Made by a program: the position numbers and the translations under genes | In this document: piece by piece, positions 1 to 46,362 of the stretch | How the letters are laid out: every line of letters begins with the position of its first letter | Numbering within the stretch: position 1 is the first letter of the stretch | Notes under the pieces: generated by a model | Databases searched by the model: none | The model's input: only the letters and a program-made list of their open reading frames with translations | What the model was told of the DNA's origin: nothing | Virus record (IMG/VR): IMGVR_UViG_3300009011_000008 | Location: 1-46,362 of that record | DNA length: 46,362 bases | Origin: a virus | Direction: 5' to 3' (one strand)

Positions 1-123
1 AAATAATCGACACTACAAAGAACCAGTTCAATGCTTTTGATGTGGTGTATGATGATTTAAGCTCTTTAAGTTCATCTCTAGTTTTATCAAATTCTTTTTG
101 CTCCCACTGCAATGCATCTGTTA
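1..123. repeat. Direct terminal repeat, left copy (circular overlap)
   Basis: The first 123 bases are identical to 46240-46362. The repeat has no gene boundary of its own and lies inside a leftward reading frame that continues correctly from one copy into the other. This is the usual sign of an assembler closing a circular or circularly permuted genome. A true short terminal repeat is less likely because coding continues through it. Confidence 0.95.
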
Positions 124-835
124 GCTCATCAACAAGTTTTTTACTTTCCACCAATTCGAGATTAATATTAAATCTTGAATCATTAATCTCCTTAATTTGT
201 TTATCTTTAAGCTCAATAGCCTTCACATCCTCATTGTGAATTTTCTCAGCCTTAATCAACTGATCATCCAATTTATCAATGACAAGTTTTTGTTGCTCAT
301 TTGTTTTTTTGAGGTCTGAAATTTGTTTGTCTTTTGGATCTTGAATTGTTCCTGTCACAACTATTTCACCATTTTTAATTTCGGCATTTTCAACGCTAAT
401 ATAGGCATGATTACCAATAGACAATTCTTTAAATTTATCACGAGCAAGCAATGCATTAATCTCCTTAGTAACCAGATCCTGAACTTTCTTACTTTGCGGC
501 AATCGCAACATTTTTCCAATATATTGACGCGACTTACCTAAAGCTAAAGAAAGATCACTATCATTCATTTTAAGTTCTGATTTTGCATTATTGATCAGCT
601 CAATCATTTCGTTTTGTTTTATATATTTTGTCATGAACTCTTTAAAATTATATTGTTTTTGATATCCACTTTTACATGTATGCGTAAAAGACTCTTTGCC
701 CGCTGAAACAGAGACATCCTTATAACCACGAATTACCACCCCAACAAATTTAAATCCATCTTTTAATAAAATAGACTCAACTTGTTCTCTTTGTTTAGTT
801 GTTTCACATTTTACATGCATATTCTCAAATTTCAT
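1..835 (-). CDS. HTH, coiled-coil, membrane-anchored protein (N-terminal 278 codons; gene crosses the genome ends)
   Basis: The frame opens at ATG 835-833 behind a good ribosome site (GAGGAG in the leader) and stays open to base 2. It continues on the other side of the junction to a TGA at 46205-46207, giving 289 aa in all. Residues 1-75 form a small unrecognised domain. Residues about 78-112 look like a helix-turn-helix (LSLALGKSRQYIGKML). Residues about 165-265 are a long Lys/Glu-rich coiled coil, and residues 270-286 are a hydrophobic segment followed by a short charged tail. I read it as a DNA-binding protein held at the membrane. KfrA-like or partition/superinfection roles are possible but not shown. 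It is transcribed divergently from the Cro-like gene at 936, and its promoter region carries two operator copies. Confidence 0.85.
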   Translation of the reverse strand, partial: MKFENMHVKCETTKQREQVESILLKDGFKFVGVVIRGYKDVSVSAGKESFTHTCKSGYQKQYNFKEFMTKYIKQNEMIELINNAKSELKMNDSDLSLALGKSRQYIGKMLRLPQSKKVQDLVTKEINALLARDKFKELSIGNHAYISVENAEIKNGEIVVTGTIQDPKDKQISDLKKTNEQQKLVIDKLDDQLIKAEKIHNEDVKAIELKDKQIKEINDSRFNINLELVESKKLVDELTDALQWEQKEFDKTRDELKELKSSYTTSKALNWFFVVSII

Positions 836-856
836 CTTACTTCTCCTCTTAAGATA

Positions 857-870
857 TTCTCTATAGTAAA
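857..870. promoter_or_regulatory. Operator copy 1 (TTCTCTATAGTAAA)
   Basis: 14-bp imperfect palindrome matching the recurring consensus TTYRCTATAGYRAA. It overlaps the -10 element (TACTAT, minus strand, 868-863) of the leftward promoter for the gene starting at 835. It lies 27 bp from copy 2, about 2.5 helical turns. Repressor or Cro binding is inferred from position and repetition. Confidence 0.7.
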
Positions 871-890
871 CTAAATTATAATATTTGCAA
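863..890 (-). promoter_or_regulatory. Leftward early promoter for the membrane-anchored HTH gene
   Basis: Read on the minus strand: TTGCAA (890-885), 16 bp, TACTAT (868-863). The -35 box is the same six bases used by the rightward promoter, so RNA polymerase could not occupy both at once. Confidence 0.6.
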
Positions 891-897
891 TAGTGAA
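884..897. promoter_or_regulatory. Operator copy 2 (TTTGCAATAGTGAA)
   Basis: Second operator of the divergent control region. It covers TTGCAA at 885-890, which is its own reverse complement and can serve as -35 box for both the rightward and the leftward promoter. A dimer bound here could shut off both directions. Confidence 0.7.
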
Positions 898-913
898 TTT
901 AATATTTTATTAT
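885..913 (+). promoter_or_regulatory. Rightward early promoter for the Cro-like gene
   Basis: TTGCAA (885-890), 17 bp, TATTAT (908-913), which is close to sigma70 consensus. The ATG at 936 follows with the strong ribosome site AGGAGG at 925-930. Confidence 0.7.
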
Positions 914-935
914 GTAGGCAATACAGGAGGGTCGT

Positions 936-1127
936 ATGGACTGGAAACAAATTGTTAATGATGTGTTAGAGCATCAAAAATTTACTCAAGCATCATTATC
1001 AGAAAAGACGGGGATTTCTAAATCTTATATATGTGAGCTTAAAAACGGAAAGCGCAAGTCGCCATCTTTCGAAATGGGATTGACTTTAGTTAAGCTACAT
1101 CCCAATAAGAAAGAACTTCTCAAATAG
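936..1127 (+). CDS. Cro/C1-type HTH regulator (63 aa)
   Basis: Small XRE-family DNA-binding protein. The helix-turn-helix is at about residues 16-40 (FTQASLSEKTGISKSYICEL), followed by the KNGKRKSPS wing region typical of Cro/C1 folds. It has no extra dimerisation or peptidase domain, so it is Cro-like rather than LexA/CI-like. The start has an AGGAGG site five bases upstream. It is the first gene of the rightward transcript and ends in a terminator, so it forms its own short unit. It is the best candidate in the genome for the protein that binds the dispersed 14-bp palindromes, two of which flank its promoter. That link is inference. Confidence 0.88.
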   Translation: MDWKQIVNDVLEHQKFTQASLSEKTGISKSYICELKNGKRKSPSFEMGLTLVKLHPNKKELLK

Positions 1128-1147
1128 CCCGTTAATTCGGGTTTTTA
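1127..1147 (+). terminator. Terminator after the Cro-like gene
   Basis: CCCG, loop TTAATT, CGGG, then TTTTT, beginning directly at the stop codon. Confidence 0.75.
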
Positions 1148-1160
1148 ATTATCTAATAAA

Positions 1161-1174
1161 TTCGCTATTGCAAA
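1161..1174. promoter_or_regulatory. Operator copy 3 with promoter
   Basis: TTCGCTATTGCAAA matches the operator consensus. It overlaps a possible -35 TTGCAA (1168-1173), with AACAAT 17 bp downstream (1191-1196) as a weak -10. It precedes the early operon that starts at 1225. Confidence 0.6.
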
Positions 1175-1224
1175 TTAATTTAAGATATGGAACAATTGGT
1201 TTAATTTTTAGGGAGTAAGTGAAA

Positions 1225-1476
1225 ATGCCAAAAGCAGATCGTGGATTTGAAATATTTGCATCTAAACTAAATGACAGAGATGATCGACTTCCAAAAGGCC
1301 GAAGCCGTTGTTTTGATATTGGGATGTGTGGTGGATGTGGCGCAACTTGTGCAGCATTTGTTGATGGTGAGTGCGATGTTCCAGAAGAAATTCCATTACT
1401 TTATTTAATCGAAGTTCATGGTAAAGAAGATGCGCAATCAATTATAGAATTATATCCAGAAGGAACTTTTAAATGA
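1225..1476 (+). CDS. Cysteine-rich small protein (83 aa)
   Basis: Not recognised. Five cysteines cluster at residues 29-47 in the order C-x5-C-x2-C-x3-C-x7-C (CFDIGMCGGCGATC and a later GEC), suggesting a metal site. ATG 1225 is preferred over GTG 1219 because the GGGAG at 1211-1215 is then nine bases away. First gene of a tightly packed early operon. The stop overlaps the next start (ATGA). Confidence 0.75.
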   Translation: MPKADRGFEIFASKLNDRDDRLPKGRSRCFDIGMCGGCGATCAAFVDGECDVPEEIPLLYLIEVHGKEDAQSIIELYPEGTFK

Positions 1477-1796
1477 ATGATTGGGATGTGCTGAAAGCTC
1501 GTTATGGTAGCAATAGACAATACAAAAATAGAAACATATCTATTTTTAATAGCCAGATGGAAGAATTTCAAAATTTCCTTATAGATAATGGATACGACAT
1601 TTTGACAGAAAAAAATCAAGATGAAATTTTCAGATTTAGAAAGGGTAGAAAAATCGGCATTGTTTACGAAAAAAGATCTGGGAATCTATTAGCTCATAAC
1701 ATGGCTGCTGAGTTCCATAGATCAATAGGTCAAGACAGTATGGAGCTTTATTTAAAAGATCAGTATTACGCACAATTTAAGGAGCAATCAAAATGA
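1473..1796 (+). CDS. Hypothetical early protein (107 aa), tandem paralogue of the gene at 1985
   Basis: Function unknown. Its C-terminal 70 residues resemble the product of 1985-2209: both have an EEF-x2-FLI helix, a basic stretch with an aromatic, a Y-x-x-R-x-G/T turn and a final L-x-L/F-x-K. This suggests a tandem duplication. The start overlaps the previous stop by ATGA. Confidence 0.72.
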   Translation: MNDWDVLKARYGSNRQYKNRNISIFNSQMEEFQNFLIDNGYDILTEKNQDEIFRFRKGRKIGIVYEKRSGNLLAHNMAAEFHRSIGQDSMELYLKDQYYAQFKEQSK

Positions 1797-1981
1797 CACT
1801 GTCTATTGAACAAATTAATAATGAAGCAACGCATATCGGCGAATTTTATATCTATAAATTTGAAAATGGAATTTGGCATAAAGCTGAATCGGATTTTGGA
1901 TACATTGGCGGATATGGTTTTCAATGGGTGGAATGTGACAGACCATATGAAAATACTTCTGTAATAGCTGATAAGGAATAA
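1793..1981 (+). CDS. Hypothetical early protein (62 aa)
   Basis: Not recognised. Short acidic protein rich in aromatics (IWHKAESDFGYIGGYGFQWVEC). It overlaps the previous gene by ATGA and is followed after three bases by the next start, so it is translated as part of the operon. Confidence 0.65.
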   Translation: MTLSIEQINNEATHIGEFYIYKFENGIWHKAESDFGYIGGYGFQWVECDRPYENTSVIADKE

Positions 1982-1984
1982 AAA

Positions 1985-2209
1985 ATGAAACGGGCATTGC
2001 TACACAAATCCAAGCTAGAAGAATTTAAATCATTCTTAATTAAAGAGCAATTTCAATATCGAAGTGGTAAAGGTGATTTCCAAGTATTGCAAGTTGAAGT
2101 TCGCGGCGTTTGGTATCCGATTTATTCTCGACTTACTGGCGACCATTTTACGACTGAACAGGGTTTAATTCCATTGGTTCGATTATTTATTAAGGGGCAA
2201 GTGAAATGA
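1985..2209 (+). CDS. Hypothetical early protein (74 aa), paralogue of the gene at 1473
   Basis: Basic small protein with the same EEF-x2-FLI opening and Y-S-R-L-T-G-D-H-F-T-T turn as the C-terminal half of the 1473 gene. Function unknown. The stop overlaps the next start. Confidence 0.7.
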   Translation: MKRALLHKSKLEEFKSFLIKEQFQYRSGKGDFQVLQVEVRGVWYPIYSRLTGDHFTTEQGLIPLVRLFIKGQVK

Positions 2210-2394
2210 GTTGGCTTGATTTAAGCGAAGATAAAAAAATTGAAAGCGAAGAATATAAAGATTTAACAATAAAGAAAGATGAACATGGGCATTTTATGAT
2301 TAAGCAAGATGGTGCCTACATTTTCTTTGATCAAAATGATGCAAAAGTAATTATTGATTTTTTAAATGAGGCTATATATGCAAACAATAATTAA
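2206..2394 (+). CDS. Hypothetical early protein (62 aa)
   Basis: Not recognised. Charged protein, with a predicted beta-rich N-terminal half (LTIKKDEHGHFMIKQDGAYI) and a helical end. Coupled to its neighbours by an overlapping start and by a downstream start inside its last codons. Confidence 0.65.
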   Translation: MSWLDLSEDKKIESEEYKDLTIKKDEHGHFMIKQDGAYIFFDQNDAKVIIDFLNEAIYANNN

Positions 2395-2629
2395 TGACGG
2401 ATTTATGAACCCCGACCGTTTTGGCTATGCCGCTATACCTTTTAAAATTAATGGCGAGATTGAGCCTAGAAAGGATATAAGTTTATGGCGTATTCGTAGA
2501 ACCAATGCTCGAAGTATGGGTAAGCGAACATTTATGCATACCAAAGCATGTAAATCTTGTGGCTCATTCGAGAGGCGTGTTTATAACAATGAATGTTTTA
2601 ATTGTTTTAAGTTGGAGAGAAGTAAATGA
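2378..2629 (+). CDS. Zinc-ribbon small protein (83 aa)
   Basis: The C-terminal half has CKSCG and, 16 residues on, CFNC, a four-cysteine zinc knuckle. The middle is basic (LWRIRRTNARSMGKR), which would suit nucleic-acid binding. ATG 2378 is chosen over ATG 2366 because GAGG (2368-2371) sits six bases upstream. Function unknown. Confidence 0.68.
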   Translation: MQTIINDGFMNPDRFGYAAIPFKINGEIEPRKDISLWRIRRTNARSMGKRTFMHTKACKSCGSFERRVYNNECFNCFKLERSK

Positions 2630-2937
2630 CTAGTCGCAAATATAAAAAGTTAACTACAACCGCAAAGAGATTGCTTATTAAAGCTGGAATAGCTCAAAAC
2701 GATGAATTTGAATTATGGAATAACAAATGGCATCTGCAAACATTCTGCCAATCTCGTGAAGAGTCTTGGTATGATGAAATTGATCCTTGGCAATACCTAT
2801 ATCAATTAGCTGGAGAAGCATGCATTGATACAGTAGAGATAGATCATGATGGTGGATATAAAGAAATATATAAAAGAGATCCAGATTTAAGCGTAAAGGA
2901 TGCAATAAAAGTCTTTAAAGAAGCCTACATCAAATAA
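2626..2937 (+). CDS. Hypothetical early protein (103 aa), last gene of the first early operon
   Basis: Function unknown. Basic N-terminus, then a Trp-rich acidic centre (ELWNNKWHLQTF, ESWYDEIDPWQYLYQ) and a helical end. The ATG overlaps the previous stop, and a terminator begins at its own stop codon. Confidence 0.72.
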   Translation: MTSRKYKKLTTTAKRLLIKAGIAQNDEFELWNNKWHLQTFCQSREESWYDEIDPWQYLYQLAGEACIDTVEIDHDGGYKEIYKRDPDLSVKDAIKVFKEAYIK

Positions 2938-2956
2938 GCCCCTAGCGGGCTTTTTA
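2937..2956 (+). terminator. Terminator of the first rightward early operon
   Basis: AGCCC, loop CTAGC, GGGCT, then a T run. Confidence 0.75.
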
Positions 2957-2981
2957 TTTGTCTTGGATTTTAAAATTAGTG

Positions 2982-3010
2982 TTGACTAATACTAAAAATA
3001 GTACCAAAAT
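2982..3010 (+). promoter_or_regulatory. Promoter with inverted repeat before the antitoxin-like gene
   Basis: TTGACT (2982-2987), 17 bp, CAAAAT (3005-3010). The spacer contains the perfect inverted repeat TACTA-AAAA-TAGTA (2990-3003). This is unlike the genome's 14-bp operator and is a plausible autoregulatory site, since Phd/YefM antitoxins repress their own promoters. Confidence 0.5.
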
Positions 3011-3037
3011 AAGAACTACAAAGAAGGAGTGTTAAAA

Positions 3038-3235
3038 ATGTTACCGTTATTAAAATTTTCAGAAATCAAAAAAGATCCAGCCGTATTACTTGGCTGGGAT
3101 CGTCCTGTAATTATCACTCGTTATGGTGATGTGGTTGCTTATTTGGTTTCTCCACAAAAAATGGAAGAACTTTTAGAAGCAGAGAAAAAATTAAATAGCT
3201 TAACAAAAGTTAATTACCTTGAAGAACAATCTTAA
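3038..3235 (+). CDS. Phd/YefM-family antitoxin-like protein without a toxin partner (65 aa)
   Basis: The sequence has the Phd/YefM N-terminal fold: LLKFSEIKKDP, then a strand-turn-strand RPVIITRYGDVVAYLVSP, then a helical charged tail. That region in the family binds DNA as a dimer and the tail neutralises a toxin. ATG 3038 has AAGGAG (3024-3029) at eight bases, favouring it over GTG 3029. No RelE/ParE/Doc-like toxin gene lies beside it; the next gene is an antirepressor. It could neutralise a host toxin or act only as a regulator. The family call is by eye. Confidence 0.75.
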   Translation: MLPLLKFSEIKKDPAVLLGWDRPVIITRYGDVVAYLVSPQKMEELLEAEKKLNSLTKVNYLEEQS

Positions 3236-3249
3236 AAAAGGATTTCTAA

Positions 3250-3903
3250 ATGAATCAATTAATCAATTCAAATGTTAAAACAATGTCTAGTCTTGAAATT
3301 GCTGGATTAACGATGAAGCAACACCAGCATGTTAAACGTGATATTGAAAACATGTGTGAGCAACTACAAATAGATGCGTCCAATTTTGGACACACCTATT
3401 TAGACTCAATGAACCGAAAACAAACTTCATATTTGCTTGATCAAGATACAACAATGTGTCTTGTGTCTGGATATTCCGCACCACTACGCATGGCAATTAT
3501 TAAGCGGTGGAAGCAACTTGAAGAGGAATTTTATATACCTAAAACATATGGAGAGGCTTTGCAACTTTGCGCTGACCAAGCTAAGAAATTAGAACTTGCA
3601 GCGCCAAAAATTGAATTTGTTGAAAAGTATGTTGAGAGTGTCGGCAACAAAGGATTTCGTGAAGTAGCAAAACTTTTAAAAATCAAAGAGCCAAAGTTTA
3701 GAGATTTTCTAACCGACAACAAAATCATGTATCGATTAAATGGAGCTTTAATGGGTTATGCCAATCATATTGATGCTGGTCGTTTTCATGTATCCACAGG
3801 ATTGAGTCAGTCTGGTCATGCTTTCAATCAGTGCTTATTCACACCTAAAGGTGTTGAATGGATTGCTGCTGAATTGGCAAAAGAAAGTGTTCGGGGGAAA
3901 TAA
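3250..3903 (+). CDS. Rha/KilAC-type phage antirepressor or regulator (217 aa)
   Basis: The N-terminal 100 residues match the Rha (pRha) pattern: SSLEIAGLTMKQHQHVKRDIE, then YLLDQDTTMCLVSGYS and RMAIIKRWKQLEEE. The C-terminal half (KYVESVGNKGFREVAKLLKI through TPKGVEWIAAEL) is the KilAC/ANT DNA-binding domain found in phage antirepressors. Such two-domain proteins counter repressors or regulate replication genes. It sits directly upstream of the replication pair and its stop overlaps the next start (TAATG). Confidence 0.85.
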   Translation: MNQLINSNVKTMSSLEIAGLTMKQHQHVKRDIENMCEQLQIDASNFGHTYLDSMNRKQTSYLLDQDTTMCLVSGYSAPLRMAIIKRWKQLEEEFYIPKTYGEALQLCADQAKKLELAAPKIEFVEKYVESVGNKGFREVAKLLKIKEPKFRDFLTDNKIMYRLNGALMGYANHIDAGRFHVSTGLSQSGHAFNQCLFTPKGVEWIAAELAKESVRGK

Positions 3904-4724
3904 TGCATTACTACACTTTTAAGCCGAAAGACTATATGAGCAAAACGGCTTTCTTGGAGCCTTTAGAAGATCTTGCATACAGACGTATGCTTGATCATTG
4001 TTATTTAACTGAAAAACCTTTGCCTGAAAACATCGAAGAAATTGCAATGCTAATACGCATGCGTTCGCATACCGATAGCATTAAGATTGTATTGCATTAC
4101 TTCTTCGAACTTACTGCGGAAGGTTATATTAATGATTATGTAGTGCGTGAATTATCTGCTTATCACAGCAAATCTTTAAAGGCAAAAGCTTCTGCTGATG
4201 CTAGATGGAGTAAGAAACGTAATAAAGTTAATGATTTAGGTGGTGATAATTCGGATTGCGAAATTAATGCGAACGCATTGCAAGAAGAAAGCGAATGTAA
4301 TACTAACCAACAACCATTAACCAATAACGATAAACCAACAACGAGTATTAATAATATAGGCGATTCGGACAAGCCGAAACGTTTTGATTTTAAGAAGTCG
4401 TTAATTGAGAAAGGAGCTACTGAAGATTTAGCAATTGCATTTATGGCAGTTAGAAAAAACAAGAAGGCAACTAACACTGAGAAAGCATTTGATCTATTCA
4501 TGAATAACGTGAACAAATCAAATATGAACTTGAACCAAGTTTTAGAAATTTGTGTTCAAAGAGATTGGAAAGGATTTGATCCATCTTGGATTCAAAATAA
4601 ACAATCAAGCTACTCAACACCACAAAGCAGACAAACACCATCTATGGCCGATTACATGCAACAGGAAATGATGAGAGACGTTACACCTGATTACCAATAC
4701 AACTTTTTGGAGCACAAAGAATGA
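3903..4724 (+). CDS. Lambda O-like replication initiator, DUF1376 N-terminal domain (273 aa)
   Basis: Residues 1-95 carry the DUF1376 signature (MHYYTFKPKDYMSKTAFLEP, LEDLAYRRMLDHCYLTE, then a basic SLKAKASADARW helix). This is a winged-helix-like domain seen in phage replication proteins next to P-like loaders. Residues about 120-160 are a polar linker, and the C-terminal part is helical. The linker DNA contains a tandem 7-bp repeat array (4305-4346) followed by A+T-rich sequence, so the origin may lie within this gene as in lambda. It overlaps the next gene by ATGA. Confidence 0.82.
   Translation: MHYYTFKPKDYMSKTAFLEPLEDLAYRRMLDHCYLTEKPLPENIEEIAMLIRMRSHTDSIKIVLHYFFELTAEGYINDYVVRELSAYHSKSLKAKASADARWSKKRNKVNDLGGDNSDCEINANALQEESECNTNQQPLTNNDKPTTSINNIGDSDKPKRFDFKKSLIEKGATEDLAIAFMAVRKNKKATNTEKAFDLFMNNVNKSNMNLNQVLEICVQRDWKGFDPSWIQNKQSSYSTPQSRQTPSMADYMQQEMMRDVTPDYQYNFLEHKE
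4305..4346. repeat. Six tandem heptanucleotides, candidate replication-origin iterons
   Basis: Steps of 7 bp with consensus AACCANN: AACCAAC, AACCATT, AACCAAT, AACGATA, AACCAAC, AACGAGT, followed by the A+T-rich ATTAATAATATAGG. They lie inside the O-like gene, where lambdoid phages carry their origin. They could also be only codon repetition in an Asn/Gln/Thr linker. Confidence 0.5.
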
Positions 4725-5413
4725 TTGAACAAGAATTTCCACGTAAATGGGCAATGGGTTTAATCGAAAAGATGCAAGGATATTTCGGGGCACGTTTTGA
4801 TAACACATACCCTAAGCGAAATGGCATGTCTGACGAGCAATACATGGAAAATTTAATTTCTACTTGTTGCGAGATTATGGAGGGCATGACACCTGATCAT
4901 ATTAAATTTGGATTGCAAACTATGCGTACTGCAAAATTCTGTCCTGTGTTTACAGAATTTCGTGAATGGTGTGAGGATTATGTGAAGCAATCATATAAGC
5001 CTAAAACGGCTGCTCTAGCCAATATTAACGCTTGGATGGGTGATTCATCGGTTTTAATCACAAACGCCGAGAGAGAGGCTTACAATCGCGTTTACGACAT
5101 GTTTAATCAGCTACAGTGGGCCAACAACTACGAGAAGGCAAAATATTACGCTTTTGAATCGTTCAAAGAGACTTATACAGAAGTTGTAAAAGAGTTAATT
5201 AAGAAAGGTGAATTGCAATCTATTTGGATTGAGCCACCAAAGATTGAAAGCCGTCCAGTCGTTAGGGTTATCAAAAAAGATTATTTGAAGATATTAACCC
5301 CTGAAGACCGCAAGAATCTAGAAAATACTGAAGCGAAAGTAAAAGAACTTGTTGCGTCTGGAATGTCACATTCATCTGCAATTTTAGAAGTTTTAAGAGG
5401 TAATCAGAAATGA
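4721..5413 (+). CDS. Lambda P-like replication protein, probable helicase loader (230 aa)
   Basis: N-terminal region FPRKWAMGLIEKMQGYFGARF followed by helical segments and FCPVFTEFREWCED resembles the P-type loaders that follow O/DUF1376 proteins. No Walker motif is visible, so it would recruit the host DnaB helicase rather than unwind DNA itself. No phage helicase gene is seen in the window, which fits. The start overlaps the O-like stop. Confidence 0.75.
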   Translation: MIEQEFPRKWAMGLIEKMQGYFGARFDNTYPKRNGMSDEQYMENLISTCCEIMEGMTPDHIKFGLQTMRTAKFCPVFTEFREWCEDYVKQSYKPKTAALANINAWMGDSSVLITNAEREAYNRVYDMFNQLQWANNYEKAKYYAFESFKETYTEVVKELIKKGELQSIWIEPPKIESRPVVRVIKKDYLKILTPEDRKNLENTEAKVKELVASGMSHSSAILEVLRGNQK

Positions 5414-5583
5414 AATACAAAGTTGGTGATCGGGTTTGGTTTGAGGGTAAAAAGTATGTTGTTACTGATGTTTTTCCCAGTTTAATACCGTTCTTGGATA
5501 AAGTGATTATGGAGAATAAAGAAGAGGGAGTGGAGTTTTATTCCGATGATCTTGGTATGAAAAATATCATAACCTGCAAATAA
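5410..5583 (+). CDS. Small KOW-like protein (57 aa)
   Basis: MKYKVGDRVWFEGKKYVVTDV gives a beta-barrel-like opening also seen in two other small genes here (14396 and 17563). The rest is acidic. It is coupled to the P-like gene by ATGA (start 5410, previous stop 5411-5413). Function unknown. Confidence 0.65.
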   Translation: MKYKVGDRVWFEGKKYVVTDVFPSLIPFLDKVIMENKEEGVEFYSDDLGMKNIITCK

Positions 5584-5597
5584 TTTAAAAATTATGC

Positions 5598-5625
5598 TTG
5601 CAATTAAATCTAAATAGTTTACTAT
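5598..5625 (+). promoter_or_regulatory. Early promoter
   Basis: TTGCAA (5598-5603), 16 bp, TACTAT (5620-5625). The -10 lies inside operator copy 4. It drives the block from 5660 to RusA. Confidence 0.6.
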
Positions 5626-5631
5626 AGCGAA
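5618..5631. promoter_or_regulatory. Operator copy 4 (TTTACTATAGCGAA)
   Basis: Identical to copy 5 at 8603-8616. It overlaps the -10 box, so binding would repress. Confidence 0.7.
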
Positions 5632-5689
5632 TATAAAGTGGTTAAACGGGAAGTGAGTTATGAGTTAATTAATTAGTGGTGAAGATGCT

Positions 5690-6016
5690 TTGCGGGCTTT
5701 AGCGAGTGGGGAAAGGGTTGAGTGGTCTGATGTAGACTTTAATGGGTGGAGAATTGTAGATGGTGATACAAGAGTTGGTATTTTTGATGATAATTATACA
5801 TTTAGAATTAAGCCAAAAACCATAAAACTTGAATTTGAAATTCCTCCTCCTTTTGAGCCGAAGATTGGTGAGGAAGTTTGGTTTATTTCTGATGATCATG
5901 GTTGTGGTTATTCACGTTATGAACATGGAGAACATTCAACATATGTTTTTGGATGTTGGCGTACTGAAGAGGAAATTAAGCAAGTCGTAGCAGCTTTGCG
6001 GAGTATTAAAAAATGA
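5690..6016 (+). CDS. Small early protein of the 'ISGEDAL' type (108 aa from TTG); apparent original start closed by an ochre codon
   Basis: The open part runs from TTG 5690. Upstream in the same frame are GCT, GAT, GAA, GGT, AGT, ATT, TTA, then TAA (5666-5668), AGT and ATG 5660, which has a GGGAAGTGAG leader. Read through, the N-terminus is M-S-stop-L-I-S-G-E-D-A-L-R-A-L, close to a common phage opening where the third residue is usually Glu. A GAA-to-TAA change would explain it. Residues from TTG on (SGERVEWSDVDFNGWRIVD) match that small-protein family. Translation may restart at ATT 5672 or TTG 5690. Function unknown. Confidence 0.6.
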   Translation: MRALASGERVEWSDVDFNGWRIVDGDTRVGIFDDNYTFRIKPKTIKLEFEIPPPFEPKIGEEVWFISDDHGCGYSRYEHGEHSTYVFGCWRTEEEIKQVVAALRSIKK

Positions 6017-6759
6017 ACCTACTAGAAAGAATAGATCAATTGCAAGCTGGTCGGAATGATGTTTATACAGGCGTTAAAGAAAAACAAGGATTGCGAGATA
6101 AGCTTAACGATGAAATGGAAGCTTACTTAAAGCGTGGTGGAAAGGTTAAGCAAATACCTGCGGGGTATAGCTCATATCGTGATGGCAAGGTTCCTATGCG
6201 TGGTGTTACGAGAGGGCCTAAAGAAAAGATTGCTTATGATCCATCTATTCAAGAAACGCCTGATGAAGTGATTGAGGCAAGAAATAAGATTATACGGAAG
6301 AGCAAGCCTATTGAGATTGAAAAAGGTCCTCGTAAAAGTGCAAATTATCTAAAAAAGATTGAGTATCAGAGTAAGTACTTGAAAGAAATTTCAAAAAAAT
6401 TTGGTCCAAATGACAAGAAGCGGCTTTGCGAAATGGTCGGAATCTCAACCAAAACATTTGAAAATATAAAATGCGGAGATGGTGGATTAAATGAATCAAA
6501 CTGGAAAGTTCTTTTGATGTGTATTGATGGTTTTGAGTTTACTCAAAAAGTTAAAAAACCTAGATATACAAGGTCTACAGATCCTGAGGTTTTGAGAAGA
6601 CATAGGGTTAAAGAATCAAGATTTCTGGCAATAGCTGCAGGCGAAAAAAAGTTTAATGCTGAGTGCATGTATCATGGCGAAGTGGTTTATGTGATGGATG
6701 GTGGTAATAGAGCTAGATGTTCAATATGTAGAGCTAAATCACGTAAAAAAACAACATGA
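6013..6759 (+). CDS. Putative DNA-binding regulator with C-terminal zinc ribbon (248 aa)
   Basis: Not assigned to a named family. The middle (about 134-158, KKRLCEMVGISTKTFENIK) reads as a helix-turn-helix, and the region around it is very basic. The C-terminus has C-M-Y-H-G, then after about 14 residues R-C-S-I-C-R-A, a Cys/His zinc ribbon. Such layout suggests a transcription regulator, perhaps for later genes. It overlaps the previous gene by ATGA. Confidence 0.7.
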   Translation: MNLLERIDQLQAGRNDVYTGVKEKQGLRDKLNDEMEAYLKRGGKVKQIPAGYSSYRDGKVPMRGVTRGPKEKIAYDPSIQETPDEVIEARNKIIRKSKPIEIEKGPRKSANYLKKIEYQSKYLKEISKKFGPNDKKRLCEMVGISTKTFENIKCGDGGLNESNWKVLLMCIDGFEFTQKVKKPRYTRSTDPEVLRRHRVKESRFLAIAAGEKKFNAECMYHGEVVYVMDGGNRARCSICRAKSRKKTT

Positions 6760-6776
6760 AAGATATTGAGGTAAAA

Positions 6777-6941
6777 ATGAATCTAAAGCTAATGCGTGAC
6801 AAGATAAATGGTTCTGAGCCACTAGTAGATGGCGAAACTAAAGAGATGTTAATTGAGCAGTGGAAAGAATTGCATGCTCAGTTAGAAAGTGAAAAATTGA
6901 AAGATGAACGTAATTATATTTTGTGTGAGGAAGTGAAATGA
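6777..6941 (+). CDS. Small helical early protein (54 aa)
   Basis: Charged helical protein of unknown function (LMRDKINGSEPLVDGETKEM). ATG 6777 has GAGG five bases upstream and is preferred. ATG 6756 overlaps the previous stop and would add seven residues. It overlaps the next gene by ATGA. Confidence 0.6.
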   Translation: MNLKLMRDKINGSEPLVDGETKEMLIEQWKELHAQLESEKLKDERNYILCEEVK

Positions 6942-7498
6942 AAGAGTTTTTAACTAAAAATAATCAAGATAATTATGAGCTTGTTTATCATAAATGGCGA
7001 GATGATGATATTGAAATTCCAGAGAGAGCTGATTTATATGTTTACTGGCCTGAAAGTGATACTTGTAACTTTCAAGCAGATAAATCTTTTTTTGAAAATG
7101 GTTCTTGGAATTTGTGTGCATGGCATGTAGATGAGATCAAATCTGGCGAAGCAGGAGCGGAAGTACTTTGGCAACGCCAGCCAGAAAACCAAAATCCTTT
7201 AGACGATGTGAAGTGGTTTGAGGGGGATTTGAAAGTTTCTAATGGTTATACTATTGGTGAAGATTGCAATAATGATAAAAAACACAGTCATTATTTTAAA
7301 AATGTAAAACATTTAGATTATGTGGATGTTTATCGTGTTTTAGATTTGTTTGAAGTTGTGGATCCTTGCATTCAGCATGCAATTAAGAAGCTTTTGTGTG
7401 CTGGTATGCGTGGAGCTAAGAATCAACCACAAGATGTTCAAGAGGCTATTGATTCATTAGTTCGTTATCAGGAAATGTGTAAGGAGGATAGAAAATGA
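6938..7498 (+). CDS. DUF3310-like early protein (186 aa)
   Basis: The C-terminal half (from about 120) has the pattern H-Y-F..HLDYVDVYRVLDLF..DPCIQHAIKKLL..RG..DVQEAIDSLVRYQEM, the DUF3310 signature shared by many phage early proteins that have been called nucleotide-kinase-like. The N-terminal 95 residues are a separate Trp-rich domain. Biochemical role unproven. The stop overlaps the next start. Confidence 0.75.
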   Translation: MKEFLTKNNQDNYELVYHKWRDDDIEIPERADLYVYWPESDTCNFQADKSFFENGSWNLCAWHVDEIKSGEAGAEVLWQRQPENQNPLDDVKWFEGDLKVSNGYTIGEDCNNDKKHSHYFKNVKHLDYVDVYRVLDLFEVVDPCIQHAIKKLLCAGMRGAKNQPQDVQEAIDSLVRYQEMCKEDRK

Positions 7499-7875
7499 AT
7501 AAATTACAGATGGCACATGAGTATGCAATTGCACTAATAAATTCTAGATCTGAAAACATGGAGTTTGATAAATTTATCAACCTATGCCACAACTACGCCG
7601 ATGCTATGCATTTAGAAGATGAAAAACGCAAGGATAAAAGTTTGCCAGAGGTTTTAAGGGATGGATTTGTGATTGATTGGAGTTCGATTGAACCAGAAAT
7701 TGATTATGTGGCTATGGACGCTGATAAAAGATGGCATGGCTATAGAAATGAGCCAAATTTAAAATTGGATGAAAATCAATGGGTATTAGGTGATCATGAC
7801 AGTGATTATTCTCATTTATTGCTAGATGGTTATCAAGGCGACTGGAAACAATCATTGCGGAAGCGTCCAGAATGA
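7495..7875 (+). CDS. Hypothetical early protein with C-terminal W-x2-SL-x2-RP motif (126 aa)
   Basis: N-terminal helical region, then a domain DYVAMDADKRWHGYRNEP ending in GDWKQSLRKRPE. The same end pattern (WIAMDSTFEIFG ... NWKDSLEERPK) occurs in the leftward gene 43110-43310, so the two arms of the genome carry distant paralogues. Function unknown. Confidence 0.72.
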   Translation: MNKLQMAHEYAIALINSRSENMEFDKFINLCHNYADAMHLEDEKRKDKSLPEVLRDGFVIDWSSIEPEIDYVAMDADKRWHGYRNEPNLKLDENQWVLGDHDSDYSHLLLDGYQGDWKQSLRKRPE

Positions 7876-8222
7876 AGTTGATACTTGATAAAGAAATACC
7901 TTTTTTCCCACCGTCAGTAAATATGTACTGGCGGTCAAATGGAAAGACTAGGTTTATCACACCAAAAGGTATTAAATTCACAAAAGATATGGCTTTATTC
8001 GTTAAGCCGCTTATGACTGAAAAAAGATTGAAGGCTGAAATTGTTCTTCACTATCCGAACAAAAGAAAGTTCGACATCGATAACTTTACTAAAGGGATTT
8101 TTGATTCTTTAGTGAAAAATGGATTTTGCCATGATGATGAGCAATTTGATGAACTACATATTAAGCGTGGTGAAGTAGTAAAAGGTGGTATGATTTATAT
8201 AACCGTTTATGAATTAAATTAG
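7872..8222 (+). CDS. rusA: RusA-type Holliday junction resolvase (116 aa)
   Basis: Length and motifs match RusA: N-terminal P-F-F-P-P-S-V-N-x-Y-W, then KRKFDIDNFTKGIFDSL with aspartates near residues 68, 70 and 78, and HDDEQ near 88-90, the three-Asp metal site. RusA cuts four-way junctions. Here it would resolve recombination intermediates or branched replication products before packaging, together with the ERF/exonuclease pair on the left-transcribed arm. It overlaps the previous gene by ATGA and closes this operon. Confidence 0.93.
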   Translation: MKLILDKEIPFFPPSVNMYWRSNGKTRFITPKGIKFTKDMALFVKPLMTEKRLKAEIVLHYPNKRKFDIDNFTKGIFDSLVKNGFCHDDEQFDELHIKRGEVVKGGMIYITVYELN

Positions 8223-8264
8223 CTTTTCAAATCCGTTTTGTTTTGATAATATTGTTTTGCTGAG

Positions 8265-8346
8265 TATCCTGTGGCGAAATTGGTAGACGCAGCGCCTAAT
8301 TAGGTGCCGCTATTGCAGCGTTTTGGTTCGAATCCAGACGGGAGAA
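8265..8346 (+). tRNA. Class II tRNA(Leu)-like gene with a shortened anticodon loop; possible pseudo-tRNA
   Basis: TGGCGAAATTGGTAGACGC (8272-8290) is a typical leucine-tRNA D arm. CGCT-ATTGC-AGCG is a long variable arm (class II). TTTGG-TTCGAAT-CCAGA is the T arm, and TATCCTG pairs with CGGGAGA (one A-G mismatch) as acceptor. The anticodon stem GCGCC/GGTGC leaves only six bases, TAATTA, so no normal seven-base loop or Leu anticodon can be placed. CCA is not encoded. It may be decayed, or one base may be missing from the assembly. Confidence 0.6.
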
Positions 8347-8571
8347 AGTGTAAACAAATGACTATTAGGAAAGACTAATTGACCGCCTGAAAGTAGGCAA
8401 TTTAGAGAAGTAAATATCGCATCCTAACTGTTTGCATAAGTTGCTTGAAGATGTTCCCGTGGCGCGAACATTTAGACTGTGTATGTATCTATTTGCAATG
8501 TCGATACAGGATGTTTATTTCATCTAAATTTAGTTACTTCCCTTCGACTGCCTCCAAGCAGTCTTTTTTTT
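8347..8571 (+). ncRNA. Candidate structured noncoding RNA ending in an intrinsic terminator
   Basis: No reading frame of useful length exists here, yet the sequence folds in a nested way. Local hairpins: ATTAG/CTAAT (8364/8375), GCCT/AGGC (8385/8395) and ATGTTC/GAACAT (8451/8466). Long-range pairs: GAAGTAA/TTACTTC (8407/8534), AAATA/TATTT (8412/8516) and CATCCT/AGGATG (8420/8508). The first two long-range pairings compete for the same bases. The 3' end is a strong terminator. It could be processed with the tRNA-like gene upstream. No known RNA family is recognised. Confidence 0.45.
8546..8571 (+). terminator. Strong intrinsic terminator
   Basis: GACTGC, loop CTCCAA, GCAGTC, then eight T. It ends transcription through rusA, the tRNA-like gene and the structured RNA. 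Confidence 0.9.
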
Positions 8572-8581
8572 GCTTTAAATA

Positions 8582-8610
8582 TTGCATTACTTATAAATAT
8601 GATTTACTAT
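8582..8610 (+). promoter_or_regulatory. Early promoter
   Basis: TTGCAT (8582-8587), 17 bp, TACTAT (8605-8610), directly after the terminator. Its -10 lies within operator copy 5. It serves the block 8679-10877. Confidence 0.62.
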
Positions 8611-8616
8611 AGCGAA
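8603..8616. promoter_or_regulatory. Operator copy 5 (TTTACTATAGCGAA)
   Basis: Identical to copy 4, including several flanking bases (AATATA follows both). Confidence 0.7.
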
Positions 8617-8678
8617 TATAGGCAATAGTTATTAAGAGTTTTAATTAATCAATTTTTAGATTTAGGGATGGCGAAAGT

Positions 8679-8906
8679 ATGAGTGAAATTTTAACAACAT
8701 TTTTAATAACTGCTCTTTTTGTTCAATATCCATTATTGCCAACTATGGTGGTGGCTGGTTTGTTTTTATTGGATCAAAATTACAATAATGATGAATTAAC
8801 TAAAGAGCAAGCTGAAGAAAAAACGCTAAAAGATATTTTTCTAAATTGGTTAGCCATTACATTGGGTGCATCAATATTGATTGCAGTAATGAAATTTTTT
8901 ATTTGA
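8679..8906 (+). CDS. Two-span membrane protein (75 aa)
   Basis: Hydrophobic segments at about residues 5-31 and 53-74 flank a charged loop (NYNNDELTKEQAEEKTLKD). First gene after an operator-controlled promoter. Function unknown. Confidence 0.68.
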   Translation: MSEILTTFLITALFVQYPLLPTMVVAGLFLLDQNYNNDELTKEQAEEKTLKDIFLNWLAITLGASILIAVMKFFI

Positions 8907-8916
8907 AGGTGAAAAA

Positions 8917-8997
8917 ATGAGACAAGGTACTTTTTATATTAAATGCAAGCGATGTGGTGAGTTTTGGATGTTTTGTGGTTGTCCAGTTGGGAGGTAA
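8917..8997 (+). CDS. 26-aa zinc-knuckle microprotein
   Basis: ATG 8917 with GAAGGTG leader; product MRQGTFYIKCKRCGEFWMFC plus GCPVGR. Two cysteine pairs (CKRC and CGC) could bind a metal. It is spaced tightly between two translated genes, with GGGAGG for the next gene inside its last codons. Confidence 0.5.
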   Translation: MRQGTFYIKCKRCGEFWMFCGCPVGR

Positions 8998-8998
8998 A

Positions 8999-9133
8999 AT
9001 GAACAACAAACAAAAACTTCGGATTAATTGCAGGGTTTTAGGCTATGCGTTAATGGATTTGGGTAGAAGTGTAGTTTTGATAATTTACTATGCTTTGTTG
9101 GTTGTGTATGAGTGGTTGAGAGGTGGGAAGTGA
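8999..9133 (+). CDS. 44-aa single-span membrane protein
   Basis: ATG 8999 lies behind GGGAGGT. The product has a basic N-terminus (MNNKQKLRINCR), a hydrophobic helix at about 14-38, and ends RGGK. Its TGA (9131-9133) overlaps the GTG start of the next gene. Function unknown. Confidence 0.55.
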   Translation: MNNKQKLRINCRVLGYALMDLGRSVVLIIYYALLVVYEWLRGGK

Positions 9134-9312
9134 GTTTTTCTCAAATGTGTTTTGTAATGTTTATTGTGTTTTGGTGGTTTGGGTGGCTTTTTGTAGCGGA
9201 TGGAAATAAAAACCATTTTTGGATTAATGGAGTTGTGTCTTTTATTACATCCATTATTTTGGCGATGGCTTTCTTTTTGGGCGGGATATTCTTTAGATGG
9301 CTTGGAGGTTAA
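9130..9312 (+). CDS. Two-span membrane protein (60 aa)
   Basis: GTG 9130 overlaps the previous stop (GTGA) behind GAGGTGGG. Hydrophobic, Trp/Phe-rich spans at about residues 5-24 and 35-55. With its two membrane-protein neighbours it forms a small envelope-directed cluster. Function unknown. Confidence 0.6.
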   Translation: MSFSQMCFVMFIVFWWFGWLFVADGNKNHFWINGVVSFITSIILAMAFFLGGIFFRWLGG

Positions 9313-9313
9313 T

Positions 9314-9490
9314 ATGGAATGGATTAGTGTTGAAGAGCAGATGCCTGAAATTGGGAGTTATGTTTTTGTATATCTTTCAGAAAGAGGGTTTCAAGAAGTT
9401 CCCTATGTGGTAACAAAATTTGATAAATATGGATTTAATTTATCCAATGTTACGCACTGGATGCCACTACCAGAACCGCCAAAGAATTAG
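9314..9490 (+). CDS. DUF551-type small protein (58 aa)
   Basis: W-I-S-V-E-E-Q-M-P at the start and VTHWMPLPEPPKN at the end are the DUF551 hallmarks. ATG 9314 has GGAGG at 9304-9308. A second copy of the family ends the leftward arm (40991-41191). Role unknown, common in phage accessory regions. Confidence 0.8.
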   Translation: MEWISVEEQMPEIGSYVFVYLSERGFQEVPYVVTKFDKYGFNLSNVTHWMPLPEPPKN

Positions 9491-9499
9491 GAAAAGATT

Positions 9500-9628
9500 A
9501 TGATATTTAAATTTATAAAGAATCTATTCTGTCGGCATGAATGGGAATATGAGGAAAGCAACTGGTTGGGTGAGCCATTTAAAGTTTGCCGTAAATGCTG
9601 GAAGGAAAAGGAGATTGAAAATGATTAA
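9500..9628 (+). CDS. 42-aa Cys/His zinc-binding protein
   Basis: MIFKFIKNLFCRHEWEY ... VCRKCWKEKE: one C-x-H and one C-x-x-C pair separated by an aromatic loop, a recognised layout of small phage proteins. The frame overlaps the start of the next gene. A related but frameshifted copy lies at 18189. Confidence 0.6.
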   Translation: MIFKFIKNLFCRHEWEYEESNWLGEPFKVCRKCWKEKEIEND

Positions 9629-10037
9629 TGAAAGAGAGTTATTTGAGCGGTTGGATAAAATTTCAGAAATTTTAAACGATAATGAAATAGAATTTTTTGA
9701 TTCAGATAATCAGTACTACCACACAATTTATACAACATTTGTTCCAGAAGAAATCTACTTTCTAAATGGCGCATGGATGGCGTGGCAAGCCAAATCTCAG
9801 GCGGTGCCAGAGGGTTACCGCTTGGTGCCAGCGGAACTATATAACTTTCAGGCAAATCACCTAGCAGAGGAAGAGTTCAAGCAAAATAAATCCCTTTTCG
9901 AAATGGAGCATCGCGGGCTTTCAGGTATTGAAATAGAGCTAAGACAAGCTAAATGGCTCGTACATAAGGCTGAAAGCATTAAAGAAAATTATAGACGTTT
10001 AGTTAAATGGGCAAGCGAATCGGGAGCTGAGGGATGA
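9621..10037 (+). CDS. Hypothetical phage protein with FLNGAWMAWQA motif (138 aa)
   Basis: ATG 9621 is chosen for the AGGAG at nine bases. The product has EIYFLNGAWMAWQAKSQ, then VPEGYRLVPAEL, a phrase common in accessory proteins of Acinetobacter and enteric phages, then a helical C-terminus. Function unknown. The stop overlaps the methyltransferase start. Confidence 0.7.
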   Translation: MINERELFERLDKISEILNDNEIEFFDSDNQYYHTIYTTFVPEEIYFLNGAWMAWQAKSQAVPEGYRLVPAELYNFQANHLAEEEFKQNKSLFEMEHRGLSGIEIELRQAKWLVHKAESIKENYRRLVKWASESGAEG

Positions 10038-10516
10038 GTGCACAAATTTTAGATCCATGCTGCGGTTCACGTATGTTCTGGTTTGATCGTCAAAATCCCA
10101 ATGTAGTCTATGGTGATATTCGAAAAGAAGAACATACATTGTGTGATGGTCGCTCATTAGTGATTGAACCAGATGTGATGATGGACTTTCGAGACATGCC
10201 TTTTAAGGATGGCCAATTTACTTTAGTTGTATTTGACCCTCCTCATCTGGTGAAGGCAGGAAAACAAAGTTGGTTAGCTCTTAAGTATGGAAAGTTGCAA
10301 GACGATTGGCGCGAAGATATTCGAAAAGGTTTTGCAGAGTGCTTTCGTGTATTGGCCAACGGTGGTGTTTTAATTTTCAAATGGAATGAAACACAGATCA
10401 AAGTTAGTGAACTTTTAGCACTGACAGATCAAAAGCCTTTGTTTGGCCACATTACAGGAAAACGTGCAAATACACATTGGATTACTTTTATGAAGGTTGA
10501 GGGAGCTGAGGGATGA
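10034..10516 (+). CDS. SAM-dependent DNA methyltransferase-like protein (160 aa)
   Basis: Class I methyltransferase pattern: ILDPCCGSRMFWFD (motif I region, SAM site), VVYGDIR, PDVMMDFRDMPF, then VVFDPPHL (catalytic-type DPP motif) and a closing FKWNETQIKV. Likely modifies phage or host DNA and may protect against restriction. The target base cannot be told from sequence. Short for an adenine methyltransferase but usual for this phage group. Confidence 0.85.
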   Translation: MSAQILDPCCGSRMFWFDRQNPNVVYGDIRKEEHTLCDGRSLVIEPDVMMDFRDMPFKDGQFTLVVFDPPHLVKAGKQSWLALKYGKLQDDWREDIRKGFAECFRVLANGGVLIFKWNETQIKVSELLALTDQKPLFGHITGKRANTHWITFMKVEGAEG

Positions 10517-10698
10517 GTGAATTAATCAAAGTGGTTGATGGTGGTGAATTTGATGAGAAGTGGTGTGATTTATGTATTACTTTAGATACATATGAGAATA
10601 TTGATTGCGAAAATTATGACAAACAACTTCATGATTTGTTTGAGAACCATAGTTTTGAATTTGATTTAACCAAGCATGAATATTGGGATATTGCATGA
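10513..10698 (+). CDS. Hypothetical acidic protein (61 aa)
   Basis: Highly acidic (pI well below neutral by composition) with two cysteines (WCDLC). Coupled to both neighbours by overlapping starts. Function unknown. Confidence 0.62.
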   Translation: MSELIKVVDGGEFDEKWCDLCITLDTYENIDCENYDKQLHDLFENHSFEFDLTKHEYWDIA

Positions 10699-10877
10699 TA
10701 ACCATTGAAGAAATACGGAAGGGTGCGCCTGAAGGGGCTACGCATTATGATGATAGTGGAGATTATTGGATAATCAAAGATAATCATGAGGCGTATTTTA
10801 CTGACGGATCGAGATGGATTAGGTATGCATTTCCAGTCCAAATCGATATAGATAATGGATACATTAAACCGCTTTAG
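10695..10877 (+). CDS. 'APEGATHY' small protein, copy 1 (60 aa)
   Basis: Starts at ATG 10695 overlapping the previous stop. Pattern IEEIRKGAPEGATHYDDSGDYW, shared with genes at 18269 (KVPEDATHKHKYY) and 18459 (NAPDGATHYMSNKY), so three paralogues occur. Function unknown. A terminator begins inside its last codons. Confidence 0.68.
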   Translation: MITIEEIRKGAPEGATHYDDSGDYWIIKDNHEAYFTDGSRWIRYAFPVQIDIDNGYIKPL

Positions 10878-10890
10878 TGCGGTTTTTCTT
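10866..10890 (+). terminator. Terminator before the late region
   Basis: AAACCGC, loop TTTAGT, GCGGTTT, then T-rich. Confidence 0.8.
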
Positions 10891-10894
10891 TTTG

Positions 10895-10911
10895 TGGTAT
10901 GCTATAGAAAA
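10895..10911 (+). promoter_or_regulatory. Possible extended -10 promoter with degenerate operator before the packaging genes
   Basis: TG-G-TATGCT (10895-10903) is an extended -10. TATGCTATAGAAAA (10898-10911) shares the GCTATAG core with the 14-bp operator but departs at both ends. It could be the entry to the late region. Weak evidence. Confidence 0.35.
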
Positions 10912-10936
10912 CTTTTGTTAATTTTGGGAGTGGGTT

Positions 10937-11155
10937 ATGGGTAAAAATACAGGATATAGCGGCTATGACTGGTCTGCTCTTAATAAGTTTGAATTAACTG
11001 ATGAAAATATAGAAATTGTTAAAAGCAAACGTGGTATTGAATGGGTAAAAGAATGTTTGTCTGATAATGCTGTAATGTCTTGGGTGTGTGCTGAGTGCAT
11101 GTTTATGTTTTCTCGAAATGACCTTATGAATATTGTTAAGCGTATTGAGGGTTAG
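10937..11155 (+). CDS. Hypothetical protein upstream of terminase (72 aa)
   Basis: Unknown. The second half holds WVCAECMFMFSRNDL, a C-x-x-C pair. Preceded by GGGAG and followed after three bases by the small terminase gene, so likely made with the packaging proteins. Confidence 0.68.
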   Translation: MGKNTGYSGYDWSALNKFELTDENIEIVKSKRGIEWVKECLSDNAVMSWVCAECMFMFSRNDLMNIVKRIEG

Positions 11156-11158
11156 GTT

Positions 11159-11599
11159 ATGGCAGAAGTTGGAAAGCCTAGAGCAATTGAAAGTCCTGAG
11201 CAATTTGAAGAGCTGGGTTTAGAATACATTGAGTGGGTAAAAGACAATCCAGTTATGAAAACTATTACAGCATCATTTCAGGGTTCAATTAGTTATGAGA
11301 AGGTTCCGCATGCTCGACCTATGACACAATACGGCCTAGCTGCTCATATGGGCATTGGTTTAAGTACGCTTAAGGATTATGGGGGGCGTGAGGAGTTTTC
11401 GGCTATCTTCAAGCGTTTATGCGCGATTATGACAGCTCATAACGTGGATGGAGCATCTAGTGGTGATATGAATGGTAATATTATTGCGCGTATTGAAGGC
11501 TTGACTGAGAAACAAGAAGTTGTAAGTAATGTTACTGTTAACAATAGTTTAGACGATTTCTATGCAGACATTGACAAAGAAAGAAAAACCGAAGGCTAG
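11159..11599 (+). CDS. terS: Terminase small subunit (146 aa)
   Basis: PESFEELG-like opening (KPRAIESPEQFEELGLEYIEWVKDNP), then a helix-turn-helix type segment MTQYGLAAHMGIGLSTLKDYG and a helical C-terminus. This matches small subunits that recognise phage DNA and feed it to the large subunit. It lies directly upstream of and overlaps terL by 38 bases, another family habit. Confidence 0.88.
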   Translation: MAEVGKPRAIESPEQFEELGLEYIEWVKDNPVMKTITASFQGSISYEKVPHARPMTQYGLAAHMGIGLSTLKDYGGREEFSAIFKRLCAIMTAHNVDGASSGDMNGNIIARIEGLTEKQEVVSNVTVNNSLDDFYADIDKERKTEG

Positions 11600-12986
11600 T
11601 TTAAACCCCGTCCTTCGGGAATTTTGGACTACAAGAGCGCGTAACAAAATTCTGTTTGGTGGTCGTGCATCTTCCAAGAGTTGGGATGCTGCTGGCATGG
11701 CTATTTTTTTAGCTAACAGATATAAGTTACGATTTTTGTGTGTCCGTCAATTGCAAAACAAGATTGAAGAATCTGTTTATTCTTTGCTTAAAATTCAAAT
11801 TGAAAGATTTGGGTTGCAGGCTAATTTTAGGATTTTAGATAATAAGATTATTAATAAAAGAACTGGAGCTGAGTTTCTATTTTATGGATTATGGCGACAT
11901 ATTAGCGAGATCAAGTCTATTGAGTCTATCGATGTGCTTTGGTCTGAAGAAAGCCATGCATTAACTGAAGCTCAATGGGAGATTTTAGAGCCTACAATTC
12001 GTAAGGAAGGCTCAGAATGTTGGATTATTTTTAATCCCAATCTTGTATCTGACTTTGTTTGGCAAAACTTTGTTGTAGATCCCCCAGCTAACACGATTGT
12101 TCGCCATATTAACTTTAATGAGAATCCATTCTTAAGTAATACAGCATTATCAGTAATTGAAGATAAAAGACGGCGTGATCCTGATAGCTTTGCACATATC
12201 TATGAAGGTATGCCACGACAAGATAATGAGACAAGTGTAATCAAAGCGTCATGGGTTGAAGCTGCAATTGATGCTCATAAGCTACTTGGTCTTGATGATA
12301 CTGGGAGATCATATCTTGGGTTTGATGTTGCGGATGCTGGCAAGGATAAATGCGCATTAGTTCATCGTAAAGGAATTGTTGCTTATTGGTCTGATGAGTG
12401 GAAGGCTAAAGAAGATGAGTTGCTTAAATCGGCAACTAGGGCCTATAACGATGCGTTAAGGCTTGATGCATTTATCAATTATGACTCCACTGGTGTTGGT
12501 GCTGGTGTTGGGGCAAAGGTAAACGAGCTTAACAAAGAAAAGAAAACTAGTGTAAAGCATGGAAAGTTTGTTGCTGGTGGTGGTGTATTTGAGCCTGAAA
12601 AGCTTTATACAGATAAGATTACAAACAAGGATTTCTTTGCTAACCTGAAAGCACAGGCTTGGTGGACAGTGGCAGATAGATTCCGTTTGACTTATCAAGT
12701 AATCAAGGCTATGAAAGATGGAACAGAAGTGCCAAAATACAAACTTGAAGATTTAATCTCGATTAGTTCTGATATGCCTAACTTACATAGACTTAAAGTT
12801 GAATTATCAATACCTATGCGAATGGAAGATAGATTAGGGCGTGTAATGGTTGAATCTAAGCAGGATCTTGCAAAGCGTGATGTTAAATCGCCAAACATCG
12901 CAGATGCGTATATAATGGCTTATGCGCCGAGTAAGAAAGGTATGAGTATTAATATGTCTGACATTGAACAAGCATTCGGAAGGTAA
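11562..12986 (+). CDS. terL: Terminase large subunit (474 aa)
   Basis: ATPase-nuclease that drives headful packaging. Walker A GGRASSKS at residues 33-40, Walker B VLWSEE at 125-130, coupling motif WIIFNPN near 155. The C-terminal RNase H-like nuclease has GFDVADAGKDK, NYDSTGVG and a closing NIADAYIMAYAP. Full length for the PBSX/Terminase_3 type. The ATG lies inside terS in another frame. Circular permutation of the assembly fits pac-type packaging. Confidence 0.95.
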   Translation: MQTLTKKEKPKASLNPVLREFWTTRARNKILFGGRASSKSWDAAGMAIFLANRYKLRFLCVRQLQNKIEESVYSLLKIQIERFGLQANFRILDNKIINKRTGAEFLFYGLWRHISEIKSIESIDVLWSEESHALTEAQWEILEPTIRKEGSECWIIFNPNLVSDFVWQNFVVDPPANTIVRHINFNENPFLSNTALSVIEDKRRRDPDSFAHIYEGMPRQDNETSVIKASWVEAAIDAHKLLGLDDTGRSYLGFDVADAGKDKCALVHRKGIVAYWSDEWKAKEDELLKSATRAYNDALRLDAFINYDSTGVGAGVGAKVNELNKEKKTSVKHGKFVAGGGVFEPEKLYTDKITNKDFFANLKAQAWWTVADRFRLTYQVIKAMKDGTEVPKYKLEDLISISSDMPNLHRLKVELSIPMRMEDRLGRVMVESKQDLAKRDVKSPNIADAYIMAYAPSKKGMSINMSDIEQAFGR

Positions 12987-12987
12987 T

Positions 12988-14403
12988 ATGTTTAATTTTT
13001 TTAAGAAAGAAGAAGTGAAGGTTAAGCAGGCACCCAAGTGGAATGCTTTATATCATGCAATAAAAAATTCTATAGATACGCCACCTAACTTCTATCCAGC
13101 TCCTCAAATTCCTGCTGGGGTGGCTCCTGCTGACCATGATATTATGGCAATGGATGGATTCTGTACAGCATCTCAATATGCTGGATTGGATGCACAATTT
13201 TATAGTTCTTATCTTGGTTACCAGACTTTAGCCCAACTTTCGCAATCTACCGAATATCGCCTAGTTGCTGAAACATTTGCTCAAGAGATGACGCGCGAAT
13301 GGGGTAAGATCAAGGGCGATAATCCTGAAAAGATTGGGATTCTTGAAGAGGAAATGACTCGGCTTGGGATTAGAAATCTAATTAGAAAACATATTGAAAC
13401 TGATTACCTATTCGGAGGTTCTCAATTCTACATTCGGATTAAGGGGCAGGAGGATAAAACCGACTTACCTTTGTTGATTAATGAGAAAGGCATTAAGAAA
13501 GGTTCGTTAGATGGTTTTGCGGTTGTTGAGCCGCTATGGTCTACTCCTAGCCTATATAATTCAAATGATGCGCTTGCAGATGATTTCTTTAAGCCGAAAC
13601 AATGGTGGGTGTTAGGTAAGAATGTACACCATAGTCGATTGCTTACGTTAGTTATGCGCCCTGTTCCAGATATGTTGAAGCCAGCTTATAACTTCTACGG
13701 CGTATCGATGACCCAGTTAATGCTTCCATATGTGCAACGTTTTCAATCTATTGCTGATGCAGTCGCGAAACTAATTACTATGTTTAGCTTAACAGGGTTA
13801 AAGACAGACATGTCCGCAATCTTACAAGGAGAGGAGGGTGGGGGTAACGAGTTAATTAATCGACTTAAAACATTAGCCGTGATGCGAGACAATAACGGTA
13901 TTTTGGCGACTGATGCACAAACCGAGGAATTCTTCCAAATTAACACCCCTTTATCGGGATTGGATACATTGGTTGATAAGTTTACTCAGATGCAAGCATA
14001 TCCATCAAAGATGCCAATTCTTAAAATCTTTGGCACACCAACTGCTGGGCTTGGCAATACTTCTGATGGTGAAATTAGGGTGTTTTATGATAACGTTTCA
14101 GCTCAGCAAGAGGCCTTCTTAGTTCCTCAGTTATCTGTAATCCTGAAATGTTTGCAGCTTAACCTTTGGGGTGAAATTGACCCATCAATCGAGTTTAAGT
14201 TCAATCCTCTATATCAATTAGATGATAATGAACGCGCTGACGTAAACTTGAAGAAAGCCCAGACTGATCAAATTTACATGCAAGAGGGTGTGATGAGTAA
14301 TGATGAAGTTCGTGAGCATCTTAACAATGACGAAGATAGTGGTTATAGTTTAGAAGGTAATGCGCCTGAAGTGGATCCTTATGGAGGTAGTGAAAATGAA
14401 TGA
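12988..14403 (+). CDS. Portal protein, DUF1073 family (471 aa)
   Basis: ATG 12988 follows GGAAGGT. Features of the DUF1073 portal family: LGYQTLAQLSQSTEYRLVAETFAQEMTREW, then KHIETDYLFGGSQFYIRI, and FGTPTAGLGNTSDGEIRVFYD. It forms the 12-subunit ring at the capsid vertex. The Pfam family also carries an anti-CBASS (Acb1) label in some annotations; nothing here supports that role. It overlaps the next small gene by eight bases. Confidence 0.92.
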   Translation: MFNFFKKEEVKVKQAPKWNALYHAIKNSIDTPPNFYPAPQIPAGVAPADHDIMAMDGFCTASQYAGLDAQFYSSYLGYQTLAQLSQSTEYRLVAETFAQEMTREWGKIKGDNPEKIGILEEEMTRLGIRNLIRKHIETDYLFGGSQFYIRIKGQEDKTDLPLLINEKGIKKGSLDGFAVVEPLWSTPSLYNSNDALADDFFKPKQWWVLGKNVHHSRLLTLVMRPVPDMLKPAYNFYGVSMTQLMLPYVQRFQSIADAVAKLITMFSLTGLKTDMSAILQGEEGGGNELINRLKTLAVMRDNNGILATDAQTEEFFQINTPLSGLDTLVDKFTQMQAYPSKMPILKIFGTPTAGLGNTSDGEIRVFYDNVSAQQEAFLVPQLSVILKCLQLNLWGEIDPSIEFKFNPLYQLDDNERADVNLKKAQTDQIYMQEGVMSNDEVREHLNNDEDSGYSLEGNAPEVDPYGGSENE

Positions 14404-14578
14404 ATTTAAATCTGGAGATTGGGTTGTTTTGGATAATGACGACAAATCCATTTATCAGATAAATCATTATTCTCACATTGGGAATGGATTTATTATGAAG
14501 TGCGGCAAGGCTGTTGCATATTGCTTGGTTAAAAGACTGGCAACTTTGGAAGAAATTAATTTAGGTTGTGTTGTTTAA
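14396..14578 (+). CDS. Small KOW-like cargo protein, copy 2 (60 aa)
   Basis: MNEFKSGDWVVLDNDDKSIYQI: the same opening as the gene at 17563 (MSEFKTNDFVVLLKEGTKDYL). GGAGGT at 14383-14388 marks ATG 14396. It sits between portal and head-morphogenesis genes, so it would be made late although its relatives are early or accessory. Function unknown. Confidence 0.68.
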   Translation: MNEFKSGDWVVLDNDDKSIYQINHYSHIGNGFIMKCGKAVAYCLVKRLATLEEINLGCVV

Positions 14579-15346
14579 ATGCAAGTAACCCTTGAGTCAA
14601 TCGCGCCCAACGCATCCTTGACCAAATGGTACAGGGAGCAAATGCAATCTATGATGGATGAGATGCGGAAAGACATTATTAATGATGTCGTTAAACCGTA
14701 TAACTCGGAAATCGCCATGGATGGCATTTTGGATTGGATGGGCCATGTTGTTGATGGGATTGTCAAGAAATGGCAAGGAATGCTAGATGGCTTGTCTCAA
14801 GATGTGGCTAGGGAGTTGGTTGGTAAGTCTAAAACACATTATGATCGACGCTTACTTAATATTCTTAAGCGGCGTGGATTTACTGTTAATTTCAGAAATA
14901 CTGAATATGTGCAAGATCAGGCGCAAATTGCTTTAGGTGAAAATGTTGCTCTAATTAAGTCTATTGGTAATGATTATCTTGATAAAGTGCGTTCTGCTGT
15001 TTGGCGCAGTGTAAAGAACGGCTATGATGTTGAAGGTTTAATTAAACAATTACGCGAGATTGACGGCGTAACAGATCGTAGAGCAAAGAACATTGCTAAG
15101 GATCAAACAGCCAAGTTAAACCAAGCGTTCGAAAAAGCTAGGGCTGAGGAATTAGGCATAACTGAGGCCATCTGGCTTCATTCGCACGCTGGGAAGCAAC
15201 CTAGAGAAAGTCACGTCAAAGCTAATGGAAAAAGATTTAGTCTTAAAGATGGATTGGTAATTGATGGCGTTGCAACATGGCCCGCCGTTGCTATTAATTG
15301 CAGATGTAGAGCTAAGCTCATTATTGAAATACCTGATAGCCCTTAA
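14579..15346 (+). CDS. Minor head protein, SPP1 gp7/Mu F-like (255 aa)
   Basis: The C-terminal half has the head-morphogenesis signature: RAKNIAKDQTAKLNQAFEKAR, W-L-H-S-H-A-G-K-Q-P-R-E-S-H, and PAVAINCRCRAKLIIEI, with the paired cysteines of the family. It is incorporated near the portal and assists assembly or DNA ejection. Position after the portal is standard. It starts immediately after the previous stop. Confidence 0.9.
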   Translation: MQVTLESIAPNASLTKWYREQMQSMMDEMRKDIINDVVKPYNSEIAMDGILDWMGHVVDGIVKKWQGMLDGLSQDVARELVGKSKTHYDRRLLNILKRRGFTVNFRNTEYVQDQAQIALGENVALIKSIGNDYLDKVRSAVWRSVKNGYDVEGLIKQLREIDGVTDRRAKNIAKDQTAKLNQAFEKARAEELGITEAIWLHSHAGKQPRESHVKANGKRFSLKDGLVIDGVATWPAVAINCRCRAKLIIEIPDSP

Positions 15347-15361
15347 CTGGGCTTTCTTTTT
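15338..15361 (+). terminator. Terminator after the head-morphogenesis gene
   Basis: AGCCC, loop TTAACT, GGGCT, then T-rich. It separates the packaging genes from the cargo block that follows. Confidence 0.75.
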
Positions 15362-15371
15362 AATTACAATA

Positions 15372-15385
15372 TTTGCTATTGCGAA
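15372..15385. promoter_or_regulatory. Operator copy 6 (TTTGCTATTGCGAA)
   Basis: Matches the operator consensus. It lies over the -35 box of the promoter that opens the 15433-18707 cargo block. Confidence 0.68.
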
Positions 15386-15407
15386 TTATATTTAATAGTG
15401 ATACTAT
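15379..15407 (+). promoter_or_regulatory. Promoter of the first cargo block
   Basis: TTGCGA (15379-15384), 17 bp, TACTAT (15402-15407), located after a terminator and before ATG 15433. Confidence 0.6.
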
Positions 15408-15432
15408 AAATTATCTTTTGGGAGTAAATGAA

Positions 15433-16125
15433 ATGAACTGTGAAAAATTACATAATGCACTGGCATTAAAAGATCAAGAAATTAAAGAGCGCAAAGAAAA
15501 TACAATCCGTTGCTTTGAGATTGTTAAAGCTTGGGCGCTTGATAAGGTTGTTGAGGGGACAATTAAAAATGAATTTAAATCATCAGTTTGTCTTTATGAA
15601 GGTGAAGTTTATGGTTATTTATTAAAAGAAATAGGGGTGGATGTTTCTAATTTGCATTATGATATCTCTTGGTCTCTATATAGTCGAGATAAGGCAAACA
15701 TTAACTATACTGGCTATTATATTGGAAAGATGTTTCTAGGTATTGATGAGAAAAATGAAGAATATCGCAAACACATTATAGAAAGCAGAAGCAAGGAAAT
15801 TGAGCAATATGAAAATTTAGACAAATTTAAACAAAGATTTGATTGTTCTCTGTTCTGGAATTTAATTGACAATCATATTTTAAGACACGGATTTAAGACA
15901 GAGGTTATAAAAAACATATGGGGTCAAAGAGTTGTTAGAAATGGTTGCTATATAACAACCAGAAGTAAGTTGGAAAAGGCTTGCTGCCCTGCTGGTAAAA
16001 AAGAATCACCACAATATCGAGTAGATGGTGAGCCAAACATGACAGCGCAATATATTTTTGCAATTTCCATTATCGTAGTGATATTTGCTATTGCAGCATT
16101 ATTTATTTTTGGAGGCTTGAAATGA
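15433..16125 (+). CDS. Tail-anchored membrane protein, cargo gene (230 aa)
   Basis: Not recognised. ATG 15433 has GGGAG nine bases upstream. Residues 1-190 are soluble and charged with several cysteines (including ACCPAGKKE near 190). The last 26 residues are one hydrophobic span (TAQYIFAISIIVVIFAIAAL). First gene of a block with its own operator-controlled promoter inside the structural region. An envelope-linked host-modifying role is plausible but unproven. Confidence 0.75.
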   Translation: MNCEKLHNALALKDQEIKERKENTIRCFEIVKAWALDKVVEGTIKNEFKSSVCLYEGEVYGYLLKEIGVDVSNLHYDISWSLYSRDKANINYTGYYIGKMFLGIDEKNEEYRKHIIESRSKEIEQYENLDKFKQRFDCSLFWNLIDNHILRHGFKTEVIKNIWGQRVVRNGCYITTRSKLEKACCPAGKKESPQYRVDGEPNMTAQYIFAISIIVVIFAIAALFIFGGLK

Positions 16126-16173
16126 CCCAATCAAAACAGCAGCATATAGAAAACTTTTGAAGGAGAATTGAGC

Positions 16174-16386
16174 ATGATAACAGTTGAAGTTCATCCACAT
16201 GCAAAGCCAAAGCATTTAACAATAATTGCTAAGCAGAATAATAAGCAGTTGTTAAAGTCTCCAATGGCTTGCAAGTCTATGACAAAAAAAGCGGTGGAAT
16301 CTCAAATCAGAAAAGATTTAAAGGTATATGACACGCCCTTGTATGGTGGGTTGTCTATTTTTTATTTTGTAAAACTTGGAGAGTGA
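16174..16386 (+). CDS. Hypothetical basic protein (70 aa)
   Basis: AAGGAG at 16161-16165 marks ATG 16174. Basic, beta-rich opening (MITVEVHPHAKPKHLTIIAK). Function unknown. The 48 bases upstream contain a 12-codon frame (16122-16160) that may be a remnant of another gene. Confidence 0.65.
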   Translation: MITVEVHPHAKPKHLTIIAKQNNKQLLKSPMACKSMTKKAVESQIRKDLKVYDTPLYGGLSIFYFVKLGE

Positions 16387-16419
16387 GATGATTAAACAAA
16401 AACGTGACGGGGTGAAGGG

Positions 16420-16704
16420 ATGAACAGAAATTAAATTGGGAAAATATGTATTCGTAAGGGCAATAAGTTTCAAGAGCCTTCTGCTGTGTTTGTTAGCGGC
16501 ATTAATGGCCTTGGAATGCTTATCTGCCGAGTAATCAACACTGGTTCAATGGTTATGTCGGAGCCTGATGAAGAGGGTGAATTGCTTGATTTTGACTTTA
16601 AGAAACTTGAGCTGATGCGTGCCGAGGGGGATGTGGAAATTTCCAAAAGATCTGTGCGCCTAAGTGAAGAAAGATATCAAGAGATTTTGGAGGAGAGCCA
16701 ATGA
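16420..16704 (+). pseudogene. Frameshifted small cargo gene (open part 16486-16704)
   Basis: From ATG 16420 the frame meets TAA after four codons (16432-16434). Dropping one A near 16423 gives M-T-E-I-K-L-G-K-Y-V-F-V, and restoring one A near 16456 joins it in frame to K-G-N-K-F-Q-E-P-S-A-V-F-V-S-G-I-N-G-L, which runs to the stop at 16704. Two compensating single-base changes would thus rebuild one continuous protein of about 94 aa. As sequenced, only a fragment from GTG 16486 could be made. Function unknown; acidic C-terminus. Confidence 0.5.
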
Positions 16705-17339
16705 AAGCCACCCAATTTATCAAAGACCACGGTGTTGAGAAGGCGAGAAAAGGAATGATTTATGGTGTAGGAATTAACGATTTAAGAGAACCTGTATGTA
16801 ATGATGGTGAAAAGCTGCCACAATACACAATGTGGCAAAGAATGCTAAGTAGAGCATATAGTAAAAGCTTTTTAGGCAAGAGGCCAACCTATGTTGGAAC
16901 ATCTGTTTGTGATAGATGGTTAAGATTAAGTAACTTTATGCAAGATGTTCAAACTATAGAAAATTACGACAAGGCCATAAACTCTGGTTGGCAATTGGAT
17001 AAAGATGTCCTAACTAAAGGTAATAAACATTATTCATTGTCTACATGCTGCTTTGTTCCAAGAGAAATTAACACTCTTTTAATTAATAGTAAGAAAACGC
17101 GCGGTGAATATCCAATAGGTGTTTTTTATGACAATCGAGACAAGAAGATAAGAGCTTGTGTGAAGATTGATAAGCGCAATAAATTTATTGGATCATTTAA
17201 TAATGTTGAAGATGCTTTTCAAGCATACAAACAGGCAAAAGAGCATCACATTAAAGAAGTGGCAGAAAGATGGAAAGGTATTATTGCAGACAATGTTTAT
17301 CAAGCTTTAATTAACTGGAAGGTTGAAATCACAGACTAG
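16701..17339 (+). CDS. AP2/HNH-type homing endonuclease-like protein (212 aa)
   Basis: Pattern of phage free-standing endonucleases: YGVGINDL, YTMWQRMLSRAYSK, VCDRWLRLSNFMQD, LDKDVLTKGNKHYS and FVPREINTLL. This is followed by an AP2-like DNA-binding region (IGVFYDNRDKKIRACVKIDK, IGSFNNVEDAFQAYKQAK). The first 16 residues (MKATQFIKDHGVEKAR) look like the start of an unrelated family of small phage proteins, so the enzyme may have fused onto a resident gene. It overlaps the previous frame by ATGA. Confidence 0.75.
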   Translation: MKATQFIKDHGVEKARKGMIYGVGINDLREPVCNDGEKLPQYTMWQRMLSRAYSKSFLGKRPTYVGTSVCDRWLRLSNFMQDVQTIENYDKAINSGWQLDKDVLTKGNKHYSLSTCCFVPREINTLLINSKKTRGEYPIGVFYDNRDKKIRACVKIDKRNKFIGSFNNVEDAFQAYKQAKEHHIKEVAERWKGIIADNVYQALINWKVEITD

Positions 17340-17387
17340 GTGTAAATATGAAATTATTCTATTACGAATCGATCTACGGAGAAGGGA

Positions 17388-17570
17388 ATGATCTACAAAC
17401 ACAATAAGACTGGAAATCTCTATTCGCTAGTTGCAATCGCTAATAAGTGCGACAACGAGAAGTTTCCAAAGATGGTTGTCTATCAAAGCCTGAGTGACGG
17501 AAATGTTTATGCACGACCATATAAAGACTTTTTCAATGCATTTTCGATTAAAGGAGCCAGCCATGAGTGA
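17388..17570 (+). CDS. DUF1653-type small protein (60 aa)
   Basis: YKHNKTGNLYSLVAIAN, then MVVYQSLSDGNVYARPYKDF, the DUF1653 pattern. ATG 17388 follows GAGAAGGGA. A 19-codon frame (17348-17407) overlaps its start and may be a remnant. Function unknown. Confidence 0.78.
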   Translation: MIYKHNKTGNLYSLVAIANKCDNEKFPKMVVYQSLSDGNVYARPYKDFFNAFSIKGASHE

Positions 17571-17844
17571 GTTTAAAACAAATGACTTTGTGGTTCTTTT
17601 AAAAGAAGGAACTAAGGATTATTTGCTGCAAGTTGTTGAGCATAAATATACCGATGATCTTTACCGAGTGAAGATTCTGAAAACTGGTCAATATGGTCCA
17701 GTATTTAAAGATGAAATTCGTTTAGCCAAGAAGGAAGAAGTGGCAGCAGGCCACCGCATTGACACAAAACAAATCGAAGACATTGGCGATGACCGAGACA
17801 TGAGCCAACACATTTCGCCAAACTGCAAAGCTAAGGATGTTTGA
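17563..17844 (+). CDS. Small KOW-like cargo protein, copy 3 (93 aa)
   Basis: ATG 17563 behind AAGGAG. MSEFKTNDFVVLLKEGTKDY ... LYRVKILKTGQYGPVF resembles a small SH3/KOW barrel, with a polar C-terminal tail (KQIEDIGDDRDMSQH). Paralogous opening to the gene at 14396. Function unknown. Confidence 0.65.
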   Translation: MSEFKTNDFVVLLKEGTKDYLLQVVEHKYTDDLYRVKILKTGQYGPVFKDEIRLAKKEEVAAGHRIDTKQIEDIGDDRDMSQHISPNCKAKDV

Positions 17845-17845
17845 G

Positions 17846-18196
17846 ATGGATAAGAATAATGAGTTACTAGAAGCGTTCATTAACTGGTTTATGCGCGAAT
17901 ATTCGAACTTTGGCGGTAAACCTATTTCAGAAAGATATGAAGAGGCATTCGATACATTCAACAACGATTTTATTGATGCTCGTTACGAAGCTTTCCAAGA
18001 CGGATGGAAGGCACAGCAAGCGAAAGTGGAGGAGCTGCAAAAGCGAATAGACATTATGCAAGAAAAGATTAATGAGGTAATAGATTATATAGGAAATGAA
18101 TTTGACGATTTTTATCTTGGAGAAACAAATAGTGATATTCACAAGATATTAACTGTGGATTTAGAGCAAGCGCTCAAGGGTGAAAGCAATGACTGA
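17846..18196 (+). CDS. Hypothetical coiled-coil protein (116 aa)
   Basis: Contains EAFQDGWKAQQAKVEELQKRI, a segment shared by many accessory phage proteins (Ea22-like context), flanked by acidic helices. ATG 17846 is preferred for spacing from AAGG; ATG 17837 is possible. Function unknown. Confidence 0.68.
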   Translation: MDKNNELLEAFINWFMREYSNFGGKPISERYEEAFDTFNNDFIDARYEAFQDGWKAQQAKVEELQKRIDIMQEKINEVIDYIGNEFDDFYLGETNSDIHKILTVDLEQALKGESND

Positions 18197-18269
18197 AATT
18201 AAATGCCAACACGAATATCAATACAACTGGCTATTTAAAAGCTATATTGCATCCATTGTGATGAGGTGA
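18189..18269 (+). pseudogene. Cys/His zinc protein truncated by a one-base deletion
   Basis: ATG 18189 gives M-T-E-I-K-C-Q-H-E-Y-Q-Y-N-W-L-F-K-S-Y-I and then A-S-I-V-M-R-stop. Adding one T at 18249 changes the end to Y-I-C-I-H-C-D-E-V-M, which completes the C-x-H ... C-x-x-C metal site of the family seen intact at 9500-9628. In the restored frame it would run on into the frame of the next gene. Confidence 0.5.
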
Positions 18270-18457
18270 TGAAATATGAAGAAATAGGATCAAAAGTTCC
18301 AGAAGATGCAACACACAAACACAAATATTATGTTGGTTATTTTACTGGATACATGTATTACAAAATAATTGATGGGAATTTGTATGCGTGGGTTAATTGC
18401 TTCCAAGAATGGATTCTTGATAAGTTTACAAGACAATCAGAATTGGAGGAAATTTAA
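18269..18457 (+). CDS. 'PEDATH' small protein, copy 2 (62 aa)
   Basis: MKYEEIGSKVPEDATHKHKY opens like the genes at 10695 and 18459. Aromatic-rich after that (YYVGYFTGYMYYKI). GAGG lies just upstream, inside the end of the broken gene at 18189. Function unknown. Confidence 0.65.
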   Translation: MKYEEIGSKVPEDATHKHKYYVGYFTGYMYYKIIDGNLYAWVNCFQEWILDKFTRQSELEEI

Positions 18458-18458
18458 A

Positions 18459-18707
18459 ATGATTGAAGAAATCCGCGCCAATGCTCCAGATGGTGCGACG
18501 CATTACATGAGCAATAAATATACAGGAATAACTTATTTAAAAATAGGTAATAATTTTTTTAAAAATTATTTTGAATGCAAAGCTTATGTTAAGCGTAAAG
18601 GGTGGTGTGGGGAGTTAACCATAAAGAAATGTTGGTTCTTTTGCACGTATTATAGGGTATTTTTTGATTCTGACCCTTGGGCAAGAACAGATGCACACAT
18701 CCTTTAA
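18459..18707 (+). CDS. 'APDGATHY' small protein, copy 3 (82 aa)
   Basis: MIEEIRANAPDGATHYMSNKY is the closest relative of copy 1 (10695). GGAGG at 18445-18449. Longer than its paralogues, with a Cys/Trp/Phe-rich end (KKCWFFCTYYRVFF). Tandem with copy 2, suggesting local duplication. It closes the cargo block and is followed by a terminator. Confidence 0.67.
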   Translation: MIEEIRANAPDGATHYMSNKYTGITYLKIGNNFFKNYFECKAYVKRKGWCGELTIKKCWFFCTYYRVFFDSDPWARTDAHIL

Positions 18708-18710
18708 AAC

Positions 18711-18737
18711 AAAGCCCCTTCATTGAGGGCTTTTTTA
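18711..18737 (+). terminator. Terminator closing the first cargo block
   Basis: AAGCCC, loop of nine, GGGCTT, then T run. Confidence 0.75.
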
Positions 18738-18786
18738 TTGCCCAAAATAAAACTATAATCAAGAAAACTGATATGGGGTGATCAAA

Positions 18787-20136
18787 ATGCCTTTAGAAAA
18801 AGGTAAATCACAAGATGTAATACATCGGAACATTAAAGAGCTAATTGACTCAGGTAAACCAAAGGATCAAGCGATTGCTATTGCCTATCGTGAAGCTGGC
18901 ATGGCAACCGATACCGATTTCGACAAGCTTGAAGAATTGTTTAATGAATGGCTTGATGAAGAAAAAAAAGAGCCAGAGCATGCAATGGATTCGATGCGTC
19001 ATTATGACAACAATGGGCATTTAGTTGTTAAGCGCACAGTAATCACTAAGGCTGCTGTTAATCCTTACAAGGGTTCATCTATCCCGCGTTGGAAAGAATT
19101 GGGGTTAGATCCAAATAAAACATATAACCTGTTGCGTGATCCAGAAGAACTACGCAAGGCTTTAGATACATTTGCAGCTATTCCTCTTCTCATTCGCCAC
19201 ACTCCTATTGATGCCAATAATCCAGAAATTGACTCTGTAATTGGAGCTATCGGGTCGGAATTCGAGATGGATGAAGATGGTCGGGTTTGGTCATTAATTC
19301 GTGTAACAACACAGGAAGGGATTGACTACATTGAAAGTAAGAAATTAGGTGAATTATCTGCTGGGTATGCCTATGTTGCAGATATGACATCGGGTACTTT
19401 TAATGGTGAGCCTTATGATGGTATTATGCGTGAGATAGAAGGTAATCACGTTGCTATCGTAGAGCGTGGTAGAATCGGAAGTGATGCGATTATCGCTGAC
19501 AGTATAGAGGGTCAATTAATGGCTAAAAAAATTGTAATGAAGAAAGGTGGCCTTGCCAAGTTGCGCGAGCAATTAGGCATGGATTCTGCCGAAGACATCA
19601 AAAAAACCATTATGGCGGTTCATAAGGCATTGGCCCTTGATGAAGATGATAAAAAGTCTGATGCCGAAGATGAGGATGATGACAAAAAGGCAGAAGATGA
19701 AGAAGATGTTGAAATTGTAGAGGATGAGGAAGATAAACAAACTCAAGCCGACAAAGACAATGAATCTGAAGCTATGCGCTTAAAAGCGCGTGAAAAGCGC
19801 GAAGAAAAAGATCGTGAGCGTGATAAAGAACAAGCTCAAGATATGGCTATGGATGCTGCCGAAATCCGTGGTGGCATTATGAACATCTTTAAGGCTGGTC
19901 GTGAAGTTGAGCCTTTAGTTGGTCAAATTGCCTTAGATGGCTTCTCATCTGATCATGCTGTCTATGAATATGCACTTAAACAAAAAGGCGTAGATACAAA
20001 AGGCATTAATACTGCTGGCCTTGCTGCTTTGGTTAAGGCTCAAAAAACTGGTGGTATTGCAATGGATTCAGCTTCTAACGCGCCTAAAGGTAAAGTTAGT
20101 GAATCGGTTAGCACACTTTTAAACAAATACCGTTAA
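18787..20136 (+). CDS. Head maturation protease with scaffold domain, DUF2213 (449 aa)
   Basis: Residues about 70-250 match DUF2213 (TVITKAAVNPYKGSSIPRW, LRDPEELRKALDTFAAIPLLIRHTP, GELSAGYAYVAD, GNHVAIVERGR), a capsid-protease family. Residues about 286-345 are a dense Asp/Glu/Lys tract, then a Lys/Arg/Glu helix, as expected for a fused scaffold. GGGGTG precedes ATG 18787. It would assemble with, then process, the capsid protein encoded two genes downstream. Confidence 0.87.
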   Translation: MPLEKGKSQDVIHRNIKELIDSGKPKDQAIAIAYREAGMATDTDFDKLEELFNEWLDEEKKEPEHAMDSMRHYDNNGHLVVKRTVITKAAVNPYKGSSIPRWKELGLDPNKTYNLLRDPEELRKALDTFAAIPLLIRHTPIDANNPEIDSVIGAIGSEFEMDEDGRVWSLIRVTTQEGIDYIESKKLGELSAGYAYVADMTSGTFNGEPYDGIMREIEGNHVAIVERGRIGSDAIIADSIEGQLMAKKIVMKKGGLAKLREQLGMDSAEDIKKTIMAVHKALALDEDDKKSDAEDEDDDKKAEDEEDVEIVEDEEDKQTQADKDNESEAMRLKAREKREEKDRERDKEQAQDMAMDAAEIRGGIMNIFKAGREVEPLVGQIALDGFSSDHAVYEYALKQKGVDTKGINTAGLAALVKAQKTGGIAMDSASNAPKGKVSESVSTLLNKYR

Positions 20137-20148
20137 GGAGCGCATTAG

Positions 20149-20643
20149 ATGAGCTTTCAAAAAACAGTAAACCTAAACCCGCCAATTGGTGTGGTTGGAA
20201 CATTTGCCTCTATCGGTGTGTCTCACACTGCATTGGCTGGCGTTGAACAATTTGTTGCTGGAACTAATGGCGCTGTAATTGCTCGATTTGCTTGGTGCGA
20301 TACAGTTGGCGGAACAGTTCAAAATGCTAAGCCTGCCAATACAACTAATTGGGTAATTGGTTTTCTTGAGCGTGATACAAATATTGCTGTCATCACTGAC
20401 TGGCAAGGTCCATGGTCAATGACCATTCCAAGTGGCTTACCTGTTAGTGCTTATGACCGTGGCGACTTTTTCGTAAAAGCAACTACAGTAGCAACTGTTG
20501 GTCAAAAAGTTTTTGCATCTGATACAGATGGAACCATTAAAACTGATGCTGCTGGAGCAACTGTTGCAGGACACACAGAAACCAACTTTACTGTTGCATC
20601 TTCTGGCCCTGTTGGTACAGTTCTTAAGATCACGGCGCAATAA
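20149..20643 (+). CDS. Capsid cement/decoration protein (164 aa)
   Basis: Gly/Ala/Thr/Val-rich beta protein (GVVGTFASIGVSHTALAGVEQFVAG, SGLPVSAYDRGDFFVKA, VGQKVFASDTDG) in the slot between protease and major capsid protein. This matches structural cement proteins of the DUF2213/DUF2184 capsid systems. Separated from the capsid gene by 11 bases with AAGGAG. Confidence 0.8.
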   Translation: MSFQKTVNLNPPIGVVGTFASIGVSHTALAGVEQFVAGTNGAVIARFAWCDTVGGTVQNAKPANTTNWVIGFLERDTNIAVITDWQGPWSMTIPSGLPVSAYDRGDFFVKATTVATVGQKVFASDTDGTIKTDAAGATVAGHTETNFTVASSGPVGTVLKITAQ

Positions 20644-20654
20644 GGAGCTAATAA

Positions 20655-21662
20655 ATGATCGATATCAAATCAAGCGCCGATATTGCGGCAATCAACCAAG
20701 CATTGGGAACCAATTTCCCTTTGGATGCTAAAATCATTGCAATGGATGAATACACTGGTGGTGTGGCACAAACTTCTGCCAACGCTGGTATTCCTGCGAT
20801 GCTTACCAATTGGTTGTCTCCAAAATGGATTGAGTATGTTACTGCTCCAATCCGTATTGCTGAAGCGTTCCAAGAGAAGCAATTTGGTGATCGCGTAACA
20901 ACCAACATCACCATCCCGACATTTGAATTGTATGGTGAAACGTCTAGTTATGGCGATTTTAATGACAATGGTATGTCAAACAACAACGAAAACTACGAAT
21001 ACCGTCAGCCTTATGCATACCAAACCAATATTAAAATTGGTGAGATTGCACAAGAACGCGCTGCGGCTGCTCGTTTTAGTTTAGTTGAACGTCAAATTCA
21101 AGCAACCAGCTTAACGTTAAATAAGACTCAAAACGCTGTGTATTTATATGGTGTTAAGGGCCTTAAAAACTACGGCACTCTAAACGATCCTGACTTGCTT
21201 GCTGATAGTGTTGGCGGCAACTGGGCAACAATGACTACTCTTCAATTGTTTAATGAGTTCCAAGCTCAATTTATTCAATTGGTAGAACAGTCTAATGGTA
21301 TTGTTCAGGAAACCGATGATTTAACTTGGATTGTATCTCCTAAAATGCGCTCCAAGCTTTTAACTCCTAACGAGTTTGGTTTTACCGCTTTGAGCAAAAT
21401 CAAAGAGATTTTCACTAATCTTAAAATCGTTGCTGTGCCTGAGTATTCAACTGCTGCTGGTGAAAAGCTTCAATTGGTTTTAGACTCATACATGGGGCAA
21501 AATACCGTTGATCTTGGGTTCGTTGATAAATTACGCACACATGCGGTTGAAGTTAAAACTTCTGGTTTCTTACAGAAGCGCTCTCAAGCAACTATTAGCG
21601 CAATCATTTACTATCCAATGTTTGTTGCTAACCGCTTGGCGCAATATGACGATACGCCCTAA
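20655..21662 (+). CDS. Major capsid protein, DUF2184 family (335 aa)
   Basis: Recognised by TNWLSPKWIEYVTAPIRIAEAF, FELYGETSSYGDFNDNG, YAYQTNIKIGEIAQERAAAARF and the C-terminal TSGFLQKRSQATISAIIYYP. These are the DUF2184 family traits of HK97-fold capsid proteins in myoviruses of this type. The strong ribosome site AAGGAG and codon bias toward common codons suit a high-output gene. Confidence 0.92.
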   Translation: MIDIKSSADIAAINQALGTNFPLDAKIIAMDEYTGGVAQTSANAGIPAMLTNWLSPKWIEYVTAPIRIAEAFQEKQFGDRVTTNITIPTFELYGETSSYGDFNDNGMSNNNENYEYRQPYAYQTNIKIGEIAQERAAAARFSLVERQIQATSLTLNKTQNAVYLYGVKGLKNYGTLNDPDLLADSVGGNWATMTTLQLFNEFQAQFIQLVEQSNGIVQETDDLTWIVSPKMRSKLLTPNEFGFTALSKIKEIFTNLKIVAVPEYSTAAGEKLQLVLDSYMGQNTVDLGFVDKLRTHAVEVKTSGFLQKRSQATISAIIYYPMFVANRLAQYDDTP

Positions 21663-21720
21663 TCAAGGGTTATTTCCTGCTAGTGATCTATATCCTAGTT
21701 TGGATTTATACCCACAATGA
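21646..21720 (+). CDS. 24-aa 'LYPS..LYP' peptide overlapping the capsid gene end
   Basis: ATG 21646 lies in the +1 frame inside the last codons of the capsid gene. The product reads MTIRPNQGLFPASDLYPSL plus DLYPQ. The G-L-F-P-x-x-x-L-Y-P-S-x-x-L-Y-P pattern is familiar from small phage head or neck ORFs. No clear ribosome site, so it depends on re-initiation, or on a frameshift from the capsid gene. Confidence 0.4.
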   Translation: MTIRPNQGLFPASDLYPSLDLYPQ

Positions 21721-21728
21721 TAAAAAAG

Positions 21729-21757
21729 AAGGTATCATTTAGATGATGCCTTTTTTA
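21729..21757 (+). terminator. Terminator after the capsid gene
   Basis: AAGGTATCAT, loop TTAG, ATGATGCCTT (one T-G pair), then a T run. Confidence 0.85.
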
Positions 21758-21770
21758 TTGAGTAAGCGAA

Positions 21771-22205
21771 ATGCAATATATTCCTACAGAATGGAAAGAT
21801 CTTCCAAGTAATGAAACACCTATTAGTGCTGAAAATCTAAATAAGATTGAAGGTGGATTGAGTTCTGTTATTAATAGGCAGGCGCTTAGTTTTTCTTATA
21901 ATCAAAACTGGTCTGCTGGATCACCAATTGGAGGTGATTTTAGTAGGGTTGGTAATTTGGTTATTTCTAATTTCTCAGCAACAATAAGCACCACAGAAGG
22001 TATGAATATATTTTTAGGTAACATTCCAGAAGGAAGAAGACCTAGTGTGTTTATGACGTTCCCTGCCGCTTTTGTTCCGTCTGGGCAAAGCACTTATCAA
22101 TCTAGATTATTAATTGTAAATCCTAATGGTGATATACAAATCGCAAATACACCAACTGAGCTAGGCACATTCTTTTGTACTATTGTTTATTTTATTGAAG
22201 ATTAA
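21771..22205 (+). CDS. Head fibre-like or adsorption-type protein (144 aa)
   Basis: The first 35 residues (MQYIPTEWKDLPSNETPISA, then ENLNKIEGGL) match the short anchoring motif W-x-D-x-P-x3-TPI-x-A-x2-LNKIE at the start of phage fibre proteins. The rest is a small beta-rich domain. Its position just after the capsid gene, not the tail fibres, suggests a fibre on the head. Inference. Confidence 0.65.
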   Translation: MQYIPTEWKDLPSNETPISAENLNKIEGGLSSVINRQALSFSYNQNWSAGSPIGGDFSRVGNLVISNFSATISTTEGMNIFLGNIPEGRRPSVFMTFPAAFVPSGQSTYQSRLLIVNPNGDIQIANTPTELGTFFCTIVYFIED

Positions 22206-22217
22206 TAGACGATCCAC

Positions 22218-22252
22218 ATCTTATGTGTGAAGATTAAGAAATGATGTATAAT
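22218..22252 (+). promoter_or_regulatory. Inverted repeat and TATAAT before the 22280 gene
   Basis: CACAT-CTT-ATGTG inverted repeat, then TATAAT at 22247-22252. No convincing -35 box at the correct distance. May be a weak promoter or an RNA hairpin. Confidence 0.35.
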
Positions 22253-22279
22253 CAAATTATCTTATAAGAGGTCTAACCG

Positions 22280-22633
22280 ATGGCAACTGTAATTCTAGCA
22301 AGTCGCTTACCAAATGATTTAAAAATGGAAGTGAATGGAACTGTTGTAAATATTAATGGTACTCAATCACAAGAAGGTTTTGTTTTCTTTGAAAAGGGTG
22401 AAACTATTGGCATTACAAACGATGTTGATAAAAGTTTTTGGGATGCTTGGCGTTCTAAATACTCTAAACATCCTATTGTGGCAAATGGCTTTATTTTTGA
22501 ATCTAAATCAGAGTCTAATGCAAAAGCTCAGGCAAAAGAGCTTAAAAACGAAAAGACTGGTTTAGAGCAAAAAACTCCTGCCGAGTTGGAAAAAGTAGCT
22601 GGCGCTAAAAAAGAAGAAGTTACACCAGAATAA
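22280..22633 (+). CDS. Hypothetical structural-region protein (117 aa)
   Basis: ATG 22280 behind AGAGG. The N-terminal 75 residues are a beta-rich domain (VILASRLPNDLKMEVNGTVV, ITNDVDKSFWDAW, ANGFIFES), followed by a Lys/Glu/Ala tail. This resembles small proteins found between capsid and connector genes in Mu-like phages. Role unknown. Confidence 0.7.
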   Translation: MATVILASRLPNDLKMEVNGTVVNINGTQSQEGFVFFEKGETIGITNDVDKSFWDAWRSKYSKHPIVANGFIFESKSESNAKAQAKELKNEKTGLEQKTPAELEKVAGAKKEEVTPE

Positions 22634-22642
22634 GGGCTAACA

Positions 22643-23092
22643 ATGTCTAATGTTTTCGTCTTTGATCCTGCTGCTTTTAAGGCTGCATTTCCGCAGTTTT
22701 CAAAGTTCACGGATGAACAGCTAACTCAGTTTTTTGAAGAAGTTGAAAATACTGTTTTAGATAATACTGAAAGCTCTTGCATCGGCTTAAAAGATCGAAA
22801 GAAATTCTTTTATCTTTTGGTTGCTCACCAAGCTGCATTGCAAGACAGGATCAATGAGGGAAATACTGGTTTAGTTGGTCGTATCAGTTCGGCTACAGAA
22901 GGTAGTGTGTCAATTAGCACTGATTACCTAAGTAGCCCGACTGCTTTAGCTCAATGGCTCAATCAAACGCCATACGGGGCTAAATTCTATGCATGGACTT
23001 CTAAATATAGATCGGCTCTATGGGTGTCTGCTCAAGCACCTATGCCAGTTCGTAGAAGTCGTTTTAGAACACCTTTTAACTTTTGGGGTTAA
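22643..23092 (+). CDS. Head-tail connector, DUF4054-like (149 aa)
   Basis: FDPAAFKAAFPQFSKFTDEQLTQFFEEVE at the start and ALWVSAQAPMPVRRSRF at the end fit the DUF4054 adaptor family, the gp6/gp15-like ring that sits on the portal. Correct position, ahead of the other neck proteins. A 14-codon frame (23095-23139, MIDGYGISSEGWDL) follows it and may be a remnant or a micro-ORF. Confidence 0.82.
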   Translation: MSNVFVFDPAAFKAAFPQFSKFTDEQLTQFFEEVENTVLDNTESSCIGLKDRKKFFYLLVAHQAALQDRINEGNTGLVGRISSATEGSVSISTDYLSSPTALAQWLNQTPYGAKFYAWTSKYRSALWVSAQAPMPVRRSRFRTPFNFWG

Positions 23093-23151
23093 TTATGATT
23101 GACGGATATGGAATTAGCTCAGAAGGCTGGGATCTTTAATCTCAATAAATA

Positions 23152-23165
23152 TTTACTAAAGCGAA
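23152..23165. promoter_or_regulatory. Operator copy 7 (TTTACTAAAGCGAA)
   Basis: Matches the operator consensus with one central change. It covers the -35 of the promoter for the second cargo block. Confidence 0.6.
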
Positions 23166-23180
23166 CCCATCTGTTATGAT
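23152..23180 (+). promoter_or_regulatory. Promoter of the second cargo block
   Basis: TTTACT (23152-23157), 17 bp, TATGAT (23175-23180). The -10 lies in the loop side of a CCCATC/GATGGG hairpin that also looks like a terminator for upstream late transcripts. Confidence 0.5.
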
Positions 23181-23192
23181 GGGTTTACTTTT
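23164..23192 (+). terminator. Terminator-like hairpin before the second cargo block
   Basis: AACCCATC (23164-23171), loop TGTTAT, GATGGGTT (23178-23185), then TACTTTT. The stem is repeated after the gene at 23571. Confidence 0.55.
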
Positions 23193-23207
23193 ATAGGAGA
23201 AGTGGAA

Positions 23208-23561
23208 ATGATTTATAGAAATATGTTTACTATTCAAGTAAACAATAACCCTGTGTTTTTTGGTGGAAGTAAAAACGGTGATGAAAAGCCATATGGGCAA
23301 GCGGATGCAACAAATGACTACCTTGTTTTGGAGAATGGGGAAAAGTACAAGTACAAAAGATATCAAGTTAAATTTGGAGAGTTATTTAAGTTTATTTACT
23401 TAGCATTGGTTTTAGATGAAGAAATTAATAATCACGAAAGTGCGATTACAAGTGATTTTAAAAATCGTGTAGAAACCACAAAAAAGGAAATAAACTATAT
23501 TTCAAATATCTTGAATGCAGAAAGCTCTAGCAATATACAAGTGCAAGGTGATTTTAGTTAA
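23208..23561 (+). CDS. Hypothetical cargo protein (117 aa)
   Basis: ATG 23208 has AGGAGA seven bases upstream. Product: N-terminal beta region (MFTIQVNNNPVFFGGSKNGD), a KYKYKRYQVKF basic strand, a hydrophobic helix and a polar C-terminus (SSNIQVQGDFS). Not recognised. It is bracketed by two hairpins with the same CCCATC/GATGGG stem and has its own operator-promoter, so it is a self-contained insert between neck genes. Confidence 0.7.
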   Translation: MIYRNMFTIQVNNNPVFFGGSKNGDEKPYGQADATNDYLVLENGEKYKYKRYQVKFGELFKFIYLALVLDEEINNHESAITSDFKNRVETTKKEINYISNILNAESSSNIQVQGDFS

Positions 23562-23568
23562 TTGATAT

Positions 23569-23596
23569 AGCCCATCGGCCTGATGGGTTTTATTTT
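23569..23596 (+). terminator. Terminator after the 23208 gene
   Basis: CCCATC, loop GGCCT, GATGGG, then TTTTATTTT. Same stem as the hairpin at 23166-23183. Confidence 0.8.
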
Positions 23597-23607
23597 GGGA
23601 GTAAATT

Positions 23608-23832
23608 ATGATTACGTTATTTCTTATAATTTTGTTAATCTCTTGGTGTGTTTGCGTATTGAATTTTTTTATGGATTATTCTCTTTATTATGCCAATGGA
23701 ATTGTGTTTCACTTAAGAAAGTCAATAAAAGTGTTTTTTGTGGTTTTATTGATGTGTAGCATAATATGCTTACCAATTATTATTTTGATGAAGATCGGGT
23801 TTTTAACATGTGGAGGTGATTCTTGTCTATAA
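23608..23832 (+). CDS. Two-span membrane protein (74 aa)
   Basis: ATG 23608 follows GGGAG. Hydrophobic spans at residues 2-22 and 42-64, C-terminal LTCGGDSCL. Placed between a terminator and a neck gene, and it overlaps that gene's start. Function unknown. Confidence 0.65.
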   Translation: MITLFLIILLISWCVCVLNFFMDYSLYYANGIVFHLRKSIKVFFVVLLMCSIICLPIIILMKIGFLTCGGDSCL

Positions 23833-24260
23833 AGCGCACAGGCTCACTGGATCAAGCCCTAAACAGACTATTAATTCAAAAACCAATGCATGTTAAAGCT
23901 GGCGTTATGGCTGGGTCTAAATATCCAGATGGAACAAGCGTTGCTACTGCGGCATATAAAAATGAGTATGGTTGGAAAAACATTCCCAGCCGTGCTTTTA
24001 TTAGAACCACAGTTCAAGAGCAAAAAAAGAATTGGTCTGTTTTAGCTGTTAAGGCTGCTAAAGCTGGATATGATGTAAATAAGATTTTGGGCCTTGTGGG
24101 CACACAGATGCAAGGAGACTTACAATACTCCATAACCATGTGGTCAGATCCTCCTAATGCTCCATCCACTGTGAAAGCCAAAGGATTTAACAAGCCCCTT
24201 ATCGATAGCTCGTTGATGAGAGATTCAATAAAGTACGAGATTGTGGAAGGAAAATTGTAG
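23823..24260 (+). CDS. Neck/tail-completion protein, HK97 gp10-like (145 aa)
   Basis: TTG start at 23823, supported by GGAGG at 23812-23816 six bases upstream. Pattern HVKAGVMAGSKYPDGTSVATAAYKNEYGW, NIPSRAFIRTTVQEQ, and SDPPNAPSTVKAKGFNKPLIDSSLMRDSI is that of the Mu gpG/HK97 gp10-type minor proteins that close the neck. The sequence PLIDSSLMRDSI is the usual closing motif. Confidence 0.85.
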   Translation: MSIKRTGSLDQALNRLLIQKPMHVKAGVMAGSKYPDGTSVATAAYKNEYGWKNIPSRAFIRTTVQEQKKNWSVLAVKAAKAGYDVNKILGLVGTQMQGDLQYSITMWSDPPNAPSTVKAKGFNKPLIDSSLMRDSIKYEIVEGKL

Positions 24261-24262
24261 GC

Positions 24263-24451
24263 ATGGCTGCATATGTTCACATAGATTTTAATGAAAAAAG
24301 ATTTAATGATTTAGTTTTGGGTGCAGTTGAGAATTTTAAAAATATGGAATCAAATATATGTGGTTCAATCGATATTGATAAGTGTATAACTTCTTATGCT
24401 GAATCAATCTTGATTTATCATCAAGAATTGTGGAAATATGAAATAAGATGA
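24263..24451 (+). CDS. Hypothetical protein (62 aa)
   Basis: Unknown, helical, with two cysteines. Starts two bases after the neck gene. Followed by a terminator that overlaps the next structural gene's ribosome site. Confidence 0.6.
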   Translation: MAAYVHIDFNEKRFNDLVLGAVENFKNMESNICGSIDIDKCITSYAESILIYHQELWKYEIR

Positions 24452-24468
24452 ATTTAAATGCTAAAATA

Positions 24469-24494
24469 GCTCTATCAAACGATAGGGCTTTTTT
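24469..24494 (+). terminator. Terminator with the next gene's ribosome site inside it
   Basis: GCTCTATC, loop AAAC, GATAGGGC, then TTTTTT, immediately followed by ATG 24495. AGGG in the 3' arm (24484-24487) is the only ribosome-binding candidate for that ATG, so the hairpin can both end upstream transcripts and hide the site. Confidence 0.8.
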
Positions 24495-24998
24495 ATGGGC
24501 TTAGCATTAAGAAAAATAGCAAACGGTCTAACAAGTGCGGTCAATAATAATATTGAAGCATTGTTAAAGGTTAGCACTGGATACACTGTAAATGATTATG
24601 GTGATCAAATACCGCAATACTTAGTACAGCCTAAAATTATTCAGGCTCAGTCAATGGATGTCGAGACCTTAGAGCATCTTGGTTTTGCTGGGCAACAAGG
24701 TCAGTTCTTATCAATTTATGCTGATGGTATGATCCCAGCAATTAGACGAGCCATGAATAAGGGCACGTCAATTATTGTTATGAATCCGTACGGTGAAGAA
24801 TTTCCGACTGAATGGCAAGTTAAAGCTGTTATTGAATCATGGTCGGAGGAAATTGCTGTAGAAGGTGAAAATAACTATCGTGGATGGGTAAAAGTACTGG
24901 TTCAAAATACTGGTAAAGAGTCGCCACATGATGCCCGTTATTTTGGCTTTAATGGATCTGAAGCTAAACCATTTACACAAGGGGTATTCGAGCCATGA
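24495..24998 (+). CDS. Phage neck/tail-region structural protein (167 aa)
   Basis: Unnamed family. Features: LRKIANGLTSAVNNN, YGDQIPQYLVQPKIIQAQS, GFAGQQGQFLSIYADGMIPA, FPTEWQVKAVIESWSE. It sits between the gp10-like protein and the tail terminator, as in other myoviruses of this type. The start codon directly abuts the T run of the preceding terminator. Confidence 0.75.
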   Translation: MGLALRKIANGLTSAVNNNIEALLKVSTGYTVNDYGDQIPQYLVQPKIIQAQSMDVETLEHLGFAGQQGQFLSIYADGMIPAIRRAMNKGTSIIVMNPYGEEFPTEWQVKAVIESWSEEIAVEGENNYRGWVKVLVQNTGKESPHDARYFGFNGSEAKPFTQGVFEP

Positions 24999-25486
24999 AT
25001 ATATTAAATACGCTTTATGCCGATATGCGTAGCTATCTGCTTACTACGTTTGAATTACTCAACACAGATACAACGGTGATCAAGGGATATAACAACTTAA
25101 ACCCTATTCCTAAAAATGCCATCATCATGACTTATAGAAATGGTCGTCACTTAGATCAGCATTCTATTGAATATGAGGGTGACCAGCAAATTATCTTTAA
25201 TTCTATGCAAGGAATCATGCAGCTAGATTTTTACGGTGAATCTGCATTTGATCGTGCACAACAAGTGTCAACACTATGGAATACAATATATACTACGGAT
25301 ATTCTGCAAAACTGCGTGCCACTATCTACCCCAATGGTTAGAGATTTAAGTTTTGTGAATGAGGCGGGTTTGTATGAATTGCGCTTTATGCTAGACCTTG
25401 AATTGCAATACAATACAAAGTATCAAAAAACAGTTAATATAGTGTCAGATGCATCTGACATTACAACGGAGTTAAACAATGTTTGA
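24995..25486 (+). CDS. Tail/neck terminator protein (163 aa)
   Basis: Pattern PIPKNAIIMTYRNGRHLDQH, IMQLDFYGESAFDRAQQVSTLW and FVNEAGLYELRFMLDLELQYN fits the LIC_12616-type neck terminators that cap the tail next to the sheath gene. ATGA overlap with the previous gene; its end overlaps the sheath start. Confidence 0.8.
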   Translation: MNILNTLYADMRSYLLTTFELLNTDTTVIKGYNNLNPIPKNAIIMTYRNGRHLDQHSIEYEGDQQIIFNSMQGIMQLDFYGESAFDRAQQVSTLWNTIYTTDILQNCVPLSTPMVRDLSFVNEAGLYELRFMLDLELQYNTKYQKTVNIVSDASDITTELNNV

Positions 25487-26939
25487 TTCAATTCCAGCGG
25501 ATAATATTGCCGCTGTCTACCCTGCCGTAATTGGTGGCGGTGGAAATCCATTAGGGTTAAACACTACGCTATTTGTTAGTGGCGCAGTTTACCCAAATTT
25601 TGAATACACAACCGCCTCACTTGTTGGTCAACATTATGGTTTGACAAGCGAAACTTACAAAGGCGCAGTAGTTTATTTTAATGGCTTTGAGGGCGCAACT
25701 ACTCGACCAAATTCACTATTCATCAGCAAATACAATAAAGAAGATGATTCTGCTTCTTTGATTGGTGGTGATGTTTCTGGCCTAACTATTGAGCAAATCA
25801 AAGCAATTACTGGTACTTTATCTGTGGTTGTTGATGGTGTTGAAAAGTCTGGAACTATTGACCTATCTACTGCTAACAGTTTGAGTGATGCGGCTGCGGT
25901 TATTTCTACAGCTTTAACAATTACTTGTGTTTACCTGTCAACTGTTAAAGGCTTTGTTATTAGCTCTGGCTCTGTTGGTGCTACATCAACATTAAGCTTT
26001 GCTAGTGGCGCAACTGCTGCTGCATTAAAGCTTACTCAAGAGACTGGCGCTACACTTGATAATGATGTACTTGCTGATAGCGCTGAAACCGCTGCAAAAC
26101 GTGCATTAAAGTTTAGCAAGAACTTTGTGAACTTCACCTATTCACCTGACACAATGGATGAAGCTGCATATCGTGCTTTTTCATCTTGGGTGACTCAACA
26201 AAATTCACGCTACAAGTTTTATGTATGGTCTATGGATCCTTTATGGCTTGGTCAAAGCGGTTTAGATTTCCCTGTGTGGGCTAGAGAAAATACTGAAGGT
26301 ATTGTTCCGCTATATGGCGCATTTGAAAAAGCAATGTTCTTCTGTGGTGTTTCTGCATCTGTAAACTATGAAGAAACAAACGGTCGAACTACTACAATGT
26401 TCCGTAGTCAAGCTGGTCTTGTTGCTGAAGTAACCGATGAAGATGAGGCAAACTTGCTTAAGTCTAAAGGCTGCTCATTTTACGGCGCTTGGGCTACTGC
26501 AAACGATCGCTTTCAAATGGCTGGAATTGGCGCTGTAACTGGTAAATTCAAATGGATTGATAACCAAGACTTTTGGATTTTCTTTGCGTCACAAGTACAA
26601 CTTGCTGATATCAATATGTTGCGTTCTCAAGGAACAATTCCGTATAACGATATTGGCAAGGAAACTCAAATGGCTTATTTGAGAGGTCCAATTAAGCAAG
26701 GTATTAACTTTGGTGGCATTCAAGCTGGCGTTCAGCTATCTGAAGCTCAAAAGTTCCAGATCAATCAAGAAGCTGGTTTTGATGCTGTAAGCCAATTATT
26801 TACAAAAGGCTGGGCTATTTCGATTCAACAACCTTCTACACAGGTTCGTATTGAGCGTGGCACGCCTATTCGTAAAATCTTCTATACAGATGGTTCAAGC
26901 GTACAGCGTCTTGAAACTACTGCTACAAACGTTCAATAA
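25479..26939 (+). CDS. Tail sheath protein, DUF3383 family (486 aa)
   Basis: Defines the phage as a contractile-tailed virus. DUF3383 traits: N-terminal GGNPLGLNTTLFVSG, YFGLTSETYKGAVVYFNGFEG-like segment, a Thr/Ala-rich inserted domain at about 110-205, and the C-terminal sheath core (AYLRGPIKQGINFGGIQAGV, FTKGWAISIQQPSTQVR). It polymerises around the tube and contracts on infection. The tube gene follows after 12 bases. Confidence 0.92.
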   Translation: MFDSIPADNIAAVYPAVIGGGGNPLGLNTTLFVSGAVYPNFEYTTASLVGQHYGLTSETYKGAVVYFNGFEGATTRPNSLFISKYNKEDDSASLIGGDVSGLTIEQIKAITGTLSVVVDGVEKSGTIDLSTANSLSDAAAVISTALTITCVYLSTVKGFVISSGSVGATSTLSFASGATAAALKLTQETGATLDNDVLADSAETAAKRALKFSKNFVNFTYSPDTMDEAAYRAFSSWVTQQNSRYKFYVWSMDPLWLGQSGLDFPVWARENTEGIVPLYGAFEKAMFFCGVSASVNYEETNGRTTTMFRSQAGLVAEVTDEDEANLLKSKGCSFYGAWATANDRFQMAGIGAVTGKFKWIDNQDFWIFFASQVQLADINMLRSQGTIPYNDIGKETQMAYLRGPIKQGINFGGIQAGVQLSEAQKFQINQEAGFDAVSQLFTKGWAISIQQPSTQVRIERGTPIRKIFYTDGSSVQRLETTATNVQ

Positions 26940-26951
26940 GGGGATTAAACT

Positions 26952-27401
26952 ATGGCAATGGGTCATAATCCAAATACGATTACAGCCGCGAATAGTGTAA
27001 TTCTCTTTCGTTGTGCTGGAATTTATGACAACTGGATTCAATTAGAAGGTGCTCAATCTGATGCATTCTTAAGCTTGGCTGATGTTACATTGGCTCAAAG
27101 CCGCATAGGTGTAGATGGTAAGCAATCTTTTGGCTTTATCCCGCACGAAACTCCTGTAACTGTTTCTTTGGAAGCTAACAGTAAGTCCATTATGGTTATG
27201 GAAAATGTTTATAATGACCATATTAAGAACATGGAATCACGTCTATGTGAAATCCAAGTTTCATATCCATCGGTTAAGCGCAGACAAAACTTTTCTGGCC
27301 CGATGATTGTCAAATCTGGCGGCACTGGCATTGCTCAGCTTTTGGCTGGTCATACATATCAGTTTAACTTTGTGTCAGATGGCATCGAAGAAACCAACTA
27401 A
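26952..27401 (+). CDS. Tail tube protein, DUF3277-type (149 aa)
   Basis: Length and beta-rich pattern (TAANSVILFRCAGIYDNW, GVDGKQSFGFIPHETPVTVSL, FSGPMIVKSGGTGIAQLLAG) fit tube proteins that follow DUF3383 sheaths. It forms the inner tube that carries DNA. A terminator follows, which would keep sheath and tube in excess over the chaperone and tape measure. Confidence 0.88.
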   Translation: MAMGHNPNTITAANSVILFRCAGIYDNWIQLEGAQSDAFLSLADVTLAQSRIGVDGKQSFGFIPHETPVTVSLEANSKSIMVMENVYNDHIKNMESRLCEIQVSYPSVKRRQNFSGPMIVKSGGTGIAQLLAGHTYQFNFVSDGIEETN

Positions 27402-27406
27402 CCAAC

Positions 27407-27434
27407 AAGGGGAGTAATCCCCTTTCTTAATTTT
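27407..27434 (+). terminator. Partial terminator between tube and chaperone genes
   Basis: AAGGGGA, loop GTAA, TCCCCTT, then TCTTAATTTT. No promoter is seen after it, so it must leak for the tail genes downstream. Confidence 0.72.
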
Positions 27435-27445
27435 AGGGTGTAAAA

Positions 27446-27877
27446 ATGAGTAATGGCTTAAAGAAAAAAACAGTAACGATTGAAAGTGGTCGTGACAAAG
27501 GGAAAACATTTTTAATTACTGAAATGCCAGCAATTCAGGCTGATGAATGGGCACATGAATTGTTTTATCATGCTGCAACTGCGGGAATGGATTTAAAGAA
27601 TGTCAATGTCATGAATCTTGATACAAAAAGCATGGCGGGGATGATTGAAATTGGCGCTGCTATTGGCTCAATCCTAGGTCGCATCAAACCAGAAGAATCA
27701 CGCCGATTAAAGTTTGAATTGCTTGATAAGTGTGTTCAGATCGTACCTAAAGGCGGTCAAGAGCGGATGTGTATTTGGGATCAAGAAATTCAAGATATGC
27801 AAAATTTTACTTTCTTGGCTGCTCAAGTGATTGGCTTGCATCTTGATTTTTTAAAACAAGGCGAAACCTCGAACTAG
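27446..27877 (+). CDS. Tail assembly chaperone, short form (143 aa)
   Basis: Lies between tube and tape-measure genes, the fixed place for the gpG-type chaperone. Contains ITEMPAIQADEWAHELFYHAA and IKPEESRRLKFELLDKCVQIV. Ends at TAG 27875 in frame 0. The slippery heptamer T-TTA-AAA at 27850-27856 allows a longer product. Confidence 0.88.
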   Translation: MSNGLKKKTVTIESGRDKGKTFLITEMPAIQADEWAHELFYHAATAGMDLKNVNVMNLDTKSMAGMIEIGAAIGSILGRIKPEESRRLKFELLDKCVQIVPKGGQERMCIWDQEIQDMQNFTFLAAQVIGLHLDFLKQGETSN

Positions 27878-28107
27878 ATTATTCTTTTGATCCTCTGTCA
27901 AACCAAACCCTAAAAGATGGCGTTCTTGCAAAGCCATTAAATGTATCAGAAACAGTTTACCGTGCTTTGCAAACCAAACTATGCACTTATCATGAATTGA
28001 ATACATGCATAGGTCTTGAGGGTGCGATGAGGATTATAGAAATCGAGCAAGTAGCCACGTACAATGAACAAAAGATTAAATTTCTTGCTAGTCAAGATAA
28101 GAGGTAA
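27446..28107 (+). CDS. Tail assembly chaperone, -1 frameshift form (about 220 aa)
   Basis: A -1 slip on T-TTA-AAA (27850-27856, in the correct X-XXY-YYZ phase) moves ribosomes into a frame that is open from 27856 to TAA 28105-28107, three bases before the tape-measure ATG. It adds 83 residues (TRRNLELDYSFDPLSNQTLK ... QDKR). This is the conserved G/GT arrangement: the T domain binds the tape measure. The extension has no start codon of its own with a ribosome site. Confidence 0.85.
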
Positions 28108-28109
28108 AA

Positions 28110-30134
28110 ATGGCTGAAAATATTGTTGAGTCGATCATAGTAAAGCTTGGGCTAGACGGCTCACAATATAACCGTGAAGCCGAAAAAGCCAAAAAAACCA
28201 ATGATGACTTAAACAAATCTGTTAGTGAAACTGATAAGGTTGTTGGTAACGTCACTAAAACACTAGCTAGGTGGTTTGGTGTAATGGCTGTTGCCACTGG
28301 CGTTGCCAAGATGATTGATGAAGTTCAGCGTTTAAACGATGAGCTTTATCATCTTGAACGCAATCTAGGCATGTCGTCTAGCACTATCAAGAATTGGCAA
28401 GGCGCTGCTGGGGCGATGGGTGGTTCAGCTCAAGGAATGACAGAATCAATTAAATCCTTAAACATGGGGATTAATGATTTTATCGTCATGGGGGATACTA
28501 CCCTTCTGCCATTTATGAATGCGCTTAATGTTTCTATGGTGGACGCTCAAGGTAAAGCCAGAAAAACCGATGATGTAATGTTAGATCTTGCAGATTCATT
28601 TTCTAAAATGGATCGTGAGCAAGCGTTTTCTATCGCTTCTAAAATGGGAATTGACGAGGGTACATTTAACACCCTTGTTCAAGGCCGTAAAGAAATGGAG
28701 AAGATGCTTGAATATCAAAGCAAGATGTACAAGTCATCGGAAGAAGAATTAAAGGCAAGTCGTGAATTAGCCAAAAACCGCGCCTTACTTGGGCAGCATT
28801 GGGAGTCCCTTAAAACGATGATGGCTAATGCTATCATTCCGCTATTTGTGAAACTCAGTGAAGTTGCACTAGGTATTTTTGAGTATCTGCAAAAACATCA
28901 AAAGGCTGTACAAGCTGTATTCAAAGGAATTGCCTTTGTAGTTGGCGCAATCCTAATCCCTATTTTAGCTAAAGCCACTATTGCTACTCTTGCATTTATT
29001 GCGCCATTCGCTCCATTTATTTTGGTTGTAGGTGCGCTAGGAGCTGCATTTGGCTTGCTTTATGATGATTACAAAACATGGGCTGAAGGCGGTAAGTCTC
29101 TATTTGATTGGGGCGCATTCCGTAAATACATTGACGATTCTACCCTGTCAACTGATAACCTAAAAAATGCATTTAAGAACTTAACCAAAGAGCTAATGAG
29201 TAGTGCCATTCCAACCTTAAACGGATATGCCGAAATTATTCAAAAGTTATTGCGTGGCGACTTTAAAGGCGCTGGCTCACAAGCTTGGTCTATGATTAAG
29301 CAGTTTGGATCTAATGTGGCTGGAGTTGTTGATGACTTGACTGGTCAAGCACAAGGAACACTGGCTAATGCGGCTGGAAATCTAATTAATCGCGGTGAAC
29401 AACCTACACAATTGCCAAGCAAGCAAGGATACTCCTCAAAAGCATTTACTCCAGAAAAAGCAGCAGCAATCTCAAAAGTGGCTAGGAATATTGGTGTCAA
29501 TCCTAATGACTTGGCTTCGGTGATTTCTTTTGAGACTGGTGGCACATTTGATCCAAACAAAAGAAATCCAAAATCTTCAGCCACAGGTCTAATTCAATTT
29601 ATGGCTGGAACTGGAGGAACTAAGGGTAAGTATTATGGAATGTCGCGTGATCAGTTTGGGTCTTTGTCTTTTGATCAACAAATGCAATATGTTGAAAAGT
29701 ACTTTAAGGAAAGAAGCTCTAGGTTTAAAGCTGGAAATGAAGGAAAAAATACTACTGGTGATGTGTATGGTGCTGTAACTGGTTATGGTTACAAAAAAGG
29801 ATCGAGAGAGTATGAGTTAAATAAGGTGTGGGATTCTAATAAGAATGGCGTTATCGAAAAGGGTGAAATGGTTTTAAACCCTAGTTTTAGAGCACACCAA
29901 AGAACTTATTTTGAGGCTACTACAGATGCTCAGCAATCTATACGTCAAAATGATTACATTGATTTAAGTCGCGCTAAGCAAAATGCCCCTATGGCGGCTG
30001 CTGCAAATAAAACAGATGTTTCTATTGGCAATGTAACCATTAATACATCTTCAAGTACAATGACTGGCACGGGCCAAGATTTAGCAAAAGGTGTACAAGA
30101 TCAATTCTATCAATTCAGAAACGCAACAAATTAA
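28110..30134 (+). CDS. Tape-measure protein with lytic transglycosylase-like domain (674 aa)
   Basis: N-terminal coiled coil (YNREAEKAKKTNDDLNKSVS). Hydrophobic core at about 270-315 (IAFVVGAILIPILAKATIAT and following), typical of the part that enters the membrane. Residues about 455-600 resemble a soluble transglycosylase: NPNDLASVISFETGGTFDP with Glu near 474, then SATGLIQFM. Near 575 is a DSNKNGVIEKGE loop of EF-hand form. The length would set a short to medium tail. It follows the chaperone frame by two bases. Confidence 0.9.
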   Translation: MAENIVESIIVKLGLDGSQYNREAEKAKKTNDDLNKSVSETDKVVGNVTKTLARWFGVMAVATGVAKMIDEVQRLNDELYHLERNLGMSSSTIKNWQGAAGAMGGSAQGMTESIKSLNMGINDFIVMGDTTLLPFMNALNVSMVDAQGKARKTDDVMLDLADSFSKMDREQAFSIASKMGIDEGTFNTLVQGRKEMEKMLEYQSKMYKSSEEELKASRELAKNRALLGQHWESLKTMMANAIIPLFVKLSEVALGIFEYLQKHQKAVQAVFKGIAFVVGAILIPILAKATIATLAFIAPFAPFILVVGALGAAFGLLYDDYKTWAEGGKSLFDWGAFRKYIDDSTLSTDNLKNAFKNLTKELMSSAIPTLNGYAEIIQKLLRGDFKGAGSQAWSMIKQFGSNVAGVVDDLTGQAQGTLANAAGNLINRGEQPTQLPSKQGYSSKAFTPEKAAAISKVARNIGVNPNDLASVISFETGGTFDPNKRNPKSSATGLIQFMAGTGGTKGKYYGMSRDQFGSLSFDQQMQYVEKYFKERSSRFKAGNEGKNTTGDVYGAVTGYGYKKGSREYELNKVWDSNKNGVIEKGEMVLNPSFRAHQRTYFEATTDAQQSIRQNDYIDLSRAKQNAPMAAAANKTDVSIGNVTINTSSSTMTGTGQDLAKGVQDQFYQFRNATN

Positions 30135-30144
30135 GGAGTAATGT

Positions 30145-30735
30145 ATGGACGGTATGCCAAGTATTCCAAATTTCATAGCTCCAGAAGTATTAACAAATGT
30201 TGGTATTTCACTTGGCGGCGCTGCTTTAATTAATGGCGTTTTTGGAAAAGTATGGGGGATATTTAATGATTTTGGATTTCCTATTCTTCAGGTAGATAGT
30301 GTTGCTGCATTGGAATATCAGTCAAACTCCGATATTGCAAAATACCCAGTAGAGAAAGGGGCATTTGCCTCATACAACAAAGTGAGTATGCCGTCAAGCT
30401 GTGTTGTTCAATTTCTAAAAGGTAGTGGTGGTCCACTTGAGCGTGGCTCGGTATTGACTCAAATCAAGCTCTACGAAAAATCCACTATTGGCTTTAATAT
30501 TGTTAGTCCAGAGGTGGTTTATCTGAATTACCAGATCACAGGGTTTACCTATGCAAGAACCGCCCAAGATGGCGCAACAATGTTAACAATCAATGTTGCG
30601 CTTGAAGAAGTGCTAGAAGCTAAAGTGGATTATTCTATTGAAGAAGTTAAAAATCCAAGCGATGCTAATACGGTAGATGGTGGGGCTAAAGAATCTAAAC
30701 CACGTACAAGTATTTTACAAGATATTTTCGGGTGA
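30145..30735 (+). CDS. Baseplate/tail protein downstream of the tape measure (196 aa)
   Basis: Unnamed. N-terminal hydrophobic stretch (VGISLGGAALINGVFGKVWG), then a beta domain with VEKGAFASYNKVSMPSSCVV and YLNYQITGFTYART, in the position of the first baseplate hub-attached protein in this group. The pattern resembles proteins that link tube tip and hub. Role inferred from place. Confidence 0.72.
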   Translation: MDGMPSIPNFIAPEVLTNVGISLGGAALINGVFGKVWGIFNDFGFPILQVDSVAALEYQSNSDIAKYPVEKGAFASYNKVSMPSSCVVQFLKGSGGPLERGSVLTQIKLYEKSTIGFNIVSPEVVYLNYQITGFTYARTAQDGATMLTINVALEEVLEAKVDYSIEEVKNPSDANTVDGGAKESKPRTSILQDIFG

Positions 30736-30738
30736 TAT

Positions 30739-31014
30739 ATGCAATATGAATTACCAGTGGCAGCGCTACCGAACCAATTTTTTACAACCGCTTTAAATGG
30801 CGAAACATGGGAAATCACTATTAATGATAGACTTGGCAAGCTTTATATCAGTTTATCTAATAGAACTGATGGTCTTGTATTGGCTAATCGTGTTTGCCTT
30901 GATCGTACTTATCTTGGTCATGGATTTGTATTTGTAGATATTGAAGGCAATAGTGATCCAACTTATGATTTGCTTGGCACAAGATATTTATTAATTTGGA
31001 CAGATGAAGTTTAA
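30739..31014 (+). CDS. Baseplate plug-like protein (91 aa)
   Basis: LPNQFFTTALNGETWEITIN, a short beta protein with GLVLANRVCLDRTYLG and YLLIWTDEV, matches the family of small plug proteins described in minimal contractile baseplates. It starts three bases after the previous stop. Confidence 0.72.
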   Translation: MQYELPVAALPNQFFTTALNGETWEITINDRLGKLYISLSNRTDGLVLANRVCLDRTYLGHGFVFVDIEGNSDPTYDLLGTRYLLIWTDEV

Positions 31015-31019
31015 CCCTA

Positions 31020-31048
31020 TTGCATTTACTGTAGCGAATTGATATAGT
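31020..31048 (+). promoter_or_regulatory. Promoter of the third cargo gene
   Basis: TTGCAT (31020-31025), 17 bp, TATAGT (31043-31048), with operator copy 8 in the spacer. Located just after the plug gene. Confidence 0.62.
31025..31038. promoter_or_regulatory. Operator copy 8 (TTTACTGTAGCGAA)
   Basis: One base off copies 4 and 5. It sits between the -35 and -10 boxes. Confidence 0.68.
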
Positions 31049-31077
31049 GATTATATCAATTCAAACAGGGTTTAAAA

Positions 31078-31512
31078 ATGAAATTAGCTTTATTGGTTTA
31101 TTTAGCAAATATATCTCATGGCGTCTCTGCTATTTTAGGTTTTTTTGCATTACTAACATTTTCTTTTGTACTTATGGCTGGACTTTTTGTTTTAATTTCT
31201 GTAAAAGATTTTGAGTTTTTAAATAAAAAACATAAATCTTATTCATGGGAAAGTGAAGATGAGATTAAAGAACATAATGAACAAGTTCCAAAAAATAGAA
31301 AGCTATTCAAAAGATTAATGATTTCATTATCAATTGTATGTTTCTTGTCTGGATTAATTTCAATACTAATCCCATCTGAAAAAACGATTTACATTATGGC
31401 GGGTGCTTATGCTATAGAGCAAATAGCAACTAATGATAGAGTTCAAAAAATTGGATCTGATGTTCTTGAAGTTATCGAAAATAAGCTAGAAAAGCTAAAA
31501 GAAGATAAATAA
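31078..31512 (+). CDS. Three-span membrane protein, cargo gene (144 aa)
   Basis: Hydrophobic spans at about residues 2-16, 18-40 and 80-100, a charged central loop (KKHKSYSWESEDEIKEHNEQ) and a cytoplasmic tail after IPSEKTIYIMAGAYAIEQIA. That segment is familiar from uncharacterised phage membrane proteins. Own promoter and operator upstream, terminator downstream, inside the baseplate cluster. Superinfection or host-envelope roles are possible but unproven. Confidence 0.75.
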   Translation: MKLALLVYLANISHGVSAILGFFALLTFSFVLMAGLFVLISVKDFEFLNKKHKSYSWESEDEIKEHNEQVPKNRKLFKRLMISLSIVCFLSGLISILIPSEKTIYIMAGAYAIEQIATNDRVQKIGSDVLEVIENKLEKLKEDK

Positions 31513-31529
31513 ATTTATTGTGATAAAAT

Positions 31530-31553
31530 AGCCCTTAATATGAGGGCTTTTTC
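31530..31553 (+). terminator. Terminator with the hub gene's ribosome site inside it
   Basis: AGCCCT, loop TAATATG, AGGGCT, then TTTTC and ATG 31554. GAGGG (31542-31546) is the only ribosome site for that ATG. Same design as at 24469-24494. Confidence 0.78.
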
Positions 31554-32444
31554 ATGCGTAAAAAGATTATACGAGTTACATTAACTTTAGCGGATGGAAC
31601 AAAAACATTTACCGCTCAAGGTGATAATAGGCTTCAATCTACTGGATTAGCCATATCAACAAATATTACATACGGCAATGGCGCTATATCCCCTACCGCA
31701 CAAATCACTATTTATGGTTTGCCAATGTCTTCTATGGCTCCCTTATTTCGTGTCCAGTGGAATACGATGAGTGCAATCTTAAATACAGTAAAAATTGAAG
31801 TAGGGGAACAGGGTGGGGAACTAACTAAAGCCTATGAAGGTAATATTACTTTTGCTACGATTAATATGAATGCTGCGCCAAACGTTGGACTTGTAATTAC
31901 AAGTCAGATGGCAGTAGTTGAAAAAATGAAAGCTACACCACCATTTACTATTCCAAAAGGTGAAGAAGTAGATGCTGCCGAAATCATTAGCTTCTTAGCT
32001 AGAGATATGGGCTATCAGTTCGAGAATAATGGCGCAAGTCATATTCTGACAGACACATCATTAAATGGATCTAATTTAGAAAAAATTGAGAAGCTGGCAT
32101 ATATGTGCGACTTCGATTTATATGTTGAACAAGGCTTAATCGTGATTTGCAAGAAAGGCACAGCTAGACCTGTTAAGATACCTATAGTTACACCAAAAAA
32201 CAGAACATTAGATGGATATCCAGAGCCAGACCAGCGCGGCATATCGTTTAATTGCTTATATGATCCAATGATTAAGTTTGGTGGCATCATCACCATTAAA
32301 GATAGCTTAATTGAAATTGCTAATGCAGACTGGCGTATATATGGTCTTGTCTCAACATTAGAGGCCAATATTCCACAAGGTAAATGGCATAGTTCTGTAA
32401 ATGCAACATGGAGAGATTCTAAAGATGCAGCAGTCCAACGCTAG
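31554..32444 (+). CDS. Baseplate hub protein (296 aa)
   Basis: Beta-rich protein with ISTNITYGNGAISPTAQITIYG, a central helical GEEVDAAEIISFLARDMGYQF, and NGSNLEKIEKLAYMCDFDLYVEQG. This matches hub proteins of the gpD/gp27 type that hold the spike. The spike gene follows and overlaps it. The start codon touches the preceding terminator. Confidence 0.82.
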   Translation: MRKKIIRVTLTLADGTKTFTAQGDNRLQSTGLAISTNITYGNGAISPTAQITIYGLPMSSMAPLFRVQWNTMSAILNTVKIEVGEQGGELTKAYEGNITFATINMNAAPNVGLVITSQMAVVEKMKATPPFTIPKGEEVDAAEIISFLARDMGYQFENNGASHILTDTSLNGSNLEKIEKLAYMCDFDLYVEQGLIVICKKGTARPVKIPIVTPKNRTLDGYPEPDQRGISFNCLYDPMIKFGGIITIKDSLIEIANADWRIYGLVSTLEANIPQGKWHSSVNATWRDSKDAAVQR

Positions 32445-33063
32445 TCTATACAACATTAATCAACTTGGCGGCGGTGCTGAGTTTCAACAAAATGTTATCT
32501 CTATTTTGTCACGCCTAAACTTTGGTGAGGTTGTTGAAGTTGTTGGCGTTGAAAGTGGTGGTGTTGGGCCTGTTGGTTTTGTATCTGTAAAACCAATGCT
32601 TATGCGTATCACAGCAGACAATGAAAACATTGAGCAAGCCATTATTCACAATGTGCCATATTTTAGGCTGCAAGGCGGCAAGAATGCCGTCATTACTGAT
32701 CCACAAGAAGGCGATATAGGTTTTTGTTCTTTTGCAAGCAGGGATATATCTCTTGTAAAAAGAAATAGATCTAAGGCGTCAATGAATGTATTTAGAATCG
32801 CTCAAGAATCAGATGCTTTCTTTTTTGGTGGCTGGTCTAAAGAAACACCTGATCAATATATATGGTTTGATGGTGATAATGTTAAGATAAAGGCTAAAGC
32901 AAAGATTATTCTTGATGCTCCAGAAATTGAGGCGACTGGTAACTTCACAGCTTCAGGTGTTATCAAATCTTTAACCGATGTTATTGCAAAAACTATTAGC
33001 TTATTTACACATAGACATGGTGGCGTACAAACTGGCCCTAGCGATACAGGCGAACCAAAATGA
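32425..33063 (+). CDS. Baseplate central spike protein, Gp138/gpV-like (212 aa)
   Basis: An OB-fold N-terminal half (VISILSRLNFGEVVEVVGVE, EGDIGFCSFASRDISL) is followed by KIKAKAKIILDAPEIEATGNF, a triple beta-helix repeat, and the end THRHGGVQTGPSDTGEPK. The H-x-H-G-G-V pattern binds metal at the tips of such spikes. ATG 32425 preferred over ATG 32401 for its GGAGAG spacing. Confidence 0.85.
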   Translation: MQQSNASLYNINQLGGGAEFQQNVISILSRLNFGEVVEVVGVESGGVGPVGFVSVKPMLMRITADNENIEQAIIHNVPYFRLQGGKNAVITDPQEGDIGFCSFASRDISLVKRNRSKASMNVFRIAQESDAFFFGGWSKETPDQYIWFDGDNVKIKAKAKIILDAPEIEATGNFTASGVIKSLTDVIAKTISLFTHRHGGVQTGPSDTGEPK

Positions 33064-33203
33064 CTTTATATGAAGTTTTTCTAATATTTTGTGGTTTTGT
33101 TACGGCTTTTGCTGTTCAGGCAATTGCTAGAAATATGGTTATTGCTACTGCCATATTTTTTACATTGGTATTCTTTGGAAAGCTACTAGGGGTTATTGAA
33201 TGA
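33060..33203 (+). CDS. 47-aa two-span membrane protein
   Basis: ATG 33060 overlaps the spike stop and its TGA overlaps the next ATG, so it is translated in series. Two hydrophobic spans (residues 4-22 and 27-44). Unknown; a membrane protein within the baseplate operon could aid assembly at the membrane or DNA entry. Confidence 0.6.
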   Translation: MTLYEVFLIFCGFVTAFAVQAIARNMVIATAIFFTLVFFGKLLGVIE

Positions 33204-33559
33204 AAACATTATTTTTACGCCCTGATACGTGGGATTTAACCTTGGATACGCAAGGTAATATTGCCATTGCTACCGACACATACCAACAAGCCCAAGATAT
33301 TGCATCATCATGCCGTGTTTTTTATGGCGATGATTATTTCAATAAAACTGATGGCATCCCGTATTTAGAGTCTATATTAGGAAAATCCGGATATCCTATA
33401 TCTCTATATCAGCGTCACTTATATGATCGTTCAATGTTGGTTGATGGTGTTGTCTCGGTTGATGTTAAACTATACCCATTAGAACGTGAAAGCCGTCTTT
33501 TACGTGGTGCTATCGAATTTACAAACGAACAAAACCTTAGTGGAACGGTGGGTTTATGA
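33200..33559 (+). CDS. Baseplate wedge protein, gp25/W-like (119 aa)
   Basis: Pattern TWDLTLDTQGNIAIATDTYQQAQDIASSCRVF, then GIPYLESILGKSG and a C-terminal beta part fits the gp25-type lysozyme-like wedge proteins that precede gpJ. The stop overlaps the J-like start. Confidence 0.85.
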   Translation: MKTLFLRPDTWDLTLDTQGNIAIATDTYQQAQDIASSCRVFYGDDYFNKTDGIPYLESILGKSGYPISLYQRHLYDRSMLVDGVVSVDVKLYPLERESRLLRGAIEFTNEQNLSGTVGL

Positions 33560-34740
33560 TCCCAAAGATTGAAATAACAGATGTTGGATATGTAGCCCCG
33601 ACTACACAAGAAATTAGTGACGGCCTGTGGCAGATGGTTGATGCTGCTTTTGGTGGTAATGTCTCAAGAGTGCAAGGCACAGTTCAATACCAATTTGTAA
33701 CGTCATGGACGGCTATGATCAAGGATGCATACGACAATTTGATTTCTCTGGGTAATCAATTTGATCCGCGCTATGCATCTGGTATTTGGCAAGATGCTAT
33801 TGCTGAGCTATATTTCTTAACTCGTAAACTTGCTACAAAATCAGTGTGCCCTGTTGTATTTGAGGGCTTATCTGGCGCAACAATTCCAGAGGGTTTTGTT
33901 GTTCGTGATGTGGCTGGTAGAGATTGGTCGACAGTTGGATCTTACAACATTGGTGTTGATGGCAAAGTAACAATTGAATGTATTTGTCAGATTGCTGGAG
34001 CAATTGAGGCGCTACCAAACTCAATTACTATTATCCCAACTGCATTAAATGGCCTTGATCGTGTCTACAATGAGGATAGTGCGGTGATGGGTTATGATGA
34101 AGAAAGCCGTGTTGATTTTAATATTCGCCGAAAAGAGTCAGTAGCTATTAATGCAAAAATGACAGATGAAGCAACAAAAGGTGCTGTACTAGCTGTACGT
34201 GATGTTGTAGACGCTTATGTTATTTCAAATCCTACTGATGCGACTGTGACTTTTGGTGTTACCAATTATTCAGCTATTCGCAACTCTATTGTTGTTTCTG
34301 TGGTTGGTGGAAATGATTACGATGTGGCAAAAGCTGCATTTATTAAAGCTGGCACTGGTTGTTCTTGGAATGGCAATACGGACGTTACTGTAATCGCAGA
34401 CGGTTATGATCACACACCGCCAACATATCCAATTAAAATTTTACGGCCTGAATTTAAAGATATTTACATTAAGGTTATTGTACAGGATAGATCTACAATC
34501 TCGTTTGCAACTGAATCAGAAGTGAAAAATCATATTTTGCAAAGTTCTGCATCTGGTGAAAATCGCTTTAGAATTAATAAAAATGTTATTCCAGCATCTT
34601 TTATTTGTGGACTTCCTTCAATAGGATTAAAAGGAATTGTGGCTAGTTTTAATGGCACAACATGGCTGGATGAGTTACCAATAGGGCTTGATCAATTCCC
34701 ATCTTTGAATGCGTTTAGAATTTCTATTGAGGAAAGCTAA
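33556..34740 (+). CDS. Baseplate J-like protein (394 aa)
   Basis: GpJ/gp47 family: IEITDVGYVAPTTQEISDGL, RYASGIWQDAIAELYFLTRKLAT, GLSGATIPEGFVVRD, DEESRVDFNIRRKESVAINA. Forms the wedges around the hub. The gene order W, J, I is standard for contractile tails. TAATG overlap with the next gene. Confidence 0.92.
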   Translation: MIPKIEITDVGYVAPTTQEISDGLWQMVDAAFGGNVSRVQGTVQYQFVTSWTAMIKDAYDNLISLGNQFDPRYASGIWQDAIAELYFLTRKLATKSVCPVVFEGLSGATIPEGFVVRDVAGRDWSTVGSYNIGVDGKVTIECICQIAGAIEALPNSITIIPTALNGLDRVYNEDSAVMGYDEESRVDFNIRRKESVAINAKMTDEATKGAVLAVRDVVDAYVISNPTDATVTFGVTNYSAIRNSIVVSVVGGNDYDVAKAAFIKAGTGCSWNGNTDVTVIADGYDHTPPTYPIKILRPEFKDIYIKVIVQDRSTISFATESEVKNHILQSSASGENRFRINKNVIPASFICGLPSIGLKGIVASFNGTTWLDELPIGLDQFPSLNAFRISIEES

Positions 34741-35366
34741 TGCAGAATATTAAAAATACAATTATGACTCAATATGCCAATAGCCCTACGATATTGGCAT
34801 TGATTAAGGGTATTAATGATGCAATCGATCCTCAGTATTTTATTGAGGATTTCTATAAGTATGTTTATAGCCTATCAACCGCAAAAGGTTTTGGATTGGA
34901 TATTTGGGCTGAAAAGGTTGGCGTATCTCGTAACGTTCCAATGGTTGATCCAAATTCTAAATATTTTGGCTTTGATCCAGCATTCCAACCATTTAACACA
35001 TTTCCATTTTCTGATGGTGGTGCTTTTTCATCTTATCAGCTTCCAGATGAAGACTTTAGAAAGCTAATTATCATTAAGGCAGCTAAAAATATTCTATATG
35101 CAACTGCTTTAAATATTAATCAGTTCTTGCTTATGGTTTTTGGTGGGCGTAGAGCTTATTACAATATTATAGGGCATATGTCTGCCGAATATGTTTTTGA
35201 GTTTTCATTAACAGATTTTGATAAGCTAGTGGTATATGGCTTAGATATGCTACCAAAACCCTGTGGAGTTGGTATCTCATACAAAGAGATTGATGTGGAT
35301 AGAACCCTTGGTTTTAACAATTCAGAACTAAGCAACTTTAACAATGGAGTTTTCTATAGTGGCTAA
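34740..35366 (+). CDS. Tail protein I-like, DUF2612 (208 aa)
   Basis: SPTILALIKGINDAIDP, FYKYVYSLSTAKGFGLDIWAEKVG and FGFDPAFQPFNTFPFSDGGAF are DUF2612 traits. It connects wedge tips to fibres, matching its place between J and the fibre genes. Its end overlaps the fibre gene. Confidence 0.87.
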   Translation: MQNIKNTIMTQYANSPTILALIKGINDAIDPQYFIEDFYKYVYSLSTAKGFGLDIWAEKVGVSRNVPMVDPNSKYFGFDPAFQPFNTFPFSDGGAFSSYQLPDEDFRKLIIIKAAKNILYATALNINQFLLMVFGGRRAYYNIIGHMSAEYVFEFSLTDFDKLVVYGLDMLPKPCGVGISYKEIDVDRTLGFNNSELSNFNNGVFYSG

Positions 35367-36162
35367 CCCTATTTTTATTCCCGCTCCATTCGCGGTGAAT
35401 GGCATTAAAAATGCTATTGAAAAAGCAAGGCAGACTGGACAGGATCCGCAAGATGCAACTTGGCTTACAGGTTGGGAGGCTATTACTTTCACGCCAATTG
35501 AGGCGGGAGGAAAGCCGCCAAAAGGGCAGGATTTTAACGGTATTTTTTACGCATTAAGTGACAATGCTGTATATGGTCAAAATGGTAATCGCTATAAGTT
35601 CTCTCAAAATGTAATTACAAACTATGGTGGTTATAATAAGGATGCTATTGTTCAGTCTGATGATGGAACAAGAGAATTTATTAGTCTTATAGATTTAAAC
35701 ACAAGCAATCCTAATAACGGAACTGGCGCCAACTGGGCAATTTATGCAGGATCTGGTAGTGTTCCAGCTGCAACTAGCACAACTGCTGGTGTAACAAAAG
35801 TTATTAATTCTTTGAATAGTAACGACATTGGTTCCGCCCTTAGTGCAGCACAGGGTAGAGTTATTGGCGATATATTGTCAAGATTCAATTTAAATATTGA
35901 AGGGTTAAAAATACCACTTGGCGATGTTACGTTTATTTTTAAATGGGGCTCTAATCCCGTCAATGCCGACTCGAATGCTAATATATTATTTCCAGTTGCA
36001 TTTCCAAACATTTGTTTAAATGCTCAAGCAACATTAAATAGTGTTACTTTTGACTCTTTTGCGGATGCTGGCTGTGGTGTAACTTGGACCAAAAATGGCC
36101 TAATTTTGAGAAATGGCACAGCCAATCAATTAAATATCTCATGGTTTGCAATAGGGTATTGA
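35359..36162 (+). CDS. Tail fibre or receptor-binding protein (267 aa)
   Basis: GTG 35359 (GGAG at 35346-35349) gives ANPIFIPAPFAVNGIKN, which parallels the start of the tailspike (TNPTLVTTPFAENGDKN). ATG 35344 is the alternative. Next comes IEAGGKPPKGQDFNGIFYAL, a domain also found in the tailspike (GGIPPERNDFNGILNLY). The C-terminal 90 residues are a small beta domain ending GTANQLNISWFAIGY, similar in style to receptor-binding tips. The two proteins therefore share an attachment module. Confidence 0.82.
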   Translation: MANPIFIPAPFAVNGIKNAIEKARQTGQDPQDATWLTGWEAITFTPIEAGGKPPKGQDFNGIFYALSDNAVYGQNGNRYKFSQNVITNYGGYNKDAIVQSDDGTREFISLIDLNTSNPNNGTGANWAIYAGSGSVPAATSTTAGVTKVINSLNSNDIGSALSAAQGRVIGDILSRFNLNIEGLKIPLGDVTFIFKWGSNPVNADSNANILFPVAFPNICLNAQATLNSVTFDSFADAGCGVTWTKNGLILRNGTANQLNISWFAIGY

Positions 36163-36163
36163 T

Positions 36164-36946
36164 ATGACAAATCCAACTTTAGTTACAACACCATTTGCTG
36201 AAAATGGTGATAAAAATATAATTCCAAATATCAATACGGATCCTAGCAAACCGCAATTGGCATCTAATGATATTGGATTCCCGCCAATTACCCAACAGAA
36301 GATTTCTGAAGGTGGTATTCCACCTGAAAGAAATGATTTTAATGGTATTCTTAATTTATATGGCCAACACATTGTCCACCTAAACAAAGGCTTATCATAT
36401 GAATTTGATCAATCTTATTCAGATTTAATTGGCGGATATCCAATTGGATCTGAATTAGTATTGTCTGATGGTCTGACAAAAGTTGTTAATATTGTTGCAA
36501 ACAATACAAACAACCCAAATTCTGATTTAACAGGGTGGAAACTAAAGGACTTAAAAAAAGAAGTTGACACGCCGCCTGACTTGCTTTCCATAAATAATCC
36601 AAAGGATGGGCAAATTGCATTTGTTAAATCATTGCAGAAATCTTACATATATAATGCTAGCCTAACTGAACCATCAAATGGGGTAACAGTGGTTGGTAAG
36701 TGGGAGATGGAAAATCAGGATGTTTATTACGCATCTTGGTTTGCACAGTCAAACACCCCAAGTGCAGACCAGTCACTTTCTTTGCAGACTGGATACGATT
36801 ATGCTGTTTCTAAGGGTAGACCGTTTATTATTGATGATAAATTCTATGTAGAAGCTAATCAAACTTTATTTGGCATTCCAAATAACAGTATTATTATTCG
36901 GAATAATTCATGGTTGATATATTCTCCAGCTGGAGAATTAATTTAA
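36164..36946 (+). CDS. Tailspike, N-terminal part (260 aa) before an in-frame TAA
   Basis: Attachment module at residues 1-90 (TNPTLVTTPFAENGDKN, GGIPPERNDFNGILNLYGQH), a linker domain, then the first strands of a beta-helix (IIDDKFYVEANQTLFGIPNN, SIIIRNNSWLIYSPAGELI). TAA at 36944-36946 is followed in the same frame by 13 sense codons and ATG 36986, which opens the C-terminal part. The whole frame 36164-38257 would encode about 697 residues, a normal tailspike length, so this is one gene broken by one codon. Confidence 0.85.
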   Translation: MTNPTLVTTPFAENGDKNIIPNINTDPSKPQLASNDIGFPPITQQKISEGGIPPERNDFNGILNLYGQHIVHLNKGLSYEFDQSYSDLIGGYPIGSELVLSDGLTKVVNIVANNTNNPNSDLTGWKLKDLKKEVDTPPDLLSINNPKDGQIAFVKSLQKSYIYNASLTEPSNGVTVVGKWEMENQDVYYASWFAQSNTPSADQSLSLQTGYDYAVSKGRPFIIDDKFYVEANQTLFGIPNNSIIIRNNSWLIYSPAGELI

Positions 36947-36985
36947 ATCAACCAAAACAAAAACCAAAGCAATATTTTACTTTGT

Positions 36986-38257
36986 ATGCGCATCAGTGAT
37001 TTTAAAATTATTTCTTCAAAAATTACAGGTGATCGTCTTTCAAATACATTTTTACCCCCATCTTCTGATGCTCAAGGCTTCGGTTATGGGATAGCACTGT
37101 ATGAGTGCTCGGATGGTTATATATTTGAACCAAAAGTCTCCCAGTGCCATGGGGATAATATATACATAGGAAAGCCGTGGGGTAGCAATCAAGAGTTATT
37201 GCCTAAAAACATCACTATTGTTCGACCTGTTTGTGACCATGCTAGAAGAAACTGCATATCATTAACAGCATGGGATAATGTTAAAATTATTGACCCAATT
37301 TTGTCTTACGCTGGAGATAGTGATGGCATAACAGGGGCTTTCCCAAAGTCTGGAATTGATGTTGAGCTAGAAAGCGCCGAAGGATTCCCACAGGCCAACG
37401 GCTACAACGGAGTTATATCAAATCCAAAATTTTTAAATTGCGACAATGGATTATTTTTTTACTGTAGTTATGATAATAGAAACTTTGATATGCATATTCA
37501 GGGTGATGTAATTATTAATAATGTAAAAACCATTGGATTGGGTTTGTTTCATGGCTCAAGCAATTGCACTGGATTTGTAAAAATTGATAATGTTAGATAT
37601 TTATCAAGCACATTCCAAGAAGTTGCTTTGGCGTGGCACAAAGACTCAAAACTTAATGTTGAGATTGATAATATTTACCCTTTGACTGGTGACTCAACTT
37701 TCGAGATAGCAAGTATATTAAATGGTGAATTTTCAACTAAAGTTTTAGGTAATGTTGTCATAAACAATATTCACACTGTGGGATTTACTCCATTTACTTG
37801 TGACATTGGGTCAAATTATACGGTTGACGGTTATCGGTTTCATGTATCTGATGCTAGTGTATCAGGTGTTATACCATACACTAATAACGAATTATTACAG
37901 GCTTCTCTAGCAGGTCCTAGAACATATATAAATTCCAAGGATAGTTATGTGCATACTCAATACTCAGCATCGAGTCTACGTATGCCTAATGAAATATGGC
38001 AAGACCCAAGTATTTCGCCAACGGATTTTATTTTTATAAATACCACTGATGATTTAAGAATATTAAAAATTGGCCTACATTTTAACACATCAACAATTGG
38101 GAATGGATGTAATATCAATGGGTTAAATTTACTTATTGGAGGTGTTGCCAAAACCCAAGCCAGAACCACAACATTGGGTGGATGGATAAAATTTCAAAAT
38201 ACAAGCGGAGGAAGAACCAAAATAATCTCTTCTTATGGTGATTGGAGTTTTTCTTGA
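36986..38257 (+). CDS. Tailspike, C-terminal beta-helix part (423 aa), probable capsule depolymerase
   Basis: Same frame as the preceding gene. Beta-helix rungs (ISDFKIISSKITGDRLS, NITIVRPVCDHARRNCISLT, VKIIDPILSYAGDSDGITG, VIINNVKTIGLG) and catalytic-style Asp/Glu residues (GDSDGITGA, SGIDVELESAEG) fit pectate-lyase-fold spikes that cut host capsule. The internal ATG 36986 has no ribosome site nearby, so it is not an obvious separate gene. It would lack the attachment module on its own. Confidence 0.82.
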   Translation: MRISDFKIISSKITGDRLSNTFLPPSSDAQGFGYGIALYECSDGYIFEPKVSQCHGDNIYIGKPWGSNQELLPKNITIVRPVCDHARRNCISLTAWDNVKIIDPILSYAGDSDGITGAFPKSGIDVELESAEGFPQANGYNGVISNPKFLNCDNGLFFYCSYDNRNFDMHIQGDVIINNVKTIGLGLFHGSSNCTGFVKIDNVRYLSSTFQEVALAWHKDSKLNVEIDNIYPLTGDSTFEIASILNGEFSTKVLGNVVINNIHTVGFTPFTCDIGSNYTVDGYRFHVSDASVSGVIPYTNNELLQASLAGPRTYINSKDSYVHTQYSASSLRMPNEIWQDPSISPTDFIFINTTDDLRILKIGLHFNTSTIGNGCNINGLNLLIGGVAKTQARTTTLGGWIKFQNTSGGRTKIISSYGDWSFS

Positions 38258-38263
38258 CAATTT

Positions 38264-38285
38264 AAGCCCTTTGGGGCTTTTTTTG
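38264..38285 (+). terminator. Terminator after the tailspike
   Basis: AAGCCC, loop TTTG, GGGCTT, then a T run. Confidence 0.85.
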
Positions 38286-38319
38286 TTATTATAAGTAAAA
38301 CTTATATAGAGGATCACTT

Positions 38320-38655
38320 GTGGATTTTTTAGCCAAAATTCTGGAGTGGATGAATGATCATGTTGGTGTTATCTTCATGGGCATTGCTGGAGCTACCGTA
38401 ACTGCATTAACGCCTTCAGGAAAACCTATTGTAGATAGGATTGTTGGCTGGGTAGTTGGTGTTATATTGTGTGCTGCTTTATCCACTCCAACCGCACAAT
38501 TCCTAACTTCTGGTGATTATGTCGAAGTTTTTGGTTTTATTTATGGTATGGGTGGCATAACACTTGCAAAAATGTTACTCAAAGCAATAGAAAAGCGTAG
38601 TAAGGTAGAAATAGAGTCTAAAACTGGAGTAAAGCTTGATGATGATGTTTCTTAA
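38320..38655 (+). CDS. Holin-like protein 1 (111 aa)
   Basis: GTG 38320 behind AGAGGA. A short amphipathic N-terminus, then hydrophobic spans at about 16-32, 42-60 and 66-85, and a charged tail (KRSKVEIESKTGVKLDDD). This layout with a lysis gene downstream supports a holin. It overlaps the next small membrane gene. Confidence 0.75.
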   Translation: MDFLAKILEWMNDHVGVIFMGIAGATVTALTPSGKPIVDRIVGWVVGVILCAALSTPTAQFLTSGDYVEVFGFIYGMGGITLAKMLLKAIEKRSKVEIESKTGVKLDDDVS

Positions 38656-38914
38656 TTGCGCTAGTCTATTAATGATATTTTTATCATTAATGGTTGCTGT
38701 TGTGCATCCTCGTATTAAATTCCCTTTGCATGTTGATGCCATCATGCTAGTGGTTGCTGTTGGATCTGCCGCTGTATTTATTAATACAGTATTGGGCTGG
38801 AATATGCGCGGACATCTTCAAAACGCTGAGGTATTAACGCGCTTTGGTGCTGCATGTTTAATTGTTCGGCTTGTTTATGGTTACTTGAGGGTAAAGTCCA
38901 ATGAAAATGACTAA
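38639..38914 (+). CDS. Holin-like protein 2 (91 aa)
   Basis: Three hydrophobic spans (about 4-22, 33-52 and 66-82) and a short basic end. Starts in a run of ATG codons (38639, 38642, 38645) inside the end of holin-like 1. Overlaps the endolysin start. Probably a second holin, or an antiholin partner. Confidence 0.7.
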   Translation: MMMFLNCASLLMIFLSLMVAVVHPRIKFPLHVDAIMLVVAVGSAAVFINTVLGWNMRGHLQNAEVLTRFGAACLIVRLVYGYLRVKSNEND

Positions 38915-39467
38915 AGGTGGCTTTGATATTATTCGCAATAATTTAGGGCGATTAAATGAAAGCCAAGTAAATGAGATTAACTTTATTGTTGGTGAGATGG
39001 ATAAAGATAAGTCCATCTCATATCCCAATGGTGCTTATATTCTTGCTACAACATGGTGGGAGACTGCTAAAACCATGCTTCCTATTGAAGAATATGGGAA
39101 AGGAAAAGGTAGAAAATATGGTCAACATTACGACATTGACGGTAGTGTCTACAAAGGATTAGATCATCTTTATTATGGTCGTGGCTACGTTCAGCTTACG
39201 TGGCTATCAAATTACTTACTAGCCAAAAATAAACTTGGCATTGATTTTGTAAATCATCCCGAATATGCCTTACAAAAAGAATATGCAATTAAAATTCTTT
39301 TGACTGGCATGAAAGAAGGTTGGTTCACTGGTCGCAAGCTTTCTGATTACATTTATCAATCCAAAAAAGATTATGTAGGCGCACGGAGAATTATTAATGG
39401 TACAGACAAAGCGCAGAAGATTGCTGAAATCGCTATTATTTTTGAGCGCGCTTTGCGTAGTTTGTAG
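38901..39467 (+). CDS. Endolysin, GH19-type lysozyme (188 aa)
   Basis: Cell-wall hydrolase. SYPNGAYILATTWWETAKTMLPIEE supplies the catalytic Glu context of phage GH19-like lysins (WETAxTMxPIxE), then YYGRGYVQLTWLSNYLLAKNKLG, the usual second motif. No signal peptide, so release depends on the holins encoded upstream. Full length for the family. Confidence 0.9.
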   Translation: MKMTKGGFDIIRNNLGRLNESQVNEINFIVGEMDKDKSISYPNGAYILATTWWETAKTMLPIEEYGKGKGRKYGQHYDIDGSVYKGLDHLYYGRGYVQLTWLSNYLLAKNKLGIDFVNHPEYALQKEYAIKILLTGMKEGWFTGRKLSDYIYQSKKDYVGARRIINGTDKAQKIAEIAIIFERALRSL

Positions 39468-39554
39468 TGGATGTACTGCCCACTCAATTAAAAACAACAT
39501 TCGTGTTGTTGTCTGTGTCCAGTGTGTGAATTAAATGTCACATATTTGCGTTAC

Positions 39555-39583
39555 AAGGCCTCTATTTAGGGGCTTTATTTTTC
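39555..39583 (+). terminator. Terminator after the lysis cassette
   Basis: AAGGCCTC, loop TATTTA, GGGGCTTT (two G-T pairs), then ATTTTT. It lies just before the end of the leftward 39562 gene and partly overlaps it. An extra AACAAC/GTTGTT hairpin lies at about 39490-39510. Confidence 0.7.
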
Positions 39584-39732
39584 CTATGTTTTCTTGTTCT
39601 ACATTTTGATGAGCAATACAAATGATTGATTCTTAAAGACAGAAAAGTCTTTCCACACATACTACAAATTTTTTTGATTGATCCACAATATATACACTTT
39701 GTTACGCTGTTATGTGACATTTCTTGCCGCAT
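39562..39732 (-). CDS. Small leftward zinc-finger protein (56 aa)
   Basis: The only leftward gene inside the late region. ATG 39732 has AGGA seven bases upstream. CIYCGSIKKICSMCGKTF and YCSSKCRTRKHRK give three cysteine pairs and a basic end. The second half resembles the N-terminal zinc ribbon of the HNH enzyme at 41387-42181 (CNIEF ... YCSVLCKRK). It could be a fragment of a homing endonuclease or a small regulator. Confidence 0.55.
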   Translation of the reverse strand: MRQEMSHNSVTKCIYCGSIKKICSMCGKTFLSLRINHLYCSSKCRTRKHRKNKAPK

Positions 39733-39809
39733 GATTTTTCCTAGATGATGCATATTAAAATAATAATTGCCTACTTTAAAAGGTATTTAACATGCATGAG
39801 GAAGAAATA

Positions 39810-40652
39810 ATGAATATTCAACCTACATACCCTGCAATGGTCGCAACTGGTGGCTATGGTGATGGTCTTGGAAATGGTGGATTAGGATTGCTTGCATTAG
39901 CAATGCTTGGCGGTCGCGGCTTTGGTAACGACTGGAACCGTGGTGGCAACTGGGGCGGCGAGGGGTGCGTAACAAATTCAACCTTTACTGCTGGTATTAC
40001 TGGCGTGACTGATGCTATTCAAAACACAACTGTTGTTGATGGTATTGGTGATATCAAGCAAGCTATCTTTCAAGCGGAAGGTAATTTGCAATTAGCTGGT
40101 TGTGAAAACACAAGTGCTATCCGATCACACTTAGGTCAAGTAGAAAACACTATTGTGGCAGGGCAACTAAACCTTGCTAATGGCATTAATGGTGTGAATG
40201 TAAATGTTCTACAAAGCGCCGCTGCAACTCGTGAAGCCGTAGCGCAAAGTGGAACTCAAAATCTTCTTGCAACTAAAGACGCTCAGGCAGTTCTTTCAGC
40301 TCAGGCTGCAAGCAATACAAATTTAATTCTTGCTGCGCTTAAGGATCAAGAAATTACCAACCTCAGCCGACAGTTGACTATTGCAGAGCTTCGCAACACT
40401 GAAGATCGCGCAGAGGCTCGCGCTCGAAGCACTGAGGTTAATGTAACCCAAACTGTTACTCAGAACCAACTTCAACTACAAGCACAGCAACAACAACAGC
40501 AACAAGCACAATTGCTCGCCAATCTTGCAACTTGTGTTGGAAACTTGGCTAATGATGTTCAAGTAGTTCGCGCTACACAACAAAACGTAAACTTCGGTGT
40601 GCAAGCTGGCGTTGGTCAAACATCAAATGCTACTAACAATAGTGTTCGATAA
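39810..40652 (+). CDS. Glycine-rich/glutamine-rich putative virion protein (280 aa)
   Basis: Start ATG 39810 (GAGGA eight bases upstream) is favoured over ATG 39792. Residues 10-50 are Gly/Trp/Asn-rich (GGYGDGLGNGGLGLLALAML, NRGGNWGGEG). Residues about 60-230 are an Ala/Gln/Asn helical repeat region, with a Q-rich tract near 225 and a Val/Asn/Gly-rich end. Related uncharacterised proteins occur in other phages. A structural or membrane-linked role is a guess. Confidence 0.7.
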   Translation: MNIQPTYPAMVATGGYGDGLGNGGLGLLALAMLGGRGFGNDWNRGGNWGGEGCVTNSTFTAGITGVTDAIQNTTVVDGIGDIKQAIFQAEGNLQLAGCENTSAIRSHLGQVENTIVAGQLNLANGINGVNVNVLQSAAATREAVAQSGTQNLLATKDAQAVLSAQAASNTNLILAALKDQEITNLSRQLTIAELRNTEDRAEARARSTEVNVTQTVTQNQLQLQAQQQQQQQAQLLANLATCVGNLANDVQVVRATQQNVNFGVQAGVGQTSNATNNSVR

Positions 40653-40686
40653 TTGATATTATTCTGCTTATTTGCAGGGTGATACA

Positions 40687-40980
40687 ATGAACAATATCGA
40701 GCAGACTTTAAGATCGCAAGGATGCACTGATGAGCAAATAGCACAAGCAAAGGTGATTGTTAAAAATCCCGATGCTTATGCTTATGCTATGAGAACTTTA
40801 GATTTTGCAGGCGCTTATGAGATGTGCAAACCAAAAGAAGAATCAAAAATTGATCTCAATGAATGGTTTAGTTCTTTTGTTGATGCACATCCAGAAGATG
40901 CAAAAAGTCTATCTATTGGATTAACTAAGTTTGCAAGATTTGTTCAAAGTTCAGTAGACAAAAAGAAAGCCTCGCAATGA
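40687..40980 (+). CDS. Hypothetical protein (97 aa)
   Basis: ATG 40687 behind CAGGGTG. Helical, with EQTLRSQGCTDEQIAQAKVI and DLNEWFSSFVDAHPEDA. Function unknown. It ends in a two-way terminator shared with the convergent leftward operon. Confidence 0.7.
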   Translation: MNNIEQTLRSQGCTDEQIAQAKVIVKNPDAYAYAMRTLDFAGAYEMCKPKEESKIDLNEWFSSFVDAHPEDAKSLSIGLTKFARFVQSSVDKKKASQ

Positions 40981-40992
40981 GGCTTCTTTTTT
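40961..40992. terminator. Bidirectional terminator between convergent operons
   Basis: AAAAGAAAGCCTC, loop GCAAT, GAGGCTTCTTTTTT. The A run before the stem serves the leftward transcript and the T run after it the rightward one. Confidence 0.85.
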
Positions 40993-41191
40993 ATTTCGGC
41001 GGTTCGTACTTTGTCCAGTGTGTTACTGGTGGATCATCACCACTACAACAACCACAGCCATGCGATGGCAGTGTTATTGGTTCAAATCCCATTCTAGTTG
41101 AATAGCTGCATTCTATTGCCGACTGATCAATAAAAGCTAAAACATACTCGCCATCAACTGGCAATTCATCCTCAACACTAATCCATTTCAT
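40991..41191 (-). CDS. DUF551-type small protein, second copy (66 aa)
   Basis: MKWISVEDELPVDGEYVLAF ... PPVTHWTKYEPPK, the DUF551 layout as at 9314-9490, with an extra GCGCCSGDD cysteine cluster. Last gene of the leftward operon; it overlaps the gene before it. Confidence 0.78.
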   Translation of the reverse strand: MKWISVEDELPVDGEYVLAFIDQSAIECSYSTRMGFEPITLPSHGCGCCSGDDPPVTHWTKYEPPK

Positions 41192-41394
41192 TTCTTAATC
41201 TCCTGAATTGCAAAAGCGCCAAATTTATTACATGCATCGTTATAACCAGCTTTATAAAATGCATAAAAACAACGCCAATGCTTATCTACCACTTCATCTT
41301 CAAACTTAAACATTAACTTTTCATCTGGCTGATGCTTAACATTTGAAGCATCTACACCAAGAAAGCCTAGAGATTTGATAAAATTATCAAGCAC
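41188..41394 (-). CDS. Hypothetical early protein (68 aa)
   Basis: GTG 41394 is chosen because GAGG lies nine bases upstream; TTG 41409 is possible. C-terminal helical part with RCFYAFYKAGYNDACNKFG. It overlaps the HNH gene's end by eight bases. Function unknown. Confidence 0.6.
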   Translation of the reverse strand: MLDNFIKSLGFLGVDASNVKHQPDEKLMFKFEDEVVDKHWRCFYAFYKAGYNDACNKFGAFAIQEIKK

Positions 41395-42181
41395 GGCAAT
41401 TTTCCTCAATTGATTTAATTACACTTGCATAAGCTGGGTCTGATTCTTTTATGAATGTATTGCCAACCCTCTTGAAATCTCTTTTTAACCTAAATCTAAC
41501 TCCCGAATCTGTTATATTTAAGATTTTAGAGTAATCTTCAACACTAATCTTTTTACCCTCATGTATGATAAATACGTTAGTTCGTCTATTATTGGCTTGT
41601 TGCTTTGCGGTTTGCCATCTGCAGTTTTCTTTAAAATAACCCTTAGAGTTATCAATCCTGTCAATAGTCATTCCTTTTGGTCTTACACCCATATCAGACA
41701 GAAATTCCTCAAATGAATTTTTCCAACTATCACAAACCGTTATGCCAACAGCCCCATAATTGTAATAAGACTCATTATTTGTATCATAACATCTTGATTT
41801 CATCATAACCCATGTCTTATATGTTGGTGTATTCCACATTCCATGTTTTCTTTTTTTTGTTTCCTTGCTTCTCGCTGATTCACCATGCAAACAACCACAG
41901 CTTTTTTTATAACCAAAATTTAATATTGCTGTCTTTGCTGAAGTTTTGTTTCCACAATCGCAAATACAATCCCATGTTATAGATCCTTTTTCCTGAACCT
42001 TTGATTTACCAACAACCGTTAATTTTGTAAATTTCATTCCTAGTAGGTTTTTCCCTCTGCCTTTTAACTCACCGCCACACTCCTTTAGATACATTGACTT
42101 TCTTTTGCATAATACTGAACAATATTTACTATCAATCCTCTTTGGATTAAATTCAATGTTGCAAATAATACAATTTTTCAT
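41387..42181 (-). CDS. HNH homing endonuclease (264 aa)
   Basis: Free-standing homing endonuclease: N-terminal zinc ribbon (CIICNIEF ... YCSVLCKRK), a GMKFTKLTVVGKS strand with CICDCGNKTS and KSCGCLHG, then the HNH region (TYKTWVMMKSRCY, VGITVCDSW, MTIDRIDNSKGYFKENCRW), and a C-terminal helical DNA-binding tail. It lies between the MazG-like gene and a small gene. Its ribosome site is held in a hairpin (42187-42226), a control known from other phage homing enzymes. Confidence 0.9.
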   Translation of the reverse strand: MKNCIICNIEFNPKRIDSKYCSVLCKRKSMYLKECGGELKGRGKNLLGMKFTKLTVVGKSKVQEKGSITWDCICDCGNKTSAKTAILNFGYKKSCGCLHGESARSKETKKRKHGMWNTPTYKTWVMMKSRCYDTNNESYYNYGAVGITVCDSWKNSFEEFLSDMGVRPKGMTIDRIDNSKGYFKENCRWQTAKQQANNRRTNVFIIHEGKKISVEDYSKILNITDSGVRFRLKRDFKRVGNTFIKESDPAYASVIKSIEENCRA

Positions 42182-42186
42182 AATAA

Positions 42187-42226
42187 AGCTCCGTGTTCTG
42201 TTATAACTATAACAATAAACGGAGCT
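42187..42226 (-). promoter_or_regulatory. Hairpin hiding the ribosome site of the HNH gene
   Basis: AGCTCCGT (42187-42194) pairs with ACGGAGCT (42219-42226), and inside it GTTATA (42200-42205) pairs with TATAAC (42208-42213). On the leftward mRNA the GGAG before ATG 42181 lies in the 3' arm and would be blocked when folded. Confidence 0.7.
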
Positions 42227-42773
42227 AAATGCTATATTGGTTAAAGTTATTTTCTAATGATTTCTCAAACATAGATTTAACCTCATTGTAATTTTCATCT
42301 GTATTTTTCACAAAAACACCATTCCATAAAATCCCAACCCTATCTTTAATATCTTCATATGCAATTTGTACGCATTCTTCCAAAGTAAAGCCATTTTGCA
42401 GTGCAATTGATTGCAATAAACATACAGCCATAGAAAGCGCTTCTTGCTCTTTTTCATACTCAAGATGGCGTGCTACTGCAAAAATTACAAGATTTTCACA
42501 AAGTTCAACTACGGTTTCTTTTAGATTGTAACCCTTTCCACATATTGCTAAATGATCTTCAATTGAATGCCCATGTTGTGCAGTCATGATAGTCAATACT
42601 ACAAACACATCACCAATATCATCACGACAATCACGCCCTTTACCAACATTATCCGCAAGCTCACCAAATTCACTAAACAGCTTCATAGCTTGATCAATTG
42701 GCTTTGATCCTTTAATGATATTTCGATCTTCTGCCCATTGTTCAACTTTACAAATTAATTCATTTAAGTTCAT
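42225..42773 (-). CDS. MazG-like nucleotide pyrophosphohydrolase (182 aa)
   Basis: ATG 42773 (GGAAG upstream) is preferred over 42788. EFGELADNVGKGRDCRDDIGD carries the E-x2-E (35, 38) and D-x2-D (52, 55) pattern of all-alpha NTP pyrophosphatases. MazG-type enzymes hydrolyse NTPs, and phage versions may lower alarmone levels or dUTP. The C-terminal 80 residues repeat a similar helical pattern without the metal residues. Substrate unknown. Confidence 0.8.
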   Translation of the reverse strand: MNLNELICKVEQWAEDRNIIKGSKPIDQAMKLFSEFGELADNVGKGRDCRDDIGDVFVVLTIMTAQHGHSIEDHLAICGKGYNLKETVVELCENLVIFAVARHLEYEKEQEALSMAVCLLQSIALQNGFTLEECVQIAYEDIKDRVGILWNGVFVKNTDENYNEVKSMFEKSLENNFNQYSI

Positions 42774-42775
42774 GT

Positions 42776-42934
42776 TTACTTCCACCATTGTTTTTCACGA
42801 ATAGGATTAAATTTACGTTGATCGTCTGTTTTGCGTTGCTGGTATTTTTTACGCTTAATTGATTCTGTGATATATATTGAAGCAATTAAACCCAAAGCAA
42901 GCACGAAAATTAAAAGAATGTGCACTACATTCAT
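42776..42934 (-). CDS. 52-aa single-span membrane protein
   Basis: ATG 42934 behind GAGGA. The product has one hydrophobic helix (MNVVHILLIFVLALGLIASI) and a basic tail (KRKKYQQRKTDDQRK) ending EKQWWK. The next gene's ribosome site falls in its last codons. Function unknown. Confidence 0.6.
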   Translation of the reverse strand: MNVVHILLIFVLALGLIASIYITESIKRKKYQQRKTDDQRKFNPIREKQWWK

Positions 42935-42936
42935 TT

Positions 42937-43113
42937 CTATTCCTCAAGTTTTAAATTATATCTAATTCCTAATGGAACGTTTTTAGAACACCAATCATTA
43001 GCCAATTTTAAGTCTTTTACAACTATGTCTAATTGTGTTCCAAAATAACTAAACTCATATGATACATACCATGTAGTTTCTCTTATCATAAAGAGAAATT
43101 CTCTTCTTTTCAC
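42937..43113 (-). CDS. Hypothetical early protein (58 aa)
   Basis: GTG 43113 overlaps the previous stop (GTGA) with GGAG eight bases upstream. Contains RETTWYVSYEFSYFG and LKLANDWCSKNVPLG. Unknown. Confidence 0.6.
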   Translation of the reverse strand: MKRREFLFMIRETTWYVSYEFSYFGTQLDIVVKDLKLANDWCSKNVPLGIRYNLKLEE

Positions 43114-43310
43114 TTTGGGCGCTCCTCTAAAGAATCTTTCCAATTACAATTCGGAGTGTGCAAATCAAGCTCAACAAAAACATTTGAACACCATGAATAA
43201 TCATCAAATGCAATAGGCACATCTTCAAATCCAAAGATTTCAAATGTTGAATCCATGGCAATCCAATTTACCCAACTGGGAACAACACTCCAATCATATT
43301 TAGTTTTCAC
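43110..43310 (-). CDS. Hypothetical protein with W-x2-SL-x2-RP end (66 aa), paralogue of the gene at 7495
   Basis: GTG 43310 behind GGGAG and overlapping the previous stop. WIAMDSTFEIFGFEDVP ... NWKDSLEERPK is the same end domain as in 7495-7875 (YVAMDADKRWHGY ... DWKQSLRKRPE). Function unknown. Confidence 0.66.
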   Translation of the reverse strand: MKTKYDWSVVPSWVNWIAMDSTFEIFGFEDVPIAFDDYSWCSNVFVELDLHTPNCNWKDSLEERPK

Positions 43311-43600
43311 TTCATCAACTCCCTATAAGAACTTTGTCGCAATTTCTTTATTTCAATTTCACCTTGCTTGGTCAAATCTTCAATAAAAGAAATACCATTG
43401 TTAAACCACTGCTTTAGAAATAATGCATAACGTTCACAGCAATAATCATTCATGTCTAAATAATCATTATTTGATAGCATGATCTTTGCAATTTTTCCGT
43501 TACGCTTCATGATTACATTCTTGCCTTTGCCGCCTAGTGAATGACTGCCATTAGTCATCCACACCACAAAAGGAAACATTAAGCTTTCTTTGATTTGCAT
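43307..43600 (-). CDS. Hypothetical early protein (97 aa)
   Basis: ATG 43600 with GGAG eight bases upstream. Basic centre (GKGKNVIMKRNGKIAKIML) and an acidic-aromatic helical part (YLDMNDYCCERYALFLKQWF). Lies in the recombination operon downstream of the exonuclease and overlaps it. Function unknown. Confidence 0.65.
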   Translation of the reverse strand: MQIKESLMFPFVVWMTNGSHSLGGKGKNVIMKRNGKIAKIMLSNNDYLDMNDYCCERYALFLKQWFNNGISFIEDLTKQGEIEIKKLRQSSYRELMK

Positions 43601-44265
43601 GTTATCTGCTCCATAACATAATTTTCGCACAATGATAGTCGTGCAAGCATTTGTTGCTCTTTCTCATCGTCACGCTCAATACGCAACGATGAAACTCTAA
43701 AACCTAGTGGTACATCTTGCATAAAGTGCCAATGTTCAGGATCTTTCTTTGAGATTAGATCGTGTGGCGTATCAACCAAAACATAAGCCAATTCAGCGTT
43801 ATTTACATCATACAAATACATGTATGCTCTTAACTGCCACTCATACAGCTTTGAAATTTTCAAGTTAAATGGATATGTTTTTTTGCTATAAGCTGTCTTT
43901 ATGTCAATTACCAGACTATTAGCTTTATCTAAAATATCGCACTCACCTGTTAATACTGGTTGAGTTTTATCAAAAACCAACCCTGTATCATGGTCAATGA
44001 TTAATCCTGTACTTACATCCTTGTAAATTCGTTCAACATTTTTTACATAAAACGAATCATTAACCTCATTGTAAATTTCAATGCTTTCATTTTCACAAAT
44101 CTTGCCTTTTTCTGTAGTGAAGAAGTCAAGTTCTGCATCTTGCCACTTGATTAACTTTTGGCTAACCATTTTGTCTAGTTCGGTTATTGCACCATCTGGC
44201 AACTTATTTTTGTCTGGATAAGACATCAAGTTACCAACAGATGAAGCACGAAATACTACGCTCAT
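43579..44265 (-). CDS. PD-(D/E)XK exonuclease, YqaJ/lambda Exo-like (228 aa)
   Basis: Nuclease core TGECDILDKANSLVIDIKTAYS gives Asp ... Asp-x-Lys of the PD-(D/E)XK fold. The N-terminal FRASSVGNLMSYPDKNKLPDG and the following KLYEWQLRAYMYLYD helix match phage recombination exonucleases that digest one strand from ends. It overlaps the ERF gene by ATGA, forming an exonuclease-annealing pair. Confidence 0.85.
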   Translation of the reverse strand: MSVVFRASSVGNLMSYPDKNKLPDGAITELDKMVSQKLIKWQDAELDFFTTEKGKICENESIEIYNEVNDSFYVKNVERIYKDVSTGLIIDHDTGLVFDKTQPVLTGECDILDKANSLVIDIKTAYSKKTYPFNLKISKLYEWQLRAYMYLYDVNNAELAYVLVDTPHDLISKKDPEHWHFMQDVPLGFRVSSLRIERDDEKEQQMLARLSLCENYVMEQITCKSKKA

Positions 44266-45020
44266 GCTTTCACCTCGCGCCCAATTTTAATTAATTGTTC
44301 TGGTGTTAAATCATATGCATCTGTAATGCTATCAACTGTGATTACACCAGCATTAACCTGTTCAATAGCTTTTGTTAATCGAACATCTGATAAAGGTTTT
44401 TTACTTGATTCAACTTTTGCATTTACAGCAAATCCATCTTGATCTTCTTCAGACACGGCAATATTTAATGCTTGCATAAGAGTATAACGTCTTCCATATG
44501 TTGACCCGCTACCCATAGCTTGAATTGGTGTTTGCCCTTTAATTGTTGCAATTGGCAATTGAATTTCATTTGATTCTTCATGCCCATCACGATGCTTTAA
44601 GATACAAACAACTGTCATCATACAGAATATTGAATTTGGCTCTGTCGAGGCTCCAGCTATCATTTCTTGTTTTTGTTTATAAGTTACTGAAAAACCATAT
44701 TTATAAAGAATAGGTCGTGTAATTTCCACAACATCCTCAAGACGAGCAAACTTTGTGTTGTTAAATTTATTGTGACCCAATTTTGCAATTACTGGTATTT
44801 CCCCAAGCATCTCAGCTAAATTCAAATTAAACATCTTTTTAGCTTGACGATCTTCAGCATCATTTTGCAATTTAATCAACTTCTCAAGCGCATGAATATC
44901 AAAATTCTCACGCTGTACAAGATTGCTAATCATTGACAAAACTTGAACTGGATTTGAAGAAGCATCATTGTTTTCAATTACTGAAACATTGCCTTCTTTA
45001 ATTACTGTTAAATTGCTCAT
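44262..45020 (-). CDS. erf: ERF-family single-strand annealing protein (252 aa)
   Basis: ERF pattern: ALEKLIKLQNDAEDRQAKKMFNLNLAEM, FARLEDVVEITRPILYKYGFS and QAMGSGSTYGRRYTLMQALNI, followed by EEDQDGF and a C-terminal helical tail. Anneals single-stranded ends made by the adjacent exonuclease, for genome circularisation or concatemer formation. Confidence 0.92.
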   Translation of the reverse strand: MSNLTVIKEGNVSVIENNDASSNPVQVLSMISNLVQRENFDIHALEKLIKLQNDAEDRQAKKMFNLNLAEMLGEIPVIAKLGHNKFNNTKFARLEDVVEITRPILYKYGFSVTYKQKQEMIAGASTEPNSIFCMMTVVCILKHRDGHEESNEIQLPIATIKGQTPIQAMGSGSTYGRRYTLMQALNIAVSEEDQDGFAVNAKVESSKKPLSDVRLTKAIEQVNAGVITVDSITDAYDLTPEQLIKIGREVKA

Positions 45021-45023
45021 ATT

Positions 45024-45266
45024 TTACCCTTCCAATAAATCTTCTTTAATCTTTGTTAGTCTGTCGATTGTTTCATTCATATATCGAGTTCTAAATTGTT
45101 CAGAATATTCATTGCTCAACCACAATTGAATACTATCCGAGCCGCGACCAACATACTGAACTTTTAACCAGCTAAAGCTACGCTCAATGATGGTTTTTGA
45201 ATTTGATAAACTAATTAATTCAGCAACCAATGTTTCAATGTTTTGCTTTAATGTTTCAATGCTCAT
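45024..45266 (-). CDS. Hypothetical coiled-coil protein (80 aa)
   Basis: Helical ends (MSIETLKQNIETLVAELISL) around a small beta part (SWLKVQYVGRGSDSIQLWLS). Directly upstream of erf, with four bases between. It overlaps the membrane gene before it. Function unknown; may modulate recombination. Confidence 0.65.
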   Translation of the reverse strand: MSIETLKQNIETLVAELISLSNSKTIIERSFSWLKVQYVGRGSDSIQLWLSNEYSEQFRTRYMNETIDRLTKIKEDLLEG

Positions 45267-45474
45267 TTAATAAATCCTCAATCATCATTGCTGCTAAAAA
45301 TAAACATGAAACTTGAATAATTCCATTAGCCGCATAATACAAGCCGCCACCACTAGCAACCATCACAGCATTAAAAACAAAAAAACTAAAACACCACACC
45401 CAATATATTGATAAAAACATTGCGCTTTTAAGCTTATGTTTCATAATTTCTATTCTTAATTCCTCAATACTCAT
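45256..45474 (-). CDS. Two-span membrane protein (72 aa)
   Basis: Hydrophobic spans at about residues 18-38 and 44-64. Its start shares a base with the previous gene's stop. With the lipoprotein it forms an envelope pair at the head of the leftward early operon. Function unknown. Confidence 0.68.
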   Translation of the reverse strand: MSIEELRIEIMKHKLKSAMFLSIYWVWCFSFFVFNAVMVASGGGLYYAANGIIQVSCLFLAAMMIEDLLNEH

Positions 45475-45809
45475 TACATGTTCTCCGCAACTTCTTTTTC
45501 GATTAAATCAACAATGCTTGAAACTTCTTCACTTGGTAAAACATATTTATCTGTTTCACCATCTTCGTTGAATACTTTTACTTCTTTAACTTGGCTGATC
45601 TCAAAGTCATTCCAAGATTGAAAGCCATTACCATTTTTAAAATGACGAGCGTCAAATTCAACCTCTAAAACCAAATCACCAGACTTAATAGCTGCCACAT
45701 CATTTTGTAAGTCTACCGACTCAATTTCATAAGGCCCTTGAATAACTGGTGTGTGATTTGCACATGCTGCCATTGCCAAAGCTCCGATTAAAATCAATGT
45801 ATTTTTCAT
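45474..45809 (-). CDS. Lipoprotein, first gene of the leftward early operon (111 aa)
   Basis: Signal peptide MKNTLILIGALAMAAC with lipobox MAAC (Cys 16), next residue Ala, suggesting outer-membrane sorting. The mature part is acidic and beta-rich (YEIESVDLQNDVAAIKSGDL, VKVFNEDGETDKYVLPSEE). It is the first product of the strong operator-controlled promoter at 45864-45836, so it is made early. A superinfection-exclusion role like other phage lipoproteins is possible, not shown. Confidence 0.8.
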   Translation of the reverse strand: MKNTLILIGALAMAACANHTPVIQGPYEIESVDLQNDVAAIKSGDLVLEVEFDARHFKNGNGFQSWNDFEISQVKEVKVFNEDGETDKYVLPSEEVSSIVDLIEKEVAENM

Positions 45810-45829
45810 ATCTATTCCCCTTATCTATA

Positions 45830-45843
45830 TTCGCTATAGTAAA
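45830..45843. promoter_or_regulatory. Operator copy 9 (TTCGCTATAGTAAA)
   Basis: Reverse complement of the copy 4/5 type. It covers the -10 box of the leftward promoter. Confidence 0.7.
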
Positions 45844-45864
45844 TTAATTAGGTGGTATTGTCAA
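45836..45864 (-). promoter_or_regulatory. Main leftward early promoter
   Basis: Minus strand: TTGACA (45864-45859, perfect -35), 17 bp, TACTAT (45841-45836). It is the best sigma70 match in the window and overlaps operator copy 9. Confidence 0.75.
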
Positions 45865-45872
45865 CTGTCAGA

Positions 45873-45901
45873 TATAAAAAACCCCCAATTAAGGGGATTT
45901 A
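45873..45901 (-). terminator. Terminator of the leftward HTH/membrane gene pair
   Basis: On the minus strand: CCCC, loop TTAATT, GGGG, then TTTTT. Confidence 0.8.
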
Positions 45902-45904
45902 TTT

Positions 45905-46138
45905 TTAATCATCCAAATTCATGATCATTCTTTTTTCTAGCTCAGACCTAGGAATAAATTTACCTTTATATTCAACAAAACACCCATTAAAAATAGAATA
46001 ATTTGTTTTTCTTTCAGTTAAATTCCCATAATTTGAGCAAGAGTAAGCTTGGAATGGGGCAGCCGCCACTTTAACAACTATAATCAAAACAAATATAGCA
46101 ATTAAATACATTAAACCTAAAAAAACTGATTCTTTCAT
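45905..46138 (-). CDS. Small membrane protein with conserved YSCSxYG motif (77 aa)
   Basis: ATG 46138 is taken as the start; ATG 46150 and 46159 add a few residues. One N-terminal hydrophobic span (FLGLMYLIAIFVLIIVVKVA), then YSCSNYGNLTERKTNYSIF and GCFVEYKGKFIPRSELEKR. This matches a small phage protein family with two conserved cysteines outside the membrane. Function unknown. It follows the HTH membrane-anchored gene and ends at a terminator. Confidence 0.7.
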   Translation of the reverse strand: MKESVFLGLMYLIAIFVLIIVVKVAAAPFQAYSCSNYGNLTERKTNYSIFNGCFVEYKGKFIPRSELEKRMIMNLDD

Positions 46139-46204
46139 CTCAACCCACATCCTACACAATAATTATTAATAAAAACTTTATAACTACAACAAACTTTGCA
46201 AAAC

Positions 46205-46362
46205 TCAACCATTGTAAGCTTTCCAAACGATTGCAGCTAAAATAATCGACACTACAAAGAACCAGTTCAATGCTTTTGATGTGGTGTATGATGATTTAAG
46301 CTCTTTAAGTTCATCTCTAGTTTTATCAAATTCTTTTTGCTCCCACTGCAATGCATCTGTTA
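46205..46362 (-). CDS. C-terminal end of the HTH, coiled-coil, membrane-anchored protein
   Basis: Right-hand part of the gene that starts at 835. Bases 46240-46362 duplicate codons already present at 1-123, and 46205-46239 add the last 11 residues and the TGA stop. The end contains the transmembrane stretch WFFVVSIILAAIVW and the tail KAYNG. The next leftward gene (start 46138) follows after 66 bases. Confidence 0.85.
   Translation of the reverse strand, partial: TDALQWEQKEFDKTRDELKELKSSYTTSKALNWFFVVSIILAAIVWKAYNG
46240..46362. repeat. Direct terminal repeat, right copy (circular overlap)
   Basis: Exact second copy of bases 1-123. Removing one copy leaves a circle of about 46,239 bp. Confidence 0.95.

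Follow-up and report, generated by a model that had tools for sequence, protein, structure and literature searches.

The tailspike gene at positions 36164-38257 of the window, the whole 46362-base stretch of viral DNA analysed here, is interrupted by a single in-frame TAA. The explanation that we regard as probable, if not strongly so, is that an Obolenskvirus-type Acinetobacter phage has recently acquired a nonsense substitution in its one gene for a tailspike capsule depolymerase, which makes the sequenced allele null. We infer that the phage DNA truly carries the TAA and that the phenotype is null. The weights given in the text to this and to the competing readings are judgements and were not computed.

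The reading frame opens at ATG 36164 on the plus strand and forms an ORF of 260 amino acids (36164-36946), the upstream part of the tailspike and the predicted source of a truncated product. Beyond it the frame continues for 436 sense codons (36947-38257, plus strand), which cover the bulk of the beta-helix along with the C-terminal region, contain no further stop or frameshift and end with a stop at 38255-38257. The ORF analysis bore out the claim of the earlier note that the TAA at 36944-36946 (plus strand) is the only break between ATG 36164 and 38257. Given the base composition, the probability of a stop-free run over the 436 downstream codons is about 2.5e-15, and the longest open run in the remaining five frames is 81 codons; the continuation is, therefore, not a product of chance. 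GC is lowest at the third codon position in both halves of the gene, which thus show the same coding periodicity. The first in-frame ATG 3' of the stop (36986-36988, plus strand) is separated from it by 13 sense codons, as previously counted, and has no Shine-Dalgarno sequence. The anti-SD energy 5' of this ATG is +1.7 kcal/mol, the weakest among 46 scored starts, in agreement with the proposal that the second part lacks a ribosome site.

At 36.6% GC, free of N and with a terminal repeat of 123 bases, the record has the appearance of a complete and clean assembly. Its late region matches phages of Acinetobacter from the genus Obolenskvirus, and the window is a complete-looking Obolenskvirus-type Acinetobacter phage genome with kin among the viruses of Acinetobacter baumannii. 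The earlier description of a stock carrying a mutation is unsupported, the DNA being a virus record. The interrupted gene sits between a tail-fibre gene and the lysis genes, which, judged from gene order, is the tailspike position of Obolenskviruses. The separate tail-fibre gene is intact and lies directly upstream (35344-36162, plus strand; Pfam Gp53-like_C, E 2.2e-12; PHROG 1396, tail fiber). Downstream, on the same strand, are a gene that by synteny stands in place of the annotated holin of phage WUPSU (38320-38655; PHROG 9175, unknown function) and the endolysin gene (38901-39467; PHROG 181 endolysin, E 2.9e-35). The region 3' of the endolysin (39792-40652) encodes a 286-aa protein rich in glycine and glutamine, for which no PHROG match was found at E 1e-4. 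Obolenskviruses are reported to have one tailspike depolymerase each, which sets capsule specificity, beside a tail fibre (PMC10888812), and no further copy of the tailspike/depolymerase gene was found in the window genome.

Homology, synteny and fold support the view, already put forward from the sequence, that the gene encodes a tailspike depolymerase, the main receptor-binding enzyme. PHROG 34663 (698 positions, unknown function) matches residues 1-260 with an E-value of 3.9e-96, and the downstream half weakly and in part. The N-terminal region, comprising residues 1 to about 131 (36164-36556, plus strand), is common to other Obolenskvirus tailspikes: residues 1-131 find matches in 12 IMG/VR loci and numerous Obolenskvirus records, and a virion-anchor role is assigned to these residues following PMC10888812. 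The tail fibre (35344-36162) and the tailspike (36164-36550) have a related N-terminal segment with about 37% identity, which would fit an ancient duplication of the virion anchor.

For the downstream part, neither Pfam nor a sequence search of solved structures gave any match. An AlphaFold2 model was built on the read-through frame, from an input alignment that omitted two rows from the annotated phage collection. The mean pLDDT of the model is 67.3; most values for residues 200-290 exceed 80, and confidence is low in residues 1-80 and most of 516-608. The model strands E238-245, E249-253, E258-261, E268-275 and E278-283 span residue 261, which ends the strand 258-261, and the strands of the beta-helix are unbroken across it. 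The predicted beta-helix thus continues past the TAA, as had been suggested, and in the model the stop falls within this element and not at a domain boundary. A Foldseek comparison of the model with solved tailspike depolymerases returned Belisarius gp86 (24qi; E 1.6e-10) and AS12 gp42 (6eu4; E 4.4e-8) first. These proteins and Fri1 gp49 (6c72) have the same right-handed beta-helix fold (E 1.6e-10 to 8.7e-5) at 12-14% sequence identity and low global TM-scores, a likeness that speaks to fold class alone and not to substrate. The model places the downstream part in the right-handed beta-helix tailspike fold class.

The closest protein is a tail fibre, UJQ43526.1, of Acinetobacter phage vB_AbM_WUPSU (Obolenskvirus), the product of one intact 693-aa gene at the same locus, ahead of the holin and endolysin genes. 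The two sequences are collinear over the full length, with an amino-acid identity of 63.5% upstream of the TAA and 72.2% downstream, whereas the WUPSU gene is unbroken and has a sense codon at the site of the stop. The tailspike of Acinetobacter phage YMC-13-01-C62 (AID17959, 698 aa) is likewise uninterrupted, has the same 698-codon layout with 56% identity over residues 1-260, and ranks first when the model is compared with the viral fold library (E 1.1e-35). Its beta-helix part is about 25% identical to that of the window, so its capsule specificity is probably different; the C62 tailspike has been assigned to K48 (PMC11126041). The residue at the TAA site is Gln in both WUPSU and C62 and Lys in the phage-4316-like family, and the Gln codon of the two nearest relatives is one substitution away from TAA.

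Homology to the beta-helix and C-terminal region over the whole downstream length, at about 33% identity, extends to the tailspike of the temperate Acinetobacter phage 4316 (32.9%) and to IMG/VR loci L029-L036; the N-terminal anchor of these 4316-type tailspikes differs from that of the window. The depolymerase module (window 36670-38257) is common to lytic Obolenskviruses and temperate 4316-like contigs with quite different anchors. The homology between the window and a further locus, L002, begins near residue 170, the putative boundary of a module swap. A literature search found no K type recognised by a WUPSU-like domain.

Each of the 12 IMG/VR loci that share the N-terminus has an open frame of 656-826 aa, and eight of the 10 IMG/VR loci sharing the C-terminal domain are unbroken, the other two being frameshifted. 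The TAA is private to the window record among all sequences compared. The two frameshifted loci, L037 and L038 (about 4460), encode related tailspikes whose frameshifts coincide in position, around the GYFFP motif; either slippage at that site or a sequencing error common to both may be the cause. They were rejected as precedents because the frameshifts lie elsewhere in the gene, in two loci of one genome, and represent a different event. A search for a second record of the phage or its tailspike gave no close relative in GTDB genomes, in plasmids or in IMG/VR, the last of which was queried with the protein, a two-row alignment and a 20-base pattern next to the TAA. Nor did the literature search yield a report on the window phage or on any naturally occurring nonsense allele of an Obolenskvirus tailspike.

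The pN values with respect to WUPSU are 0.257 for the upstream half and 0.176 for the downstream half. The downstream half is, therefore, the better conserved of the two, and the pattern clearly points to purifying selection on both halves in the past, for most of the history of the gene. Because synonymous sites are saturated, dN/dS against WUPSU was discarded as a test of decay after the TAA; it reports past selection only. The absence of a second stop in the 436 codons bounds the neutral age of the event at about 0.048 substitutions per site (95% limit). The time available for neutral decay is thus limited, and the event is either young or an error.

In the mechanism that we propose, one base substitution, enough to account for all the observations, would have produced TAA at 36944-36946 in an otherwise intact frame. 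Translation of this template would end after 260 residues, and the resulting stub would keep the virion anchor and halt only a few turns into the beta-helix. Devoid of the enzyme and the C-terminal part, it would make the allele null. The intact Obolenskvirus tailspike depolymerases are encoded in a single uninterrupted frame, which the TAA breaks here, and the allele is thus a broken member of the group. WUPSU and C62 have intact single genes that are collinear over the TAA site, and a frameshift in place of the nonsense change was rejected because the WUPSU alignment keeps its register around the TAA. When the ORFs of relatives were compared with the window, the conserved window genes showed no additional in-frame stop or frameshift; the leftover flagged stops lie, in our reading of the list, in antisense shadow frames or just beyond a gene's own start or end. 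Counting against a true null allele, a phage that loses its sole depolymerase should pay a price on capsulated hosts. Its particles, with no functional depolymerase, would need hosts in which the capsule is absent or no barrier, or would rely on co-occurring intact phages from the sample. Among other Acinetobacter phages, some use a second receptor to infect bare cells and are blocked by a capsule that does not match (Twarogvirinae, PMC12507263). By analogy with these phages, which belong to another group than Obolenskvirus, a phage without a depolymerase would not be absurd.

The earlier note had offered three options, of which a nonsense mutation and a wrong base fit all the evidence, while readthrough found no support. 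On sequence alone, a true mutation and a consensus error appear equally compatible, and reads would decide between them. The error might stem from sequencing or amplification, from DNA damage or from a minor variant picked by the assembler, with the phage itself intact; we consider this possible but doubtful. A lone substitution within an otherwise clean gene suits such an origin, as do the null state that the TAA would impose on the sole depolymerase and the failure to find a second record with this base; records at the same locus do hold errors. In the record of phage Ab65 (L026, 10477-12791), a frameshift with respect to AbP2 divides the tailspike between two annotated genes, and the sheath and helicase are likewise annotated in pieces, which suggests that the Ab65 record is error-rich. 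The window differs from Ab65 in that its conserved genes are otherwise free of such defects, and both the complete and clean look of the record, with its terminal repeat and lack of N, and the nature of the change, a substitution and not a homopolymer indel, argue against an error.

Readthrough and split proteins are unlikely even when taken jointly. Readthrough of the TAA, which would give the full tailspike alongside a short protein consisting of the anchor alone, is improbable, even though the downstream frame is open and conserved through the last residue. Readthrough genes are expected to keep the stop in relatives and to have a leaky context, downstream structure or suppressor tRNA, and neither expectation agrees with the data: relatives have no stop at the site, the RNA 3' of the TAA folds no better than shuffles (z 0.10), and no suppressor tRNA was found. 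UAA before AUC forms no known leaky motif. The lone ARAGORN match (8265-8346) was ruled out as a suppressor by its 6-base anticodon loop, the lack of a clear UUA anticodon and a score of 25.3, below the Rfam tRNA cut-off of 29; it is part of a different conserved RNA. TAA is also the commonest terminator, ending 20 of the 46 counted genes, which argues against readthrough and, as an in-frame TAA occurs in one conserved gene only, excludes reassignment of TAA or an alternative code. Two separate stable proteins, an anchor and a depolymerase started at ATG 36986 that would assemble or act apart, are highly improbable. The ATG lies close behind the stop, and WUPSU also has a methionine there, but the missing start signal and a break inside the beta-helix, where model confidence is mostly high, disfavour this arrangement, and every intact relative has a single gene. 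Most doubtful of all is a maintained TAA with partial readthrough, whereby each virion would mix anchor-only and full tailspikes and the population would suit both capsulated and bare cells.

The RNA that contains the tRNA-like match is an intergenic structured candidate of about 310 bases (window 8245-8575). Its core (8380-8416) is kept in 50 Obolenskvirus records; a long-range helix, in which a few changes are compensatory, is accompanied by a terminator and by arms that vary, and the six records tested gave no Rfam family. The 5' arm in the window resembles a leucine-type tRNA with the 6-base anticodon loop, and AP22 and C62/P919 have T-arm-like sequences in another arm. The candidate is possibly a phage RNA with tRNA-mimicking arms.

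The interruption is an ordinary nonsense allele, or an error, in an already known kind of gene. With a wrong base at this site, the case would be a warning that automated annotation would predict a pair of short proteins and overlook the depolymerase. Whether the base is right or wrong, the predicted depolymerase domain of the window is a new example of the WUPSU/4316 type. If the base is right, as in the nonsense reading that we favour, the record would hold a natural null allele of the only capsule depolymerase of the phage. Such a phage would grow only where the capsule is absent or where helpers supply the enzyme, which would be mildly interesting for capsule-phage ecology.
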